Shown: piece by piece, positions 1 through 64,000 of the stretch
How positions within the stretch are numbered: position 1 is the stretch's first letter
Layout of the letters: each line of letters opens with the position of its first letter
DNA from: Haloplanus sp. CK5-1
Lineage (GTDB): Archaea > Halobacteriota > Halobacteria > Halobacteriales > Haloferacaceae
Length of the DNA: 64,000 nt
NCBI RefSeq assembly: GCF_037201915.1
Contig: NZ_CP147505.1
Location: 310,001 to 374,000, forward strand
Direction: 5' to 3'
Position numbers and translations under genes: made by a program
The notes under the pieces: model-generated
Told to the model about the DNA's origin: nothing
What the model saw: only the letters and a program-made list of their open reading frames with translations
Database searches by the model: none

Positions 1-1
1 G

Positions 2-622
2 CGCGCCGCCACCCAGCGGATGAGTGAACTCCTGTTGAAGGGTGCGACGATGACGAACAGCCACTGTGATACCTGTGGCGACCCAATCTTCCGCCACGAC
101 GGACGGGCGTTCTGTCCGACGTGTCGGGGCGAGGGCGACGCCGCTGGAGATGCGGGGACGGGAGCCACCGAGCCGGACGACACGGCCGAGGCCGACGCGC
201 AGGCCGATACCGATTCGTCCCCGGGCCAGTCCGCCGAGTCGACCGACGGACCCACTCCGGACGAGTCGGCCACACCTGTCGAGTCCAGTACTCCCGACGC
301 CCGCGCCACCGACGCCGACGTCGCCACCAGCGGATCCCGCAGGGCACCGTCGAGTACCGATACAGAGCGGTCACCCACACCAGCAACCGGTACCCGTGGC
401 CGTGGTTACGACTCCGACGGTGCGACCGCAGACGTGCCGGCGCAGCGATCGTCCGATCCGGACGCAGATCCCGTCGGGACGGCCCGTGCGTCGCTCTCCC
501 GGACCCTCGTCCGATACGCGCGGGCGGCCGAGGACGCGGACGACCCCCGTCGTGCCGCGGAACTACTCGGGGCCGCCCACGAGGCGGCCGAGACGCTCGC
601 TGCGCTCGATCCCGTTCGCTGA
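2..622 (+). CDS. SSSCA1/autoantigen p27-type zinc-ribbon protein (5' end outside window)
   Basis: The frame is open from the first bases of the window, so the true start lies upstream; the first visible Met (position 20) is internal. The segment beginning MSELLLKGATM followed by two CxxC pairs (CDTCGDPIF and FCPTCR) is the signature of the Sjogren syndrome/scleroderma autoantigen 1 family, a zinc-ribbon family conserved in haloarchaea with no settled function. A long acidic, Thr/Ser/Asp-rich low-complexity linker follows, then a short helical C-terminal segment rich in Ala and Glu. It is convergent with hef, ending 28 bp from the hef stop. The family call is firm; the function is unknown. Confidence 0.85.
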   Translation, partial: RAATQRMSELLLKGATMTNSHCDTCGDPIFRHDGRAFCPTCRGEGDAAGDAGTGATEPDDTAEADAQADTDSSPGQSAESTDGPTPDESATPVESSTPDARATDADVATSGSRRAPSSTDTERSPTPATGTRGRGYDSDGATADVPAQRSSDPDADPVGTARASLSRTLVRYARAAEDADDPRRAAELLGAAHEAAETLAALDPVR

Positions 623-650
623 CGGCACTACGCGCACCCACCGCCGTCAC

Positions 651-3059
651 TCACCGGTAGTCGCTGCCCACCACGCGCCGAATCCGCTCGGCCGTCACCT
701 CGCCGACTCCGTCGACCTCCATCAGATCCTCTTCGCGCGCGGTCATCACGGCCTCGACGCTCCCGAAGCCCTCCAGCAAGGAGCGTGCGGTCACCGGGCC
801 GATGTCGGCGATGGCGCCGACGACGTACTCCTGTTGTTCGGCCAGCGTCTTCGAACTCTTCTCGCCGTGGACGCTGACCTCGCGGTCCTTCGCCGTCTGC
901 TCCCGCCCGGCGACGACCGCCAGGAGATCAGCGGTGTCGCTCTCGTCCTCGGTCCGGAGGACACTCACCCCGAAGTCGACCGAGAGCGACGCCAGCGCCC
1001 CTCGGATGGCGTCGGGATGGACGTTGCGCTCCTCGTAGAGGCCGTCGCCTTCGAGTACGACGACCGGGCGGGCGTAGTGGCGCGAGAGGTCACCCACTTG
1101 CTCGAACAACGAGCGGTCGCCGCCGGTGAGTGTGTCGAGGAAGTCGGCCACGGATTTGCGCTCGATCGCCACCCGGTCGGAGACGACGTAGTCGCCGACG
1201 GCGAGCGTCTCCAGTCGCGTCTCTATCCCCTCGCGGGTCGAGAGGTCGCGCGCGATGGCCGAGTCGAGTTCACGCTGGTCGACGACGATTTCGACCGCCT
1301 CGTCGTCGTCGTCGCCGGCGGTGGCGACGACCCCGTCCGCCTCGTCGCCGACCGTCTCGGCTTCGTCGCCGACCGTCTCGTCGAACGCCGCGAGTCCCGG
1401 CTGGGCCGCCGTTCCCCCGTCGGCCTCCGTCGCTTCGGTCCCGGTTTCAGTCGAACCATCCCCGTCGAACGCATCCAGCGCCGTCTGGGAGTCGTCGAGG
1501 TCGGCCGCCACCTCGTCGGCGACCCCCTTCAACTGCTTCAGTTCGTCCTCCATCTCCCGCTCGCGCCGCCGGGAGATCCAGAAGAAGGCCTCGTCGCGGG
1601 TGTCCTCGGCCATGAGGACGACCACTCGTCCCTCGTCCTGTCTCCCGGTTCGACCCTTGCGCTGGATCGACCGAATCGCCGTCGGCACGGGCTCGTAGAA
1701 GAGCACGAGGTCGACCTCGGGTACGTCCAGCCCCTCCTCGGCGACGGACGTCGAGACCAGCACTTCGAACTCGCCGGCTCGGAAGGCGTCCAAGGTTTCG
1801 CCCTGTTCTTTCTGGGTCATGCCGTCCGATCCCTCCTTGTCGCCCTGGCCGACGAAGCGACGCACGTCGAAACTCTCGCGCAGGAAGCCGGTGAGCGCCT
1901 CCGCCGTGTCCCGTGACTCGGTGAAGACGATGACCCGCTCCCCGCCGCCGATACCGAGCGTCTGAGCGAGCAACACCCGCGTCTGTCGGAACTTGGGGTG
2001 GAGGTCGTCGAACGCCTCGGCCTTCCGCATCGCCTCGCGTACCGTCGGTTCGGCGACCAGTCGCTGACTCGCCTTCGACGCACCCGAGGACCGCGCGGCG
2101 TTGCGCTGTCGCTCGAAGTACCGCCGTAGCGACTCCACCGACTGCGTCTCCGCGAGTTCGACCGCTCGACGGAGTTTCATCACCTCCGCGTGGATCGACA
2201 TTCCCTCGTACCCCTCGGACTGGTCGGCGTCGATCAACTCCTGTAACTCCCCACGCATCCGGTTGAGGTCGCGTTGGGAGAGGTCCGGACTCGTCGAGTT
2301 CGTGACGCCGAGTTCCTTCAGCGACTCCAGTCGGTCGGTGATCACATCGTTGATCGCGTCGCGAATCTCGATCACCTCGTCGGGCAGGCTCACTCGTTCC
2401 CACTCCACCTCGGTGTCGTGGGTGTAGTCGGCCACGTCGGCGTCGTCCTCGGTCATCACGGTCACCTCTGCGAGGCCGAGGTTCTCACACACCGTCCGGA
2501 TCGCCTCCTCGTCGCCGCCGGGCGAGGCGCTCATCGCCGTCACCAGCGGTCGCTCGGCGTCGGCGTGGTAGCGCTCGGCGATGTAGACGTAGGCGTAGTC
2601 GCCGGTCGCGCGGTGACACTCGTCGAAGGTGAGGTGTGTCACGTCGGCAAGCGAGATACGGCCGCCGATGAGGTCGTTCTCGACGACCTGTGGCGTCGCG
2701 ATGACGATCCGGCTGTCGGTCCACAGGTCGGCCCGGTCGTCCGGGCGAACGTCGCCCGTGAAGACCGTAATCTCGTCGTCGGGGATCGTCAGCGCCTCGC
2801 GGTAAAAGGTCGCGTGTTGCTGGACCAGCGGCTTGGTCGGGGCGAGAAAGAGTGCCGTCCCGCCGGCCTCGTGGAGACGGTCGGCGGTCACGAGCAGACT
2901 CACCGTCGTCTTGCCCAGTCCCGTCGGGAGACAGACGAGGGTGTGGTCGGCGCGTGCGGTGTCGGCGAGTTCCTGCTGGTATCGCCGGCGCTCGATGAAG
3001 CCCGGCGCGAGCAACGGGTGGTCGACGTAGTCGTCGTCGCCGCCGTCGGTGGCCGCCAT
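651..3059 (-). CDS. hef: Hef-type helicase-nuclease (ERCC4/XPF nuclease)
   Basis: Predicted 802-residue stalled-fork processing enzyme. The N-terminal superfamily 2 helicase shows Walker A (PTGLGKTT, about residue 40) and a DECH box (about residue 145); the second RecA lobe ends with the QRKGRTGR motif. An acidic linker leads to an XPF/ERCC4 nuclease with the GDYVV...ERKS active-site motif (about residues 620-640) and tandem helix-hairpin-helix repeats at the C-terminus. Archaeal Hef acts at stalled replication forks alongside Holliday-junction resolvases. I chose ATG 3059 because the upstream in-frame extension (to 3551) would run through the ferredoxin gene and lacks family similarity. Confidence 0.95.
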   Translation of the reverse strand: MAATDGGDDDYVDHPLLAPGFIERRRYQQELADTARADHTLVCLPTGLGKTTVSLLVTADRLHEAGGTALFLAPTKPLVQQHATFYREALTIPDDEITVFTGDVRPDDRADLWTDSRIVIATPQVVENDLIGGRISLADVTHLTFDECHRATGDYAYVYIAERYHADAERPLVTAMSASPGGDEEAIRTVCENLGLAEVTVMTEDDADVADYTHDTEVEWERVSLPDEVIEIRDAINDVITDRLESLKELGVTNSTSPDLSQRDLNRMRGELQELIDADQSEGYEGMSIHAEVMKLRRAVELAETQSVESLRRYFERQRNAARSSGASKASQRLVAEPTVREAMRKAEAFDDLHPKFRQTRVLLAQTLGIGGGERVIVFTESRDTAEALTGFLRESFDVRRFVGQGDKEGSDGMTQKEQGETLDAFRAGEFEVLVSTSVAEEGLDVPEVDLVLFYEPVPTAIRSIQRKGRTGRQDEGRVVVLMAEDTRDEAFFWISRRREREMEDELKQLKGVADEVAADLDDSQTALDAFDGDGSTETGTEATEADGGTAAQPGLAAFDETVGDEAETVGDEADGVVATAGDDDDEAVEIVVDQRELDSAIARDLSTREGIETRLETLAVGDYVVSDRVAIERKSVADFLDTLTGGDRSLFEQVGDLSRHYARPVVVLEGDGLYEERNVHPDAIRGALASLSVDFGVSVLRTEDESDTADLLAVVAGREQTAKDREVSVHGEKSSKTLAEQQEYVVGAIADIGPVTARSLLEGFGSVEAVMTAREEDLMEVDGVGEVTAERIRRVVGSDYR

Positions 3060-3220
3060 CGCCCCGTCTTCGTCGCCGCCGGAGTTAAGGGTTGGCGAAC
3101 CGCGGTGAAAGTGGTATCGCGTCTCGGAGCCTCCGAGGAGGCCGGGGGACCGGTCGACCTCGACACCCATCTCGATCTCGCTCGCGACGGATTCGAGAGC
3201 GGTATCCCGCACTCTCCAAT

Positions 3221-3463
3221 CTACACGACTCGGTCGCCGTCGTCGTCGTAGAGGCGGATGGCGTCGACGGGGCAGGTCCGCGCGGCGAACTCGGCGTCCA
3301 GTTCGGCGTCCTCCGGTACCTCGCGGACGAACAGATCGGGGTCGGTCTCCTCGCTCCCGACCAAGTCCGCTTTCCCGTCGTCGCGGTTCTCCTCGAACGC
3401 CGCCCACTCCTCGACGCACTGGAACATGCCGATGCAGGTGTCTCGGTCGAACTCGACGTGCAT
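3221..3463 (-). CDS. Small single-cluster ferredoxin
   Basis: 80-residue acidic ferredoxin. Its only cysteines are C10, C16 (C-x5-C) and C64 in a CP motif, the pattern of a one-cluster archaeal ferredoxin that binds a [3Fe-4S] cluster, or a [4Fe-4S] cluster with one non-Cys ligand. It is a soluble electron carrier; the redox partner is not evident from the neighbours (hef downstream, a conserved protein upstream). It is distinct from the longer ferredoxin at 22031-22369, which has the same C-x5-C spacing. Confidence 0.85.
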   Translation of the reverse strand: MHVEFDRDTCIGMFQCVEEWAAFEENRDDGKADLVGSEETDPDLFVREVPEDAELDAEFAARTCPVDAIRLYDDDGDRVV

Positions 3464-3522
3464 ACCGGCCGTTGGACCGAGACGGGGATAGGCGTGGTGG
3501 GTCCGACCCGGCTCGGTTCGAC

Positions 3523-4209
3523 TCAGTTCGTCGTCGACCTCGAGTCGTCACGCTCGGGGGGCGTTTCGACCCCTTCGACGGCCTCGGCGACGGACGTCTC
3601 CTTCTCGGTGTCGACGTGCCACCGGTCGACGTCGCTCTCGTAGTCGGCGAGGCGGTCGCTCACCGCCGACTTGAGTTCGTCGTCGTTGACGTTCACCTCG
3701 AAGATGAACTGGTCCCCGTCGTCCCCGCGGGTCGTCTTTTGGACGTTCGCGCTCACGAGTTCGTTGTCGAAGTAGTAGGGTGCGAGTTGCGTCATCACCT
3801 TCCGGTAGACGGTGCCCTCGACCGCCCGGAGCGCCTTCCGCCCCGCCGAGTCGGCGGCGCGGGCGACGTAGTTGATCGAGTCCTGCCACCGATCGACGGC
3901 TTCGCCGTTGTCGCCCCGTTCGACGTGGTCGTACGACTCGGAGAGCTTCTCGCCGGCCGTCCGCAGGTCCTCGTCCGGCTCTTTCCCCGCTTTCTCGCCT
4001 TCGCCCTCGCCGACGCTCGCCTGCTCCGCGGTCTTCTCGCTCACGTCCTCGCCGAGGCGTTCGTGGGACTTGGGCCGCCACTCGTTCCACTCCTCGAAGG
4101 CCTCGCCGTCGGCGCCGGCGTCGCGGAGTGCCCGAGTGATCCGCTCCCCGTGTTCGACGATCTCTGCCCACGCACCCCGGCGTTTGAATCCGGATACGCT
4201 CTCTTCCAT
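3523..4209 (-). CDS. Conserved haloarchaeal protein (resembles DUF5828)
   Basis: 228 residues, strongly acidic and charged, no transmembrane segment or signal peptide. The N-terminal third is helical and low in complexity (long Glu/Lys/Gly run); the middle has an HxxRGDNGEAVDRW-like helical segment; the C-terminal third contains an alternating hydrophobic stretch (FIFEVNVNDDEL) suggesting a beta-rich domain. From memory it resembles the haloarchaeal DUF5828 family, which has no known function; I could not check this. A TATA-like TTTTGTA about 30 nt before the ATG on the minus strand fits a leaderless transcript. Confidence 0.7.
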   Translation of the reverse strand: MEESVSGFKRRGAWAEIVEHGERITRALRDAGADGEAFEEWNEWRPKSHERLGEDVSEKTAEQASVGEGEGEKAGKEPDEDLRTAGEKLSESYDHVERGDNGEAVDRWQDSINYVARAADSAGRKALRAVEGTVYRKVMTQLAPYYFDNELVSANVQKTTRGDDGDQFIFEVNVNDDELKSAVSDRLADYESDVDRWHVDTEKETSVAEAVEGVETPPERDDSRSTTN

Positions 4210-4424
4210 CGCTCGTCAGTCTCCCATGGTGTCGCCGTACAAAACGGTTCCGTGCCGCTACCGACCGCTCGGTCGGTTCGTGCCGACCGGAGCCGTCGTC
4301 ACACGGCCACGCGTTCGTGTCCCGATTCCGCCCATCGTGTCCCTCGATAGGGGCGTCGACCGATTAAATCTTGCCGCCTATCGCGACGGCGGGATTTTTG
4401 TTCACCCCTCGACACCAGTGTCGT

Positions 4425-4796
4425 ATGGGCTACCACGTCGTCGAGACGGACGAAGTCGAACCGGACCCCGACCGCCCCTGTACGCGCCGCTCGCTGTCGG
4501 AACTGGCCGGGCTCTCGGAGATGGCGATCAACCGCTACACGGCCGAACCGGGCGAGGAACTGCCGCTCGCGTACCACTACCACGACGAACAGGAGGAGGC
4601 CTTCTACGTCATCTCGGGGACCCTCCACGTCGACACGCCGGAGGGGACCCTCGAAGCGGGGCCGGACACGCTGCTCACGGTCGAACCGGACAGCCCCCAG
4701 TTCGCCTACAACCCCGAGGACGCGACCGAAACCGTCGACGTCGTCGCCGTCGGTGCACCGGCGGTCGACAGCGACGTCCACGCTTACGAGCCGTAA
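4425..4796 (+). CDS. Cupin-domain protein
   Basis: 123 residues forming one cupin barrel. Motif 1 is visible as YHYHDEQEEAFYVISG (metal-ligand His pair followed by Glu), then a glycine turn and a motif 2 region around PDSPQFAYNP, where the usual second His is not obvious. Small one-domain cupins bind metals or small ligands and the substrate cannot be read from sequence. The start was placed at MGYHVVE because upstream codons have no family character and a TATA-like ATTTTT lies about 30 nt before it. It ends immediately next to the convergent gene at 4797-5000. Confidence 0.85.
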   Translation: MGYHVVETDEVEPDPDRPCTRRSLSELAGLSEMAINRYTAEPGEELPLAYHYHDEQEEAFYVISGTLHVDTPEGTLEAGPDTLLTVEPDSPQFAYNPEDATETVDVVAVGAPAVDSDVHAYEP

Positions 4797-5000
4797 CTAC
4801 CGGTTCCAGACGAACTGCGTGACAGCGTCGTCGACGCGCGTCGAGAGCCGCGACAGCCACGCTTCGGGCGAGGCGCGCTCCACCGAGCTCCGATCGACCT
4901 CGATCCGCTCGTCGCCGAACGGATCACGGTCCTCCTCGTCGACCGCGTCGACGACGACGCTCATCGAGCAGCGTCCGCACGCTTCGGTATCTTTCGCCAT
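4797..5000 (-). CDS. Small conserved haloarchaeal protein with CxxC
   Basis: 67-residue acidic protein. The N-terminus carries a single CGRC pair (A-C-G-R-C-S), possibly half of a metal site, followed by a charged stretch and a C-terminal amphipathic helix with a Trp. The ATG at 5000 is the only in-frame start that leaves an acidic haloarchaeal composition; the larger open frame upstream is Arg-rich and not coding. It is convergent with the cupin gene with no intervening base. Function unknown. Confidence 0.65.
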   Translation of the reverse strand: MAKDTEACGRCSMSVVVDAVDEEDRDPFGDERIEVDRSSVERASPEAWLSRLSTRVDDAVTQFVWNR

Positions 5001-5156
5001 CGTCCCGGATTGAGCCTCCAGTGTCTTAAATCCCGCCAGCGATGCGCTCTCGATTCCCGCCCGCGATGCGCTTTTGACCCTCGCCGGTGTACCCGTCGGC
5101 ATGTATCGACTCGCGACGTCGCTCGAACCGACCGGCCATCGTCGACGCCCGCGGCG

Positions 5157-5870
5157 ATGAGCGGGGATCGAGCCGGGGACGCGACGGAGACGGCCGACGC
5201 TCCGACCCCCACCGAGGGGCCGGCCGACCACGCGCCCGACGACGACTGGGGCGCGCCGGACGGCGAGGCCGAACGGGCCGCGACCCTGCCCGACGAGGTG
5301 GTCGAGGCAGTCCCCGACTGGACCGACGATCCGTACCTTGACCGCGTGAGCGACCGCCTGATGCACAGCTACGATCTGGAGAAGGGGGTGACCCACGGCG
5401 GCGAGCGCTGGGATCTGTACGGCGAACTCCGCGTGGTGAACCAGAAGCAGTTCGTCCACCCGGCGCTCTCCTACGCCGACCACGAGTCCGAGGAGTACCT
5501 CTTCGCTCGCCGTGTCGCTCGCCCAACCGTCGCCGAACTCGAACGGCTGGTCGACCTCGGCCACGAGGTGGCGGACGAACGTGTCACCGGCAACGAGGAG
5601 CACTACCGGACCGACGTCACGTTCGTCCTCGTCGCCGACGCGATTCCCGACCCGGTCCGGGAGTACGTCGACGGCTTCCGCGACCGAACCCTGTTGAAGT
5701 TCGGCTACTACGGCCACTACGAGGTGAACCTCGTCGTCGTCGACCCGGATCGCCGAACCGCGGTCGCCAGCGAGGCCGCCGACGCCGTCCAGGCGTTCGC
5801 CCTCTGGAAAGACCTCGACGACGCCGATCCGGGCGTCCTCGAACGCATCGCGCGGCGCTTCTGGTCGTAG
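5157..5870 (+). CDS. Conserved haloarchaeal protein of unknown function
   Basis: 237 residues, acidic, no membrane segment. After a disordered N-terminus (Asp/Ala/Thr-rich, about 45 residues) comes a compact alpha/beta region with conserved-looking stretches (YLDRVSDRLMHSYDLEKG, WDLYGELRVVNQKQFVHP, LLKFGYYGHYEVNLVVV). I do not recognise an enzyme family. The ATG at 5157 was chosen because codons before it are Arg-rich and unlike a halophilic protein. The next gene (lipoprotein) begins one base after its stop, so the two are probably co-transcribed. Confidence 0.7.
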   Translation: MSGDRAGDATETADAPTPTEGPADHAPDDDWGAPDGEAERAATLPDEVVEAVPDWTDDPYLDRVSDRLMHSYDLEKGVTHGGERWDLYGELRVVNQKQFVHPALSYADHESEEYLFARRVARPTVAELERLVDLGHEVADERVTGNEEHYRTDVTFVLVADAIPDPVREYVDGFRDRTLLKFGYYGHYEVNLVVVDPDRRTAVASEAADAVQAFALWKDLDDADPGVLERIARRFWS

Positions 5871-5871
5871 C

Positions 5872-6489
5872 GTGCGCCGACGTCGCTTGCTCGCCGGCGG
5901 CCTCGCCTCCCTCGTCGGACTGGCCGGCTGTGGGCTGGTCCCCGAGGAAAGCGACCCGGTCGAGGCGAGCGCGACGGCACCGGCGACACTCCCCGAGGCC
6001 GCCGCGGCCGACGCTGGGTACGAACGGATCGTCGCCGAGACGACGACTGTCGAGACGACACTGGACGCGAACGTCAGTGGCGACGTGGAGTTGAACGCCA
6101 GTCGGGACGCGGTGGTGACGCTGTTCCGGCGGGCCTACCGCGCAGACGGCGGACGACGGTTCGGACTGGTCACCGCGCCGACGGTCCGCATCATCGAGAA
6201 CTCGGAGACGCGGTACGACCCAGTCCCGTCGCTCGATCCAGCCCACGTCGTCGCCCTCGCGACCGACCGGTCGGTCGACGCCGTGAGCGACCCCGGCGAG
6301 TCGGAGACGGTCACACTCCTCGGGACGGCGACGGCCCGCGAGACGGCGACGGCGACCGACGGGGACCGAGACCTCGCGTTCGTCCGGGCCCGGGTCCGGG
6401 CCGGCGACGACGCCGTCACCGCCGTCGCGCTCGCACCGACGACCGACGCCGTGCGCGCGCCGTTCGACGCCGTCGCTCGCGATCCGTAG
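5872..6489 (+). CDS. Tat-type lipoprotein (resembles DUF6517)
   Basis: 205 residues starting with GTG. The N-terminus has a twin-arginine run (RRRR), a short hydrophobic stretch and a lipobox LAGC with the lipidated Cys at residue 20, the usual arrangement of haloarchaeal Tat-exported lipoproteins. The mature part is Ala/Thr/Asp-rich with predicted beta structure (DAVVTLFRRAYR, RFGLVTAPTV). From memory it resembles DUF6517; the role is unknown. It follows the preceding gene by one base, which supports a two-gene unit. Confidence 0.75.
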   Translation: MRRRRLLAGGLASLVGLAGCGLVPEESDPVEASATAPATLPEAAAADAGYERIVAETTTVETTLDANVSGDVELNASRDAVVTLFRRAYRADGGRRFGLVTAPTVRIIENSETRYDPVPSLDPAHVVALATDRSVDAVSDPGESETVTLLGTATARETATATDGDRDLAFVRARVRAGDDAVTAVALAPTTDAVRAPFDAVARDP

Positions 6490-6526
6490 CGGCCGAAAAA
6501 GTCGATTCGAGGTCGGGAGCCGCGCG

Positions 6527-8377
6527 TCAGTCGTCGCTCGGTGCGCTGACCGCACCGCCCTCCTTCCGGGCGCTCCGGATGTTGCCGTAGCCGATGCGGA
6601 CGAGCGACAGCGCGAGGTAGATGAGCACGAGCGCCAGTCCGGCTTGGACGGCACTGGAGATCAGCCCCGCCGTCGATTCGGCTCCACCCTGCAGGATGTT
6701 CGAGTAGATGTTCTCGTAGACGGCGAGCCACAGCAGCCCCAGGACGGTAATCGTCGTCATGATCGCCATCGGGACGCCGGTGGAGATGAGCTGTTTCGAG
6801 TCGTCCCAGTTGGCGAGCCACACCGTCGCCGTCAGGAGCGCGAGCGCGGCCAGCAACTGGTTCGCGCCGCCGAACAGGCCCCATAGGACGACCCACTCGC
6901 CCGACGCGACGAGCGCGTAGGCGGCCAGCGACTGGATCACGGGGTTGGTGTACCGGCCGCGCGCGAGGTTGCCGAGGCTGAAGCCCTCGAGACCGGTTCT
7001 GGTCTGGCCGGCCGGCATGCCCACGATCTCCTCCATCATGTATCGGCCGAGGCGGACGGCCGTGTCGGTGGAGGTCAGCAGGAAGCTCACGAGCACCAGC
7101 GCCATGAAGACGCTCGCGGCCGTCTGGGGGAGGCCGAAGCTGGTGAGAATGATCCCGCCGCCGGTGGCGAAGTTGGGGAGCGCCCCTCCGATGCCGCCGG
7201 CCGCGGCGTCGGCCGCGAAGCCACCGATGGCGAGCGTCGACAGCGCGACGGCCGCGAGCAGGCCCTCGCCGAGCATCCCGCCGTAGCCGATGAGACGGGC
7301 GTCGGTCTCCTTGTTCAGTTGCTTCGCCGTGGTCCCCGAGGAGACCAGCGAGTGGAACCCGCTGATCGTCCCACAGGCGATGGTGATGAACAACAGGGGG
7401 AACAGCGGGAGGAAGACGCCCTCGACCCCCCAGAAGCCGTTGTACATCCCGATCGAGGAGTCGACGACGAGCGGCTGGCTGCTGGTGCCGAGCACCGTGC
7501 CGACGATGATGGCCAGCAGCGCTCCCCCGACGCCCGTGTACAGGAGGAACGACGAGAGGTAGTCACGCGGCTGGAGCAACACCCACACCGGAAGCGCGCT
7601 GGCGATGCCGGCGTACACCAACACGACCGGGATCCACGCCGCGGTGTTCGCTCCGAGAGCGCCCGACGCGGGAACCCAGCTCCCGCTTCCGGAGAACACC
7701 ACGAACGTGCCGGCGGTGTGAGAGCCCTCCGCCAGCGGGAACAGCGCGAACGGGTACTGGAGACCGACCCAGACGCCGCCGAAGACGCCGGCGACGAACA
7801 GGATCGTTCCCGGAATGAACGGCCCGTCGAGTTGGTAGAGGTAGACGCCGAACACGAGCGCCAGCGCCACGTACACGAAACTCGCCGTCGCTACCTGCGG
7901 GAACGCGTTGAACACGATGGCCACCACGAGGGCGAACACCGCCACCACCAGCACGATGGTGAGAAAGGCGAACCACAGCAGCATGTTCTTCCCCTTCCGC
8001 CCGACGTACTCGCCGATGATGTAGCCGATCGACTTCCCCTCGTGTCGGAGCGATCCGGACAGCGAGACGAAGTCGTGGACCGCGCCCATCAGCGGGTTGC
8101 CGATGGCGATCCACAGAAGCGCCGGCACCCATCCCCACACCGCCCCCGCGGTGATCGGGCCGACGATCGGGGCCCCACCTGCGATGCTCGAGTAGTGGTG
8201 CCCCAGTAACACCGGTTTCTTTGCCGGGACGTACTCCTGACCGTCCTCGTACTTGTGGGCTGGTGTCTCGGCGTCCTCGTCGAGGTCGACGAACTGCGCG
8301 AGGTAGCGCGAGTATCCGACGTAGCCGATCGTGAACGTCACCAGCACCGCGAGTACGATCCAGATTACTTGTGTCAT
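6527..8377 (-). CDS. cstA: CstA/BtsT-type carbon starvation transporter
   Basis: 616 residues with many hydrophobic helices, matching the CstA family of bacterial and archaeal pyruvate/peptide transporters. Diagnostic stretches are HHYSSIAGGAPIVGP near residue 65, the GNPLMGAVHDF loop, FITIACGTISGFHSLVSSGT near the middle and LWGLFGGANQLLAALAL near the C-terminus. In bacteria members take up pyruvate or peptides under carbon starvation; the haloarchaeal substrate is not known. It is a single gene with a strong TATA-like box ending about 20 nt before the ATG. Confidence 0.95.
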   Translation of the reverse strand: MTQVIWIVLAVLVTFTIGYVGYSRYLAQFVDLDEDAETPAHKYEDGQEYVPAKKPVLLGHHYSSIAGGAPIVGPITAGAVWGWVPALLWIAIGNPLMGAVHDFVSLSGSLRHEGKSIGYIIGEYVGRKGKNMLLWFAFLTIVLVVAVFALVVAIVFNAFPQVATASFVYVALALVFGVYLYQLDGPFIPGTILFVAGVFGGVWVGLQYPFALFPLAEGSHTAGTFVVFSGSGSWVPASGALGANTAAWIPVVLVYAGIASALPVWVLLQPRDYLSSFLLYTGVGGALLAIIVGTVLGTSSQPLVVDSSIGMYNGFWGVEGVFLPLFPLLFITIACGTISGFHSLVSSGTTAKQLNKETDARLIGYGGMLGEGLLAAVALSTLAIGGFAADAAAGGIGGALPNFATGGGIILTSFGLPQTAASVFMALVLVSFLLTSTDTAVRLGRYMMEEIVGMPAGQTRTGLEGFSLGNLARGRYTNPVIQSLAAYALVASGEWVVLWGLFGGANQLLAALALLTATVWLANWDDSKQLISTGVPMAIMTTITVLGLLWLAVYENIYSNILQGGAESTAGLISSAVQAGLALVLIYLALSLVRIGYGNIRSARKEGGAVSAPSDD

Positions 8378-8396
8378 GTGTCGCCTCAGACAGAAA

Positions 8397-8408
8397 GATA
8401 ATTAAAGA
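8397..8408 (-). promoter_or_regulatory. TATA box of cstA
   Basis: Read on the minus strand the sequence is CTTTAATTATC, placed 20-30 nt before the cstA ATG at 8377. This spacing fits a leaderless haloarchaeal transcript. Confidence 0.55.
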
Positions 8409-8445
8409 TCAACTTAAGCGTTGGTGTTGCGTGCACGGGCGGCGG

Positions 8446-9432
8446 TCACTCGTCGCGCCCGACGAACGTCGGCTCCTCGGCGGCCGGATCGATGGCGAGT
8501 TCGTCGGCCACCGCCGCCAGCAGGTCGCCACGCACCTCTCGGGTCCGCGATTCGATCTCCGCGACGAGCGGCGGCGCGAACTGCTCCCGGACCTGTTCCA
8601 GCCGGTCGCGCTCGGTCTCGATCCGATCCCGGAGGTAGCGCGCCCCCCGACCGTCCTCGTCGTCGTCCGGTGGCGGCGTCAGTCGGTTCGCCACCAGTCC
8701 CCGGACCGACAGGTCCCGCTCCTCCATCTCCTCGATCGCCCGCCCGGTCTCGTTGACCGAGAGCTGGTCGGGGTTCAACACGAGGAAGAAGGCGGCGTCG
8801 TTGCGGAGCGCGCCGCCGGCGAACTCGAAGAAATCCCGGCGCTCGGCCAGCCGTTCGAGTACGGGGTCGCCGTCCATCACCCGTCGGGGTTCGTTGTTGC
8901 CGATGGCCGCCTTCTCGAAGAGGTCGATGCTCTGGCGGCGTTTGTGGGTCAAGCGGTCGATCCAGTCGCGGAGGAACTCCGGCAGGCCGAGCAACCGGAG
9001 CGTCGACCCCGTCGGTGCCGTGTCGAACACCACCCGATCGTAGTCGTCGCTCTCGCGCATCACGTCGACGAACCGGTCGAACAGCGCGGCCTCGTAGGCA
9101 CCCGGCGTCTGGTGGGCCATCTCCAATTGTCGGTTGATCTCGTTGACCATCGACGCCGATACCTGCTCCGAGAGGCGTTGTCGGATCTCGTCGAGGTGTC
9201 TCGTCACTTCCGTCTCGGGGTCGATCTCCATCGCCGACAGACCGTCGATCCCGTCTACCGCCTGCGGTTCGTCGTCGAACGCCTGATCGAAGACGTCCGA
9301 GACCGAGTGGGCTGGGTCGGTCGAGACGATCAGCGTCTCGACGCCTGCCGTCGCACACCGGCGGCCGTATCCACAGGAGACGGTCGTCTTGCCGACGCCA
9401 CCTTTCCCACCGAAGAAGACGAACGGTTGCAT
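8446..9432 (-). CDS. arsA: ArsA/GET3-family ATPase
   Basis: 328-residue P-loop ATPase. The deviant Walker A GGKGGVGKTT is at residues 8-17, the switch I region STDPAHSV near 37, and DTAPTGSTLRLL near 125. Single-domain archaeal members are related to GET3 (tail-anchored protein targeting) and to ArsA of arsenite pumps; no arsenic gene is nearby, so a GET3-like or other chaperone role is at least as likely. The start at MQPFVFF gives the family's usual N-terminus. It begins one base after the stop of the 98-residue gene upstream, so both are one unit. Confidence 0.9.
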   Translation of the reverse strand: MQPFVFFGGKGGVGKTTVSCGYGRRCATAGVETLIVSTDPAHSVSDVFDQAFDDEPQAVDGIDGLSAMEIDPETEVTRHLDEIRQRLSEQVSASMVNEINRQLEMAHQTPGAYEAALFDRFVDVMRESDDYDRVVFDTAPTGSTLRLLGLPEFLRDWIDRLTHKRRQSIDLFEKAAIGNNEPRRVMDGDPVLERLAERRDFFEFAGGALRNDAAFFLVLNPDQLSVNETGRAIEEMEERDLSVRGLVANRLTPPPDDDEDGRGARYLRDRIETERDRLEQVREQFAPPLVAEIESRTREVRGDLLAAVADELAIDPAAEEPTFVGRDE

Positions 9433-9433
9433 C

Positions 9434-9730
9434 TCAGAAGTGGTACTGCTGGCCCTTGCGTTCGAGGTACGAGTCACGGTCCCACAGTCGACGCTCCCAG
9501 GCCTCGAACTCGTCTTCCAGGTAGGGGAGGAGTTCGGCCGTGTAGTACGACACTGGCGAGGGGATGCCGAAGGCGTCGGGGAAACAGGCCAGGAGGAACG
9601 CGTCCTCGCTGTCCTCGGCCTCCTTCTCGATTTTCTCGTAGGCGGGGTGCGAGATCATGCCGTGGTACAGGCCCTGAAGCCACTCCCGGAGGACTTCGCG
9701 GTAGGCCGCGATCCGATCGGCGACTGTCAT
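9434..9730 (-). CDS. Small conserved protein co-transcribed with the ArsA-type ATPase
   Basis: 98 residues, helical and acidic with many aromatics: YREVLREWLQGLYHGMISHPAY near the N-terminus and SYYTAELLPYLEDEFEAWERR near the C-terminus. No signal peptide or metal motif. I do not recognise the family. It lies one base upstream of the ArsA/GET3-type gene, and a TATA-like TTTATG sits about 28 nt before its ATG, so it heads a two-gene operon. A partner or adaptor of the ATPase is possible but unproven. Confidence 0.7.
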   Translation of the reverse strand: MTVADRIAAYREVLREWLQGLYHGMISHPAYEKIEKEAEDSEDAFLLACFPDAFGIPSPVSYYTAELLPYLEDEFEAWERRLWDRDSYLERKGQQYHF

Positions 9731-9848
9731 CGTCCCTCATCCACCGCGGCGGCGAAACATAAACCCCGTGCCGGCTGTGTGCGACGGACGCGCGGAACCC
9801 GCTCTCGGCGGAACACTTACCTCCACAGTGGTCCTGCCCCGCAACGAG

Positions 9849-12437
9849 ATGAGCGACGGTCCGGAATCGCTCGACGGACGGTCCGACGCCGGTCGCGAGG
9901 CCGTGACCCGAGCGATTCGGGACGCCGCTCGCGAAGCGCGTGGCGTCCCGGTCGTCGAGACGGTGCCCGACGCCGTCGATCGCGTCCCGTTCGGGGACGC
10001 CACCCCGGAACTCTGGTCGGCGGTCGCCGACGGCTGTCTCGTCGATCCCGCGGCCGGTGCAGCGGTCGCTCCGGCGTTGGCCGAGGGGCTCTACTACGAG
10101 GCGGCCCCCCAGGTCGCCCGTGCACTCGCCCACGTCGGCGCCGACACACCCGCGGCGGTCCGGTCGGCGGTCCCCCGCCTCGCACAGTTGCTCGCCGAAC
10201 AGGAGCGGTTCGTCGCCGTCACCGAGCGACACCCCGGACGGCCAGCCGAGGCCGCGACCGTCGTCCCGGCGGTGATGGCGTTCGGTGCGCTCGCTCTGAC
10301 CGACGAACTGTACGCGCCCGCGGCCGTCCGCCACCTCGTGGAGGCACTCGAATCGGTCCCCGGAATCCGGGACGAGGACTGGGACGGCCTCGACGCGTTC
10401 TCGGTGGTCGACGACCCGTCGTCGGTGACGGTCACGGCCGACCGGGGGCGGGAGCGGCCGGCCGACCGACCCGAGGCGGTCGTCGGAGTGTCGCTCGGCT
10501 GGCTGGCTACCCAGCATCCCCGTCACCGCTCGACGCTCGCCGCGTGGGCCGCGGGCGACCGCCACGACCCCCTCCTCCGCCGGATCGGACTGCGCGCCCT
10601 CGGGACCGTCGCTCGGTGTGTCGACGATCCGGACCGGATCGACCTCGACGGACTCGTCGACCCGGTGGCCGCGACGGCCGCCCACGCCACTGCGACCCCG
10701 GAACTCGGATGGCTCGCGACACGACAACTCCGTGTGTTTCTCGACCACGTCGAGGAGCGCGAGACGGGACGGGTGATCGAGGCCGGTCTCCGGCGTCCGC
10801 TCACCGACCTCGTCGAGACCCGGGCGTCCCGGTCCGCGCCCCCCGAGCGCCAGCGCTACACGGCGACGTTGGCTGCGCTGCTGGGCCGGCTTCACGCCCG
10901 CCGCTCGCCGACCGACGCCGCGGCCCTCCGCCGACGGGCGGTCGAGGCGTTCGAGACTGCGGGGCTGTCGGCGGACGCGGCCGCCGTCCTCGCCGACCTG
11001 TGGGTGGTCGTCCCCGGTCGGCTCCAGCGGCGGGACGTGGTTCCGTGGGAGCGTCTCGTCACCGGGCTGTCCGGGTCGGTCTGGGCTGGCGTTCACCAGG
11101 ACACGCCGGCGTCGTTCGTGAGACGGGTCGAGCGCGAACTCGCCACTCGGTTCGCCGACGCCGTCACGACCCATCCCGGGGTCGTTCCCACGGCCGTCGG
11201 TCTGGCCGACGGCGATCACGCCGGAGTGCGGCGGTTCGGTACCGGGCTGCTCTTGCGCGTCGGGTCCGACTGGGCGTTCGACGGCGACTTCTCTCCCGGC
11301 CCGGGCCCGGAGACCGAGCCGATGGCCCCCGTCGCTGCGGCGACGCCGACGCTGGCACGACGCCTCCGAACCGACCCCGACTCGCGGGTCCGAGCCAACG
11401 CCGCGAACGCCCTCTACTACGTCGCACGGTCCCACACGGACCGCGTCGTGGCGCACGTGGACCCGATCCACCGCGGGCTGAGGGACGCCGATCCGCACGT
11501 CCGTGAACACGCGAGTACCGTGTTGTGGGCGCTCCTTGAGGAGCACCTCGGCAGACACGGGGTGACGCCGGACGGAACCCCGCAGGTCGTCGAACGGCTC
11601 CGGGGAACCCTGCCCGACGTGGTCGCCCTGTTCGGCGATCCGGCGGTCCGCGTCCGGGCGGAGGCGGTGAAGGTCGTGTTGCGACTCGCCCCGTTCGCCC
11701 CGGAGCGAGTCGCGACCTACGCACCGCAGATCCGGAACGGTCTCACTGCCGACAGTCGACTCGTCGCTCGGCGGACGGCGACGACGCTGGGCCACGTCGC
11801 TCCGGCCGCGCCCGACTCGGTCCGTCCCGCCGTCCCCACTCTCCGGAGCATCGTCCGGGACGGTGACCGCGACGGGAGCGTCCGGTCGGCGGCCGCGGTG
11901 ACGCTGGCGACGGTCGGCGACGTCGTCGACGACGCCGCGATCCGGGACGACGGCGTGGCGCACCTCCGGGACCGGCTGACCGACGTGGCCGAGACCGACG
12001 GCATCCCGTCGATGGCGCCGTTCTGTCGTCTCGCCACCGGTCGACCGGCGGTGGCGGCCGAACTCCTCCCGGAGTACGTGGCCGCCACGGAGACGCTCGT
12101 CTCGACGGTCGGTGACGCCCAGTCCGGTGGCCCGTTCAGCGCGCAACCGGCGCTACGCTGTGCGTGTCACGGCCTCGCGGCCGTCGTCGGCGAGGTCCGG
12201 GCCGACGCCGACGCTCCGATCCCCGATCGTTCCCTCGAACGCTCGGCCGTCGACACGCTGGCGGACGCGGTGGCCGTCCCCGATCCCGGAGTTCGGGCCG
12301 ACGCGTGCCGGGCGCTCGGTCACCTCGGCGGCGAGCGTGCCCTCTCGATCCTCCGCGAGCAACGTGGGAACGTTGTCGACCACGACCACGCCGTCGCGCG
12401 GGCGATAGCGCGGATCGAGGCTCGATCCGGCGACTGA
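9849..12437 (+). CDS. Long HEAT-repeat protein
   Basis: 862 residues made almost wholly of alpha-helical pairs. Clear HEAT-like units are DPDSRVRANAANALYYV (about 510), DADPHVREHASTVLWAL (about 547), DPAVRVRAEAVKVVLRL (about 596), DSRLVARRTATTLGHV (about 634), DGSVRSAAAVTLATV (about 675) and DPGVRADACRALGHLGG (about 810); weaker repeats fill the N-terminal half. There is no catalytic motif, signal peptide or membrane segment, so a cytoplasmic scaffold is likely. The start at MSDGPES removes a non-conserved extension. It stands alone, between the ArsA unit on the other strand and the CobW gene. Confidence 0.85.
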   Translation: MSDGPESLDGRSDAGREAVTRAIRDAAREARGVPVVETVPDAVDRVPFGDATPELWSAVADGCLVDPAAGAAVAPALAEGLYYEAAPQVARALAHVGADTPAAVRSAVPRLAQLLAEQERFVAVTERHPGRPAEAATVVPAVMAFGALALTDELYAPAAVRHLVEALESVPGIRDEDWDGLDAFSVVDDPSSVTVTADRGRERPADRPEAVVGVSLGWLATQHPRHRSTLAAWAAGDRHDPLLRRIGLRALGTVARCVDDPDRIDLDGLVDPVAATAAHATATPELGWLATRQLRVFLDHVEERETGRVIEAGLRRPLTDLVETRASRSAPPERQRYTATLAALLGRLHARRSPTDAAALRRRAVEAFETAGLSADAAAVLADLWVVVPGRLQRRDVVPWERLVTGLSGSVWAGVHQDTPASFVRRVERELATRFADAVTTHPGVVPTAVGLADGDHAGVRRFGTGLLLRVGSDWAFDGDFSPGPGPETEPMAPVAAATPTLARRLRTDPDSRVRANAANALYYVARSHTDRVVAHVDPIHRGLRDADPHVREHASTVLWALLEEHLGRHGVTPDGTPQVVERLRGTLPDVVALFGDPAVRVRAEAVKVVLRLAPFAPERVATYAPQIRNGLTADSRLVARRTATTLGHVAPAAPDSVRPAVPTLRSIVRDGDRDGSVRSAAAVTLATVGDVVDDAAIRDDGVAHLRDRLTDVAETDGIPSMAPFCRLATGRPAVAAELLPEYVAATETLVSTVGDAQSGGPFSAQPALRCACHGLAAVVGEVRADADAPIPDRSLERSAVDTLADAVAVPDPGVRADACRALGHLGGERALSILREQRGNVVDHDHAVARAIARIEARSGD

Positions 12438-12504
12438 GCGGTTCGGTCGTCCGGTCGCCGCGCCCACCCGACCGTTCAAGCCTCGCGGGTCCCACAGTCC
12501 CCCC

Positions 12505-13707
12505 ATGACCACCACGGACCGCATCCCGGTGACGATCCTCTCGGGCAACCTCGGTGCCGGCAAGACGACGCTGTTGAACCACCTGCTCGCGAACGCCGAC
12601 CGCGACGTGGCGGTCCTGGTCAACGACATGGGCGAGGTGAACGTCGACGCCGACCTCCTCGCCGAGGGGACCGACCTCGACGGCGGTCGGGTCGCCGAAC
12701 TGTCCAACGGCTGTATCTGCTGTGAACTGCGCGACGACTTGGAGACCGCGGTCGTCCGACTCGCCCGAGAGCGCGACTTCGACGCCTTGGTCGTGGAGTC
12801 GTCGGGCATCTCCGAACCCGCGCCGGTCGCCCGCCTGTTCACCACCGACTCCGCGGCGGCCGCCCGATACCGCGTGAACGCCCTCGTGACCGTCCTCGAT
12901 ACGCGACTCTTTCTCGACGCCTTCGGCGGCGACGAAGTGCCGGAACGCCGGGGCACCGACGACGACCGTCCCCTCTCGGACCTCCTCGTCGAACAGATCG
13001 AGGTGTCGAACCTGGTCCTTCTGAACAAGGCCGACCTGTGTACCGACGCCGAACTCGACCGGGCCGAGTCGCTGGTCGCCGCACTCCAACCCGACGCCGA
13101 GACGATCCGCACCGAGTTCTCGGCCGTCGATCCCGCCCGCCTCCTCGACGCCGACGTCTTCGACCCCGACGCAGTCGCGGACCTGCCGGGGTGGAAGCGA
13201 GCGATCGAGGCCGGTCACGACCACGCCCACGCCCACCCCGACGAGGTGTACGGCGTCTCCTCGTTTACGTATCGCCGCCGCCGACCGTTCCACCCCGACC
13301 GCCTCGCCGCCGTGCTCGCCGACCTCCCCGCCGGCGTCGTCCGGTCGAAGGGGACGCTCTGGGTCGCCGGCAACGAGGCCCGGCAGTCGGCGAGTCAGGC
13401 CGGTCCGTCGGTGCGAGTGACCGCACAGGGGCCGTGGATCGCCGCACTCCCCGAGATCGAGCGGAAGACCTACCGCGACAACCGTCCGAACCTCGACTGG
13501 CACGAGGAGTACGGCGACCGCCGCACCGAGTTCGTCGTCATCGGCACCGACGTCGACGAGGCGTCGCTCCGCGACCGGTTCGACGCCGCCCTCGTCACCG
13601 ACGACGAGTGGGTCGACGTCGACGGCGACGGCGTCGCTGCCGACGCCGACGGCGACGACCCGTTTCCGACCGAGTCGGGCGAGACGGCCGTCATCCGGGA
13701 GCCCTAA
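12505..13707 (+). CDS. CobW/COG0523 metal-chaperone GTPase
   Basis: 400-residue G3E-family GTPase. Walker A GNLGAGKTT is at residues 14-22, the diagnostic metal-binding CxCC (GCICC) at 70-73, the NKAD guanine-specificity motif near 175, and a His-rich loop (HDHAHAHPDE) near 236 that can carry metal. The C-terminal CobW domain runs from about 250. The family delivers Zn, Co or other metals to client proteins (ZNG1, CobW, YeiR types); the metal here cannot be told. Its last four bases overlap the end of a zinc-ribbon gene on the other strand. No cobalamin gene is adjacent apart from the distant cobA. Confidence 0.92.
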   Translation: MTTTDRIPVTILSGNLGAGKTTLLNHLLANADRDVAVLVNDMGEVNVDADLLAEGTDLDGGRVAELSNGCICCELRDDLETAVVRLARERDFDALVVESSGISEPAPVARLFTTDSAAAARYRVNALVTVLDTRLFLDAFGGDEVPERRGTDDDRPLSDLLVEQIEVSNLVLLNKADLCTDAELDRAESLVAALQPDAETIRTEFSAVDPARLLDADVFDPDAVADLPGWKRAIEAGHDHAHAHPDEVYGVSSFTYRRRRPFHPDRLAAVLADLPAGVVRSKGTLWVAGNEARQSASQAGPSVRVTAQGPWIAALPEIERKTYRDNRPNLDWHEEYGDRRTEFVVIGTDVDEASLRDRFDAALVTDDEWVDVDGDGVAADADGDDPFPTESGETAVIREP

Positions 13708-13943
13708 CAGGCACAACTCGATCCGGCCGCCCGCTCGAATCGCATCTCGCCGCCACAGTCCGGACACCGCGGCGTTCCGTCCCCAGTCCGGTCGAGTCCC
13801 TCCTCGTCGACGGCGACGTCCCGCACGCGGACGCCGCAGTCGTCACACCAGTACGCGCCCGACGAGCCGTCGTCCCCACCCTCGTCCGGCGCGCGGGTGG
13901 TCGAGGCGGACAGCACCTCGGTCACCGTGTCGATAAGTCCCAT
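13704..13943 (-). CDS. Small zinc-ribbon protein
   Basis: 79 residues with two zinc-binding pairs: WCDDCG near residue 33 and RCPDCGG near residue 60, plus a C-terminal CAC that may add ligands. The N-terminus (MGLIDTVTEVLSAS) is a short helix. Such two-knuckle ribbons are common in haloarchaea and usually uncharacterised. It is convergent with the CobW-type GTPase and overlaps its stop by four bases. That a CobW client lies next door is possible, but the antiparallel arrangement does not require a link. Confidence 0.75.
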   Translation of the reverse strand: MGLIDTVTEVLSASTTRAPDEGGDDGSSGAYWCDDCGVRVRDVAVDEEGLDRTGDGTPRCPDCGGEMRFERAAGSSCAC

Positions 13944-14013
13944 ACCCGACGGCACCGCGGCCAGCGGTCTAAAGCCGATCCGTTCGTGTGAGGGGGACGC
14001 ACGATCGAACCGG

Positions 14014-14415
14014 TCAGACCGCCCCGGCCACCCGGTCGAGCAGGCGGTCGAGTTCGCCGCCGCGCTTCCAGGCCGCGATCCGATCGGCGAACGGGAGGGG
14101 AAGGGACAGCGACACCCGCGACCGGGCCCGCACCCGCGACCCCTCGTCCTCCGCCGTGACCGTGACCCACGTCTCCATCCGTTCGAACGGCCCGTCGCCG
14201 ACCTGTTCGTACCGGTAGCCCGACTCGAGGGGTTCGAACTGGAGTCGGAAGGACATCCCCGGACCGGTCGCCGTGACGACGGTTCCGCCCTCCGCGTCGG
14301 CCGCGTCCGCCACGTCGAAACTCCCCTCCCACGCCACCAGGTCCCGCGGCGAGAGCAGTCGCTCGAGTTCGCTGGGGGTGGCTGCGACGAATCGCTCGCG
14401 TTCGACTTCGCGCAC
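14014..14415 (-). CDS. SRPBCC (START-like) domain protein
   Basis: 133 residues starting with GTG (no ATG is in frame). The opening REVERERFVAATPSELERLL and the pattern of a curved sheet ending in a long C-terminal helix (ELDRLLDRVAGAV) are typical of the polyketide cyclase/SRPBCC fold, a lipid or small-ligand cavity. The ligand is unknown. The start was chosen because codons before it lack the family's first strand. Confidence 0.75.
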   Translation of the reverse strand: MREVERERFVAATPSELERLLSPRDLVAWEGSFDVADAADAEGGTVVTATGPGMSFRLQFEPLESGYRYEQVGDGPFERMETWVTVTAEDEGSRVRARSRVSLSLPLPFADRIAAWKRGGELDRLLDRVAGAV

Positions 14416-14450
14416 ACCCCCGCCTATGACGGTGGGGGACTTACAACTAG

Positions 14451-14765
14451 TCAGAACAGCGGGAGCGACAGCGCGAGGATCACGGCCCCGAGCGCGAGCC
14501 CCATGTAGTAGAGGCGGGTCGCGTCCGTTCCCGCGCCGTCGACGGCGTCCGGCGCCGCCCGCCAGACGAACTGGTAGTACGCGCCGACGATCAGGGAGGC
14601 GGTGACCGCCGCCGCCGCCGCGACCCCCGTCCGGAGCGAGAGCCCGTACGCTAGACCGTACAGCGGCCCGGCCGAGAGGGTGAGCATCGCGCCCAGTCCC
14701 GCGACGACGACGAACGGGACGGGATCGACCGGGTGACCATCCCGGTTCGTGGGGCGGCGGTCCAT
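14451..14765 (-). CDS. Small membrane protein, about three helices
   Basis: 104 residues. After a charged N-terminus (MDRRPTNRDGHP) come hydrophobic segments at about 18-45, 48-68 and 85-103, ending in SLPLF. No motif points to a transported substrate or enzyme. It is divergent from the next small membrane protein at 14823-15038, with 57 bp between the two starts. Confidence 0.65.
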   Translation of the reverse strand: MDRRPTNRDGHPVDPVPFVVVAGLGAMLTLSAGPLYGLAYGLSLRTGVAAAAAVTASLIVGAYYQFVWRAAPDAVDGAGTDATRLYYMGLALGAVILALSLPLF

Positions 14766-14822
14766 GGGCACTATAGGGTCGCCAGGGACAAGAAGTAAGT
14801 GCCGTTCGGGACGCCTGTCGGT

Positions 14823-15038
14823 ATGGCCGACGACCCCGAGGGGTTCGACGACGCGGTGACCGACGCCGAGGGCGACCCACGGGTGATCCTCGCGCTGAAC
14901 CTGGTGCTGTCCTCCGCGTTCGCGTGGCTCGTGATTTGGGGCCTGTCGGTCCTCGACGTCGCCGCCTACACCGCCGTCAACGTCGCCACGCTGGCCGCCG
15001 CTCTCGTCGGTGTGACGTACCTCATCACGCGGCACTGA
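14823..15038 (+). CDS. Small membrane protein, two helices
   Basis: 71 residues: an acidic N-terminal 28 residues ([12 protein letters not shown]) followed by two hydrophobic helices (about 29-49 and 52-68) and a short C-terminal TRH. The start at MADD is preferred over an upstream ATG at 14799 because of the acidic start. It precedes upp by 40 bp in the same direction and might share its transcript, but upp has its own TATA-like element in the gap. Confidence 0.65.
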
Positions 15039-15078
15039 TGGCAGTCGTTTTAAGTCGCCTCCGGCCGCTTCCCCGACG

Positions 15079-15756
15079 ATGACGATTGAGGACCGCGACG
15101 AGGCACACCTCGTCACTCACGCGCTCGCAAAGGATACGCTGTCGAAGATCCGGGACGTCGACACCGAACAGGTGGCGTTTCGGAAGGGGTTGGTGAAACT
15201 CGGCCGCATCTGTGGCTACGAGATCATCGACGGCGCGATGGACACCGAGTACGTCGCCATCGAGACGCCGCTGGCCGACACGACCGGCGAACGGGTGAAG
15301 GGACTCGACGACGTGGTCATCATCAACGTCCTCCGGGCGGCGACGCCCTTCGTCGAGGGCCTGCTGAAGGCCTTCCCCCGCGCGAAGCAGGGCGTCATCA
15401 GCGCCGGCCGCGACGAGGAGGCCGGGATGAACGAGGACGGCGAGTTCCCCATCACCGTCGACTACGTGAAACTCCCCGAAATCGGCGAGGACGACACGAT
15501 CATCGTCGCCGACCCGATGCTCGCCACGGGGTCGACCATGTGTGCGGTCCTCGACTACGTCCTCGAGGAGGCGACCGACTTCGAGAACCTCTTCGTCCTC
15601 TCGGCGGTCAGCGCGCCGGACGGCCTCCTCCGAGTGAGTGAGGCCGTCCCCGAGGCCGACCTCCTGACGGTCGCCATCGACGACCGCCTCGACGACGACG
15701 GCTTCATCGTCCCCGGCCTCGGCGACGCCGGTGATCGCGCCTTCCGGACGACCTGA
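15079..15756 (+). CDS. upp: Uracil phosphoribosyltransferase
   Basis: 225 residues. Salvages uracil to UMP using PRPP. The PRPP-binding motif [13 protein letters not shown] lies near residue 143, and the family's N-terminal RDxxTxxxxFR region is represented by [20 protein letters not shown] near residue 16; the uracil-recognition region [12 protein letters not shown] is at the C-terminus. The length is normal for the family. A TTTTAAGT box about 25 nt before the ATG (around 15047) fits a leaderless promoter. Confidence 0.95.
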
Positions 15757-15863
15757 CCCCCTCCTTTCCGGTCGAGAACCGGCGGACGACACACCGATTC
15801 GACCAGGTAGATCTCCACCGAAGCCGACCCCGGTAGCGCTCCGGAGCGCTCGATAGCCGACCG

Positions 15864-16478
15864 CTACGACAGGTCGACCCGGCCGCTCGTCGCGCTCCGG
15901 AGGCGGTCCCGGAGCGCGTCGGCCTCGGCGACCGGCACCCGCACGTCGAAGCTAACCCGTTCCTCGTAGGCCGCCTCGAACTCGACGCCCTCGCTCTCTA
16001 AGACGCCGCGGACCGTCCCCGAGTCGTCGTAGTCGACGGCGACGGCCACGCGCTCGTGTGGTCGCTGCTCGACCACGCCGGCGTCGTCGACGGCCGCGGC
16101 GACCGCCCGCGAGTAGGATCGTGCCAGTCCGCCGACCCCCAAGTTCGGACCGTTCTTGTAGCGCACGACCGCGCTCGCCACGTTACGGAGGTCGCGCTGG
16201 ACGAGTACGTTCAGCGCCGGATCACCCGACGATCCGGAGGGTTCACCGTCGTCGCTACACCACTCCCGGAGTCGCCCGGACGCGGGCGCCGACCCCTCGG
16301 CGGGGACGCGGTAAGCCGGAACGATATGGCGGCCGTCGGGGTAGGCCTCGTTCACCGACGCGACGAACGCCTCCGCCGCCCCGACGGAGTCGGCCGGGGT
16401 GACGAACCCGAGGAACGTCGAGCCGTCGACCTCGACTCGCGACTCCCCCTCGCCGGCGACGGTGCGGTACGACGACAT
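15864..16478 (-). CDS. IMPACT/YigZ-family protein
   Basis: 204 residues. The UPF0029 domain is seen from YRTVAGEGESRVEVDGSTFLG, through HIVPAYRV and the WCSDDGEPSGSSGDP loop, to YKNGPNLGVGGLARSYSRA; a second, ferredoxin-like C-terminal domain follows from about residue 135. Members include eukaryotic IMPACT and bacterial YigZ; a translation-related role is suggested for the family but is not settled. The start at MSSYRT is one base after the stop of the ACT-domain gene, so both form one unit. Confidence 0.88.
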   Translation of the reverse strand: MSSYRTVAGEGESRVEVDGSTFLGFVTPADSVGAAEAFVASVNEAYPDGRHIVPAYRVPAEGSAPASGRLREWCSDDGEPSGSSGDPALNVLVQRDLRNVASAVVRYKNGPNLGVGGLARSYSRAVAAAVDDAGVVEQRPHERVAVAVDYDDSGTVRGVLESEGVEFEAAYEERVSFDVRVPVAEADALRDRLRSATSGRVDLS

Positions 16479-16479
16479 C

Positions 16480-16980
16480 TCAGAACTCGACCCGGCGGAC
16501 GTACGGCAGCTCGCGGATCCCGACCAAGAGCTCACCCGGAAGGTCGGCGTCCGTGATGACGTAGAGTTTGGGGTCGTCGACGAACTCGGGATCCTCGCTG
16601 ATCACCTGGCGGATGGAGATGTCGCGCTCGGCAATGGCGGCCGTCACGTCGGCGACGATGCCGGATTCGGTCTCGTCGTCGACCCAGATCGTCAGCACCG
16701 TCAGATCGAGGACGGGGGCCAGATCCATCAGGCTCGGGATCGCCGTGATGTTCTGGAAGATCCGCCGGAGTTGCGGGTCGTCGAGGATGGCGTTCGTCGT
16801 CGAGTCGACTACCCGGCGGTCGACGTCGATCTCGCGGGCGATCCCCGTGTTGGGGATCTCGATGCCGCCGGAGACGACCCGTCCCTCGTCGTTGACGGAG
16901 AACCCCCGCTCGAGGAGAAGCCGGATCACCGCCTGTTGACTCGGGCTCCCCTCGAACTTCTCCATGATCTCGTCGAACAT
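16480..16980 (-). CDS. ACT-domain amino-acid-binding regulatory protein
   Basis: 166 residues. The N-terminus (FDEIMEKFEGSPSQQAVIRLLLERGFSVNDEG) resembles a winged-helix DNA-binding module and the C-terminal half is an ACT domain (DLTVLTIWVDDETESGIVADVTAAIAERDISIRQ). This is the architecture of the archaeal predicted regulators of amino acid metabolism (COG2150 type). The bound amino acid is unknown. The start at MFDEIME was chosen over an upstream ATG for its match to the family's N-terminus. It lies immediately upstream of the IMPACT-family gene. Confidence 0.85.
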   Translation of the reverse strand: MFDEIMEKFEGSPSQQAVIRLLLERGFSVNDEGRVVSGGIEIPNTGIAREIDVDRRVVDSTTNAILDDPQLRRIFQNITAIPSLMDLAPVLDLTVLTIWVDDETESGIVADVTAAIAERDISIRQVISEDPEFVDDPKLYVITDADLPGELLVGIRELPYVRRVEF

Positions 16981-17080
16981 TCCTCGTCGGCCGTTGAGCG
17001 GGGGCACTCATATACTCTCGGCTCCCGGTCGCTCGTCCGAGTCGGTCGACACGCGGCCGTCAAAAGCCGTAGCTCCGGTT

Positions 17081-17242
17081 TCAGTCCTGGTCCGCGCCGT
17101 CGCGGGTCTCGCTCAGATGCTCCCAGATTTCCGTACAGCCCGCGCCGGCTTCGACGTCGGAGAGGTGGTTTCGCTCTTCGGCGGCATCTCGATCGGCGTC
17201 TGCGTCCGACGACCGGCTCACGGTCTTACTGTTCTCGCTCAT
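17081..17242 (-). CDS. Small conserved haloarchaeal protein (GCTEIWEHLS motif)
   Basis: 53 residues, acidic, with a disordered N-terminus and the stretch LSDVEAGAGCTEIWEHLSE that I recognise as a recurring haloarchaeal small-protein motif. The single Cys and Trp in it could matter for binding. No known function. The start at MSENSK is supported by a TATA-like ATACGTG stretch about 25 nt upstream on the minus strand. It is divergent from the siroheme reductase operon. Confidence 0.65.
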   Translation of the reverse strand: MSENSKTVSRSSDADADRDAAEERNHLSDVEAGAGCTEIWEHLSETRDGADQD

Positions 17243-17459
17243 CGAACACCGGTAGGCCGTGTACACGTATAAGGCCGCGTTCAGGCGTAATGGCTACCCG
17301 TTCTCCCACATTGAGGCGGGGCTTTCCGGTATCCCTGACGGACCGATACGGCGGAAATCGACTGGGGTCGGTCGATTAGGGGGGTCCTACCGTGTCCGAC
17401 GACCGGCAATCGTCGCCCACGACGACGGCCTTACCGCCGTCGGGGTACAAGCGACGCCC

Positions 17460-17795
17460 GTGACGACGGACGTGCACCAACTCGACGACGGGGCATGGGT
17501 CAGTGTCAACGACTCCCGCGAGGTGAACGTGAGCGACCTCTGGCGCCTCGCAGCCCACGATTTCTGCGCCTGCCGTCTCGCCGACTTCCTCGCGGAGGGG
17601 TTCGTCGAAGTGGGTGCCGACGGCGCGAACGTCGAGGGACGGATCGCCGGCCGGTGTATCCAGTGTGGCGAGGAGGGCGTCACCGACTGGTTGACGCTCG
17701 GTCGCGTCGATCCGAGAACCGGGGAGTTCAGACCCGTCGTGCCGGAGAGCGTCCACCTCCCGCGCCGTCGGACGCGTCCCGAACCGACGACCTGA
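17460..17795 (+). CDS. Zinc-binding conserved protein upstream of the siroheme reductase
   Basis: About 111 residues from a GTG at 17460; no in-frame ATG precedes it that keeps a halophilic composition. It contains a CAC pair (HDFCACRLADFL) and a CxxC knuckle (GRCIQCGEEGVTDW) that together could hold zinc, followed by a basic, Pro/Arg-rich tail. I do not recognise the family. Its stop lies about 100 bp before the reductase gene, which has its own TATA box. The start is uncertain; a 23-codon ORF beginning at 17392 ends in a GTGA overlap with it. Confidence 0.6.
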   Translation: MTTDVHQLDDGAWVSVNDSREVNVSDLWRLAAHDFCACRLADFLAEGFVEVGADGANVEGRIAGRCIQCGEEGVTDWLTLGRVDPRTGEFRPVVPESVHLPRRRTRPEPTT

Positions 17796-17864
17796 GGCTC
17801 CGATATAGCGGCAACAATTGTCTCCTCCCCGGAGAGGCGGGAAGGCTGGCGGTGGGACCGACGG

Positions 17865-17871
17865 TATATAC
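17865..17871 (+). promoter_or_regulatory. TATA box of the siroheme reductase operon
   Basis: GGTATATAC is centred about 30 nt before the ATG at 17898. An ACAATTGT palindrome (about 17813-17820) and a CTCC...GGAG inverted pair lie just upstream and could be regulator sites. Confidence 0.6.
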
Positions 17872-17897
17872 GTTCGGGTCCACTCTATGACGGTATC

Positions 17898-19676
17898 ATG
17901 CCGTCCAAGGTCGAGCGCTGGAAAGACGAAACCTACGGAATGGAGATACGCGACCACCTCCTCCGATTCGCGGAGGAGGGCTGGGACGCGATCCCCGACG
18001 ACGAACACGACGCGTGGTTCGAGCGGTTCAAGTGGTGGGGGTTGTACCACCAGCGGAAGGGACAGGAGAGCTACTTCATGATGCGCATCGGGACGCCGAT
18101 GGGCCGGATGACGCCCGAACAACTCCGGACCGTCGGTGAGGTGGCGCGCGACTACGCCACCGGCCCCGTCGACAACCCCGAGTTCGGCTCGGCGTACGCC
18201 GACTTCACGACCCGGCAGTCGATCCAACTCCACTGGATCAAAGTCGAGGACATCCCCGACATCTGGGACGAACTCGAGTCGGTCGGTCTCTCTACGATTC
18301 AGGCGTGTGGCGACTCGTGGCGCAACATCGTCGGTTCTCCCGTCGCCGGCCGCGATGCCGACGAACTCGTCGACGTCTGGCCCGTCGTGCAGGAACTCCA
18401 CGAGACGTTCAAGGGCAACGACCTCTACGCCAACCTGCCCCGGAAGTGGAAGGTCGCCATGACCGGCGACCGCCGTGGCTCCGGTCAGGGCGACATCAAC
18501 GACCTGGCCTTCGAACCGGCGATCAAGGAGATAGAGGGCGAGGAGGTAGAGGGGTTCAACGTCAACGTCGGCGGCGGCCTCTCCCGCAAGGAGCCCCGCT
18601 TCGCCCGCGACATCGACGTCTTCTGCCGCCCCGAGAACGCCGCGGACGTCGCCGCGGGCATGTCCGCGCTCTTCCGGGACTACGGCGACCGCGACGACCG
18701 CTTCAACGCACGCATCAAGTTCCTCGTCGACGAGTGGGGGCCCGAGAAGATGCGTTCGGTTCTGCAAGAGGAGTACATGGATTACGAACTCCCGACCGCC
18801 GGGGAGGGGCTCCGCGACGAGTACGACTACAACGCCGGCCGCTCGGACACCCACGGCGACTACGTCGGCGTCCACGACCAGAGCGACGGTCAAAACTTCG
18901 TCGGCCTCTACGTCACCGTCGGTCGGATGAACGCCGACGACGTGATCGACCTCGCCGATATGGCCGAGGCGTACGGCTCCGAGATGATCGGGCTGACCCA
19001 GCGCCAGAACGTCATCGTCGGCGACATCGCCGACGAGGACCTAGACGACTTCCTCGCCGAGGACCTCCTCGACGAGCACTCGCCCGACCCCCACCCGTTC
19101 ATGCGCGGGTCCATCGCGTGTACCGGGACGGAGTACTGCTCGCTCTCCATCGTCGAGACGAAAAACCGGATGGTCCGGTACGGGCGGTGGCTCCGGGACA
19201 ACGTTTCCCTCCCCGAGGGCGTCGCCGACTTCCACATCCACCTCTCTGGCTGTACCGCCTCCTGTGCCCAGCCACAGATCGCCGACATCAGTCTCCGCGG
19301 GATGAAAACGCGGAAGGACGGCGACGCGGTCGAGGCGTTCGACGTCGGCCTGGGCGGTGGCCTCGGTGAGAACCCGACCTTCGCCGACTGGGTGAAGATG
19401 CGTGTCCCCGCCGACGAGGTGCCCGGTTACATCGCCAACTTGCTTGAGGCGTTCGAGGAGGAACGCGAGAGTTCCGAGCAGTCCTTCCGCGACTTCGTCG
19501 CCGAACGCGACGAGGACGAACTCGCCGCCCTCGCCGACGGCGAGGAGACGAGTTACGAGGATCCCTACCTCGGCAACACGAAGATGACGTGGTACCCCTA
19601 CGCCGAGGACACCGACATGGGTGCCTCGCCCGCGCCGACGGACCCCAACGATCAGCCGCTCCCCTCGGACGACTAG
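17898..19676 (+). CDS. Siroheme/4Fe-4S reductase, probably assimilatory sulfite reductase
   Basis: 592 residues with the two pseudo-repeats of ferredoxin-dependent sulfite/nitrite reductases. The siroheme-coupled cluster is held by C408-x5-C414 (CTGTEYC) and C452-x3-C456 (CTASC). Anion-site residues are R106, R142, K183 and K185 (motif PRKWK). In known structures the last position is Lys in sulfite reductase (E. coli K215/K217) and Asn in nitrite reductase (spinach K224/N226), so I predict sulfite. It starts a chain of overlapping genes with cobA and a ferredoxin, which would provide siroheme and electrons. The paralogue at 42231-43994 has Asn at the same position. Databases will often call this nitrite/sulfite reductase. 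Confidence 0.85.
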   Translation: MPSKVERWKDETYGMEIRDHLLRFAEEGWDAIPDDEHDAWFERFKWWGLYHQRKGQESYFMMRIGTPMGRMTPEQLRTVGEVARDYATGPVDNPEFGSAYADFTTRQSIQLHWIKVEDIPDIWDELESVGLSTIQACGDSWRNIVGSPVAGRDADELVDVWPVVQELHETFKGNDLYANLPRKWKVAMTGDRRGSGQGDINDLAFEPAIKEIEGEEVEGFNVNVGGGLSRKEPRFARDIDVFCRPENAADVAAGMSALFRDYGDRDDRFNARIKFLVDEWGPEKMRSVLQEEYMDYELPTAGEGLRDEYDYNAGRSDTHGDYVGVHDQSDGQNFVGLYVTVGRMNADDVIDLADMAEAYGSEMIGLTQRQNVIVGDIADEDLDDFLAEDLLDEHSPDPHPFMRGSIACTGTEYCSLSIVETKNRMVRYGRWLRDNVSLPEGVADFHIHLSGCTASCAQPQIADISLRGMKTRKDGDAVEAFDVGLGGGLGENPTFADWVKMRVPADEVPGYIANLLEAFEEERESSEQSFRDFVAERDEDELAALADGEETSYEDPYLGNTKMTWYPYAEDTDMGASPAPTDPNDQPLPSDD

Positions 19677-19677
19677 C

Positions 19678-19962
19678 ATGGCCGACCGCGTGCTGAAGGT
19701 CAACGCCTTCACGACGTTCGACCTCCTCGACGGGAGCGTGGAGGGGCACGGCTTCGAGGAGGAGGCCTTCGCCACGCTGAACGTGCGGACGCCCCGAGAG
19801 GACCCCGACGAGGTCACGCTGGAACTCGAACTCGACAACACGCAACTCGACGGTGTCCCGACCCACGCGGATCGGGTCGGCCTCTCGGCCGACGAGGCGC
19901 GCACCCTCGCGACCGAACTACAAAAGGCCGCGGAGCGTGTGGACGATACCGAGGACAGATGA
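19678..19962 (+). CDS. Small partner protein of the siroheme reductase (resembles DUF6360), copy 1
   Basis: 94 residues, acidic, soluble, predicted alpha/beta: VNAFTTFDLLDG at the N-terminus, a beta pair (EVTLELELDNTQLDG), then THADRVGLSADEARTLATELQKA as a C-terminal helix. It starts one base after the reductase stop and overlaps the next ORF by four bases. A clear paralogue sits directly after the second reductase (41929-42231), sharing the xAxTTxD and HADxVxL...ARxLAxxL patterns. From memory it matches the uncharacterised DUF6360. The repeated pairing implies a role in reductase assembly, cofactor loading or electron transfer. Confidence 0.8.
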   Translation: MADRVLKVNAFTTFDLLDGSVEGHGFEEEAFATLNVRTPREDPDEVTLELELDNTQLDGVPTHADRVGLSADEARTLATELQKAAERVDDTEDR

Positions 19963-20102
19963 CCGACCGGACGCGGGCACCGACCGCCACGCTCTTCGAC
20001 GCCGGCTTCGGCGCCGACGGCACCGCCCCACCGCCGGCCGACGCGGCCCGTGACCCCCCGACCGAACAGGCATCGAACCACCTCGACACTCCCAAACGAT
20101 GA
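19959..20102 (+). CDS. 47-residue ORF overlapped at both ends in the siroheme operon
   Basis: Short ORF of 47 codons (begins MTDRTRAPTATLFDAGFG). Its ATG overlaps the stop of the preceding gene as ATGA, and its TGA overlaps the ATG of cobA in the same way, so all three reading frames are translationally coupled. The product is small, Pro/Ala/Asp-rich and without Cys, signal or membrane segment. A spacer of this length could be random, but ATGA junctions on both sides argue for a real gene. Function unknown. Confidence 0.65.
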   Translation: MTDRTRAPTATLFDAGFGADGTAPPPADAARDPPTEQASNHLDTPKR

Positions 20103-20941
20103 GTACTACGACCACCGGCACGGTGTATCTCGTCGGGGCCGGCCCGGGCGACCCCGAACTCATGACGGTGAAGGCCCGACGGCTTCTCGACGAGGCGGAC
20201 GTCGTCCTCCACGACTCGCTCGTGGGCGACGGCGTGATCGAATCGATCCCCGACGCCACCCGCGTCGAACACGTGGGCAAGCGCGCCGACGGCGAGCGGA
20301 CGCCACAGGCGGAGATCAACGACCACCTCGTCCGCGAGGCGCGCGCGGGCAACGACGTCGTCCGCCTCAAGGGCGGCGACCCGACCATCTTCGCCCGCGG
20401 GGGCGAGGAGGCCGAACACCTCGCGCGCCACGGCGTCCCCTTCGAAGTCGTCCCGGGCATCACCAGCGCCATCGCCGCGCCCGGGGGCGCCGGCATCCCG
20501 CCGACCCACCGCGACCACGCCTCGACGCTCGCGGTCGTCACCGGCCACGAGGACCCCTCGAAGGCCGACAGCGCCCTCGACTGGGGCGCGCTCTCCGACC
20601 TCGTCGCCGCCGGTGGGACGCTGGTGATCCTGATGGGCGTTTCCCGCCTCCCCGACAACGCCGCCGCCCTCCGTGCGGGGGGTGTCGACCCCGAGACACC
20701 CGTCGCGATGGTCGAGCGGTCGACCCTGCCCGACGAGCGAACCGTCACGGGGACCCTCGACACCATCGTCGACCGCGCCCGGGACGCCGGGATCGACCCC
20801 CCTGCCGTCACCGTCGTCGGTCAGGTCGTCGACGTCCGCGAGACGGTCGCACACTGCCTCGGCGCGGGCGACGCGAGCGACACGGTGGCCGACGGCCCTT
20901 TTACGACCGACTTCGAAGTCGCGGAGGTGAACCGACAGTGA
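20099..20941 (+). CDS. cobA: Uroporphyrinogen-III C-methyltransferase
   Basis: 280 residues. Methylates uroporphyrinogen III twice with S-adenosylmethionine to precorrin-2, the first step toward siroheme. The SAM-binding loop VGAGPGDPELMTVKA is at residues 12-26, the RLKGGDPTIFARGGEE motif near 88, and VVPGITSAIAAPGGAGIP near 118, all characteristic of the SUMT family. It is single-domain (no fused uroporphyrinogen synthase). The start overlaps the 47-residue ORF and the stop overlaps the next gene as GTGA. The next enzymatic step is encoded convergently at 22370-23017. Confidence 0.95.
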   Translation: MSTTTTGTVYLVGAGPGDPELMTVKARRLLDEADVVLHDSLVGDGVIESIPDATRVEHVGKRADGERTPQAEINDHLVREARAGNDVVRLKGGDPTIFARGGEEAEHLARHGVPFEVVPGITSAIAAPGGAGIPPTHRDHASTLAVVTGHEDPSKADSALDWGALSDLVAAGGTLVILMGVSRLPDNAAALRAGGVDPETPVAMVERSTLPDERTVTGTLDTIVDRARDAGIDPPAVTVVGQVVDVRETVAHCLGAGDASDTVADGPFTTDFEVAEVNRQ

Positions 20942-21993
20942 GCGATTCGGACGACTCGTGGCCGCTCGAGCGCCTGATGACCGAGGTGGTCGGCTCCGGG
21001 ACGAAATCCGCAGAGGACATGACCCGTGCGCAGGCCGGCGACGCCATGCGTCGCATCCTCGACGGCGACCCCGATCCGACGACGCTCGGGGCGTTCTGGC
21101 TCGCCAACCGCTGGAAGCACAACACGCCGGAGGAACTCGCCGCCTTCGTCGACGAGATGTGCGATCGCGTCGAGTACGCCGAACCCGACGCCGACCCCGT
21201 CGACTGCGGGGCCAACTACGACGGCAAGGGTCGGACCGCGATCCTCGGCGTCGCCGCTGGCGTCGTCGCGGCCGCCGCGGGTACGCCCGTCGTCGCCCAC
21301 TCCGGCGACCGGGTCCCCACGCAGAAACAGGACGCGTACAAACACGTCCTCGACGAACTCGGCGTGGCGACCGAACTCTCGCCCCGCGACTCCGCGGACA
21401 TGGTCGACGACGTCGGCTTCGGCTTCTACTACCAGCCGGCGTTCAACCCCGCCGTCGACGCCCTGTTCGACCGACGCGACCGGATGGGCGTCCGCACGTT
21501 CGTCAACACGGTCGAGACGCTCGCCAACCCCGCCGGCGCGAGCGTCCACCTCGGCTCCTTCTACCACCTCGCCTTCGCGAAGAAGGTGGTCGAGACGTTC
21601 GACCGGTGCGAGTTCCACGGTCTGGATCGCGTCGTCATGTTCCAGGGGATGGAGGGGTACGACGACATCCGGCCCGGCTACACCAAGGTGGCCGACTGGT
21701 CGGCCTCGGGCGAGTTCGACGACTACGAGATAGAGACCGCGGCCTACGGCATGGATTTCGAGGAGGACGACCTCGAAGTCTCCGACGTTGCCGGGGACAG
21801 CGCCCGCCTCACCCGCGAGGTGGTCGCGGGCGACCGCACGGACCACTGGCGCGACGCCGTCGCCCTCAACGCCGCGTTCCGGATCTACGCCGGCGGCGAC
21901 GCCGCCTCCCTGGAGTCGGGCCTCGACGCCGCCCGCGACGCCATCGACGACGGGTCGGCCGCGGCCGTCCTCGACGACCTCCGGGCGTTCTGA
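20938..21993 (+). CDS. TrpD2-like protein (anthranilate phosphoribosyltransferase fold)
   Basis: 351 residues starting with GTG in a 4-bp overlap with cobA. The helical N-domain (MTRAQAGDAMRRILDGDPDPTTLGAFWLANRWK) and the fold of the glycosyltransferase family 3/TrpD group are clear, but the GTGGD phosphate loop of true TrpD is replaced by CGANYDGKGRT and no trp gene is nearby. This is closer to the TrpD2 (YbiB-like) branch, whose E. coli member has been described as nucleic-acid-binding rather than a tryptophan enzyme. Why it sits in a siroheme operon is not known. Confidence 0.75.
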   Translation: MSDSDDSWPLERLMTEVVGSGTKSAEDMTRAQAGDAMRRILDGDPDPTTLGAFWLANRWKHNTPEELAAFVDEMCDRVEYAEPDADPVDCGANYDGKGRTAILGVAAGVVAAAAGTPVVAHSGDRVPTQKQDAYKHVLDELGVATELSPRDSADMVDDVGFGFYYQPAFNPAVDALFDRRDRMGVRTFVNTVETLANPAGASVHLGSFYHLAFAKKVVETFDRCEFHGLDRVVMFQGMEGYDDIRPGYTKVADWSASGEFDDYEIETAAYGMDFEEDDLEVSDVAGDSARLTREVVAGDRTDHWRDAVALNAAFRIYAGGDAASLESGLDAARDAIDDGSAAAVLDDLRAF

Positions 21994-22030
21994 CCCGCCC
22001 GTTTAACAGCCCGCCTCGATTACGCATCCC

Positions 22031-22369
22031 ATGAGCGACGACGACGTCATCCGGCCGAGCGAAGTCGGCGGCGACGGCGCCCCGCCCGTCGAGACCAAAC
22101 CGTACAAGGTCATCTTCGAGGCCAACAAGTGCATCGGCACCGGCAAGTGCGCCGAGGTGTCGTCGAACTGGGACCTCGACCTCGACACCGGGCTGGCGCG
22201 CCCCCGGACCTACTACGTCGGCGAGGAGGAACTGGCCCACAACGTCCGCGCTGCGGAGGTCTGCCCGGCCAAGAAGGGCAGGGGGGTCATCCACGTGATC
22301 GACCGCCGGACCGACGAAGAGCTCGCTCCCGACCCCGAGGGTGACGGCACGCTGAGTGTCGACTGGTGA
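22031..22369 (+). CDS. Ferredoxin, likely electron donor to the siroheme reductase
   Basis: 112 residues. Cys at C34 and C40 (KCIGTGKC, C-x5-C) and C78 (VCPAKKG) give a one-cluster ferredoxin. The N-terminal about 25 residues and C-terminal tail are acidic and disordered. It lies 37 bp after the TrpD2-like gene in the same direction, the natural donor for the reductase at 17898. It ends exactly one base before the convergent precorrin-2 dehydrogenase stop. Confidence 0.85.
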   Translation: MSDDDVIRPSEVGGDGAPPVETKPYKVIFEANKCIGTGKCAEVSSNWDLDLDTGLARPRTYYVGEEELAHNVRAAEVCPAKKGRGVIHVIDRRTDEELAPDPEGDGTLSVDW

Positions 22370-23017
22370 TCAGCCGTCCAGCGCCTCGGCGACCACCCGA
22401 TCGGCGACTTCGCGGACCCGCCGTTCGTCGCCGCTCTCCCGCGCGACGGTCCACACGGCGTCGGACGCAGCGACGGCGCGGACGGCCTCGCGGCGGCGCT
22501 CGGGATCGATCGACCGCGCTTTGAGCGTCCCTCGGAGGTCGCCGACGACCGTCGCCACCACTCCCGCGCCCGCGACCGTCGACTCCAGTTCCCGGCGCAG
22601 GTGCCGGCTCACCGCGGGGCTCGTCCCGCCGGTCGTGACGGCGACGCCGACCGGACCATCGTCGACGGTTGCGGGGACGACGACGCTCCCCCGCTCCCGG
22701 CCGCCGCTCCGGTCCGCGCGGTTGACGAGGATGCCCGCCTCGCTCGCCGCCCGCCCGACCGCGGCATTGAGGACGTCGTCGTCGGTGGCCGCGACGACGA
22801 GTGCGGGGTCGGCGGCCTCGATCCACGCCGGCACGTCCGCCGGGTCGGGCGCGGCGCGGACGAACTCGCTCCCGCCGAAGGCCTCGTCGGCGAAGGTCGG
22901 GCTGACGACGACGACCCGTGCCTCCTCGGCGAAGCGCCGCGCCTTCCGCGCGCCGACGGGTCCGCCGCCGAAGATCAGCACCACTTCGCCCTCGAAGTCG
23001 TGGACGAGCGGGATCAC
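22370..23017 (-). CDS. Precorrin-2 dehydrogenase / siroheme synthase (Met8-like)
   Basis: 215 residues. The NAD-binding motif FGGGPVGARKARR is near residue 15; the sequence matches the N-terminal half of CysG and yeast Met8p (precorrin-2 to sirohydrochlorin, possibly with ferrochelation). LVVAATDDDVLNAAV and VVVPATVDDGPVGVAVTTGG are family hallmarks, with the helical C-domain following. It completes siroheme synthesis after CobA. In many haloarchaea hemA follows this gene; here it does not. Confidence 0.9.
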   Translation of the reverse strand: MIPLVHDFEGEVVLIFGGGPVGARKARRFAEEARVVVVSPTFADEAFGGSEFVRAAPDPADVPAWIEAADPALVVAATDDDVLNAAVGRAASEAGILVNRADRSGGRERGSVVVPATVDDGPVGVAVTTGGTSPAVSRHLRRELESTVAGAGVVATVVGDLRGTLKARSIDPERRREAVRAVAASDAVWTVARESGDERRVREVADRVVAEALDG

Positions 23018-23097
23018 GACGGTTCCTCGCGGTCGGCGTGTGAAAAGTCGTCCGAACAGCCGCTACCCTTTTCCTCCGACCGCACCCACCTCAGGCC

Positions 23098-23286
23098 ATG
23101 AACCGCGCCTCCCTCGACGTGGAGTCACTGTTGAAACTCGTCCTCGTCCTCGTGGTCGTCTGGCTCGTTCTCAGAATCGCGGGTGAGGTATTCGACCTCT
23201 TTTTCGGCCTGCTGGGTTTCCTCCCGGACCTCATCGGCCTCGTCGTCGTCGTCCTGATCGTCCTCTGGTTGCTCGACCGCATCTGA
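23098..23286 (+). CDS. Small two-helix membrane protein
   Basis: 62 residues with two strongly hydrophobic helices (about 10-33 and 38-60) separated by a Phe/Leu-rich turn (FDLFFGLLGFLPD). A short charged head (NRASLDVES) and tail (DRI) flank them. No family is recognised beyond being a common haloarchaeal short membrane protein. It stands before the 2H phosphoesterase gene by 43 bp. Confidence 0.65.
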   Translation: MNRASLDVESLLKLVLVLVVVWLVLRIAGEVFDLFFGLLGFLPDLIGLVVVVLIVLWLLDRI

Positions 23287-23329
23287 CCTGCCCCGCAACC
23301 CTCTTCTCCGCGCCGCGTCAGGGGTCGAC

Positions 23330-23851
23330 GTGTACAGCCTCAACGTCCCGGTCCCGGGTCGTGTCGAACGCCTCGCGGCCGACCTGCTGCCCGAACTGAC
23401 GGCGTTCGACCGGATCCGCGACCGGCACAGCCTCGTCTGCAAGCGGTTCGAGGCCGACGAGGACGGCTACCACCGCCTCCGGGAGCGCCTCCGCGACGCG
23501 CTCTCGCCGGCCCCGGCGTTCGAGGCGACGGTGACGGGGATCGACGCCTTCGAGACGCCGACCCACGGCCCCGGCCCGGTCGTCTACCTCGCCGTCGAGA
23601 GCCCCGGACTCTACGACCTCCACGCCCGACTGGTCGAGGCGTTCGGCGCCGTCGACGACGACCTGGAGGGCGAGGCGTACGTCCCGCACGTCACCCTCGC
23701 CCGCGGCGGCGACGCCGCGGCGGTCCACGACGCCCTCGTCCGACTCCGCGGGACCGACTCCGACCCGGTTACGTGGACGGTGTCGGAGCTCGACCTCTGG
23801 AGTCGCACCCGGCGCGAGGCGGCGTGGACGGTCTCACTCCCACGGCCCTAG
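23330..23851 (+). CDS. 2H phosphoesterase (2'-5' RNA ligase-like)
   Basis: 173 residues from GTG. The two HxT/S catalytic signatures of the 2H phosphoesterase superfamily are HSL (H33, in RHSLVCK) and HVT (H120, in YVPHVTLARG). Members act on 2'-5' RNA or cyclic phosphodiesters; the archaeal ligase-like forms often work as cyclic phosphodiesterases. The substrate is unknown. It converges with the cytochrome P450 gene with a 4-bp overlap of the ends. Confidence 0.85.
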   Translation: MYSLNVPVPGRVERLAADLLPELTAFDRIRDRHSLVCKRFEADEDGYHRLRERLRDALSPAPAFEATVTGIDAFETPTHGPGPVVYLAVESPGLYDLHARLVEAFGAVDDDLEGEAYVPHVTLARGGDAAAVHDALVRLRGTDSDPVTWTVSELDLWSRTRREAAWTVSLPRP

Positions 23852-25200
23852 CGCCGTTCGACCCGCATCGGCATCCCGTTCTCCGGGTGCATCGTCAGCG
23901 ACCCCCGGAGGTCGAACGGCCGGTCACGGTCGTAGCGCAGGCGGAACTCCTGCCCGACGACCCCGAGAATGAGCTTCGCCTCCAACAGCGAGAACTGTCG
24001 GCCGATGCAGGCCCGCGGCCCGCCGCCGAAGGGGAAGTGGGCGAAGCGAGGGCGGTCGGCGGCCCGGTCGCGCTCCCAGCGGTCGGGGTCGAACGCCTCG
24101 GGATCCGTCCACCACCGGGGCGACCGGTGGACGGCCCACTGGGGACACATGACCGCCGATCCGGCGGGCACCCGGTACCCCCCGAGTTTCACGTCCACCG
24201 TCGGCTCGCGGAAGATGACGTACACCGGCGGGTAGAGCCGCATCGTCTCCTGCAGCACCCGGTCGAGATACGTCAACTCGCGGGTGTCGGCGAACGTCGG
24301 CGGGCCGTCGAGGGCGGCGTCGAGCTCCTCGTGGACGCGCCGTTCGACCGCCGGGTGTTCCGAGAGCAGGTAACTGGCGTAGGTGAGCGTCAGCGCCGTC
24401 GTGTCGTGGCCCGCGAGTAGCATCGTCATCACCTCGTCGCGGATCTGCTCGTCGGTCTGGTCGCCGCGGTTCTGGGCACGCAACAGCGCCGACAGCAGGT
24501 CCATCGGCGGGTCGTCGTCGTCGGCGTGGCCCTCCGTTCCCCGTCGCTCCGCGACGATGTCCGCGACCACGCCCTCCAGTCGCGCTACCGCGTCCTCGTA
24601 GGCGCGATTGCCGCGGGTGGGGAGCCAGTCCGGCGTGATAAAGCGGATCGGGTCCGGTTCGAACCGCGCGCCGAGGGGTTCGAGCGTCTCCTGGATCGTC
24701 CGCACCCGTTCCTCGGAGAGGTCGACTCCGAGCATGGCGTCGGCGATGATCCGCACCGTCAGCCGCGCCATCTCTATTTCGAGGTCGATCCGCTTGCCGT
24801 CGTCCCACTCGTCGACCGCCTCGGTCGCGTGGCGGCTCATCGTCTCCGCGATGCCGGCGAGTCGCGACATGTCGAACGAGGGGTTCGCGATGTCGCGCTG
24901 GTTTCGCCAGGTCTCCCCCTCGCTCAGTAGGAGGCCGTCGCCGAGGAGACGGCCGAGCGCGTCGTCTTGGAACTCCGGCTTCCGGAACTTCTCGTGGTCG
25001 CCAACCAGCACCCGCTCTATCTCTTCCGGGTCGGTGAGGACGTACGTCTCCATCGGTCCGAGGTCGACCCGCACCACGTCGCCGTACGCCGCCTCGCAGG
25101 CGGTCAGAAAGCCGAACGGGTCCTTCGCGTACTGCCTGCTGTTGCCGAACAGCGGCTCCCCACTGGGACCGGGTGGCCGCGACCGAGGCTTCTGGGGCAT
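23848..25200 (-). CDS. Cytochrome P450
   Basis: 450 residues, soluble haem-thiolate monooxygenase. The I-helix oxygen-binding motif AGHDTTA is near residue 255, ExxR (ETMRLYPP) near 315, and the haem-binding FPFGGGPRACIGRQF carries the axial Cys at residue 398. There is no N-terminal membrane anchor. Substrate and redox partner are not evident; haloarchaea use P450s in carotenoid and other isoprenoid modification. It appears as a single gene. Confidence 0.95.
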   Translation of the reverse strand: MPQKPRSRPPGPSGEPLFGNSRQYAKDPFGFLTACEAAYGDVVRVDLGPMETYVLTDPEEIERVLVGDHEKFRKPEFQDDALGRLLGDGLLLSEGETWRNQRDIANPSFDMSRLAGIAETMSRHATEAVDEWDDGKRIDLEIEMARLTVRIIADAMLGVDLSEERVRTIQETLEPLGARFEPDPIRFITPDWLPTRGNRAYEDAVARLEGVVADIVAERRGTEGHADDDDPPMDLLSALLRAQNRGDQTDEQIRDEVMTMLLAGHDTTALTLTYASYLLSEHPAVERRVHEELDAALDGPPTFADTRELTYLDRVLQETMRLYPPVYVIFREPTVDVKLGGYRVPAGSAVMCPQWAVHRSPRWWTDPEAFDPDRWERDRAADRPRFAHFPFGGGPRACIGRQFSLLEAKLILGVVGQEFRLRYDRDRPFDLRGSLTMHPENGMPMRVERR

Positions 25201-25241
25201 CGCGGGCCGTTAGGACGGAACCGACATAAGGACGTGGCCGC

Positions 25242-25859
25242 TCACCCCTCGCGCTCGGCGACGAACCAGTAGTCGTAGGGCCGGTCGTCGTCGAGATACG
25301 ACGCGACCGAGAGCCGAACGCGGTAGGGACCCGCCGGCGACCCCTCGACCACCGACGCGCGCTCGTCGATCCGCATCCCGCGAACGGCCGTCCGGTTTTC
25401 GTACGTCGCCGTCACGTTCGTCACGACGAGGGCGTGCCCGGCGTCGAACCGACCGGGCGCGGTGACTCGGTCCAGTGAGCGCTCGCCGTCGACCTCGGTC
25501 AGGCCGAGGGTGATCGGCGCCGACCGGTGACAGTCGCCGCTCGGCGGTCGGATGGGCGTCACCGTCGGCTTGTACGGCCCGGAGAACGTCTCCCGCCAGC
25601 ACGGCCCCATATCGTCGCGTCGCTCGACGAAGACGACTTGGAAGGTGACGGTGACGGATTCGACGTCGTCGGGCACCGTTCCCGCGCGGACGACGTACTC
25701 GACGCCGACGGGGTCGGGTGTGGTCGTCGGCGGGGGCGTGGCCGTCGGTGTCTCCGTGGCCTGTGGGGAGGGGGTGGGTGTGGCTTCGGGTGCCAGCCCC
25801 GCACAGCCGGCACCGAACAGTACGAGGACCACGACGATGGCGTGTGTGCCTCGTCGCAT
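25242..25859 (-). CDS. Secreted lipoprotein of unknown function
   Basis: 205 residues. The signal peptide (MRRGTHAIVVVLVLFGAGC) ends in the lipobox FGAGC with Cys at residue 19, followed by a Thr/Pro-rich spacer (PTPSPQATETPTATPPPTT), a typical haloarchaeal cell-surface layout. The mature part is beta-rich, with two Cys (CWRE and DCHR) that may form a disulfide. It does not resemble a substrate-binding protein I can name. Confidence 0.75.
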   Translation of the reverse strand: MRRGTHAIVVVLVLFGAGCAGLAPEATPTPSPQATETPTATPPPTTTPDPVGVEYVVRAGTVPDDVESVTVTFQVVFVERRDDMGPCWRETFSGPYKPTVTPIRPPSGDCHRSAPITLGLTEVDGERSLDRVTAPGRFDAGHALVVTNVTATYENRTAVRGMRIDERASVVEGSPAGPYRVRLSVASYLDDDRPYDYWFVAEREG

Positions 25860-25902
25860 ACGAGGATCGAACGGCGACAGCAGAAAATGCGTTTCGGAGA
25901 CC

Positions 25903-28068
25903 CTAGGGCGTCGGCGGGTCGCCGTCGTAGGCGTCGAGGTCGGCGTAGAAGTTCAGCATCGCGAACTGTAGTTTCTCCGGAGCGACGTCGATGAGTTCGT
26001 CGCGCTCCTCCGGCGGGAACGAGTCGCGGACCCCGTACTTCCCCATGTCGCGGGCGGCGCGCGTGTAACGCTTGTCGAGGAGGACGCGCACGCCGAAGTC
26101 CTCGGGCGAGCGAATCACCCGTCCCAGTGCCTGTCGTGTCTTGCGGATCGTCGGAATCTCGACGGCGTACCGCCAGCCTGCGTCCGAGGTTCGGTCGCCG
26201 TACTCCCGGTCGTAGGCGTCCTGCACCGCCTCGAGACGCGCCGAGAGGTTTGGGTAGGGCACGCCGACGACGACGACGGTTCTGGCGTCGTCGCCGTCGA
26301 AGCTCACCCCCTCGCCGAGCGTGCCCCACAGCGACGTGAACAGGGCGGCGCCGTCGGCGTCGACGAACCGCTGGCGGAGCGCCTCGGTCGGCGTCCCAGC
26401 CTCGTCGAGGTAGGTGTCCGAGAGGCTCAGGCGGTCGTGGTATCGCTCGGCCTCCGCGTACGAGGGGAAGAAGACGAGCGTGTTGCCCGGCGTCACGCCG
26501 ACGACGCCGGCGAGCGTCTCCGCGACCGTCGCCTGCGTTTTGGGGTCGTCGCGGTCGCTCGCGAACAGTGCCGGCCCCTCGACGGCGTAGGTCCGTCGGC
26601 GCTCCTCGGGGTACTCCAACCCGTAGGCGAGCGTCGCCGGCGACTCCAGTCCGAGGACGTCCGAGAGCACGTCGAACGGACGAAGCGTCGCGCTCATCAG
26701 CACGCTCGCGGCCACCTCGTCGAACAGCCCTTCGGTCACCTCCCGCGGGATCGCCGTGTACAGTTCCGCGCGGCCGTACACCTCGTCGGTCCCACGGTCG
26801 CGCCGCACCGCCGCCATCGGGTGACGGCCGCTGTCCGTCCCCTTTCCCATCCAGTCGGCGACGAACCCCGCCGCCTGGAGCGTCGACGACTCCTTTCGTG
26901 TCGTCGTCTCGCCGCGGCGGTACGCTTCCTCGTGGGCCTCGTCGATCGCCTCGCCCAACTGGAGCGCGAGGTCGATCTCGGCGTCGATCCCGTCGCCCTC
27001 GTAGGCGTCGAGGAAGCCGAGCGTCAGGTCGTCCCGGCGGTCGTCGTTGGCGATGTCGAGGTCGTGCCACTCCTCGCCGACCTGTTCGCGCTCCCCGAAG
27101 CCGAGTGCGTCGTCGACGGCTCTCTCCAGTCCCGTCAGGAACGCTTCGATCACGTTCCGCGCACTCTCGGCCCGCGAGTCGTCGGCGTCGTCGAGTTCCG
27201 CGAGTGCCCCCTCCAGCGTCCGCGCCGAGAGCGTCCGCGTGGCGTGTTCGCGGGCCGCCGACTCGATGTTGTGGGCCTCGTCGAAGACGGTGATCACCTC
27301 CGAGGGATCGCGGTCCAGCCACCGGAAGAAGTGCTCGCGGATCGACGGGTCGAGGAGGTGGTGGTAGTTACACACGACGAGGTCGATCCCCTCCATCCCC
27401 TCTTTCAGGAGTTCGTAGCCACAGAGCCCCCGTTCGTCGGCGTAGGCGTAGATCTCTTCGGGTGTGCGTACGTCCTCGAACAGCCACTCCCGAAACTCGT
27501 CGGTGTTCCGGGTGAGGTTCGCGCGGTAGTGTTCGCAGACGTTCGCCGCCTCGAGCTCCTCGATCTCCTCCTCCAGCCCTTCGAGTTCGTCGACGACGGC
27601 CGTCCGGGCCTCGGCGGCCTCCTCCTCGCCCGCCCGTACGTCGTCGAGGAGGGCGTCGCTCCGCTCGGCGAGTTCCTTGCGGTCCCGTTCGGCCTCGACC
27701 AGCGAGCGGGTGGTCTCCTTGAGGCTCCGACACTCCTCGTACCCCACGTCGAGGTGACACATCGACGCCTTCCCCTTGAACACGACCGCCTGGATGGGTT
27801 CCTCGCGTGCGATGGCGCGGGCGTCCTCGACGAACTGGCGCATCTGCTGGTGGACGTTCGTCGTGATGACCACCGTCCGGTCCTCGTCGCGGGCGTGTGC
27901 GAGGGCGGGTACGAGCGCCGACAGCGTCTTGCCCGTCCCCGGTGCGCCCTCCATCAGTACGTCCTGCCCGCGGGCCAGCGAGTTGGCGATCCGATCCATC
28001 GCCCCCCGCTGGTTCGGGTACGGTTCGTCGTAGGGGAAGAACCGCTCGTGTCCCGCCGTGTCTGCCAC
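25903..28068 (-). CDS. Rad3/XPD-type Fe-S helicase
   Basis: 721 residues. Superfamily 2 helicase with Walker A EGAPGTGKTL, DEAH box (FDEAHN), and the cluster cysteines C104, C113, C178 and C216 between motifs Ia and II, as in XPD. Motif VI is QALGRVIRSPEDFG near 635. Likely roles are repair or removal of DNA structures. I chose GTG 28068: a TATA-like TTTTAC lies 24-32 nt upstream, and the open frame to 28140 adds a non-conserved head. It ends before the lipoprotein start at 25859. Confidence 0.92.
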   Translation of the reverse strand: MADTAGHERFFPYDEPYPNQRGAMDRIANSLARGQDVLMEGAPGTGKTLSALVPALAHARDEDRTVVITTNVHQQMRQFVEDARAIAREEPIQAVVFKGKASMCHLDVGYEECRSLKETTRSLVEAERDRKELAERSDALLDDVRAGEEEAAEARTAVVDELEGLEEEIEELEAANVCEHYRANLTRNTDEFREWLFEDVRTPEEIYAYADERGLCGYELLKEGMEGIDLVVCNYHHLLDPSIREHFFRWLDRDPSEVITVFDEAHNIESAAREHATRTLSARTLEGALAELDDADDSRAESARNVIEAFLTGLERAVDDALGFGEREQVGEEWHDLDIANDDRRDDLTLGFLDAYEGDGIDAEIDLALQLGEAIDEAHEEAYRRGETTTRKESSTLQAAGFVADWMGKGTDSGRHPMAAVRRDRGTDEVYGRAELYTAIPREVTEGLFDEVAASVLMSATLRPFDVLSDVLGLESPATLAYGLEYPEERRRTYAVEGPALFASDRDDPKTQATVAETLAGVVGVTPGNTLVFFPSYAEAERYHDRLSLSDTYLDEAGTPTEALRQRFVDADGAALFTSLWGTLGEGVSFDGDDARTVVVVGVPYPNLSARLEAVQDAYDREYGDRTSDAGWRYAVEIPTIRKTRQALGRVIRSPEDFGVRVLLDKRYTRAARDMGKYGVRDSFPPEERDELIDVAPEKLQFAMLNFYADLDAYDGDPPTP

Positions 28069-28091
28069 GGGGATCAGTTGCGCGTGCCCGA

Positions 28092-28100
28092 AGTAAAACC
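28092..28100 (-). promoter_or_regulatory. TATA box of the Rad3-like helicase
   Basis: Minus-strand GGTTTTACTT is located 24-32 nt before the GTG at 28068, which fits a leaderless transcript and decides the start choice. Confidence 0.5.
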
Positions 28101-28242
28101 CTCTGGCGTCCGGCGTCGTTGGCCGCCCCATAGACCGCACGGAGCGTGGATTTCCCCGACTACGGCGCTCCGAAGCCTCCGCCTACCGACACCGCCGGAG
28201 CCGAATCGCCGCGTCCGCCGTGTTCGTCGCTGTCGACCGCGC

Positions 28243-28716
28243 TCAGAGCGCGTCGGCCGTCGCGGCGTAGACGCCGCCGAGGACGCCGCCGTAGACGACG
28301 TGCCACAGCAGCGAGGGCGGCGCGAAGTTGGGGAACGGCGGCGAGGCGGGCGAGCCGACGGCGCTCAGCCACAGGGGCATGAGCAACGCCGCCAGGACGA
28401 CCCACGTCGCGACGCCCCAGGCGACACCCAGACCGACGACCTTCCCGGTCGATTTCGGATCGAGCGCGCCGACGGCCGCCGCGAACGCGACGCCGAGCAC
28501 CGCGCCGTGGGAGACGTGGACGACCATCCCCAATCCCGGGTTCGGAGGCGGCGCGAGCGCGTACAGCGAGGGAATCGCCACCGCGAGCGTCGGCGCGTTC
28601 ATCGCGAGAACGAGACCACCCATCGCCAACGCGCCGACCACGCCGCCGACCACGCCAGCCTGCCAGTTACCGCTCGATATCTCCGCCGCTACCGCTGATT
28701 TGGTTTCTGTTGCCAT
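28243..28716 (-). CDS. Four-helix membrane protein
   Basis: 157 residues with hydrophobic segments at about 22-43, 63-85, 97-119 and 133-155. Gly-rich helices (GVVGGVVGALAMGGLV, VVYGGVLGGVYAA) suggest tight helix packing. The family and the transported substrate, if any, are unknown. The start at MATETK gives a normal acidic N-terminus. A promoter with two inverted repeats lies directly upstream. Confidence 0.7.
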   Translation of the reverse strand: MATETKSAVAAEISSGNWQAGVVGGVVGALAMGGLVLAMNAPTLAVAIPSLYALAPPPNPGLGMVVHVSHGAVLGVAFAAAVGALDPKSTGKVVGLGVAWGVATWVVLAALLMPLWLSAVGSPASPPFPNFAPPSLLWHVVYGGVLGGVYAATADAL

Positions 28717-28726
28717 GGGTGAGTCG

Positions 28727-28812
28727 ACCACGCGTGGTGACTACCCGTTTCGGGAGTCGGGCGTCTCCCGCACACGCCGCCGGGCGTATTATATGTCTTG
28801 ATATCGAATCAA
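28727..28812 (-). promoter_or_regulatory. Promoter region with two inverted repeats
   Basis: Upstream of the membrane protein at 28243-28716. ACCACGCGTGGT is a perfect 12-bp palindrome at 28727-28738. TTGATATCGAATCAA, an inverted repeat with a 5-nt centre, is at 28798-28812 beside a TATTATAT TATA-like element (28787-28794). Regulator binding is inferred, not shown. Confidence 0.4.
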
Positions 28813-28836
28813 CAAGAATCGCGCAGACGCGTCGCC

Positions 28837-29736
28837 TCACGCGAGCAGTTCGACCAGCAGGCCGGTCTGTGCGTGCAGGCGGTTCTCGGCTTGCTGCCAG
28901 ATCAGCGCCCGGTCGCTCTCGATCACGGCGTCGGAGATCTCCTCGCCGCGGTGGGCGGGTAGACAGTGCATCACCTTCGCGTCGCTGTCCGCGAGACGGT
29001 CGGCGTTCACTTGGTAGCCGTCGAACGCCGCCAGTTTCTCCTCGCGAACCTCTTCCTCGCCCATCGACACCCACACGTCCGTGTAGACGACGTCGGCGTC
29101 GGCGGCCGCCCGGTCCGGGTCGTCGACGAGCGTCGGAGCCCGTCCCAGTTCGGCCGCCCGATCCAGGACGTCTCGGTCGACGCCGTACGCCGGGGGCGTC
29201 GTCACGGTGCAGTCGAGGCCCGCGAGCGCCGCGCCGAGGACGAACGACTGTGCGACGTTGTTGCCGTCGCCGATCCACGCGACGGTCACGTCGTCGAACC
29301 CGCCGAACGCCTCCCGGACCGTCAGCAGGTCGGCGAGCGTCTGACAGGGGTGGGCGTCGTCGGTCAACCCGTTGATCACCGGCACGTCGGCGTAGGCGGC
29401 CAGTTCCTCGGCCTCCGAGTGGTCGAACAGCCGCGCCATGATGGCGTCGGCGTACCCCGAGAGCGCGCGGGCGGTGTCCTTGATCGGTTCGCCCCGGCCG
29501 AGGTGGATGTCGTTCGGGCCGAGGAAGATGGCGTGGCCGCCCAGACGCGTCATCGCCGTCTCGAAGGAGGTTCGCGTGCGCGTACTCGGCTTCTCGAACA
29601 CCATCGCCAGCGTCCGTCGGGGGAGGTCGGTGTCGTCCTCACCGGCCTTGATCGCGGCCGCGCGGTCGAGCACCGTCTCCAGTTCCGTGGCCGTGAGGTC
29701 GTCGACGTCCAGCAGGTCGGTCGTCTCGACGCTCAT
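28837..29736 (-). CDS. argF: Ornithine carbamoyltransferase
   Basis: 299 residues. Makes citrulline from ornithine and carbamoyl phosphate. The carbamoyl-phosphate-binding STRTRTSF is near residue 50, the HPCQTLADL motif near 125, and the ornithine-binding HCLPAHRGEE near 260. Last gene of the arg operon, its start overlapping argE by 4 bp. Length is normal for the family. Confidence 0.95.
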   Translation of the reverse strand: MSVETTDLLDVDDLTATELETVLDRAAAIKAGEDDTDLPRRTLAMVFEKPSTRTRTSFETAMTRLGGHAIFLGPNDIHLGRGEPIKDTARALSGYADAIMARLFDHSEAEELAAYADVPVINGLTDDAHPCQTLADLLTVREAFGGFDDVTVAWIGDGNNVAQSFVLGAALAGLDCTVTTPPAYGVDRDVLDRAAELGRAPTLVDDPDRAAADADVVYTDVWVSMGEEEVREEKLAAFDGYQVNADRLADSDAKVMHCLPAHRGEEISDAVIESDRALIWQQAENRLHAQTGLLVELLA

Positions 29737-30806
29737 CCGTCGTCACCCCGCAGGCGCTCGCAGGCGTCGACCAACACCTCGATGGCGCGGTCGTACTCGG
29801 CCAGCGGGAGGTGTTCGTCCGGCGCGTGGTCGAGGTCCGAATCCCCGGGGCCGTACGTGACCATCGGGCAGTCCCACGTCGACGCGAAGACGTTCATGTC
29901 CGCCGTCCCCGTCTTCCGGAGGAGGCGGGGGTCGCCGCCCGCGTTTCTGATGGCCCCCCGGAACGCCCGGGCGACGTCCGTCCGCGGGCTCTCCATCACC
30001 GGCGGGACCGCGTCGTACCAGTGGACGGTGCCGCCGTTGAGTTGGCCGTCCGCCATCTCGCGGACGTCGTCGACGGTGTACTCCGGCGGGACGCGGAACT
30101 GCACCTCCATCGTCGCCTCGACGGAAAGGCCGTCGACGCTGGTGCCACCCTCGAACTCGGTGGGCTTGCAGGTCACCTGCTCGAAGACGGGCAGATACTC
30201 GTCGGGGTCGAACTCCTCTTCGACCCGCGACCACCAGTCCATCGCGTCCTGGATCGCGTTGTTCTCCGGGCGGGAGGTGTGTCCCGACTCGCTGGTGGCG
30301 ACGTACGTCCCCGCCAGCAGTCCCCGGTAGCCGAGCGTGATGCCCGTCCACCCGCTGGGCTCGCCGTTGACGACCACGCCGGGTTCGGGCCGGTCGCTCT
30401 CGATCACGTGGCGTGCGCCCCGGGAGTCGACCTCCTCGCCGACGACGCCGAGGAAACTCACGCCCGTCTCCACCGCGGCGACGGCCATCGCCGCCAGCGA
30501 CCCGGTTGCGTCGACGCTCCCGCGGCCCCACAGCGATCGCTCGCCGTCCGCGCCCTCGTCGATCTCGACGGGGATGTCGCCCGGCACGGTGTCGATGTGA
30601 GAGGTCAGGAGGACGGCGTCGTCCGCCGGTGCGTGGACGTTCCCCACCTCGTCGCGCCACACCTCGCGGTCGTGGCCCTCGAAGAACTCGACGAGCCGTT
30701 CGGCCGCGGCGTCCTCCTCGCCCGAAGGCGAGGGGGTCTCGACCAGGTCGACGAGGAGTCGTTGGGCGGCGCTCGACTCCGCCTCGCCCGTCTCGCTGAC
30801 CGTCAT
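29733..30806 (-). CDS. argE: [LysW]-ornithine/lysine hydrolase (ArgE/LysK type)
   Basis: 357-residue M20-family metallopeptidase releasing the amino acid from the carrier protein. Metal-site motifs are TSHIDTVP (near residue 70), GRGSVDATG (near 92) and GVVGEEVDSRGARH (near 120); the C-terminal metal His lies in GDSDLDHAPDEHLP. In the LysW pathway this enzyme frees ornithine. It overlaps argF downstream and argD upstream by 4 bp. The carrier lysW is not in the window. Confidence 0.9.
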   Translation of the reverse strand: MTVSETGEAESSAAQRLLVDLVETPSPSGEEDAAAERLVEFFEGHDREVWRDEVGNVHAPADDAVLLTSHIDTVPGDIPVEIDEGADGERSLWGRGSVDATGSLAAMAVAAVETGVSFLGVVGEEVDSRGARHVIESDRPEPGVVVNGEPSGWTGITLGYRGLLAGTYVATSESGHTSRPENNAIQDAMDWWSRVEEEFDPDEYLPVFEQVTCKPTEFEGGTSVDGLSVEATMEVQFRVPPEYTVDDVREMADGQLNGGTVHWYDAVPPVMESPRTDVARAFRGAIRNAGGDPRLLRKTGTADMNVFASTWDCPMVTYGPGDSDLDHAPDEHLPLAEYDRAIEVLVDACERLRGDDG

Positions 30807-31927
30807 TCCAGCACCGCCTCCAGCGACGCGACGAAGCTGTCGGCCTCGTCCTCCCCGATCGTCAGGGGCGGCAGCAGTCTGAGGACGGTCCGGCCGGCAG
30901 GCAGGGCGAGTACCTGTTCCTCGAGTGCCAGATCCCGCAGGAGGCGGTTGGCCCCCCGTTTCACCTCGACGCCGATCATCAGCCCCTGCCCCCGAACCTC
31001 GCGCACGGGGAGGTCGGCGTCCTCGATGGACTCCATCAGGTACCCTCCCACGTCGGCGGCGTGGGTCGGGAGGTTCTCCTCGACGACGACATCGAGGGTG
31101 GCGTTGGCGGCCGCACACACCACGGGCCCGCCACTGAACGTCGATCCGTGTTCGGGGTCGGCGTCCGCGATCCAGTCCGCACAGACGGTCGCACCCAGAG
31201 GGAGGCCGCTGGCGATTCCCTTCGCCGTCGTGAGGATGTCCGGTTCGACGCCCGCGCCCTCGGCGGCCCACAGCGTCCCCGTGCGGCCGACACCGGTCTG
31301 GATCTCGTCGAAGACGAGCGCAGCGCCGGTCTCCTCGGTCACCTCGCGTGCCCGCTCTAAGTACGCCGTCGACGCGGGGTGGATCCCGCCCTCCCCCTGG
31401 ACGGGTTCGAGGAAGACCGCCGCCGTCTCCTCGTCGACCGCCTCGGCGAGTTCCTCGCCGTCCCCGTAGGAGACGAACTCGACCCCGCCCGCGAGCGGTT
31501 CGAACGGCTCCTTGTACTTGTCCTTCCACGTCATCGCCAGCGCGCCGAGCGTGCGCCCGTGGAACCCACGGCGGGTGGCGACGATCTTCTCCCGCCCCGT
31601 GGCGTTGCGGGCGAACTTCATCGCGGCCTCGTTGGCCTCCGTTCCCGAGTTACAGAGCCAGACGTTGTCCAGTCCCGGCGGCGACACCGTCGCCAACTTC
31701 TCGTACAGTTCCGTCCGCGCCGCGACCGGGTACGACGCCTGGACGTAGATGAGGTCCTCGACCTGCGATTTGACCGCGTCGACGACCCGCGGGTGACTGT
31801 GTCCCACGGACGCGACGGCGTAACTCGCGCCGAAGTCCAGGTACTCGGTGCCGTCGTCGGCGTAGAGGTGTGCCCCCTCGCCGCGTTCGATGCCGATTGG
31901 TTTCTCCGAGAAGACGAATCCGCTCAT
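30803..31927 (-). CDS. argD: Acetylornithine/[LysW]-aminoadipate semialdehyde aminotransferase
   Basis: 374 residues, class III PLP-dependent aminotransferase. The motif CNSGTEANEAAMKFAR is near residue 92, the cofactor-binding FDEIQTGVGRTG near 205, and the Schiff-base Lys is in LTTAKGIASGLPLG near 238. It transaminates the protein-bound semialdehyde made by ArgC. The gene overlaps its neighbours by 4 bp on both sides. Confidence 0.93.
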   Translation of the reverse strand: MSGFVFSEKPIGIERGEGAHLYADDGTEYLDFGASYAVASVGHSHPRVVDAVKSQVEDLIYVQASYPVAARTELYEKLATVSPPGLDNVWLCNSGTEANEAAMKFARNATGREKIVATRRGFHGRTLGALAMTWKDKYKEPFEPLAGGVEFVSYGDGEELAEAVDEETAAVFLEPVQGEGGIHPASTAYLERAREVTEETGAALVFDEIQTGVGRTGTLWAAEGAGVEPDILTTAKGIASGLPLGATVCADWIADADPEHGSTFSGGPVVCAAANATLDVVVEENLPTHAADVGGYLMESIEDADLPVREVRGQGLMIGVEVKRGANRLLRDLALEEQVLALPAGRTVLRLLPPLTIGEDEADSFVASLEAVLE

Positions 31928-32748
31928 GAGTCCTCCAGTGCGCTCGCGTGGATGTGTGTACCGCTTTCGCCCAGTGCGGCCGTGACGGGCGCGTCGGCGT
32001 TGGCGTCGGCGACGACCACCTCGGTCGCCCCCCGCTCCAACGCCTCCGTCGCGGCCATTACCTTCTTGATCATAAAGCCCTCCGCAGCGTCGGTCAGCGC
32101 GTCGTACTCCGCGGGGGTGGTCACCGATTCGATCAGCGTCGACGGGTCGTCGGGGTCGGCGTACACGCCGGCCACGTCCGTGAGAACGACCAGCCGGCCG
32201 CCGAGTGCGCCGGCGACGGCCGCGGCCATCCGGTCGGCGTCCGTGTTCACCGGCACGCCGTCGTCGGCCAGCATCGGCGGCCCCGCGACGGGCGTGTAGC
32301 CGTCCCCGAGCAGACGCTCCAGCAGGTCGGCGTTCACCGACTCGATCGTCCCCGAGTGATCGCCCCGTTTGATCTTCTTCTTGCCGTCCTCGATCACGCG
32401 CACCGCCGACTTCCGCGCGCCGGTGACGAGGCCGCCGTCGACGCCGGAGAGCCCCACGGCGTCGACGCCCGCCTCCCGCATCGTCGCGACGAGGTCGTTG
32501 TTCACCCGTCCCATCGCCATGGTGAACGCTTCCATCGTCGCCTCGTCGGTGAACCGGCCGACGACGCCGTCCGGCGTCTCGACGTACGTGGAGTCGATCC
32601 CCAGTCGATCCAGCAGGTCGTCGACGGCGGTCGACCCGCCGTGGACGACGACGACGGGTTCGTCCTCGGCGACGAGGTCGGCCACGTCCGCGACGGCGCC
32701 CGCGGGGTCGACCGCCTTCGCGCCGCCGATCTTCACCACTACGGTCAT
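31924..32748 (-). CDS. argB: [LysW]-glutamate/aminoadipate kinase
   Basis: 274 residues, amino acid kinase family. The N-terminal VVVKIGGAK, the HGGSTAVDDLLD loop and GGRLVVLTDVAGVYADPDDP near 190 are the nucleotide- and substrate-binding signatures. It phosphorylates the side-chain carboxylate of carrier-bound glutamate. Between argC (upstream) and argD (downstream), with 4-bp overlaps. A family-specific difference from acetylglutamate kinase is the LysW-type N-terminal region. Confidence 0.92.
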   Translation of the reverse strand: MTVVVKIGGAKAVDPAGAVADVADLVAEDEPVVVVHGGSTAVDDLLDRLGIDSTYVETPDGVVGRFTDEATMEAFTMAMGRVNNDLVATMREAGVDAVGLSGVDGGLVTGARKSAVRVIEDGKKKIKRGDHSGTIESVNADLLERLLGDGYTPVAGPPMLADDGVPVNTDADRMAAAVAGALGGRLVVLTDVAGVYADPDDPSTLIESVTTPAEYDALTDAAEGFMIKKVMAATEALERGATEVVVADANADAPVTAALGESGTHIHASALEDS

Positions 32749-33782
32749 GGCGCGCCCACGGGGTGGAGCCCCTGGAACTCCAAGCCTGCGGTCTCCTCGA
32801 TGCCGAGGGCGACGTTGGCGGCGTGGACCGCCTGCCCCGCCGATCCCTTCATCATGTTGTCGATAGCCGAGAACACCACGAGCCGCTCGTTTCCGGGGTC
32901 GATCTCGAAGCCGACCTCGGCGTTGTTGGTGCCGGCGACCGCCTTCGGCTCGGGGTAGCGGTAGACGCCTCCCCCGCCGGCGACGGTTCGGACGAACGGC
33001 TCGTCGCCGTAACTCCCGCGGTAGGCGCTCCACATCTCCTTTTTCGTCACCGGGTCGTCGGGGAAGACGTGACAGGTGGCGGCCGCGCCGCGGGTCATGT
33101 CGACCGCGTGGACGGTGAACGACACGGAGAGCCCGAGGAACTCCTCGATCTCGGCCTCGTGGCGGTGCCCCGTCGGGGCGTAGGGACGGACGATCCCCGA
33201 CCGCTCGGGATGCGAGGAGGCCGCGCCCCCGCCCGCGCCCCCTTCGGAGGAGCCGACCTTCACGTCGACGACGACATCCTCGTCGCCCGAGAGGACCCCC
33301 GCGTCGAAGAGGGGCTTGAGTCCCAGGATGGTCGCCGTCGCGTTGCAGCCACCCGAGGCGATCAGGTCGGCCCCGGCGAGGTTCTCGCGGTTGATCTCCG
33401 GCAGGGCGTACTCCGCGTCCGCGAGCAGGTCCGGCCGGTCGTGGCCGTCGTACCACTCGTCGTACTGCCCCTCGGTCGAGAGCCGGAAGTCAGCGCTCAG
33501 GTCGACGACCGTGTCCGCGGCGTCCCGGAAGTCGTCGATGCGCTCCATCGAGACGCCGTGGGGCGTCGCCGCGAAGAGAACGTCGACCGACTCCAGGTCC
33601 CCCGGAGAACTGAATCGGAGGTCCATCCCCCGGAGGTTGGGGTGCTGGTGGCCGACCGTCTTGCGTTCGTAACTCCGACTCGTCGCCTGGACCACTTCGA
33701 ACTCGGGGTGGCCGTCGAGTAGACGGAGGAGCTCGCCGCCGGCGAAGCCGCTGCCGCCGACGACGCTCGCCGTGTAACTCAC
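32745..33782 (-). CDS. argC: [LysW]-glutamyl/aminoadipyl phosphate reductase
   Basis: 345 residues starting with GTG in a GTGA overlap with argX. NADPH-binding motif VVGGSGFAGGELLRLL lies at residues 7-22; the catalytic Cys is in ASGGCNATATILGLKP near residue 145; VHAVDMTRGAAAT and NNMMKGSAGQAVHAAN follow. It reduces the acyl phosphate to the semialdehyde while bound to the carrier. The length is normal. Confidence 0.93.
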   Translation of the reverse strand: MSYTASVVGGSGFAGGELLRLLDGHPEFEVVQATSRSYERKTVGHQHPNLRGMDLRFSSPGDLESVDVLFAATPHGVSMERIDDFRDAADTVVDLSADFRLSTEGQYDEWYDGHDRPDLLADAEYALPEINRENLAGADLIASGGCNATATILGLKPLFDAGVLSGDEDVVVDVKVGSSEGGAGGGAASSHPERSGIVRPYAPTGHRHEAEIEEFLGLSVSFTVHAVDMTRGAAATCHVFPDDPVTKKEMWSAYRGSYGDEPFVRTVAGGGGVYRYPEPKAVAGTNNAEVGFEIDPGNERLVVFSAIDNMMKGSAGQAVHAANVALGIEETAGLEFQGLHPVGAP

Positions 33783-34645
33783 GCCTCCGCCTCCACGCTC
33801 CGGTCGGCTTTTGTTTCGAGCCAGTCGACGATGGCCGCGGGCACGTCGAAGTCGACACAGGAGTCGAGCGCCTTGAACTCGACCGTGTGGTTCACCTCGT
33901 GGACGGTGTAGGAGTCGCCCGTCTCCATGAGGTCGACGCCGAGCAAGCCGCCGCCGACGGCGTCGGAGGCCCGTTCCACGAGTTCCGCCACCTCGTCGTC
34001 GACCTCGAACTCGTTGACCTCGCCGCCCTTCGCGGCGTTGGTGAGCCAGTGGTCCGAACTCCGGGTCATGGCGGCGACGGGGTCGCCGTCGGTGGCGACG
34101 ACGCGGATGTCCCGCCCCGGCTTCTCGACGAACTCCTGGATGTAGAACACCTTGTGCTCGTAGTGGCCGAGCGTCGCTTTGTGTTCCAAGATCGCTTCGG
34201 CCGCGCTCCGGCTCTCCACCTTGGCCATCAGCCGCCCCCACGACCCGATCACGGGCTTCAGCACGCAGGGGTAGCCAAAGTCCTCGATGGATTCGAGGGC
34301 GCTGTCGGTCGTGAAAGCGACGTCCGTGTTCGGCGTCGGCACGCCCGCGGCGTCGAGGACGAGGCTGTTTTTCACCTTGTCGGCACACAGTTCCGCCGTG
34401 TCGGCGCCGTTGACGACGGGCACATCGTAGGCGTCGAGGAACCGCGTCACGTAGCGGCTCCGACTCGTCGCCAGACAGCGGTCGACCGCGACGTCGACGT
34501 CCTCGAACGCCGCCGGCGGCTCGCTGATGTTGAACCGCTCTTTCCGAACGTCGATCTTCGTCACCTCGTGGTCGCGATCGCGCAACTCCGAGAGGAGGAG
34601 CTTCTCGTCCCGCCTGATCCGGGAGTAGAGGAGGCCGACGTGCAT
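33779..34645 (-). CDS. argX: Glutamate-[LysW] ligase (ArgX/LysX)
   Basis: 288 residues, ATP-grasp enzyme that attaches glutamate (or aminoadipate) to the C-terminal Glu of the carrier LysW. Typical stretches are LLYSRIRRDEKLLLSELRD at the start, KPVIGSWGRLMAKVE near 130 and VHEVNHTVEFKALD near 255. I chose ATG 34645; a GTG at 34651 would give the 4-bp overlap seen elsewhere in the operon and is also possible. The carrier lysW is normally adjacent but absent here. Confidence 0.92.
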   Translation of the reverse strand: MHVGLLYSRIRRDEKLLLSELRDRDHEVTKIDVRKERFNISEPPAAFEDVDVAVDRCLATSRSRYVTRFLDAYDVPVVNGADTAELCADKVKNSLVLDAAGVPTPNTDVAFTTDSALESIEDFGYPCVLKPVIGSWGRLMAKVESRSAAEAILEHKATLGHYEHKVFYIQEFVEKPGRDIRVVATDGDPVAAMTRSSDHWLTNAAKGGEVNEFEVDDEVAELVERASDAVGGGLLGVDLMETGDSYTVHEVNHTVEFKALDSCVDFDVPAAIVDWLETKADRSVEAEA

Positions 34646-34647
34646 GC

Positions 34648-35874
34648 TCACTCCGCTCCCGCGCCGTCGGTCAGCGCTTCGTTCTCGTTCCCTTTGGCCT
34701 TCGCGAGCACCTTCGCCGCCAGACGCTCCTGGAAGCCGTGGTACTTCGCGACGCCCGTCGCGTCAGCCTGCGTAATCGACCCCACGTCCTCCGTGTTGAA
34801 CGAGGCGAAGGACTCGTCGTACACCGCGTAGTCGCTGTCCCGGCCGACCGGGCGGGCCTGGCCGCCCTCGAACCGGATCGTCACCGTCCCCGTCACGCGG
34901 GTCTGGGTCGCGTCGATGAAGGCCTCCAGCGCCCCCATCAGCGGCGCGTCGACCAGTCCCTCGTACCCCTTTTGAGACCACTCGTCGTCGACGAGGCGCT
35001 TGAAGTCACGCTCCTCTTTCGTGAGTACGAGGCTCTCCAGGGTCTCGTGGGCGTTCAGCAGCGTCGTCGCCGCCGGATGCTCGTAGTTCTCGCGCACCTT
35101 CAGACCGAGCATCCGGTCTTCCATCATGTCCGTCCGGCCGACGCCGTACTCGCCGGCGACGTCGTTGAGGTGGTCGATCAGGCCGATCGGGTCCATCTCC
35201 TCGCCGTCGACGGCGACCGGATAGCCGTTCTCGAAGGTGATCTCGACCTCCTCGGTGTCGCCGGCCGGCGAGCGCGTCCACTCGTAGATCTCCTCGCCCG
35301 GGACGTGGCCGGGGCGTTCGAGGTCGCCGCCCTCGACCGACCGGCTCCACAGGTTCGTGTCGATGCTCCAGACGCCCTCGTTGCCGCCCTCCACTGGCAG
35401 GTTCTTCTCGTCGGCGTACTCGATCTCCCACTCGCGGGTCAGGCCGAGTTCGCGCACGGGCGCGATGACGTCGAGGTCCGAGGCGCGCCACACCGCCTCG
35501 AACCGGAGTTGGTCGTTGCCCTTGCCCGTACAGCCGTGGGCGACTGCGTCGCAGTCGTTCTCCTCGGCCACCTCGAGGATGGCCTCCGCGATGACCGGCC
35601 GCGCCAGCGCCGTCCCCAGCGGGTAGCCCTGGTAGGTGGCGTTCGCCCGCACGGATTCGAGACACATCGACGCGAACTCCGCCCGCGCGTCCACGACGTG
35701 GTGCTCCAGATCCAACGCCTCGGCCGTCTCCTCGGCCTCCGCGAACTCCGCTTCGGGCTGGCCGACGTCGACCGTGACGCCGACGACCTCGTCGTACCCC
35801 CACTCCTCTTCGAGGAGCGGGACGCATACTGTCGTGTCGAGTCCGCCGGAGAACGCGAGTGCCACACGTGTCAT
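34648..35874 (-). CDS. argG: Argininosuccinate synthase
   Basis: 408 residues. Joins citrulline and aspartate with ATP. The ATP-binding AFSGGLDTTVCVPLL is at residues 7-21, followed by the HGCTGKGNDQLRFE loop near 113 and the KARENYEHP-like KVRENYEHPAA near 265. It is the first gene of the operon, with a strong TATA box 25-35 nt before the ATG. In other haloarchaea argH usually comes next; here the next gene is argX. Confidence 0.95.
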   Translation of the reverse strand: MTRVALAFSGGLDTTVCVPLLEEEWGYDEVVGVTVDVGQPEAEFAEAEETAEALDLEHHVVDARAEFASMCLESVRANATYQGYPLGTALARPVIAEAILEVAEENDCDAVAHGCTGKGNDQLRFEAVWRASDLDVIAPVRELGLTREWEIEYADEKNLPVEGGNEGVWSIDTNLWSRSVEGGDLERPGHVPGEEIYEWTRSPAGDTEEVEITFENGYPVAVDGEEMDPIGLIDHLNDVAGEYGVGRTDMMEDRMLGLKVRENYEHPAATTLLNAHETLESLVLTKEERDFKRLVDDEWSQKGYEGLVDAPLMGALEAFIDATQTRVTGTVTIRFEGGQARPVGRDSDYAVYDESFASFNTEDVGSITQADATGVAKYHGFQERLAAKVLAKAKGNENEALTDGAGAE

Positions 35875-35898
35875 TACCGACCTCTCGACCCCTTAGAG

Positions 35899-35909
35899 AC
35901 TTAAATTCT
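35899..35909 (-). promoter_or_regulatory. TATA box of the arg operon
   Basis: Minus-strand AGAATTTAAGT lies 25-35 nt before the argG ATG (35874), within an AT-rich patch that stands out from the surrounding GC-rich DNA. Confidence 0.6.
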
Positions 35910-36235
35910 GCGTTTCTGTAATCGAAATAAAATGAGGTGCGTCGCGCTCACGACGACGGTTGGGTGGCATTCTGGGGAACGAAACGGGACGGGACGGGGG
36001 ATGAGAGATAGGTGGGCCTAACGGCCCGGTCGTCGCGGTCGACGGGCCACGAACGGCGGGCGGACGAGTTCGGACGGTACAGGCGGCGTCCGGTCCATTG
36101 CCTGCGACTTTCACCGCTCCGTACTAATAACTTGCGAACCCCCGGCGAGCCACACGCGACCGGCCCCGCTCACGGGTCGGGGTAGCTGTCGGCCCACGGG
36201 CGGACGCGCTCCCCCCGGACGAGCCGCCGGCGTTG
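35910..36235. other. Intergenic stretch without a recognised gene
   Basis: The first 30 bases are AT-rich (argG promoter); the rest is GC-rich, without a halophile-like open frame on either strand. It may hold the decayed front part of the hydrolase remnant that follows, but I cannot trace it. Confidence 0.5.
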
Positions 36236-36582
36236 TTCGACGTGTCGAACGGCGTACTCGTCGGGCCGAACTGGCCGCCGACCGCGAGGGGGTCGACGTC
36301 GAGTACGAGGACCGCATGTGGGCCGACCCGGTGCAGTTCGCTGACGCCTGTCTCGGGGCCATCGACGACGCCGCCGACCGACTCGGGTACGACAGCGTGC
36401 GCCTCTTCAGCGGTGCCGGTCACGATGCGACGCATATGGCCGACCTGATGGACACCGGGATGGTGTTCGCCCGCTCCGAGAACGGAACGAGCCACAACGA
36501 GTCCGAGTTCACCAGTTGGGGCGACTGCTACCGGGCCACCGACACGTTCGCGAACGCGGCTCTGGATCTAGCGACGGCGTGA
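36236..36582 (+). pseudogene. C-terminal remnant of an M20-type Zn-dependent hydrolase
   Basis: About 115 codons remain. The translation RTRRAELAADREGVDVEYED then DPVQFADACLGAIDDAADRL is followed by SGAGHDATHMADL and GMVFARSENGTSHNESE, the C-terminal signature of N-carbamoyl amino acid hydrolases/allantoate amidohydrolases (SGAGHDA...GxSHNxxE). The normal proteins are about 400 residues and their metal-site N-terminal two-thirds are gone; no suitable start or promoter is seen. It sits 175 bp before an amidase gene, suggesting a former amide/hydantoin degradation locus. Confidence 0.75.
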
Positions 36583-36757
36583 GTCCGAACCGCCCTCTGG
36601 GCGGGTCGGGGTCACCCTCCGTCCCCGGTCGCGCCCACGCGACGAACGGCCCGACACGGAGCCCCACCGAGCCGTCGGGAGCGACGGCACCGGCGAGTGA
36701 ACGAACCGAGAGACGGACAGCACGAACACTTTACTCGCGGGCACGACAGCCACACAC

Positions 36758-38194
36758 ATGACACTAGATTCCACACGGATGACGGCCGCTGATATCGTCG
36801 ACCGGGTCCGGAACGGTACGTGTTCGCCGACTGCACTCGTCGACTCCGTCCTCGACCGTATCCACGAGCGCAACGACCGGACGAACGCCTTCGTCACGAT
36901 CACGGACGACCTCGCGCGTCGAATGGCGGCGGACGCCGAGCGGGCGATGGACCGGGGCGACCCCCTGGGACCGCTCCACGGCGTCCCGGTGGCGATCAAG
37001 GACCTCGACGACGTCGCGGGCGTCCGGACGACCTCCGGATCGCTCCTCTTCGAGGATCACGTCGCGGACGCCGACGATCCGTTCGTCACCCGTCTGAAGG
37101 AGGCGGGTGCGGTCATCGTCGGGAAGACGAACACGCCGGAGTTCGCCCTCGGAACCACGACGGACAATCGGGTGGCCGGCCCCACGGGAACGCCGTTCGA
37201 CCCCGACCGGGTCTCCGGTGGGTCGTCCGGTGGGTCGGCGGCGGCGCTCGGGGACGGACTGGTGCCGATCGCACAGGGATCCGACGTCGGTGGCTCGATA
37301 CGGACGCCGGCGAGTTTCTGTGGCGTCTTCGGGCTGAAACCGACCTACGGACTGGTTCCGATCGTCGATCGACCGAACGCCTTCGCCACCCACACGCCGA
37401 TGTTTCACACGGGCCCCATGGCTCGGACCGTCGAGGACGCCGCGATCATGCTGGACGTGATGGCGGGCGTCCACCCGCGCGACCCCTTTTCGGTGCCGAC
37501 ACGGACCGACCACCACGCCGCCGTCGACCGACCGATCGACGACCTCACGATCGCCTACAGCCCCGGTCTGGGGACCTATCCGGTCGACCCCGCGGTCCGG
37601 GAGACGTTGGACGACGCCGTCTCCGCCTTCGAACGGGCGGGCGCGACCGTCGACAGGGTCGATCCGGACTTGGGTCACGATCGGGACGCGATCCTCGACG
37701 CCTACTACACGATGGCGACCGTCCTCTGGGAGTCGCTCTTCGACGACCTCGAGAGGCAGGGGTTCGACCCCCGCGGCGACGACCGGGACCGTCTGCGCCC
37801 GTACCTCGTCGACCTCGTCGTTGAGGCGGACACCCCGACGATGCGGGAGTACGAGCGCGCGGACATCGTCCGAACCGACGTCTTCGACGGCCTCCAGGAC
37901 TGCTTCGAGGAGTACGACCTCATCGTGTCCGCGACGCTCGGGACGACGCCGTTCCCACACGGCGACGAACCGCACGAGATCGACGGCGAGGCGGTCGAAC
38001 CGTTCCGAGGGTGGGTCCTCACGCAACCGTACAACTTCACGGGACAACCGGCCGCGTCCGTCCCCGCCGGGTTCGTCGACGGGCTCCCGGTCGGGATGCA
38101 GGTCGCAGCCCCGCGGTTCGCCGACGCCGACGTCCTCGCGGCGAGTGCCGCGTTCGAACGTGTTCGTCCGTGGGCCGACCGCTACCCCGCCTGA
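36758..38194 (+). CDS. Amidase signature enzyme
   Basis: 478 residues. The catalytic Ser-Ser-Lys triad of the amidase signature family is visible: Lys in PVAIKDLDDVAG (near 82), the SGGSSGGSAAALGDG loop (near 152) and the nucleophile Ser in GSDVGGSIRTPASFCG (near 180). Substrate specificity is not readable; GatA-type tRNA amidotransferase function is unlikely without partner genes. A TTTACT box about 30 nt before the ATG fits a leaderless start. Remnants of a hydrolase (upstream) and an acetyltransferase (downstream) flank it, so the locus is accessory. Confidence 0.92.
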   Translation: MTLDSTRMTAADIVDRVRNGTCSPTALVDSVLDRIHERNDRTNAFVTITDDLARRMAADAERAMDRGDPLGPLHGVPVAIKDLDDVAGVRTTSGSLLFEDHVADADDPFVTRLKEAGAVIVGKTNTPEFALGTTTDNRVAGPTGTPFDPDRVSGGSSGGSAAALGDGLVPIAQGSDVGGSIRTPASFCGVFGLKPTYGLVPIVDRPNAFATHTPMFHTGPMARTVEDAAIMLDVMAGVHPRDPFSVPTRTDHHAAVDRPIDDLTIAYSPGLGTYPVDPAVRETLDDAVSAFERAGATVDRVDPDLGHDRDAILDAYYTMATVLWESLFDDLERQGFDPRGDDRDRLRPYLVDLVVEADTPTMREYERADIVRTDVFDGLQDCFEEYDLIVSATLGTTPFPHGDEPHEIDGEAVEPFRGWVLTQPYNFTGQPAASVPAGFVDGLPVGMQVAAPRFADADVLAASAAFERVRPWADRYPA

Positions 38195-38204
38195 CGAGCG
38201 GCCA

Positions 38205-38470
38205 CGACCGCGAGAGTTTCGCCTCGAGGTTCGCCTTCACCGACGGCCACTCGTCGGCGAGGATGCCGAAATACACCGCCTCTCCCTGGGTTTCTGGTGT
38301 GTCTGCATGTGGTCGCGGAGCGTCGCCTCTTCGGTCCCGCCGACGCGTCGGATGGCGGCTATCGACCGGTGGTTCCGCGAATCCCTCTCTAGGTGGTCGA
38401 CGCGCGACAGCGGTTCCAGACGGACGTAGTCGCCGTCGAGTGTGACCGGTGTGACGTCCAGACCCGCTTC
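38205..38470 (-). pseudogene. Decayed GNAT N-acetyltransferase
   Basis: On the minus strand, from 38470 downwards, a RimJ/RimL-like N-terminus (PVTLDGDYVRLEPLSRVDH) runs directly into a C-terminal segment (NHRSIAAIRRVGGTEEATLRDHM) that in intact proteins lies about 100 residues later. A one-base shift follows, then AVYFGILADEWPSVKANLEAKL, the usual GNAT C-terminus, in another frame with no natural stop. The acetyl-CoA-binding core is therefore deleted and the frame is broken. The remnant abuts the amidase gene. Confidence 0.75.
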
Positions 38471-38518
38471 TCGGCCCGAATCACCGTCGTTCCATCGGCG
38501 ATTGGAGCGCCCCGCCGC

Positions 38519-39088
38519 TCACCCCGACGACCGGCCGTCCAGCCACCGGACCACCTCGTCCGCGTGGTCGTCCGGCGGAAAGACGGGGTAGAAGACGTGG
38601 TCGATCCGGCCGTCCGAGAGGACGAGTGTCAGCCGTTCGAGCAAGCGCTCCCCGCCGGCCTCGAAGGTCGGCAGGTCGAGTCGGTCGGCGAACTCCCCGT
38701 CCTCGTCGCTGAGCAGTTCGAACGGGAGGTCGAGCCGATCCCGGGCCTCCCGCTGGTAGTCACTCGACTGCACCGAGAGTCCAAAGACCTCGGCCACTCC
38801 CCGGTCTTGGAGGTCGTGATAGCGCCCGCGAAACCCGCGGGATTCGGGTGTACAGCCTCTCGCACCCGGTATCTCCTCCCACCCGTCCGGGATCACGTCC
38901 CGGTCCGGGCGCCCCGTCTTCGGATAACAGTAGACGACGGTCCGGCCGGAGACGCTCGACAGGTCGACCGTCCGCCCGTCCGTCGCCGGGAGCGGGACCG
39001 AGGGTACGGTCGCCCCCGGAAGGTGATCCGCCGCACCGTCGTCCGTCGGTTCCGGAAGGTCGTCCGGGAGTGGAAACTCTTCGCTCAC
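38519..39088 (-). CDS. BCP-type peroxiredoxin
   Basis: 189 residues starting with GTG. The thioredoxin-fold strand VVYCYPKTGRPD and the peroxidatic-Cys motif GCTPES (C79) match the redoxin/AhpC-TSA group; the resolving Cys seen in relatives as CTPQSC is here CTPESR, so another thiol (possibly C54) would be needed. It should reduce hydroperoxides in the cytoplasm. A TATA-like TTATTTCA lies 25-32 nt before the GTG, supporting the start. Confidence 0.8.
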   Translation of the reverse strand: MSEEFPLPDDLPEPTDDGAADHLPGATVPSVPLPATDGRTVDLSSVSGRTVVYCYPKTGRPDRDVIPDGWEEIPGARGCTPESRGFRGRYHDLQDRGVAEVFGLSVQSSDYQREARDRLDLPFELLSDEDGEFADRLDLPTFEAGGERLLERLTLVLSDGRIDHVFYPVFPPDDHADEVVRWLDGRSSG

Positions 39089-39112
39089 GGTCGTCGCGTA
39101 CGGCAGGAGGAC

Positions 39113-39120
39113 TGAAATAA
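39113..39120 (-). promoter_or_regulatory. TATA box of the peroxiredoxin gene
   Basis: Minus-strand TTATTTCA is 25-32 nt before the GTG start at 39088. Confidence 0.5.
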
Positions 39121-39253
39121 CGTTCGGGCGTCGGACGTCGTTCGCCGGGACGGTCCGTCCGCGGTGTGGTGTGTGACACGACCCGGGCGCTACCACACAC
39201 GATCCGGAGGGAACTCCAGTCTGTCGAATCGATCCGCCGGATCGGTGCCGAAT

Positions 39254-39262
39254 AATTAAATA
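39254..39262 (+). promoter_or_regulatory. TATA box of the enolase-like/glycerate kinase operon
   Basis: AATTAAATA lies 27-35 nt before the ATG at 39289 in an otherwise GC-rich spacer, fitting a leaderless two-gene transcript. Confidence 0.6.
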
Positions 39263-39288
39263 CTGGCTGGGGAAAACGGCCGTTCGTA

Positions 39289-40539
39289 ATGGTAGAAATC
39301 AGACGCGTCGATGCCCGCGAAATACTGGACTGCCGTCTCGAGCCGACGCTCCGCGTGACGGTCGAAACGGAGTCCGGTAGTGGTCGGGCCGACGTGCCGT
39401 GTGGTCGCTCTCGGGGGGAGCACGAGGCCGTCGACCTCCGGGACGGCGACGACAGATACGACGGCCTCGGCGTCCGGACCGCGGTGTCGAACGTGACGGA
39501 TACCATCGCGCCCGCGCTGACGGGGCGGGACGCGCTCGAACAGCGGGCGATCGACCGGACGCTGATCGACCTCGACGGGACGGCGGACAAGTCCGCCCTC
39601 GGCGGCAACGCGCTCACCGGCGTCTCGCTGGCCGTACTCAAGGCCGCGGCCGACAGCGTCGACCTCCCGCTCTACCGGTATATCGGCGGGGCCGACGCGG
39701 GCGTGCTCCCGATCCCGTTTTTCGACCTGATCGAAGGCGGCGAACTCGCTTCGAGCGGGCTCGCGTTCCAGGAGCACCAGGTCGTCCCCGTGGGCGCGGA
39801 CTCCGTCACCGAGGCCGTGCGCATGAGCGCGGAGGTGTACTACGAACTGGGTGACCTACTCGCGGAGCGACACGGTGAGGCGTCGCGCAACGTCGGGTTC
39901 GAAGGCGGCTACACTCCCATCGACGTCACCGATCCCCGCGACGCGTTCGAACTCGAACTCGCCGCCATCGAGGAGTGCGGATACGACGACGAGTTCGTAC
40001 TGGCCGCGGACGTGGCCGCGTCTCACTTCTACGACGAGGCGACGGGCACGTACGGACTGATGGATCGCCGGTTCGACCGGGACGAACTGCTCGACTTCTA
40101 CGAGGAACTGACGTCGACCTACCCCGTCGTGTCGCTCGAAGACCCGCTCGACCAAGCGGATTTCGACGGGTTCGCCGAGTTGACGGAGCGACTCGACATC
40201 CAGATCATCGGTGACGACCTGTTCGTCACGAACCCCGAGCGGTTACGGACGGGGTTCGACCGAGGGGCCGCGAACGCGCTGTTGTTGAAAGTCAATCAGG
40301 TGGGGACCGTCTCGGAGGCACTCGACGCCGCGGCGGCCGCCCACCGGCACGGCTACGCGGTGCAGGTCTCCGAACGCTCGGGGCAGACGGCCGACACCTG
40401 GCTCGCGGACCTGGCCGTCGGGTTGAACGCCGGGCAGATCAAGACGGGGGTCTCCAGGAGCGAGCGGACCGAGCAGTACAACCGACTGCTGGAAATCGAG
40501 GCAGCCCACGGAGCCATCTCGTTTCCCGACGGGCTGTGA
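39289..40539 (+). CDS. Divergent enolase-family protein
   Basis: 416 residues, full enolase length. Metal ligands D241, E284 and D309, the catalytic pair E205/K334, and E162 and K385 (yeast D246, E295, D320, E211/K345, E168, K396) are present. The two active-site His are not: yeast H159 aligns with L153 (GGELASSG) and H373 with E362 (SERSGQ versus SHRSGE). The N-terminal SRGNPT motif reads CRLEPT. The fold and carboxylate chemistry are probably kept, but the substrate or efficiency may differ from 2-phosphoglycerate dehydration. It is coupled by a GTGA overlap to glycerate 2-kinase, whose product is the normal enolase substrate. It is likely a paralogue of a housekeeping enolase elsewhere. 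Confidence 0.85.
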   Translation: MVEIRRVDAREILDCRLEPTLRVTVETESGSGRADVPCGRSRGEHEAVDLRDGDDRYDGLGVRTAVSNVTDTIAPALTGRDALEQRAIDRTLIDLDGTADKSALGGNALTGVSLAVLKAAADSVDLPLYRYIGGADAGVLPIPFFDLIEGGELASSGLAFQEHQVVPVGADSVTEAVRMSAEVYYELGDLLAERHGEASRNVGFEGGYTPIDVTDPRDAFELELAAIEECGYDDEFVLAADVAASHFYDEATGTYGLMDRRFDRDELLDFYEELTSTYPVVSLEDPLDQADFDGFAELTERLDIQIIGDDLFVTNPERLRTGFDRGAANALLLKVNQVGTVSEALDAAAAAHRHGYAVQVSERSGQTADTWLADLAVGLNAGQIKTGVSRSERTEQYNRLLEIEAAHGAISFPDGL

Positions 40540-41891
40540 CCGTGTACGAGAACGAGCGGACCCTCCGTGACCACGGGAACGCGGACGCCAGAGCCGACAT
40601 GCTGGCCGTCGGGGCCCACGCCGTGCGGGCCGTCCACCCCGAGAACACCGTTCCGTCCCACGTGACGGTGGCCGAGTCGACGCTCGACGTCGACGGCGTT
40701 TCGTACGATCTCGGGGCTATCGACGACGTCTACGTGGTCGGTGCCGGAAAGGGGGCCTCTCACCTCGTCTCGACGCTCCGGACCGTCTTGGGGGGGCATC
40801 TGACCGGGGGGATCGTCGTCGACAAACACGGGCAGGGGACGCCGGTCCGGGATATCGTGCTCCGCGAGAGCGGCCACCCGATCCCCGACGACGACGGACG
40901 GCAGGCCGGCGACGCGGTGATCGAACTGGCCGAAACGGCGACGGCGGACGACCTTGTGTTCGTCTGTGTCACTGGCGGGGCGTCGGCACAACTGACCGCG
41001 CCGCCGGACGGCGTCTCGACCGCCGACCTCGCGGCGCTCACCGAGACGCTGCTCAACGCCGGGCTCCCGATCCACGAGATCAACACCGTCCGAAAACACG
41101 TCTCCGAGATCAAAGGAGGGCGGCTGACCCGACTCGTCGACCCCGCACGACTCGTCACGCTCGTCCTCGTCGACGAAGTCGCCGGCGAGCCGTGGGGACC
41201 GACCGTCGGCGACGACACGACCTTCGCGGACGCGGTGGCCGTCCTCCGACGACACGGGCTGTGGACGGACACGCCGGCCCCGATCCGGGCCCACCTCCGG
41301 CGGGGAACCGACGGCAGCGTCCCCGAGACGCCCGACCGAGACACGCTTCGGCGCGCCGACTCCCAGGTCGTCGTCCTCGGCGACGCCACCGACCTCTGCG
41401 ACGCGGCCGCGGCGAAAGCCGCCGAACTGGGCTACGACACGCGGGTGCTCTCCAGCGTGCTCGAAGGCGAGAGCCGCGAAGTGGGCGTCGTCCTCGCCGG
41501 AATCGCCGCGGAGATAGCCAGACGCGACCGGCCGCTGGAACCGCCCTGCGTCCTCGTCTCCGGGGGCGAAACCACCGTGACGGTCGGTGACGACCCCGGA
41601 CGCGGGGGACCGAACCAGGAACTCGCCGTCCAGTTCGCCACCCGGGTGGACGGACTGGACGGCGTCACGCTGTTCTCCCTCGGGACCGACGGGACGGACG
41701 GCCCGACGACCGTCGCCGGCGGACTCGTCGACGACGGGACCCACGAACGCGCCGCCGACCTCGGGATCGATCTGTCCGACCACGTCGCCCGCCACGACAC
41801 GACGGCCCCACTGGAACGACTGGGGGACGCGGTCGTCACGGGGGCGACGGGGACGAACGTGATGGACCTCCGCCTGTTGGCCGTCCACTGA
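40536..41891 (+). CDS. Glycerate 2-kinase (MOFRL/DUF4147 family)
   Basis: 451 residues from a GTG overlapping the enolase-like stop by 4 bp. N-terminal nucleotide-binding motif VVGAGKGASHL near residue 68, VCVTGGASAQLTAPP near 147, and the C-terminal MOFRL domain (SGGETTVTVGDDPGRGGPNQELAVQFA, FSLGTDGTDGPTTVAGG) identify it. The family makes 2-phosphoglycerate from D-glycerate and ATP. Together with the upstream enolase-like protein it could feed glycerate to phosphoenolpyruvate, if that protein still acts on 2-phosphoglycerate. Confidence 0.92.
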   Translation: MTVYENERTLRDHGNADARADMLAVGAHAVRAVHPENTVPSHVTVAESTLDVDGVSYDLGAIDDVYVVGAGKGASHLVSTLRTVLGGHLTGGIVVDKHGQGTPVRDIVLRESGHPIPDDDGRQAGDAVIELAETATADDLVFVCVTGGASAQLTAPPDGVSTADLAALTETLLNAGLPIHEINTVRKHVSEIKGGRLTRLVDPARLVTLVLVDEVAGEPWGPTVGDDTTFADAVAVLRRHGLWTDTPAPIRAHLRRGTDGSVPETPDRDTLRRADSQVVVLGDATDLCDAAAAKAAELGYDTRVLSSVLEGESREVGVVLAGIAAEIARRDRPLEPPCVLVSGGETTVTVGDDPGRGGPNQELAVQFATRVDGLDGVTLFSLGTDGTDGPTTVAGGLVDDGTHERAADLGIDLSDHVARHDTTAPLERLGDAVVTGATGTNVMDLRLLAVH

Positions 41892-41928
41892 CCGGGAACG
41901 GGTGCGACGGCGCAGGCGAGGTCGACGG

Positions 41929-42231
41929 TCATCGACCCCGCCCACCCGACACGTCCGCCCCGGCCTCCGCGTTCGCCGCCTGTCGCTCCAGGTCGGCGGC
42001 GAGCGCCCGGGCCTGGTCGGGCGGGAGCGAGACGCTGTCCGCGTGGTGGCCGACGTGGTCGACGTCCTCGCCGTCGAACTCCAGTCGGAGTCTGACGCTT
42101 CCCGGCGCGGATTCGGGGCGGTCCACGTCGACGACGGCCGCCGCGTCGTCGCTCCAGTCGGGGCCGAACATCCGTCCAGTCGCGAAGTCGAGCGTCGTGT
42201 ACGCGCTCACGTCGAGTAGTCTGATCGCCAT
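41929..42231 (-). CDS. Small partner protein of the siroheme reductase (resembles DUF6360), copy 2
   Basis: 100 residues, acidic. It shares with the protein at 19678-19962 the N-terminal AYTTLDF pattern, the beta pair (VRLRLEFDGEDVDH) and the HADSVSLPPDQARALAADL C-terminal helix, so the two are paralogues. It overlaps the stop of the second reductase by one base (TGATG), again directly downstream. The tail is Gly/Arg/Ala-rich and probably disordered. The conserved pairing with the reductase, not any motif, suggests its role. Confidence 0.8.
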   Translation of the reverse strand: MAIRLLDVSAYTTLDFATGRMFGPDWSDDAAAVVDVDRPESAPGSVRLRLEFDGEDVDHVGHHADSVSLPPDQARALAADLERQAANAEAGADVSGGRGR

Positions 42232-43994
42232 CAGTCCGACGAGACCGGCACGTCGTCGACGCCTGTCGGTGCTGGACTCTCCCCCTCCGCGAACGGGTAC
42301 CACGACTGCTTGGCGTCGTCCATGTAGGGGTCCTCGTAGGTGGTTTCCTCGGGTTCGCAGAGGTCGACGATCGACTCCGTACCGAAGTCCTCGACCCACT
42401 CTCGGAACGTCTGACCCTCCTCGCGGTGGGCGGAGAACGCGCCGATCAGGTTCCGGATCGCACCCGGCACCTCGTCGGCGGGCACCCGCTGGCTGACCCA
42501 CTCGACGAACTCGGGACGGGCGCCGAGGCCGCCGCCGACGCCGATGTCGAGCGCTTCGACGATATCGCCGTCCTTCTGGGCCCGCATCCCTTGGAGCCCG
42601 ATGTCGGCGGTTTGGGCGTGGCCACAGTCCGCGGTACAGCCGGAGTAGTGGATCTTGACCGCCTCCACGTCGTCCGGGACGTCGACGTTCGCGTTGAGCC
42701 AGCGGAGGACCCGCGTCAAGCGCAGTTTCGTCTCCGTGAGCGCGATGCCGCAGAACTCGGTGCCGGTACACGCCATCCCGCCGCGCTCGAACGGCGTCGG
42801 TTCGGGCCGGTGGGTGTCCAGCAGGGGTTCGGCGAGTAGCGGCTCGACCGCCTCCGGCTCGACGTCCATGATCAGCGGGTTCTGCCGACGGGTGAGTCGG
42901 ATCTCGCCGGAGCCGTACGCCTCGGCCACGTCGGCCAGCGCGATGGCCTCCCGTGCGGTCACCCGACCCACCGGGGTGTTCAGGCCGACGTACGTCCGGC
43001 CGTCCGGTTGGTCGTGGACGCCGACGTGGTCGACCTTCCCCGCCTCGGGCGGGCGCCCCGCGTTGTACGTGTACTCGCCGCGGAAGTTCCGCCCCGCCTC
43101 GTCGAGGTCGAAGTCGACGTACTCCTCGAGGAGGTCGCGGACCTCCTCGGTCCCGTGGTCGTCGACGAAAAAACGGCTCCGGTTCTTCTGACGGTTGTCC
43201 CGCCGGCCGTGTTCGTGGTACAGTTCGACGAAGCCCCGAACCAGCTCGTAGGCGTTCTCCGGACGGACGAACGTATCGATGCTCCGCGCGCGACGGGGTT
43301 CGCGGCTGCCGGTCCCGCCGCCGACCCGGACGTTGAAACCGGTGATCGTCTCCCCCTGGATCTCCGTCTCGGCCGGTTCCAGCCCGATGCCGTTGATCGC
43401 GTCCTGCGCACAGCCCTCCCGACACCCCGTGACGCTGATGTTGAACTTCCGTGGCATGTTGGCGAGTCCGTCGTCGCCACGCAGGTCCTCCTGCAGACGT
43501 TCCAGCAGGGGCTGGGTCTCGATCAGTTCCGCCTCGTCCTTGCCGGCGACCGGACAGCCCACGATGTTGCGCATGGTGTCGCCCCCCGACGACCGCGTCG
43601 TCACGCCCACCGACTCCAGTTTGTCCCAGATGGCCGGCACGTCCTCCAGGTTGATCCAGTGGAGCTGGATCGACTGCCGGGTCGTGAGATCGATCCACGC
43701 GTCGCCGAACTCGGGATTCTCGACCGGGCCCGTGGCGTAGTCGCGGGCCACCTCGCCGATGGCCCGGAGCTGTTCGGCGTTGAACTGGCCGTTGGCGTTC
43801 GCCAGCCGCATCATGAAGTAGGACTCCTGCCCGTCACGCTGGTGGAAGACGCCCCAGAACTTGAACCGCGAGAACCACATGTCGCGCTCGTCCTCGGGGA
43901 TCGACTCCCACCCCTTCTCGGCGAACTCGAGGATCTTCTCGCGAACCTCGTCGCCGTACATCCCCTCCTTCCACGCCTCCTTCTCGTTGCTCAT
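42231..43994 (-). CDS. nirA: Assimilatory nitrite reductase, ferredoxin-dependent
   Basis: 587 residues. Siroheme-cluster Cys are in CTGTEFC and SGCTADC. The anion-site motif reads PRKFN, giving K183 and N185; Asn at the second position marks nitrite reductases (spinach K224/N226), whereas the paralogue at 17898-19676 has Lys. A nitrite/formate-type transporter lies just upstream in the same direction. It is one base from the DUF6360-like partner. Leader and promoter are in the 288-bp AT-rich spacer. Confidence 0.9.
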   Translation of the reverse strand: MSNEKEAWKEGMYGDEVREKILEFAEKGWESIPEDERDMWFSRFKFWGVFHQRDGQESYFMMRLANANGQFNAEQLRAIGEVARDYATGPVENPEFGDAWIDLTTRQSIQLHWINLEDVPAIWDKLESVGVTTRSSGGDTMRNIVGCPVAGKDEAELIETQPLLERLQEDLRGDDGLANMPRKFNISVTGCREGCAQDAINGIGLEPAETEIQGETITGFNVRVGGGTGSREPRRARSIDTFVRPENAYELVRGFVELYHEHGRRDNRQKNRSRFFVDDHGTEEVRDLLEEYVDFDLDEAGRNFRGEYTYNAGRPPEAGKVDHVGVHDQPDGRTYVGLNTPVGRVTAREAIALADVAEAYGSGEIRLTRRQNPLIMDVEPEAVEPLLAEPLLDTHRPEPTPFERGGMACTGTEFCGIALTETKLRLTRVLRWLNANVDVPDDVEAVKIHYSGCTADCGHAQTADIGLQGMRAQKDGDIVEALDIGVGGGLGARPEFVEWVSQRVPADEVPGAIRNLIGAFSAHREEGQTFREWVEDFGTESIVDLCEPEETTYEDPYMDDAKQSWYPFAEGESPAPTGVDDVPVSSD

Positions 43995-44282
43995 CGGGCC
44001 TCACTTCCGGAACCAGCCGTGTGTCCATCTTTCTCCGCCGCACATTCGGGGATTCAATATTTCTCACGGAAGAGTATCTGTTGACCGTTGCGTATAAGGA
44101 TATCCGTTCACAAAACGGGTTTTATTTGTCCCTCACTCCATGCTCGTTCGGTTTATTATGGGATATACCGTGTATAAGGTTGTAATTCGTCGATCTGAAG
44201 CCGAAAGAGTGGACGATCGTAGGACGGTTCGCCGCACGATGACCACGGCCGATGGTTCGGTCGAGCCACGGAGCGCGCGCCG
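43995..44282 (-). promoter_or_regulatory. AT-rich leader/promoter region of nirA
   Basis: No gene. On the minus strand a TATA-like AAATATTGAA lies about 60 nt before the nirA ATG. AAAACGGGTTTT (44112-44123) is a perfect 12-bp inverted repeat and may be a regulator or termination element after the transporter gene. Confidence 0.45.
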
Positions 44283-45125
44283 TCAGTCGTCGTCAGCGCT
44301 GCTGAAGGTCCCCGAGTGTGGGTTGCCGTTCGGTAGGTCGACCTTGTAGGATTCGTTGATGTACCAGTAGGCGCCCCCCATCATGACCAGGCCCGCGAAG
44401 GCGTTGCCGAGCGTGACGATTGAGATGTTGTAGGCCATACCGACCCAATCGACGGCGGCGGGGGCTGCCTGTCCGGTCGTGATCTGCAGGAAGTTCGCCA
44501 GCGAGAGAACGGTCATGTTGGCGACGCTGTGTTCGAACCCCGTCCCGGTGAACGCGAGCAGACACCACCAGATCATCACGAGTTTGGCGATGGTGTTCTC
44601 GAGCCGGAAGCTGCACCACACCGCGAGCACGACCAACCAGTTACAGAAGACGGCTTGGATGAACAGTTCCAGCGGCGAGAGCGTCATCTTCGTCTCCGCC
44701 ACGGCGTAGACGAGCGTGGGATCGGAGAAGACGCCGCCCCAGGCCGCCATCGCCCCAACCAGCAGGGACCCAAAGAGGTTGCCGATCCACGACCACGTCC
44801 ACACCCTTCCGAGGGCCGCCCAACTCGTCTGCCCCTCCAAGGCACCGACGCCCATGATCATCGCGTTGCCGGTGAACAGCTCGGAACCGGCGACGATCAC
44901 GAGGCTGAGGGCGACGCCGAACGCTCCCGCCATCACCACGCCGCGGAGCGGCTCCAGCGGCGTTCCGACCATCGGGGTCCCCAGCGCGAAGACGAGGAGG
45001 ACTGCGAGACCGATGTACGCCCCCGCCATTCCCGCGTGGATCAGGTATGCCGGGAGCCGCTTGTCGATCAGTTCGATCTGTGCCGCCGCTGCATCACCGA
45101 TGTCGGCGAGTTCGTCGCCGTACAT
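44283..45125 (-). CDS. FNT-family nitrite (formate) transporter
   Basis: 280 residues, about six membrane helices, matching FNT channels. Conserved stretches are GSELFTGNAM (near residue 82), CNWLVVLAVWCSFR (near 160) and FTGTGFEHSVANM (near 195), the second half-repeat signature. Location just upstream of nirA argues for nitrite uptake (NirC type) rather than formate. The upstream 330 bp are AT-rich with a 14-bp palindrome. Confidence 0.9.
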   Translation of the reverse strand: MYGDELADIGDAAAAQIELIDKRLPAYLIHAGMAGAYIGLAVLLVFALGTPMVGTPLEPLRGVVMAGAFGVALSLVIVAGSELFTGNAMIMGVGALEGQTSWAALGRVWTWSWIGNLFGSLLVGAMAAWGGVFSDPTLVYAVAETKMTLSPLELFIQAVFCNWLVVLAVWCSFRLENTIAKLVMIWWCLLAFTGTGFEHSVANMTVLSLANFLQITTGQAAPAAVDWVGMAYNISIVTLGNAFAGLVMMGGAYWYINESYKVDLPNGNPHSGTFSSADDD

Positions 45126-45454
45126 CTACTCGTCCCTCTCGTCGACCGCCGTCGGTCCCCGTGAGACGTTCGCCACGATCAGTCCCAGACTCGGTCTGAC
45201 CCTCATCGATGACCAAACTTTTCTGGACGATCGTATCGACTATCTCGAAACAGGTTCCTTTTCGTTCATATACGTGCGAGAAACCGATAGTATCTTCGGC
45301 ATATAATTCTATCCGTTGCAGGTTTAATTTTTTCTAAGGTACATGGACATATCAGTACGTACTGAAGATATATCAATATCATTTGAGAATAAAAGGGGGA
45401 GGGGAGATTCAGACGACGATCGGTCGATCTTCGTGCCTGATCGGGTCGTCGCCC
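45126..45454. promoter_or_regulatory. AT-rich intergenic region with a 14-bp palindrome
   Basis: No gene. GC drops sharply over 45205-45410. TCAGTACGTACTGA at 45352-45365 is a perfect palindrome flanked by ATAT runs, and several TATA-like stretches (TATATG, TTTAATTTTTT) are present. It lies upstream of the nitrite transporter (minus strand) and after the dolichol-kinase-like gene. It is a good candidate operator region for the nitrite genes. Confidence 0.45.
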
Positions 45455-46054
45455 CTACCCGCCGCTCGCCCACAGGACGACCTGGATACCCAGACACGCC
45501 ACCGGGGGGATGGTGAGGTTGTCGTCGACCACGTACCCCCGGATCACGGGGGTGAAGCCGTCGGCGACCGTCGCCCCCGCGCCGCCGACGGCCGCGGCAG
45601 CGAGTGCCGTCGGGAGCGCGACGTGTCCGACGAGAACTGCGGCGGCCAGCGAGAAACAGACCGCGAACATCGTGACGAGGACGCCCGCGCGCTTGGCGCG
45701 CCCGGCCTCGTTCGACCCGAGCAAACCACTGACCGGATCGCCGATGGCCAACATCAGCATGCCGGGAACCGCGACTACCGGATCGAAGAGTAGAGCTACG
45801 CCGGTCATACTGAAGGTGTACAGCGCGTAACCGGCGACGTTGTTCCGTTCGTACTCCCGGGTGAGCGTCTCGTATATCGTCCAGTCGAGGCCGACACCGA
45901 GTCGGACCGCCTCGAGACCGGCCGCGACGACCGACGCGGCGACGAGGACGTAGCCAAGTGTCACCCAATGGGCAAGTTCGAGCAGGTACAGCGCCGGGAA
46001 GCCGACGCCGCTGGCGTGGACGGCCCGCCGTTTCAATTCGCCGCGGGCTGCCAT
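45455..46054 (-). CDS. Dolichol-kinase-like/phosphatidate cytidylyltransferase-type membrane protein
   Basis: 199 residues, mostly hydrophobic with five to six membrane helices. The loop MLMLAIGDPVSGLLGSNEAGRAKRAG resembles the CTP-binding site of polyprenol kinases (COG0170). It may phosphorylate dolichol-like lipids used in archaeal glycosylation; the substrate is inferred. It starts one base after glyS and is probably co-transcribed with glyS and the CBS protein. Confidence 0.75.
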   Translation of the reverse strand: MAARGELKRRAVHASGVGFPALYLLELAHWVTLGYVLVAASVVAAGLEAVRLGVGLDWTIYETLTREYERNNVAGYALYTFSMTGVALLFDPVVAVPGMLMLAIGDPVSGLLGSNEAGRAKRAGVLVTMFAVCFSLAAAVLVGHVALPTALAAAAVGGAGATVADGFTPVIRGYVVDDNLTIPPVACLGIQVVLWASGG

Positions 46055-46055
46055 C

Positions 46056-47912
46056 TCAGGACCGCGTCACGTCGGTGTCGACGGGGTCGTAGCGCTCGAG
46101 CAGTCGGTCGAAGCTCTCCCCACTCTCGAGGACGGACTCCAGCGCCGCCGCCAAGTCGTCGACCGGAACGCGGACCTGCGCCGTCGTGTCGCGGTCCCGA
46201 ACCGTCACCGTCCCCGGTTCCGACTCGACGCTTTCGTGGTCGACGGTGACCGACAGGGGCGTCCCGACCTCGTCCTGCCGGCGGTACCGACGGCCGATGT
46301 TGCCCGAGTCGTCGTGGGCGACCGACAGTCCCGCCCGGCGGAGGTCGGCGACCACCTCGTCGGCCAACGCCTCCAAGGCGTCGTCGCTCACGAGGGGGAA
46401 GACGGCCACGTCGGTCGGAGCCACCTCCGGCGACAGCGAGAGGTAGGTCCGCTCCTCGCCGTCCACCTCGTCGTGCCCGTAGGCGTGTGCGATCAGCGTG
46501 TACACCGTTCGGTCGACGCCGAAAGAGGGTTCGATCACGTACGGCGTGACGTGTTCGCCCGCCTCGGTCTGCTCCTCGATCCGGAAGTTCGCCACCTCGC
46601 TCTCGACGGTCACGTCCTCGCCGTCGACCGCGACGGTCACGGTCTCGCCCTCGAACGCGTCCGGGTCGCGTTCGGCCAGGTCACGGAGGGCGTCGGCGAC
46701 GTCGCCGGCCCGCCCACCGAACTCCGGGCCGAGGACGCTCATGTCGGGGTCGACGACCGCTCGCTCGACGGTTCGAGGATCGTCGTACTGCTCGAAGACG
46801 GTGAAGTCGTCGTCGCCGTGTTCGGCGTGTTTCGAGAGGTCGTAGTCACCCCGCGAGGCGAAGCCGGCGATCTCGATCCAGTCGCCGTCCGTCGGATCCT
46901 CGGGGTCGTCGGCCGCGCCGCCCACCTCGCTCTCGGCGTCCCAGCAGTCGGCGGCGTAGTGGGCGCGTTCCCCCGCGAGGTGCTGTCGGAACCGGAACCG
47001 ATCCATGTCGACGCCGATCCGCTCGTACCACTCCCGGGCGACGCCCAGGTAGTACGCCACCCACTCGCTGGTGACGATCCCCTCCTCGACGGCCTCGGCG
47101 ACGGTCGCCTCGACGTAGCCGCCGTCACCGGCTTCGCCGGTTGCCCGAGGGATCTCCGATCCCTCGCCGTCCTCCTGTTCGGGCGCGGGGTAGAGGCGGA
47201 GCGACACGTCCGCGACCCGCTCTAGGGGCGGGTCGTCGTCGTCGGGGTCGACGAACTGCTCCAACTCCGCCTGCGTGAACTCGCGGGTGCGGACGATCCC
47301 TTTGCGGGGGCTGATCTCGTTGCGGTAGGCGCGGCCGATCTGCGTGATCCCGAACGGGAGTGTGTTGCGGGCGTACTCTTTCAGTCGGGGGAACTCGACG
47401 AAGATGCCCTGTGCCGTCTCCGGACGGAGGAAGCCCCGCTGTCCAGATCCGGGACCGATCGCCGTCTCGAACATGAGGTTGAACTCCTCGATCGATCGGC
47501 CGGCGAGGGGTGCGCCACACGAGGGGCAGGCGACCTCGTACTCCGCGACGAGGTCCTCCACCTCCGGAATCGGCAGGCTCTCCGCTTCCTCGACGTCGCT
47601 CGCGTCCTCGATCAGGTGGTCGGCGCGGTGGCTCTCCCCACACTCGCCACACTCGACGAGCATGTCGTCGAAGCCGTCGAGGTGGCCCGACGCCTCGAAG
47701 ACCGGTTCCGGGGCGATGGTCGGTGCCTCGATCTCGTCGTTGCCCTCGCGGACGGTGAAGCGGTCGCGCCACGCCGACTCGACGTTGCGCTTGAGCGCCG
47801 CCCCCTCCGGGCCGAAGGTGTAAAAGCCCGCGACCCCGCCGTAGGCCTCGTTCGCCCCGAAGAAGAATCCACGACGCTTGGCGAGTTCCGTGATGGCTCG
47901 CGCGTCGCTCAT
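46056..47912 (-). CDS. glyS: Glycyl-tRNA synthetase
   Basis: 618 residues, class II, archaeal/eukaryal-type (single-chain). Near the N-terminus are RRGFFFGANEAYGGVAGFYTFGP and the zinc-type CGECGES and CPSCGAP knuckles; motif 2 is GQIGRAYRNEISPRKGIVRTREF-like (ITQIGRAYRNEISPR) and the anticodon-binding domain forms the C-terminus. It starts in an ATGA overlap with the CBS-domain gene. Its length is typical for the haloarchaeal form. Confidence 0.95.
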   Translation of the reverse strand: MSDARAITELAKRRGFFFGANEAYGGVAGFYTFGPEGAALKRNVESAWRDRFTVREGNDEIEAPTIAPEPVFEASGHLDGFDDMLVECGECGESHRADHLIEDASDVEEAESLPIPEVEDLVAEYEVACPSCGAPLAGRSIEEFNLMFETAIGPGSGQRGFLRPETAQGIFVEFPRLKEYARNTLPFGITQIGRAYRNEISPRKGIVRTREFTQAELEQFVDPDDDDPPLERVADVSLRLYPAPEQEDGEGSEIPRATGEAGDGGYVEATVAEAVEEGIVTSEWVAYYLGVAREWYERIGVDMDRFRFRQHLAGERAHYAADCWDAESEVGGAADDPEDPTDGDWIEIAGFASRGDYDLSKHAEHGDDDFTVFEQYDDPRTVERAVVDPDMSVLGPEFGGRAGDVADALRDLAERDPDAFEGETVTVAVDGEDVTVESEVANFRIEEQTEAGEHVTPYVIEPSFGVDRTVYTLIAHAYGHDEVDGEERTYLSLSPEVAPTDVAVFPLVSDDALEALADEVVADLRRAGLSVAHDDSGNIGRRYRRQDEVGTPLSVTVDHESVESEPGTVTVRDRDTTAQVRVPVDDLAAALESVLESGESFDRLLERYDPVDTDVTRS

Positions 47913-48754
47913 ACGCCCTCCAGCAGATCGATGTCGCGGACGATGCCCGCGAGCGTCCCGCCGTCGACCAGCGGAACCTGCTCGATGTCGTTCGAGAGCA
48001 GGAGCTGAGCCACCTCCTTGGCGGTCCGGTGTCCCGACACCGTCACCAACTCCTCGGTCATGAACGTCGCGACGGGTTCGCGCGGAATCTCGACGCTTCG
48101 GGTCGGGAAGTAGCGGTTGCCGACGGCCTTGATCCCCTCCCACATCCACTCGTCGTCCTCGTTCGCGATGCTCTCCCCGGTGTCGTCCTCGCCCTCGACT
48201 ACCCGTGCGACCTCGATGATGTCCACCTCGGTCACCATCCCCGTCATCCCGCCCTCGTCGTCGAGGACGACCGCGTACGGCACGTCGGCGTAGTTGATCT
48301 CGCGCTCGGCGACCGTCAGCGGCGTCTCCCGGTGGGTGGTGTTGACGTCCCGCCGCGCCAGTGTGTCGACCCGCGTGTCGCCGTCGACGTCTCCCCGAGC
48401 GATGGCCCGCACCACGTCGGTCACCGTGAGGATCCCCTCGAGTTCGTCGCCGACGACGGGCACTCGGCGCGCGCTCTCGGCGACCATCATCCGGGCCACC
48501 TCGACGAGGTCGGCGTCCGTCGTCGTCGTCGGTACATCACGCATCAACAGCGCCAGTTGATCCTCGTCGGGGTTCTCGATGAGATCGTCCCGCGAGACGA
48601 GCCCGCGGTACGTCTCGCCGCCGTCGGTCGGTTTGACGACGGGAATCGAGGAGAAGCCCCGTTCCTGCAGGTACTCGAGAGCGTCGTCCCGGGTGCCCGG
48701 AAGTTCGACCGTGACGACGTCCTCGCGGGGCGTCATCGCGTCGGCTACGTGCAT
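47909..48754 (-). CDS. Four-CBS-domain protein
   Basis: 281 residues in four tandem CBS motifs, seen from repeated xxVxxDDAxxxLxxxGxxxxPVV patterns, e.g. DDALEYLQERGFSSIPVV, VARMMVAESARRVPVVGD, TEVDIIEVARVV and ELVTVSGHRTAKEVAQLL with VRDIDLLEGV at the end. CBS pairs bind adenine nucleotides and sense energy state. It heads the glyS-dolichol-kinase unit. The start at MHVADAM was chosen over a GTG seven codons upstream for the family's VxDAMTP start. Confidence 0.88.
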   Translation of the reverse strand: MHVADAMTPREDVVTVELPGTRDDALEYLQERGFSSIPVVKPTDGGETYRGLVSRDDLIENPDEDQLALLMRDVPTTTTDADLVEVARMMVAESARRVPVVGDELEGILTVTDVVRAIARGDVDGDTRVDTLARRDVNTTHRETPLTVAEREINYADVPYAVVLDDEGGMTGMVTEVDIIEVARVVEGEDDTGESIANEDDEWMWEGIKAVGNRYFPTRSVEIPREPVATFMTEELVTVSGHRTAKEVAQLLLSNDIEQVPLVDGGTLAGIVRDIDLLEGV

Positions 48755-48820
48755 GTCCCCCGTTCGGCCGTCCACCCTCTAATACTCTGCGAACACGCCG
48801 ACGGGGTCATCGTATCGATG

Positions 48821-48829
48821 TATTTATAT
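48821..48829 (+). promoter_or_regulatory. TATA box of the 54-residue gene at 48853
   Basis: TATTTATAT lies 24-32 nt before the ATG at 48853, in a short AT-rich divergent promoter between this gene and the CBS-glyS operon. Confidence 0.6.
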
Positions 48830-48852
48830 GAGGTTGTGAGTATCTAACACAC

Positions 48853-49017
48853 ATGGCGCCCGATGTGACGGCAGCAGGGGGGCAGTGCTCGGATGTCATG
48901 GCTTCGGTGGACGACGGTAGGGGGGCCCCTGAGTTCGTCATCGCCGACGTGTCCCGCGACGACGCGTGGGTCTCCATCGATCTTCCCGACGCCCCGACGC
49001 TCGACGACTGGCGGTAG
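48853..49017 (+). CDS. Small haloarchaeal protein (resembles DUF7556)
   Basis: 54 residues, below usual ORF cut-offs. It starts MAPDVTAAGG and contains GAPEFVIADVSRDDAWVSI and a C-terminal LDDWR; from memory it matches the uncharacterised haloarchaeal DUF7556. It is acidic with one Cys and two Trp. A perfectly spaced TATA box supports expression as a leaderless gene. It lies 61 bp before the sulfatase-fold gene. Confidence 0.75.
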   Translation: MAPDVTAAGGQCSDVMASVDDGRGAPEFVIADVSRDDAWVSIDLPDAPTLDDWR

Positions 49018-49078
49018 CCGGAACCCACGGCGTTCTGGATCCGCGGGCTTTATTCACGCTACCCGCCCAGGGAGAGAC

Positions 49079-50623
49079 ATGTCCGACGCCCCCGGGAACG
49101 TCCTCTTCGTCGTCATGGACACGGTTCGGGCGGACCACCTGACACCCTACGGCTACGACCGGCCGACCACCCCCGGTCTCGCCGACTTCGCCGACGAGGC
49201 GACCGTCTTCGAGGAGGCTGTCGCTCCCGCTCCGTGGACCCTCCCCGTCCACGCCTCGCTTTTCACCGGCCTGTACCCCAGCCAACACGGTGCCGATCAG
49301 GAGAACCCCTATCTCGAAGGGGCGACCACGCTCGCCGAGACGCTCTCGGCGGCCGGCTACGACACCGCGTGTTACTCCTCGAACGCGTGGATCACGCCCT
49401 ACACCCACCTCACCGACGGCTTCGAGGCCCAGGACAACTTCTTCGAGGTGATGCCCGGCGACCTGCTGTCCGGCCCGCTCGCCCGCGCGTGGAAGACGAT
49501 GAACGACAGCGACCGGCTTCGTGCGGTGGCGGACAAACTCGTCTCGCTGGGCAACGTCGCCCACGAGTACCTCGCTGGTGGCGAGGGCGCCGACTCCAAG
49601 ACGCCGGCAGTCGTCGACCGCACGAAGTCGTTCGTCGAGGGCTCGGAGGAGTGGTTCGCCTTCATCAACTTGATGGACGCCCACCTTCCCTACCACCCGC
49701 CCGACGAGTTCGCCGAGGAGTTCGCCCCCGGCGTCGACTCGACGGCCGTCTGCCAGAACTCGAAGGAGTACAACTCGGGCGCCCGGGACATCGACGACGA
49801 CGAGTGGGACGACATCCGCGACCTGTACGACGCCGAACTCGCCCACATCGACGCCCAACTCACCCGTCTGTTCGGCTGGCTCAAAGCCGAGGGCGAGTGG
49901 GACGACACCACGGTGATCGTCGCGGCCGACCATGGTGAACTCCACGGCGAACACGGCCTCTACGGCCACGAGTTCGGGCTGTACGACCCACTGGTGAACG
50001 TCCCCCTGATGGTCAAACACCCCGACCTCGACGCCGACCGGCGGACCGACACCGTCGAACTCGTCGACCTGTACCACACCGTCCTCGACGCCGTGGACGT
50101 ACCGGGTGGCGACCCCGCTGCACCGGGCGAACGCGCCGTCCCACGCGACTCCACGCGCTCCCTGCTCTCCGAGAACTACCGTGCGTTCGACGCCGCGACC
50201 GACCCCGACCCCGGACAGGCCGCCGCCCCCGACGGCGCGTACGGCTTCGTCGAGTACTCTCGGCCCGTCGTCGAACTCAAGCAACTGGAGGAGAAGGCCG
50301 CTGGCGCGGGGATCGACCTCCCCGAGGACTCGCGGTTCTACGCCCGGATGCGCGCCGCGCGACGCCCGGACGCGAAGTACGTCCGGATCGACCGGATCGA
50401 CGACGAGGCCTACCACCTCGACGACGACCCCGGTGAGACGACGAACCTCGCGGGCGCGGACGACGACGCCGTCACCGCGACCGACCGCGCGCTCGCCGCC
50501 TTCGAGGACCGCGTCGGCGGCGCGTGGACCGACGCCGACGGCGCCGACGTGACCGACGACGCGGTCGACGACATGGACGAGGAGACCCAAGAGCGGTTGC
50601 GGGACCTTGGGTATCTGGAGTAG
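49079..50623 (+). CDS. Sulfatase-fold enzyme (alkaline phosphatase superfamily)
   Basis: 514 residues. The N-terminal metal site (VVMDTVRADH, D14) and AADHGELHGEHG near residue 280 mark the sulfatase/alkaline phosphatase fold. At the nucleophile position, where sulfatases have Cys or Ser (CxPSRxxLLTG), the sequence is APWTLPVHASLFTG with Thr54, so formylglycine chemistry is unlikely; Thr is the nucleophile in phosphoethanolamine-type transferases. No signal peptide is seen. It ends LRDLGYLE, a common haloarchaeal sulfatase terminus. A TTTATT box lies about 30 nt before ATG. Confidence 0.85.
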   Translation: MSDAPGNVLFVVMDTVRADHLTPYGYDRPTTPGLADFADEATVFEEAVAPAPWTLPVHASLFTGLYPSQHGADQENPYLEGATTLAETLSAAGYDTACYSSNAWITPYTHLTDGFEAQDNFFEVMPGDLLSGPLARAWKTMNDSDRLRAVADKLVSLGNVAHEYLAGGEGADSKTPAVVDRTKSFVEGSEEWFAFINLMDAHLPYHPPDEFAEEFAPGVDSTAVCQNSKEYNSGARDIDDDEWDDIRDLYDAELAHIDAQLTRLFGWLKAEGEWDDTTVIVAADHGELHGEHGLYGHEFGLYDPLVNVPLMVKHPDLDADRRTDTVELVDLYHTVLDAVDVPGGDPAAPGERAVPRDSTRSLLSENYRAFDAATDPDPGQAAAPDGAYGFVEYSRPVVELKQLEEKAAGAGIDLPEDSRFYARMRAARRPDAKYVRIDRIDDEAYHLDDDPGETTNLAGADDDAVTATDRALAAFEDRVGGAWTDADGADVTDDAVDDMDEETQERLRDLGYLE

Positions 50624-50709
50624 GCGTCGCCCGTGTCGGTCCCGCGGTGGGTCCTCCGTCGCCCGTCCAACCTAGCACCGATTAGCGCTCTGCGCTCGCC
50701 CGTCCGCGT

Positions 50710-52311
50710 TCACCTCGGCGGCCAGAGTTCGCGCAGGCGCCGGCTGTCCACCGCGTCCCGGACTCGATACCCGACAGCGACGATCACGTGGACGAAGACC
50801 ACGGCTACGAGTACGAGACCGATCAAACCGGCCACCACGAGCGGCGCCGACAACTCCTGTCCTCCGTCCACGATCCCTTGCGATCCGGAATCGCTCCCGC
50901 CGTCTCCACTCTCGCCCGCGACGGGCGTCGTCGTGGCCGTCGTCGTGGCCGTCGTCGTGGCCGTCGTCGTGGCCGTCGTCGTGGCCGTCGTCGTGGCCGT
51001 CGTCGTGCTAGTCGGCGGTTCGGCCGTCCGAACCGGCGTCTCAAGTGTCGTCGACTTCCGGTAGTCGCGACCGTCGGTGTCGACCGCACGGATCACGACA
51101 GTCGTCTCGCGGCTCGCGGCGGCGACCCGTTCCCGGACGACGACCTCCTCGCTCGGTTCCCCGTCGTAGGCGGTGACCGTGTCGACCGTGGTGCCGTCGG
51201 GATCTCGCGCCTCGACGACGACTCGAGTGACGCGGCCGTCGGTGACGCTCCCTTCGACCGTGACGGCGTCACCGTCGACGCGGGTGGCCGTCTCGTCGAT
51301 CGTGATCGTCGGCACGAGGTGCCCCCGATAGTCGATGGGTATCTCCTTGGTCCGGGTGTTCCCCGCCACGTCGGTCGCCACCAGCGTGATCGACTCGGTG
51401 TCCTCGTTGACCGTGGCGTCGAACTCGAACTCCGTCTCGACCCGATCTCGTGTCGGCTCCTTCGACGTCGGGTTCACCGCATCCTGCCGGTCGCCCGTGT
51501 TCTCGACCCGGTACTCCAGCGAATTCACTTTGACGTTGTCGCTGACGGTGCCCTCGACTTCGAGGCGGTCGTTCGCGGTCCGCTCGAACCGATCCACGTC
51601 GATCACCGGCCGCTGAAAGTCCTCGACCGTGACGGTTAGATCGTGGGTGCGGCGATTCCCGTGTTCGTCGGTCACCTCCACTCGGAGGTCGTTCTCCCCG
51701 AGGCCGAACAGGAGCGGCTTGGAGACGTTCTCTCCGGGGTCGTCGATGCGGTACACCGTCCGATCGCGGTTCGACCCTCCGGCGAACATCCACTCGTAGT
51801 TGCGCTCGATCCGAACCTGGCTGATTTCGCTGCGGTCGCTGAGGTCGGCCGCGAGCGTCGTGTCCGCCGTTCCGATCGTCACCTCTCCATCCGGCGGACG
51901 CCCGTCTGACTCGAACGGCGACGTGTACGTCACCAGCGGTGCCGTCGAGTCCTTCCTGACCGTCGCGGTCACTCGACGCGTGTCGCTCGCCTCGACGACG
52001 ACCGACACCTCGTGTTCGCCGTCGTCGAGGTCGAGCGTGATCCGCTCGGAGAACGTCTCGGCTTCCGGTTCGAAGGACCGCCTCGTCTCCCCGTCCACTT
52101 CGATCGCCACCGACTCGATCGAGGTGTCCGCCGAGGCGTCGATTTCGACCGTCGGATCGTCGGTGACGGTGATCGTCTCTCCACCCTGTACGCCGGTTCG
52201 ATCGATACGCACGTCGACGTTCGGGTCCGCGGCGACCGTCGGCACGAGTGCAGTCACGAGCGCGAGACAGAGCACTACGATCGCGACGCGACCCGTACGA
52301 GTCCCCCCCAT
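50710..52311 (-). CDS. Secreted surface protein with Thr-rich repeat and C-terminal anchor
   Basis: 533 residues. A signal peptide (about residues 8-28, AIVVLCLALVTALVPTVAA) precedes several beta-sandwich (Ig/FN3-like) modules with repeated PxVxVDR and VEGTVSDN patterns. Then come a spacer of six ATTT repeats (TTTA runs, about residues 430-460), a GDGGSDSG-rich tail and a C-terminal membrane helix (about 485-512). This is the layout of a haloarchaeal cell-surface protein with an O-glycosylatable stalk. ATG 52311 gives the signal peptide; the longer open frame does not. Confidence 0.82.
   Translation of the reverse strand: MGGTRTGRVAIVVLCLALVTALVPTVAADPNVDVRIDRTGVQGGETITVTDDPTVEIDASADTSIESVAIEVDGETRRSFEPEAETFSERITLDLDDGEHEVSVVVEASDTRRVTATVRKDSTAPLVTYTSPFESDGRPPDGEVTIGTADTTLAADLSDRSEISQVRIERNYEWMFAGGSNRDRTVYRIDDPGENVSKPLLFGLGENDLRVEVTDEHGNRRTHDLTVTVEDFQRPVIDVDRFERTANDRLEVEGTVSDNVKVNSLEYRVENTGDRQDAVNPTSKEPTRDRVETEFEFDATVNEDTESITLVATDVAGNTRTKEIPIDYRGHLVPTITIDETATRVDGDAVTVEGSVTDGRVTRVVVEARDPDGTTVDTVTAYDGEPSEEVVVRERVAAASRETTVVIRAVDTDGRDYRKSTTLETPVRTAEPPTSTTTATTTATTTATTTATTTATTTATTTPVAGESGDGGSDSGSQGIVDGGQELSAPLVVAGLIGLVLVAVVFVHVIVAVGYRVRDAVDSRRLRELWPPR
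50925..51008 (+). repeat. 12-bp tandem repeat (six units) in the surface protein gene
   Basis: GTGGCCGTCGTC repeated about six times plus partial units, encoding the ATTT stalk on the minus strand. Because 12 is a multiple of 3, copy-number changes would lengthen or shorten the stalk without a frameshift. Near-perfect identity of units suggests recent expansion. Confidence 0.85.
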
Positions 52312-52455
52312 ACTCCCTCGGTATCGACCGATTACACTAAGTGTTCCGCACGACTGCGTGGAGAACACGCCGATCGCCGCCCGCCGCCGGATCGACGACG
52401 TTCCGACTCCCGATCGGGGTCGGGACGGCCCGGTGGATGGCCGATCGCCCACCCG

Positions 52456-55400
52456 CTACATGAAGTCGTCCAGTCGCGACGGCTTGTTCCGGTCGTTCTG
52501 GAAGACGCTCTCCAGACTCTTCTCCAACACCTCCAGCCGTTGCTTGGTGTAGGGGCGACAGCCGAACTCCTCGGCCACCTCGATGGCGGTGTCCATGTAC
52601 TTGTTCACCGACCCCTCGTGGACCGTGAGGTTCACCCGCCCGCCACACTCCCGGCAGTCGCCCGAGAGCGGGGCGCGGCGGTACGTTTTGCCACAGTCCA
52701 GACACCGCGTCTTCTGGCGGGAGAAGGCCCTGAGATTGCCGATCAGGTCGGGGAGGAAGTGGTACTCGATGACCCGTTCGGCCACGTCCGTCTCGTCGAC
52801 GGCCCGCAGTTTCCGCGCCAACTCCAACTGGGCGTCCATCTTCTCCATCATCGACCCCAGCGTCTTGTACGCCGAGAGGTCCGGCCCCAGCGCGATGTCG
52901 GTCGTGTCGTGGGTGTGGTCGAAGCCGTGGTACTCCGAGTCGGTCCCCAGCGACGCCTCCGCGATCTCGACGTCGACGTCTTCGGGGTCGGCCATCTCGC
53001 GGGTCGCCTCGTAGAACTCCCGGGGGTACTCCCGCACCACGTCCATGTTGTGGGCCTCGTCGTCGATCTCGGTGGGGTCGATCCGCGAGGACATGACGAG
53101 GGGGGCGTCCATCGAGTTGTGTGCGTACAGCCAGTTCGCGGTGAAGATCGGCTCGCCGCCGACCTGCAGGTCGTAGAGGTGGCCCTCGTAGTCGACCTCC
53201 TCGACGCGTTGTACCCGGAGGTACGAGAGGTCGCCGTCGACGAGCGGGCGGAGTTCGTCGAGTCGAGTCTGTGCGGTCTCCGGCAGGTCTCGGCCGTCCA
53301 GGTCCGTGACGATCTCTCGAAGCTTCTCCAAGGACACGTTCTCGCGGCGCTTGAGGTACTTCGGAATCGTCCGCTTGATTCCCTCGATCTCCATCCCGTG
53401 GAGCGCCATCAGGGCGTCCGGAACCGACACGACGAGGCTCTTCGAGTGATAGGGCTCGTCACCGTCCAGAACTCTGTGCAGCGGGTTGTCGCCCGCTCCA
53501 CCGGACACCGTCACGGTGTAGAGGTCTTGCCTGTTTCCGTCGCGCTCCGTCTTGACCGAGACGTTGGCTACCAGCCCGAGTCGGAGGAGCAGGAACACGA
53601 TGCCGTCCTTGACGTCCTCGCTGGTCGTGTGGAACCCGACCGTGGTGACGTTGTCGTCGGTCGAGTCGCTCCCGTCGCCCGCGATGAATCCCCGCAGGAA
53701 CGCGAGGACGGTTTCACGCGGTGCCCGGAGGATGGACTCGGGGATCACCTTCTCGCTGGAGTCGTACGACTCGGCGTCGACGAACCCGAGGTCGTGGAGT
53801 ACGTCCTCGAAGACCGTCGGGAATCGGAGTTCGTACGTTCGGTTCGACCACCTGATGGAGGGGTCGTGACCGAGTGCCGACTCCGCACGTGAGCGCGCAC
53901 GCTCGACGATCCTTTCGTCGCTGTTGTGGATCGCCGGATAGGTGCTCGACAGCGTCCCCTCCGCGACGAACAGGCCGAGGAGCCAGGCGAACTCCTCGTC
54001 GACGTCGATCTCGCGGTCGATACCCGTCTCGGAGCCGGACCGCCCCATCGTGACGTCCCCCGGAGCGCCCTCGAATCCACCCGCGTTCAGGATACGTTCG
54101 AACCGTTCGTACCCGATCTTGCGCTTGGCGAGACGGTACGACAGCCCCCGCATGAACTCGTCGTGCGCATCGCTCCCGTGATCGGTCGACTCCCAGACGG
54201 TCCGGAGTAGGTCCTCGACGTGGTCGTCGATGAAGACGTACGGATCGTCGACGACCTCGGCGACGTCGACCGTCGTTTCGACCGGATCGACGTCGAGCTG
54301 TCGCGGTGCCAGTACGAGGTCACCCTCCTCCAGATCCTCGCCGGCAACCTCTTCGATCCCGTCGTCGTACCGGAACAGGCTGTGATCAGCGGTGATGTCG
54401 AGCGAGCGACCGAACTGCGTCTCGACGCGGAGGAGCATCTCGTCGCCGTCGGCGGGATACCGGATCGCCTTCTCGATGGGTGCGAGCGACGCTCGGTGGT
54501 CGTCGTCGAAGACGTACGTCTGCCAGCCCTCCGAGAGACACGGCTTCTTCCGGAACTTCCCGTCTCGGACCACCTCGCCGCCCAGTTCCTCCCAGAACGA
54601 TTCGACGGTCATGAACCGGACGTCGCCCTCGGGCGAGACGGCGACGAGCCGCGAATCGGCGGCGACGCTCCCCCCTCGCTGGTCCGGCAGGTACTCCCGA
54701 CTGAAGTTGAGGAGGCCGTCCATGAGGAGCATGACGCAGTCTTCGTCACCGTCGCACTGCGCTACGGGCAGGTCGTTCGCATAGAGCGTGTGCGTATCCG
54801 CGACGGTGAGACAGTAGGTGTGGTCGACCGCCGACCGAACGGTCCGAACCCGCGTTACTGCGTCGGTATTGGCTCTCCCACCATCGGCCGCGGCCGCCGC
54901 AGTTTCCTCGACTTCGGTCGGTGGTGCGTCGAGTGGTGGCGGCAGTTCGTCACCGGCTTCCAGTTTGCACGCTTCGATACGCTCGATACCGCCGCTCCAC
55001 CGCAGCACCTCGTGATCCGGCGTAACTGTGATTTCTCGACCACTCCGGGTCTCGATTTCGACGAGGTGATCCGGCGCGTGATGTTTCGACACCGCCTCGA
55101 CCGGCTTCAGCACCTGCCCACCGTCGGCGTCGATACTTGGTACGTGAACGTCGCTGTCGAGTTCCTGCACGAGCGTTCCGAAGTCGTCCGTCTCCACGGT
55201 TTCCGGGTCGAGCCTATCCTCGACCAACCGCCCGATCCGCTCGTGGTTCCACGCACCATCCTCGTCCCGATACCACACCTTCGTCTCCGGATGGAAGCAG
55301 TTCCGCCGTTTCGCCGCGTGAAAGTACGGGTGCGCGTACCCCACCGACGCCGACGTGAATCCCACCACGCGTCCCACCACCGCGGCCGAAGTGTGGGGCG

Positions 55401-58158
55401 CCATCCCGAAGACGAGTTCGCCCACCAGTTCCGACCGCTCCTCGACCTCGTAGAACGCCGGGAGGTCGTAGAACTCGGTCAGCAGGTCGTCGACGAAGTC
55501 CGCGGTCCGGAGCAGGTGGTCGGCCGCGCCGTCCGAGAGGACGACGTCCTGCACCTTCAGTTCGACCAGTTGGTCGTCGAACCGGAGCGGGTCGCCGTCG
55601 ATATCCGTCTCGTAGCCGAGTTCCCGGAGGTCCTCGGCGGTCACGTCGAGTTCCTCGGGCCGGACCGCAGTCACCGGTAGGTCCGTCATGTCGTAGCGGA
55701 CGGTGCCGTCCTTGAACGCGCTCACGCCGTGTTTGGCGCGCAGGACCCCCTTCTCCATCGGTTCGGGCGTCTTGTTCGCGGAGGTGAGTCCCTTCACACC
55801 CTTCAGTATCTCGAACGCCGCCTCGCGCTCGCCGACGGCCTCGAGGGCCTCGCGGTATCGCTCCCCGACGTCGAGGGCCCGGCGCTGTGCGCTCGTCACG
55901 TCCCGGTCACAGCGGTCGCAGTGGACCCGCCCCGACTCGTCGGGGTCGACGATCCGCCCACAGGAGCCACACTCGTAGACCGGTTCCGTATGCGTGCCAC
56001 AGTCCGGACAGCGCGTCCGGTAGGTCTCTCCTCCGCAGTCGTCGCACACCCGCCGACCCACCTCGACGGAAACGACGCCCCGACCCTCGTCGGTTCGGGC
56101 GGTCGCCGCCGTCCCGACGTCGCGCTGACTCCCGCCGGCCTCGCCGATCGGAAAGAGCGTGTGGACGGCCGGCGAGAGGTCGCGACTCTCCGACTTCTCC
56201 GGACGACCCATTCGGTTGCCGATGCGGGTCGGTGCGCGCTCCCTGACCGTGAAGGGAGCGACCGCCTCGACCGCACGGATCGCGTTCTCGCCGCCGTCGT
56301 ACTCGCGGGCGACCGCCGGCAAGTCGTCGGCCGACCACTCGCGGTCGAGAGCCGTCGTCACGCCGAGCGACCGGGCGAGTGGCCGCCACTCCGGGATCCG
56401 GATCCGGCCGCCACCGGCGACGTGTTCGACCAACAGACGTTCGAGGATCCGTCCGACCGAGTCGTCGATGACGAGGCTGTCGGCCGCCGGATCGTCGTTC
56501 CCCGGTGGGACGGACTGTACCCCGCCGTCCCCGACCGCACGGTCGTTCGGACGGTGTGGCTCCTCGCCGTCGCCCCCGCCGGCGACCACCTCGCCAGAGG
56601 CGACCGCCCCCGCCAGCGCCTCGAATTCGTCGACGCTCACGTCGTGCCAGAGGTAGGTGTACGCCGGGTGCAGCGGGCAGTCGAACTCCGTCGCCCACCC
56701 GAGCGCCTCCGACGGTGTCGGCTCCGCGAGGTCGACCCGAGGGTCGTCCCGGAGCGCCTGTACGTCCGCGCCGCTCGCCTCGAACTCCTGTATCCACCAC
56801 TCGACGGTGTAGGAGGCGGGCGCGAGCGGGTGGTTGTTCTCGACGAACTCCCCGTAGTTGACGAGGTACTCGCCGAGGTCGATGATCTCCTCGACGCCGT
56901 TTCGGACCGCCCGTGCCTCGTCGGGATCGTCGATCCGCCGCACCTCGCCGTTCGCGAGGCGGACGGTCGGCCCCTCGATGGTGTCGACGGGGACGACGCC
57001 TGCGGCCTTCCCCGGGCGTTCGGTCTTGATCTGTGTCCCGGCCGCGAGGAAGTCGTCGACCAGGTGCATCGTCGCCGGGTGGACCCCCGCAGTCGCGAAC
57101 CCGTGGTTCCGGGCGCGACCGTACCGGAGGCGAAAGCCCCCCGACTCGGAGGGGTGGCCGAACACCGGCCGACCGGCGATCAGATCGCGAAGGTACTTCC
57201 CGGAGGGATCGACCCGTGGCGGCCCCACCCGCCCGGTATCGTCGTCGCCCTCGGTCCCTTCCGCGTTAGTTTCGGTCTCCGTGTCCTCTTCGCCGGGGTC
57301 GTCTCCGCTCTCGTCCGTCCCGATCGTCCCGTCGATGAGGTCCTGGAGCCACGGCCACTCCACCTCCTCCAAGTTGCGCGTGTAGCGCTGGATCTTCGGC
57401 GCTTTCAGCGCGATGCCCTCCGCGAGGACGAGACACATCCCCCCGCGGGCGGCGTTGGTGTCGATCCGTTCCAGATCACGAAAGCCGGACACCTCCTCGT
57501 CGCCCGTCGCCTCGCCGTCCAGCATGATCGGCGCGTGTTCGGCGATGAACTTCGTCTCCTTGTCCTTCGGTGTGTACTGGAGCCCCGTCTCGTCGTCGTA
57601 GAGGCTCACCTCCTCGGCGTAGCGCTCTATCTCGTCGTCGCGGGGTTCGAACGCCTCGATGTCCAGCAGCGACCGGGCGTAGTCGGCGACGAGGACCGAC
57701 AGCGCCTGTGCGGTTCCCCCCGCCGAGCGGATCGGTCCGGCGTAGTATACGTTGACGAACTCGCTGCCGTCGTCGTTCTCCAGCAGCTCGACCCGGTCGA
57801 TTCCCTCGATCGGCGCGGCGACGACCCCCTCGGTCAGGAGCGCGACCGCCGTCCGGACTGCTCCCTCGACCTTGCCCGCCTTCGTGTCGTAGTCGCCGAC
57901 CGTCCCCTCGACGAAGTCCGTGACCAGTTCGAGCGCCGCCTCCTCGCGGGACATCTCCCCTTCGAGGTCGCGGACCCGTTCGGCGACGCCGTCGATGCCG
58001 AGGATGTTCTCGACCCGGTCGGCCATGTCGCGTGCGACCGGAATCTCCACCTCCGGTTCGGGGTCGTCGCCCCGCGATTTTGCGCGTTCGGCCCGCTCGA
58101 ACGCCTCGTCGAGACGGCGTTCGATCCCCTCGAAGTACCGCTCGTCGTCGGACGTCAC
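52456..58158 (-). CDS. polC: DNA polymerase D large subunit (DP2) with two inteins
   Basis: 1900 residues as translated; about 1201 after removal of two inteins, the usual haloarchaeal DP2 size. Recognisable regions are the N-terminal domain, the zinc knuckles (CDDCGGETYRTRCPDCG...CGSCG...CDRC near 690-740), the catalytic strand ending in NCDGDED, and a C-terminal zinc site (CLDCGKTY...CRECGG). Intein 1 (residues 954-1134) splits KRRN/CDGDED and intein 2 (1164-1681) splits DQRGG/SMDAP. The GTG at 58158 overlaps the preceding gene by 4 bp; the open frame upstream to 58458 is Arg-rich and non-coding. DP2 is the polymerase catalytic subunit; DP1 is outside the window. Confidence 0.95.
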   Translation of the reverse strand: MTSDDERYFEGIERRLDEAFERAERAKSRGDDPEPEVEIPVARDMADRVENILGIDGVAERVRDLEGEMSREEAALELVTDFVEGTVGDYDTKAGKVEGAVRTAVALLTEGVVAAPIEGIDRVELLENDDGSEFVNVYYAGPIRSAGGTAQALSVLVADYARSLLDIEAFEPRDDEIERYAEEVSLYDDETGLQYTPKDKETKFIAEHAPIMLDGEATGDEEVSGFRDLERIDTNAARGGMCLVLAEGIALKAPKIQRYTRNLEEVEWPWLQDLIDGTIGTDESGDDPGEEDTETETNAEGTEGDDDTGRVGPPRVDPSGKYLRDLIAGRPVFGHPSESGGFRLRYGRARNHGFATAGVHPATMHLVDDFLAAGTQIKTERPGKAAGVVPVDTIEGPTVRLANGEVRRIDDPDEARAVRNGVEEIIDLGEYLVNYGEFVENNHPLAPASYTVEWWIQEFEASGADVQALRDDPRVDLAEPTPSEALGWATEFDCPLHPAYTYLWHDVSVDEFEALAGAVASGEVVAGGGDGEEPHRPNDRAVGDGGVQSVPPGNDDPAADSLVIDDSVGRILERLLVEHVAGGGRIRIPEWRPLARSLGVTTALDREWSADDLPAVAREYDGGENAIRAVEAVAPFTVRERAPTRIGNRMGRPEKSESRDLSPAVHTLFPIGEAGGSQRDVGTAATARTDEGRGVVSVEVGRRVCDDCGGETYRTRCPDCGTHTEPVYECGSCGRIVDPDESGRVHCDRCDRDVTSAQRRALDVGERYREALEAVGEREAAFEILKGVKGLTSANKTPEPMEKGVLRAKHGVSAFKDGTVRYDMTDLPVTAVRPEELDVTAEDLRELGYETDIDGDPLRFDDQLVELKVQDVVLSDGAADHLLRTADFVDDLLTEFYDLPAFYEVEERSELVGELVFGMAPHTSAAVVGRVVGFTSASVGYAHPYFHAAKRRNCFHPETKVWYRDEDGAWNHERIGRLVEDRLDPETVETDDFGTLVQELDSDVHVPSIDADGGQVLKPVEAVSKHHAPDHLVEIETRSGREITVTPDHEVLRWSGGIERIEACKLEAGDELPPPLDAPPTEVEETAAAAADGGRANTDAVTRVRTVRSAVDHTYCLTVADTHTLYANDLPVAQCDGDEDCVMLLMDGLLNFSREYLPDQRGGSVAADSRLVAVSPEGDVRFMTVESFWEELGGEVVRDGKFRKKPCLSEGWQTYVFDDDHRASLAPIEKAIRYPADGDEMLLRVETQFGRSLDITADHSLFRYDDGIEEVAGEDLEEGDLVLAPRQLDVDPVETTVDVAEVVDDPYVFIDDHVEDLLRTVWESTDHGSDAHDEFMRGLSYRLAKRKIGYERFERILNAGGFEGAPGDVTMGRSGSETGIDREIDVDEEFAWLLGLFVAEGTLSSTYPAIHNSDERIVERARSRAESALGHDPSIRWSNRTYELRFPTVFEDVLHDLGFVDAESYDSSEKVIPESILRAPRETVLAFLRGFIAGDGSDSTDDNVTTVGFHTTSEDVKDGIVFLLLRLGLVANVSVKTERDGNRQDLYTVTVSGGAGDNPLHRVLDGDEPYHSKSLVVSVPDALMALHGMEIEGIKRTIPKYLKRRENVSLEKLREIVTDLDGRDLPETAQTRLDELRPLVDGDLSYLRVQRVEEVDYEGHLYDLQVGGEPIFTANWLYAHNSMDAPLVMSSRIDPTEIDDEAHNMDVVREYPREFYEATREMADPEDVDVEIAEASLGTDSEYHGFDHTHDTTDIALGPDLSAYKTLGSMMEKMDAQLELARKLRAVDETDVAERVIEYHFLPDLIGNLRAFSRQKTRCLDCGKTYRRAPLSGDCRECGGRVNLTVHEGSVNKYMDTAIEVAEEFGCRPYTKQRLEVLEKSLESVFQNDRNKPSRLDDFM
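53116..54669 (-). other. Intein 2 of DP2 (518 residues, with LAGLIDADG-type endonuclease)
   Basis: Begins with Ser (SVAADSRLVAV) after the extein DQRGG and ends NWLYAHN followed by extein Ser (SMDAPLV). Splicing motifs include a TADH block B (ITADHSLFRY) and the final HN. Two LAGLIDADG-like motifs, LLGLFVAEGT and LRGFIAGDGS, indicate a homing endonuclease that still looks complete. The extein junctions rebuild the normal DP2 sequence. N-terminal Ser is less common than Cys. Confidence 0.9.
54757..55299 (-). other. Intein 1 of DP2 (181-residue mini-intein ending in Gln)
   Basis: Begins with Cys (CFHPETKVWYRDEDG) after the extein KRRN and ends DLPVAQ before the extein CDGDED. Block B is TPDHEVL and block F is YCLTVADTHTLYAND. 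It has no endonuclease domain. The last residue is Gln rather than Asn, as in the known P. abyssi PolII intein. It interrupts the catalytic Asp motif. Confidence 0.88.
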
Positions 58159-58571
58159 GATCCGGGTGAGAACGTCTCGGTCGTCCCCGCGAACGGCGTC
58201 TCGTCCTCGAAGGCACGGAGGTAGACTCGCCCCTCGACGACCGTCGCCGCGTTGAGATACCCGCCGACCGCCTGCCCGCTCGGTCGCGAGAGGACGGCGT
58301 GTGTCCGCGCGAACGGGTCGCCGTCCGGCCGGGAGACGTCGCCGACGCAGGCGGCGACCGTCAGCGGTTCGTCGAACCGGACCGATCGGTGCTCCTCTGT
58401 CGAGGGATCGTAGTACCAGACGTCGGCGTCCCGAACGGTCCCCGTTCCGGTGAACCACGCCGACGCGACTCCCTCCGCGGCGGCGGCCTCCTCGACCGCC
58501 TCGCGCCAGTCGTCGCCGTCCTCGACGGCGACGAGATACTCCGCACTCACGGCGAGTTCACGAGCGTCCAT
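58155..58571 (-). CDS. PPC/DUF296-domain DNA-binding-type protein
   Basis: 138 residues. SAEYLVAVEDGDDWREAVEEAA at the start, the WFTGTGTVRDADVWYYD strand and THAVLSRPSGQAVGGYLNAATVVEGRVYLRAF match the PPC (plant and prokaryote conserved, DUF296) fold, found in AT-hook proteins and small archaeal DNA-associated proteins. No AT-hook is present. It overlaps the DP2 start by 4 bp (GTGA), so it probably heads the polymerase operon. Confidence 0.85.
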   Translation of the reverse strand: MDARELAVSAEYLVAVEDGDDWREAVEEAAAAEGVASAWFTGTGTVRDADVWYYDPSTEEHRSVRFDEPLTVAACVGDVSRPDGDPFARTHAVLSRPSGQAVGGYLNAATVVEGRVYLRAFEDETPFAGTTETFSPGS

Positions 58572-58679
58572 AGACGCGACACGACCGGGGTCGGATTAAA
58601 CCTTACTCGGTGCGGCCGCTCGTCGGCTGAAAAACGAAGACCGAGCCGAACTGCGGACGACTCTCGGACGACGCGCCGA

Positions 58680-59063
58680 TCAGAACGGGGCTTGCGGGCC
58701 CTCGTCGCGGCCGTCGGCCCCGTCGTCGCTCGTCTCGCCGGGGAACGAGGGCTCCATGCCGCCGTCGCCCCCCTCGCCGCCCATCCCCTCCATGCCGGTG
58801 TCGGCGTGGACCTTCGTGATCTCGGGGATCTCTTTGACCATCCGGCTCTTGATCGCCTGGATCGTCATCGGGGAGATGCCACACCCCGAACACGCGCCGC
58901 CGAGCTGTATGCTCACCTCGCCGCTCTCCATGTCGATGTGCTGGATCGCCGCGCTCCCGCCGTGCATCTGGATCTGCGGGAAGTTGCGGCGCAGGAAGTT
59001 CGTCACGCGCTCGCGGAGTTCGTCCTCGGGGTCGTCGTCGGCGTCCTGAGCGTCGGTACTCAT
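58680..59063 (-). CDS. NifU C-terminal-domain Fe-S scaffold
   Basis: 127 residues. The NifU_C motif HGGSAAIQHIDMESGEVSIQLGGACSGCGISP carries the CxxC (CSGC) that transfers Fe-S clusters. A Gly/Met/Asp-rich tail follows and is probably disordered. A role in cluster delivery, including to the Fe-S enzymes nearby, fits but is inferred. It is separated by only 25 bp from the next gene in the same direction. Confidence 0.92.
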   Translation of the reverse strand: MSTDAQDADDDPEDELRERVTNFLRRNFPQIQMHGGSAAIQHIDMESGEVSIQLGGACSGCGISPMTIQAIKSRMVKEIPEITKVHADTGMEGMGGEGGDGGMEPSFPGETSDDGADGRDEGPQAPF

Positions 59064-59088
59064 ACGCGACGGTTGGATTCCGACGGGC

Positions 59089-59424
59089 TTAGGCCTTTGG
59101 TTCGTCCCCCTCGTCGAGGCCGAACACGCCCCGCAGTTCGGCCTCGATCTCCTCGACGTACCGCTCCAGCGTCGCCTCGACCTTCTCGTCCTCGACGACG
59201 ATGGCCGTCACCCGATCCACCGGGTCGTCGGGGAGTTCGACCCGGAACGCGCCGTCCTCGTAGAACGGTTCCGACTCGTTGAGCACCTGCTGGTCGATGG
59301 CGTGGACGAGCTCCGAGTCGAACCGCTCGTTCATCGTCTCGAAGGCGTTCTTGTAGGCCCGCTGGAGTTCGGTGAAGTAGTTGGCGTACTTGTCCTCGAA
59401 CTTCTCGGGGTCGAAGTCGGCCAT
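59089..59424 (-). CDS. Conserved haloarchaeal protein (resembles DUF5783)
   Basis: 111 residues, acidic, helical and alpha/beta: FDPEKFEDKYANYFTELQRAYKNAFETMN, then VHAIDQQVLNESEPFYEDGAFRVEL, and a C-terminal helix (EATLERYVEEIEAELRGVFG). From memory it matches DUF5783, uncharacterised. It starts at MADFDPE; the upstream open frame is non-coding. It lies 25 bp before the NifU-domain gene and may be part of the same unit. Confidence 0.75.
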   Translation of the reverse strand: MADFDPEKFEDKYANYFTELQRAYKNAFETMNERFDSELVHAIDQQVLNESEPFYEDGAFRVELPDDPVDRVTAIVVEDEKVEATLERYVEEIEAELRGVFGLDEGDEPKA

Positions 59425-59468
59425 GGCCGCCCGTACCCGTGGCGCGGGCAAAAGTGGGACGGTCCCGG

Positions 59469-60293
59469 TTAGGCGTCGAACAGGTCCGTCGAGAGGTACC
59501 GCTCGCCGGCGTCCGGGAGGACCACCACCGTCGTCTCCACGGGATGTCTCCTCGCGTAGCCCGCCGCGGCCGACAGCGCCGCCCCCGAGGAGATGCCGAT
59601 CAGCAACCCCGCCTCGCGACCGAGGCGGCGGGCCGCCGTCCGCGCGTCGTCGGCCGTCACCGACCGCACCTCGTCGACCAACTCCGTCCGCAACACGTCG
59701 GGGACGAACCCCGGGCCGATCCCCTGAACGTCGTGACCGTCCGAGGACGTCGCCGAGAGCGTCGGCGAGGACTCGGGTTCGACGGCGACGGTCGTCACCG
59801 CCCCCTCCCGCTCTCCGAAGTGCTCGGCGACACCGGTGATCGTCCCGCCGGTGCCGACGCCCGCGACGACGGCGTCGTCGGCCGCCGCTAGGTCCGCGGC
59901 CCGACGGTTCGCGCCGCCCATCCCCTCCTCGGCCGGCGTCAGTTCGAGGTCGGCTCCGAGTCCGGCGAGCATCGTCCGACGCTCCTCGGACATCGACTCC
60001 GGCATCGCCAGGACGCAGTCGTACCCCCGAGCGGCCGACACCATCGCCAGTCCGATCCCCGTGTTCCCGCTCGTGGCCTCGACGACCGTCCCGCCGGGCG
60101 GGAGTTCGCCGGCCGCCTCCGCGGCGTCGGTCATCGCCCGCGCGATCCGGTCCTTGACCGAGTAGGGGTTCGCCGCCTCCACCTTCCCGAGGAGGTTCTC
60201 GGCGACGCCGTCGAGTCGAAGCAACGGCGTCTCGCCGATCAGTTCCTCGACCGAACCGACGACGTTCCGTTCCGACTGGTCCGTCGGGCTCAT
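59469..60293 (-). CDS. Cysteine synthase homologue with an internal deletion
   Basis: 274 residues; family members are about 310. PLP Lys is K47 (NPYSVKDRI), the phosphate loop is TSGNTGIG near 75 and GVGTGGTITG near 145. Between residues 134 and 143 (AADLAAAD / DAVVAGVG) the normally present stretch with the QFENPANP motif and TGPEI is missing, an in-frame loss of about 35 residues near 59,875-59,885. Whether it still makes cysteine from O-acetylserine and sulfide is doubtful. It would fit with the sulfite reductase if active. Confidence 0.8.
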   Translation of the reverse strand: MSPTDQSERNVVGSVEELIGETPLLRLDGVAENLLGKVEAANPYSVKDRIARAMTDAAEAAGELPPGGTVVEATSGNTGIGLAMVSAARGYDCVLAMPESMSEERRTMLAGLGADLELTPAEEGMGGANRRAADLAAADDAVVAGVGTGGTITGVAEHFGEREGAVTTVAVEPESSPTLSATSSDGHDVQGIGPGFVPDVLRTELVDEVRSVTADDARTAARRLGREAGLLIGISSGAALSAAAGYARRHPVETTVVVLPDAGERYLSTDLFDA

Positions 60294-60344
60294 CGGGGAG
60301 ACTACTCCGCACGCTCAGGTAAGCGTTGAGCCGTACGTGTTCGC

Positions 60345-61820
60345 CTACAACTGGTCGGCGACGGCGTCGTCCGCGGCCTCGACGAACGCCGTCCGTGTCC
60401 CCGCCGGGATGGTCGCTCCCGCGGCGACGTCGTGGCCCCCGCCGTCGCCGCCGACCGACCGTGCGGCCTCCCGCATCACCGCCGAGAGGTCCAGTCCCTG
60501 CCGGACGAGGGTGTGAGGGGCACGCGAGGACACCTTCACCGCCTCGTCCTCGTCGTGTTCCGAGGAGCGTGGCTCCTCGCCCGCCGACGCGAACGCGACG
60601 ATGGGTCTGTCGGCCCGCACGCCGTCGGTTCCGAGCGCCATCCCGGCGACGATGCCGACGATGGTCTCCCGCACCTTCGTCCCGGCGTCGAACCACTGGA
60701 GGTTGTCCTCGACGGTCACGCCCTCCGATTTCACGAGGTCTAACCCCTCCGAGAGGTTCTTGCGGTGGTTCCGGAGGAGCGTCCGCGCGCGGTCGAGGGC
60801 GTCGCCCCGGTCGCCCAGACACACCGCCAGCCCAACGTCGGCGCGGTCGTAGCGCGCCGTCGCGTTCAGCAGCGTCGAGAACTCGCTTACGTCCCTGAGT
60901 TCCGTCCCCACCTCCTCCCGGGTGAGGGTGTAGGTCGTCCCGATCAGGTCGTTCACCCCCTCGGCGGGGACGCCGCTCGCGACCGCTCGCTTGAGGAGGG
61001 CGCTCGCGACCGTCCGCCGGTCGTCGTCCGCGAGGTCGACCCAGCGTTTCCACTCGCCATCACCGGACTGCGTCCGGTTGTTCGAGGAACGGCGTTTCTC
61101 GCCATCCTCGCGGAGGTCGGCGTCTAGCTCCGCCAGAAACGACACCGTGCCGCTCTCGTCGCCGGTGATCCCCGGGATCCGCACGTCGCTCGCGTACTGC
61201 AGCAGTTTCGGCAACGGTCGGGTCTGCCGGCCGTACATCGCCAGGTCCGTCCCTTCGGCGAGGACGCCGGCCTCGATCCCCTCCGTGACGATCCCCTCGT
61301 TGGCTCCGGTGAGGCCGTCGCTCCCGCCCTGCATGTCGCCGACGGCACCGACGACCGCAAGCCCGGCGAGGTCGCGGTTGTCGACGCCGTCGGGTTCGAG
61401 TGCGCGGGCGACGGCGTAGGTCGCGCCCGCCCCGGAGAGTTCGCTCGCGCCGTTTAGCCCCTCCAGCAGGGGGTTGCAGTGGTACTCCGTCTCCGCGTCC
61501 GCCGGCTGGTGGTGGTCGGCGATCACCGGGGTGAACGCGTCGTCGTACTCGACGATGATGTCGAGTTGCCCGCTCCCGAAGTCGGTGAAGAAGGCCGTCT
61601 CGTGGTCGGTCGCCGCGACCTCCCGGATGGCCGCCTCGTCGAGTTGTTTCTCGAAGACCGCGTCGAACGGAATCCCGGCGCGTTCGAGCGCCGTCGCCGC
61701 GATGGCTGCGCTCGTCAACCCGTCGGCGTCGATGTGCGAGGAAAGCAGCACGGAGTCGGCTCGGCGGAGGCGGTCGGCACACGCCTCGGCCCGCGCGTCG
61801 AGTTCGGGGACGGGTCCCAT
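60345..61820 (-). CDS. RecJ-like DHH phosphoesterase
   Basis: 491 residues. SSHIDADGLTSA near residue 26 and the ADHHQP (DHH) motif near 100 are the phosphoesterase site; the C-terminal GGDGGGHDVAAGATI is the DHHA1 signature. Archaeal RecJ-like/GAN proteins are exonucleases in DNA repair and replication. The start at MGPVPELD is used rather than the MTTHSRP start 7 codons upstream. It is a single gene between the cysteine synthase homologue and hemD. Confidence 0.88.
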   Translation of the reverse strand: MGPVPELDARAEACADRLRRADSVLLSSHIDADGLTSAAIAATALERAGIPFDAVFEKQLDEAAIREVAATDHETAFFTDFGSGQLDIIVEYDDAFTPVIADHHQPADAETEYHCNPLLEGLNGASELSGAGATYAVARALEPDGVDNRDLAGLAVVGAVGDMQGGSDGLTGANEGIVTEGIEAGVLAEGTDLAMYGRQTRPLPKLLQYASDVRIPGITGDESGTVSFLAELDADLREDGEKRRSSNNRTQSGDGEWKRWVDLADDDRRTVASALLKRAVASGVPAEGVNDLIGTTYTLTREEVGTELRDVSEFSTLLNATARYDRADVGLAVCLGDRGDALDRARTLLRNHRKNLSEGLDLVKSEGVTVEDNLQWFDAGTKVRETIVGIVAGMALGTDGVRADRPIVAFASAGEEPRSSEHDEDEAVKVSSRAPHTLVRQGLDLSAVMREAARSVGGDGGGHDVAAGATIPAGTRTAFVEAADDAVADQL

Positions 61821-61851
61821 CGGCCGGGAGTGGGTCGTCACCGCTGATAAA

Positions 61852-62607
61852 TCATCGGTCGGCGTCGAGCGCCGCGACCGTCTCGCGGGCCAGCGTCTCG
61901 AACGTCGCCTCCGTGGCCACTACGTCGACGTCGATCCCGTGGGACGCGGCCGTCTCGCGGGTCGGGTCGCCGATGACGCCGACGACCGCCGCGTTCAGCC
62001 CTCGGACGGCGGCGTCCCGGACTCCTCGCTTGGCCGCGGCCTCGAGGAAGTGCTCGACCGTCAGCGACGAGGTGAAGCAGGCGGCGTCGAGGTCGCCCGC
62101 GGCGGCGGCCTCGGTCGAGTGGCCCGATCCGGCCGGGCGGACCAGCCGGTAGAGAACCGTCTCGTCGACGGTCGCGCCAGCGTCCCGGAGGCCGTCGAGC
62201 AGGACCGGACTGCCGTGGTCGCTGCGGGCCACTTCGACGGTCGCGCCAGCCGCACGGTCGGCGAGCGCCTCGACCAGCCCGGTCGACGAGAACTCCTCGG
62301 GCACCAGATCCACCGCGTAGCCCGCCGCTTCGAGCGCGTCGGCGGTCTTCGGCCCGATGGCGACGACCGTCGCCGTCCCCGGCTCCCAGTCGTCGGCGAC
62401 GAGTTCCGCGCCGGTCTTGCTCGTGAACACGACGTAATCGGCGTCCACGGGCCGGTCGCCGGTCGGTTCGACCGCGAGCATCGGGTCGGCGACAGGGTCG
62501 GCCCCGAGTTCTTCGAGGAGGGAGCGGGCGGTCGCCAGTCGCTCGTCGTCGGGGCGGAAGACGGCCACGTGCGGCCGATCCTCACGCTCACGCTCGCGCT
62601 CGCTCAC
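61852..62607 (-). CDS. hemD: Uroporphyrinogen-III synthase
   Basis: 251 residues from a GTG that overlaps the hemC stop by 4 bp (GTGA). The family is poorly conserved; identification rests on VVFTSKTGAELVADDW, AIGPKTADALEAAGYAVDLVPEEFSSTGLVEAL and the C-terminal TSSLTVEHFLEAA pattern, plus its position behind hemC. The N-terminus has an SERERERE run from a short repeat. It cyclises hydroxymethylbilane to uroporphyrinogen III, the substrate of CobA. Confidence 0.9.
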   Translation of the reverse strand: MSEREREREDRPHVAVFRPDDERLATARSLLEELGADPVADPMLAVEPTGDRPVDADYVVFTSKTGAELVADDWEPGTATVVAIGPKTADALEAAGYAVDLVPEEFSSTGLVEALADRAAGATVEVARSDHGSPVLLDGLRDAGATVDETVLYRLVRPAGSGHSTEAAAAGDLDAACFTSSLTVEHFLEAAAKRGVRDAAVRGLNAAVVGVIGDPTRETAASHGIDVDVVATEATFETLARETVAALDADR

Positions 62608-63689
62608 TCCTCGGCCTCCTCGCGTGCGCGGTCGATCAACTCGGCCGCCCCAGCCTCCCGGAGGTCGGCTGCCAGCGACGCGGCGGCGTCGGCGTGGTCC
62701 TCGACCGGCAGGTTGGCCGTCCGCTCGACCGTCTCGGTCCCGTCCAGCGACAACACCTGCACGACGACGTGGACGTACTCCCCCTGGACGACGGCGTAGA
62801 CGCCGATGGGGGCGATACAGCCACCGCCGAGTTCCGCGAGGATCGTCCGCTCGACGGTCGTCTCGACCCGGGTGACGGGGTCGTCTACCGCGTTGCGGAT
62901 CGTCTCGACTGCCTCGGTCCCCGCCCGGGCCGTCACCGCGATGGCCCCCTGTCCCGGCGAGGGGACGAACCGCTCTTTGGGGAGGCGGACGGTCCCGACC
63001 CTCTCCAGCAGGCCGCTCCGTGCCAGCCCCGCCTCCGCGAGGACGACGGCGTCGTACTCCGTCTCGACCGTCCGCTCCAGTGCCCGCCGTTCGAGTTCGC
63101 TCAGCGCGTCGAACCACTCCTGTGCCGACCGGTCGAACGCGTCCGGGTGTTCCCCTTCCGCCTCGTCTTCGGCGTCCAGCCGCTGCTGGTGTTCGCGCTG
63201 GAGGTTCGGCGCGAGCAGTTTCTCCAGCCGTGTGTCGACGTTGCCCCGGAGCGGTTCGACCGTCAGGTCGGATCGTTCGGCCCGTAACTGTGCGCCTCGA
63301 CGGAGCGACGACGTGCCGACGGTGGCTCCCTCCGGGAGGTCCTCCAGGGCCACGCCGTCGCGGGTCACCAGAACGTCGCCCGCCTGCTCGCGGTCCGGCA
63401 CGCCGGCGACCACCAACTCCGGCGGCGACTCCGTGGGCATGTCCTTCATCGAGTGGACGGCGGCGTCGACGTCGCCGTCGAGGACTCGTTCGTCGAGTGC
63501 CCGGACGAACGCCCCGGTCTTCCCGAGGCGGTGGATGAGTTCGTCACGGATCTCGTCGCCGCGGGTCGACACCTCGACCGTCTCGACCGTGCGGCGTCGC
63601 CCCGCCAACCGGTCGCTGACGCTCGCGGTCTGCCGGAGGGCGAGGTCGGACCCGCGCGTCGCTAGTCGTATGCTCCCGCGCGTGTTCAT
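62604..63689 (-). CDS. hemC: Porphobilinogen deaminase
   Basis: 361 residues. The N-terminal IRLATRGSDLALRQTASV, the GDEIRDELIHRLGKTGAFVR loop, HSMKDMPTESP, and the dipyrromethane-cofactor Cys in ELGGGCIAPIG (near residue 250-290) are all present. It makes hydroxymethylbilane for hemD. An acidic insertion in the middle (near HPDAFDRSAQEW) is typical of haloarchaeal proteins. A CTTTTCAC TATA-like box lies about 27 nt before the ATG. Confidence 0.95.
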   Translation of the reverse strand: MNTRGSIRLATRGSDLALRQTASVSDRLAGRRRTVETVEVSTRGDEIRDELIHRLGKTGAFVRALDERVLDGDVDAAVHSMKDMPTESPPELVVAGVPDREQAGDVLVTRDGVALEDLPEGATVGTSSLRRGAQLRAERSDLTVEPLRGNVDTRLEKLLAPNLQREHQQRLDAEDEAEGEHPDAFDRSAQEWFDALSELERRALERTVETEYDAVVLAEAGLARSGLLERVGTVRLPKERFVPSPGQGAIAVTARAGTEAVETIRNAVDDPVTRVETTVERTILAELGGGCIAPIGVYAVVQGEYVHVVVQVLSLDGTETVERTANLPVEDHADAAASLAADLREAGAAELIDRAREEAEE

Positions 63690-63783
63690 ACTCGGACCGT
63701 CGCTCCCGAGGGTGAAAAGCGCACCAGTTCCGTCCCTTCCGAGAGGGGAACCTATTCCTCGCGGACCGGTGTAGCCGGGCACG

Positions 63784-64000
63784 ATGTCGAGGATACCCAA
63801 GTACAACGCGGTCGGCCTCTCCCCGACGGTGTGGGGGGTCGAGGAGCGAAGCGACATCGAGACCAACTTGGAGCACATCCACGAGGCGCTCTCGGCGGCC
63901 ACGTGGCTCAGCGGGTTGGAACTCCCGGTCAAACTCGCTGTGCTTCCGGAAGGTGCGCTGCAGGGGTTCACCGACGAGGTGTTCGACATGGACCACGCGA
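63784..64000 (+). CDS. Nitrilase/carbon-nitrogen hydrolase superfamily protein (3' end outside window)
   Basis: Only the first 72 codons are present (MSRIPKYNAVGLSPTVWGV...). The stretch LELPVKLAVLPEGALQGF carries the catalytic Glu of the nitrilase superfamily, as in LVVFPE. The rest of the Glu-Lys-Cys triad would lie beyond the window. It is divergent from hemC, sharing a 94-bp promoter region. No substrate can be assigned; amidase is the broad guess. Confidence 0.8.
   Translation, partial: MSRIPKYNAVGLSPTVWGVEERSDIETNLEHIHEALSAATWLSGLELPVKLAVLPEGALQGFTDEVFDMDHA

Follow-up and report, generated by a model that had tools for sequence, protein, structure and literature searches.

A haloarchaeal enolase-like protein with leucine and glutamate in place of two active-site histidines, encoded beside a divergent glycerate-kinase-like protein

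The active site of enolase is a textbook example of invariance. The carboxyphosphonoenolpyruvate synthase of phosphinothricin biosynthesis is an enolase homologue with another reaction, and is a precedent for such divergence. One of the conserved histidines may tolerate change, as the H159A variant of the yeast enzyme reportedly retains significant activity. The established mechanism consists of abstraction of the C2 proton and β-elimination from a 2-phospho carboxylate, and the roles of His154, Ser42, Glu163, Glu204, Lys335, Arg364 and Lys386 have been described for the Mycobacterium tuberculosis enzyme (PMC10619443). Class II glycerate kinases make 2-phosphoglycerate (2-PG; PMC2063504).

The window analysed here is a stretch of 64,000 nucleotides from Haloplanus sp. 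CK5-1. A gene on its plus strand (39289..40539, ATG start) encodes an enolase-like protein of 416 amino acids, identified by HMM matches, an AF2 model and its place in a clade of 15 sequences. Both Enolase_N (PF03952) and Enolase_C (PF00113) were found, and the match to the TIGR01060 'eno' model, at 471.7 bits, lies above the curated equivalog cut-off of 300. Structural modelling, which the first-pass annotation had proposed, was carried out with the 15 sequences (pLDDT 86, pTM 0.88; lid-loop residues 152-155 are weak). The model has the enolase N-terminal domain and (β/α)8 barrel, with a TM score of 0.93 to the reference enolase MjEno (PDB ID: 2pa6), to which the protein is 51% identical. It is not of the MR/MLE type, as it contains PF03952 and not MR_MLE_N, and it scores far below the cut-offs of the muconate and galactarate subfamily models. 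A TATA-like element, AATTAAATA (39254..39262, plus strand), was found by eye approximately 30 bp upstream of the ATG and is a possible archaeal promoter for this gene and the kinase gene that follows it. A divergent peroxiredoxin-like gene (AhpC-TSA/Redoxin; 38519-39196) shares the short intergenic region; it is not kept beside the other genes of the clade.

Active-site residues were assigned from a phmmer alignment to MjEno and from multiple alignments. The first-pass annotation had claimed that the metal ligands D241, E284 and D309 and the catalytic pair K334 and E205 are conserved, that both histidines are replaced and that the N-terminal SRGNPT loop is rewritten. All of this was confirmed, and the replacements extend to 15 of 15 clade members. 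The protein, like the canonical enolases MjEno, MtEno and those described by TIGR01060, retains the fold, metal ligands, lysine base, glutamate acids and Arg/Ser/Lys contacts (S41, Q161, E162, E205, D241, E284, D309, K334, R363, S364 and K385). The metal ligands and the lid serine S41 are invariant in the 15 enolases, as are the base, acids and substrate contacts K334, E162, E205, R363, S364 and K385. All eleven of the residues listed above, which serve in catalysis, metal binding or substrate contact, are unchanged in proteins that differ from one another at up to ~36% of residues.

Unlike canonical enolases, these proteins have Leu in place of H159 and Glu in place of H373 (yeast numbering), and we refer to them as the LE clade. 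L153 is the last residue of an IEGGEL motif (codons 148-153, 39730..39747, plus strand), and E362 lies in SERSGQT (codons 361-367, 40369..40389, plus strand), where Q366 also replaces a glutamate. His is found at both positions in 103 of 103 canonical enolases and in none of the 15 LE members, all of which have Leu and Glu; Glu at 362 is also present in both members of the sister group. The SRGNPT loop reads CRLEPT (codons 15-20, 39331..39348, plus strand), with L17 and E18 fixed in 15/15. Lid loop 1 reads PCGRSRG in place of PSGASTG (codons 37-43, 39397..39417, plus strand); it keeps the metal-binding S41, and R40 and R42 are fixed throughout the clade. The first-pass statement that the rest of the protein is intact is right for the catalytic and metal residues. 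Its list of substitutions was incomplete, as A40R, T42R (A38R and T40R in the MjEno comparison), N146D, N149E, E366Q and K396Q are fixed as well.

A shifted alignment, with a histidine nearby, had been raised as a possible flaw. The alignment is not shifted. Position 153 is anchored by G150-G151 and Q161-E162 and position 362 by S361 and R363-S364-G365, and there are no gaps near either. A histidine is present close to the first site, at H163, directly after the retained catalytic E162 (codons 162-163, 39772..39777, plus strand). The LE sequence reads QEH against QEF in canonical enolases, most of which have Phe here. Judged from the alignment, H163 is a new residue, invariant across the clade, and not a displaced H159.

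Relatives 64-100% identical to the query were found in 13 of 391 genomes of the class, the window genome included. A contig search added two further loci, and plasmids of Haladaptatus and Halorubrum supplied more. DxRLEPT, PxGRSRG, IEGGEL and SERSGQT are common to all 15 aligned members. In a canonical reference set of 103 enolases, 76 columns are at least 97% invariant. The LE clade substitutes ten of these, mostly in active-site loops, and seven of the ten carry a single fixed residue (G17L, A40R, N146D, H153L, H362E, E366Q and K396Q). The haloarchaeal housekeeping branch substitutes none of the columns, despite a longer stem (0.86, shared with Archaeoglobi relatives, against 0.43 for LE). 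Pairwise dN/dS among the LE enolases is 0.09-0.24, indicating purifying selection. Outside class Halobacteria, no LE-type protein was seen among the best non-haloarchaeal matches, read residue by residue, in 393 genomes of the phylum; the closest relative among those matches is an intermediate with one of the two histidines. Actinobacterial matches at 52% identity turned out to be canonical enolases with both histidines. We found no account of such a variant enolase in the open-access literature searched.

In the tree the LE sequences are monophyletic (support 100/100) and placed among archaeal enolases of the methanogen type, a long way from the housekeeping enolase of haloarchaea. The phylogeny suggested by the first-pass annotation therefore sets the two apart, and a recent duplication of the housekeeping gene is ruled out because the tree separates them. 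The window genome has its own housekeeping enolase elsewhere, an intact 401-aa ORF beside ribosomal-protein genes. An apparent in-frame TGA in that gene was rejected, as the match had overrun the true stop. The presence of this other enolase is the sole point in favor of reading the LE gene as an artefact or as drift, that is, as a misalignment, a sequencing error or a decaying housekeeping copy. The chance of this is negligible, given the same changes at 15 loci, open frames, gap-free anchor motifs, dN/dS below 0.25 and the position of the clade in the tree. Drift, pseudogene formation and misalignment are refuted by the comparative data, and the earlier view that the changes are not drift is strongly supported by their fixation in 15 diverse haloarchaeal sequences.

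The sister of the LE clade (99/95) is a pair of enolases from genomes G517 and G647 of another class of the same phylum, which we infer to be Archaeoglobi. They are second enolases of their own genomes (L165 / L201, 8061-9338, and L167 / L202, 299-1567). Their motifs read SERSGETED, DCRGIPT and PSGLSRG, and GGKHA, which contains H159, is kept. They have H373→E and T40→R in common with LE; unlike LE, they retain H159, G17 and E377, and no kinase gene is adjacent to either. The most economical order of change would place H373→E and T40→R first, and H159→L and the remaining substitutions later. A rhomboid-protease-like gene follows this sister-type enolase.

The product of the gene downstream of the LE enolase (40536..41891, plus strand; 4-bp overlap with the enolase stop) is a paralogous class II glycerate-kinase-like protein of 451 amino acids (DUF4147 + MOFRL; PF13660 208 bits, PF05161 110 bits). 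Its fold is the glycerate kinase fold of 2b8n and 1x3l. In domains and fold it resembles the class II (MOFRL) glycerate 2-kinases TM1585 and T. tenax GK; it differs from them in belonging to a separate clade and in having PWGPT, with a 4-residue gap, in place of IASGPT. A DUF4147/MOFRL kinase adjoins the LE enolase at 15 of 15 loci. It is downstream at 14, and at nine its start codon lies in a 4-bp overlap. In the most divergent member, G134 (L123, G134:C9:101409-104012), the order is reversed, with the kinase first and a gap of ~57 bp. The G135 kinase (L117, G135:C1:1552311-1553590) is split over two frames, through a frameshift or an assembly error. An obligate kinase neighbor, together with a separate canonical enolase in the same genome, sets LE apart from canonical enolases.

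When the same 391 genomes were searched with the kinase, the 13 that scored best (334-967 bits) coincided exactly with the LE genomes, and the highest score after them was 284 bits. The match is perfect, though the nominal probability of ~1e-24 exaggerates its significance because the genomes are related. All LE kinases fall in a single clade (100/100), separate from the standard glycerate kinases of haloarchaea, with which they share 55 invariant positions. The canonical loop D-x-x-G-D-x-x-x-x-I-A-S-G-P-T is replaced by EVAGEPWGPT (codons 214-223, 41175..41204, plus strand); in 14 of 14 LE kinases D-GD-IASGPT gives way to DE-AGE-PWGPT, with E214, A216, W220 and the 4-residue gap fixed. The protein falls below the NCBIfam glycerate 2-kinase cut-offs (199.9 against 550 and 141.7 against 670 bits), which is weak evidence because these models describe other lineages. 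Enolase and kinase distances across the LE loci are correlated (r = 0.94). Canonical versions of both enzymes, enolase and glycerate kinase, are also present in the carrier genomes. The kinase partner, the clade-wide family and the stepping-stone relative are what is new here beyond the first-pass annotation.

We consider it somewhat better than an even bet that the LE enolase is neofunctionalized and that its gene and the kinase gene make up a two-gene kinase-lyase module. The sequence, fold, pairing, co-occurrence, selection and phylogeny are observed; catalysis, the order of steps and the class of substrate are what we infer. The kinase would phosphorylate a glycerate-like 2-hydroxy acid on its C2 hydroxyl. 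The LE enolase would bind the phosphorylated product through two Mg2+ ions (D241/E284/D309 and S41), K334 would abstract the C2 proton, and E205/E162 would expel the C3 hydroxyl to give an enolpyruvate phosphate. As the metal site, K334, E205/E162, R363 and K385 are all kept, C2 proton abstraction and β-elimination from a 2-phospho carboxylate are expected. The rebuilt positions surround the phosphate, lid and leaving group (L153, E362, R40, R42, E18 and E149), and L153, E362, R40, R42 and E18 may reshape these regions for another or an additional substrate. From the sequences, the simplest account appears to be that kinase and lyase act in turn on a glycerate analogue; the best guess at the substrate would be a 3-substituted or L-configured glycerate, and D-glycerate is unlikely to be the only one. 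The earlier suggestion of a related carboxylate or an altered mechanism is plausible, and is made likelier by the divergent glycerate-type kinase that always adjoins the enolase.

Several observations favor this kinase-lyase module. The residues of the chemistry are invariant in 15/15 while ten canonical-invariant positions are substituted, dN/dS is 0.09-0.24, and the kinase is adjacent in 15/15, with both genes in the same 13/391 genomes. The kinases group on their own and share one fixed loop change, their distances track those of the enolases (r = 0.94), and canonical copies are already present in the carriers. Sugar-acid genes lie upstream in one carrier, and there is a second, independent kinase-enolase pairing, described below. 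Against it count that the kinase is the only conserved pathway neighbor, that H159 is reportedly dispensable in yeast, that the H373E sister enolase has no adjacent kinase and that the G135 kinase frame looks broken. The narrower proposal, that the pair performs an undescribed step in which a 2-hydroxy acid other than D-glycerate is phosphorylated at C2 at the expense of ATP and then undergoes enolase-type elimination to an enolpyruvate phosphate, is tentative and falls a little short of an even chance.

The main rival is that the pair is an ordinary isozyme system that takes D-glycerate to D-2-PG and on to PEP in the manner of the non-phosphorylative Entner-Doudoroff branch, with R40 and E362 compensating for the lost histidines and the genes kept for regulation or for a local pathway. 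The intact catalytic residues are consistent with this, and ordinary 2-PG turnover is conceivable, as yeast H159A is reportedly active. The product of class II glycerate kinases is indeed 2-PG (PMC2063504). We regard this rival as unlikely, for the carriers already hold canonical copies of both enzymes, and redundancy does not explain fixed changes in both partners at otherwise invariant positions. Less likely again is a non-catalytic role, in which the LE protein would bind either the kinase or a phosphorylated acid and would exert control instead of catalyzing a reaction. The loss of two residues invariant in all canonical enolases and the strict pairing with one partner agree with such a role; yet eleven functional positions are invariant in 15/15 despite up to ~36% residue differences, and a pseudoenzyme need not retain both metal sites and both Lys/Glu pairs.

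The genomic setting bears on the kinase-lyase reading in one case. In Halorubrum pCBA1229 the pair is downstream of a sugar ABC transporter, an MR/MLE enzyme, a mannonate dehydratase and an aldehyde dehydrogenase, and the set also holds two D-2-hydroxyacid dehydrogenase-type genes. This single case suggests sugar-acid breakdown. The aldehyde dehydrogenase that precedes the pair would suit the isozyme alternative, as in glyceraldehyde → glycerate → 2-PG. Beyond the kinase, no neighbor is conserved across the LE loci, and no phosphonate genes were seen in the annotated neighborhoods. Within one genus the module occupies two different chromosomal sites, and it was not found in G173 of the same genus. 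The two sites, together with the plasmid copies, indicate that the pair appears to move as a unit, as a transferable module. In the window, the minus strand downstream (42231-45125) encodes a ferredoxin-type nitrite/sulfite reductase and a formate/nitrite transporter, probably for nitrite assimilation; a link of the LE pair to these genes was rejected, as it is not conserved at other loci.

In public plasmid records the LE enolase goes under 'phosphopyruvate hydratase' and its partner under 'DUF4147' or 'glycerate kinase', so the 'eno' equivalog call can over-annotate. The altered enolase and kinase together suggest an undescribed two-step reaction filed as an ordinary glycolytic enolase. If true, the module would be parallel to, and distinct from, glycerate → 2-PG → PEP. 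With H159 replaced by Leu, H373 by Glu and a living H373E-only intermediate, the clade is a natural experiment both on what the histidines do and on the route by which a housekeeping enzyme takes on another function. The strict partnership makes the substrate testable through what the kinase phosphorylates.

Among the matches in the class was a second set of variant enolases, with 41-48% identity to the query. These SAR-type enolases, named here for their SARSGET motif (H373→A), have IQDF (E168→D) and keep H159; as a single clade (100/100) they occupy a long branch of their own. They resemble LE in pairing a variant enolase with a small-molecule kinase. They differ in being an independent clade with other substitutions and in having a kinase of an unrelated family, which lies upstream and not downstream: an APH-family kinase gene (PF01636) precedes the enolase on the same strand at 12 of 13 loci, often with a 4-bp overlap (L125-L132, L211 (15215-17508), L212-L216; L016-L021). 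Kinase-paired variant enolases thus arose at least twice in haloarchaea. If both pairings are as proposed, archaea would have turned to new substrates repeatedly by recruiting enolase itself, in addition to its MR/MLE relatives. The SAR genes lie near sugar-acid catabolic genes; their neighbors at the loci examined include MR/MLE enzymes, SDRs, HpcH aldolase, SBD_N and PdxA-like genes. These enolases too are annotated as phosphopyruvate hydratase. Seven of the 13 SAR genomes also carry LE; counted by genus, 4 of 86 have both (p = 5e-4).
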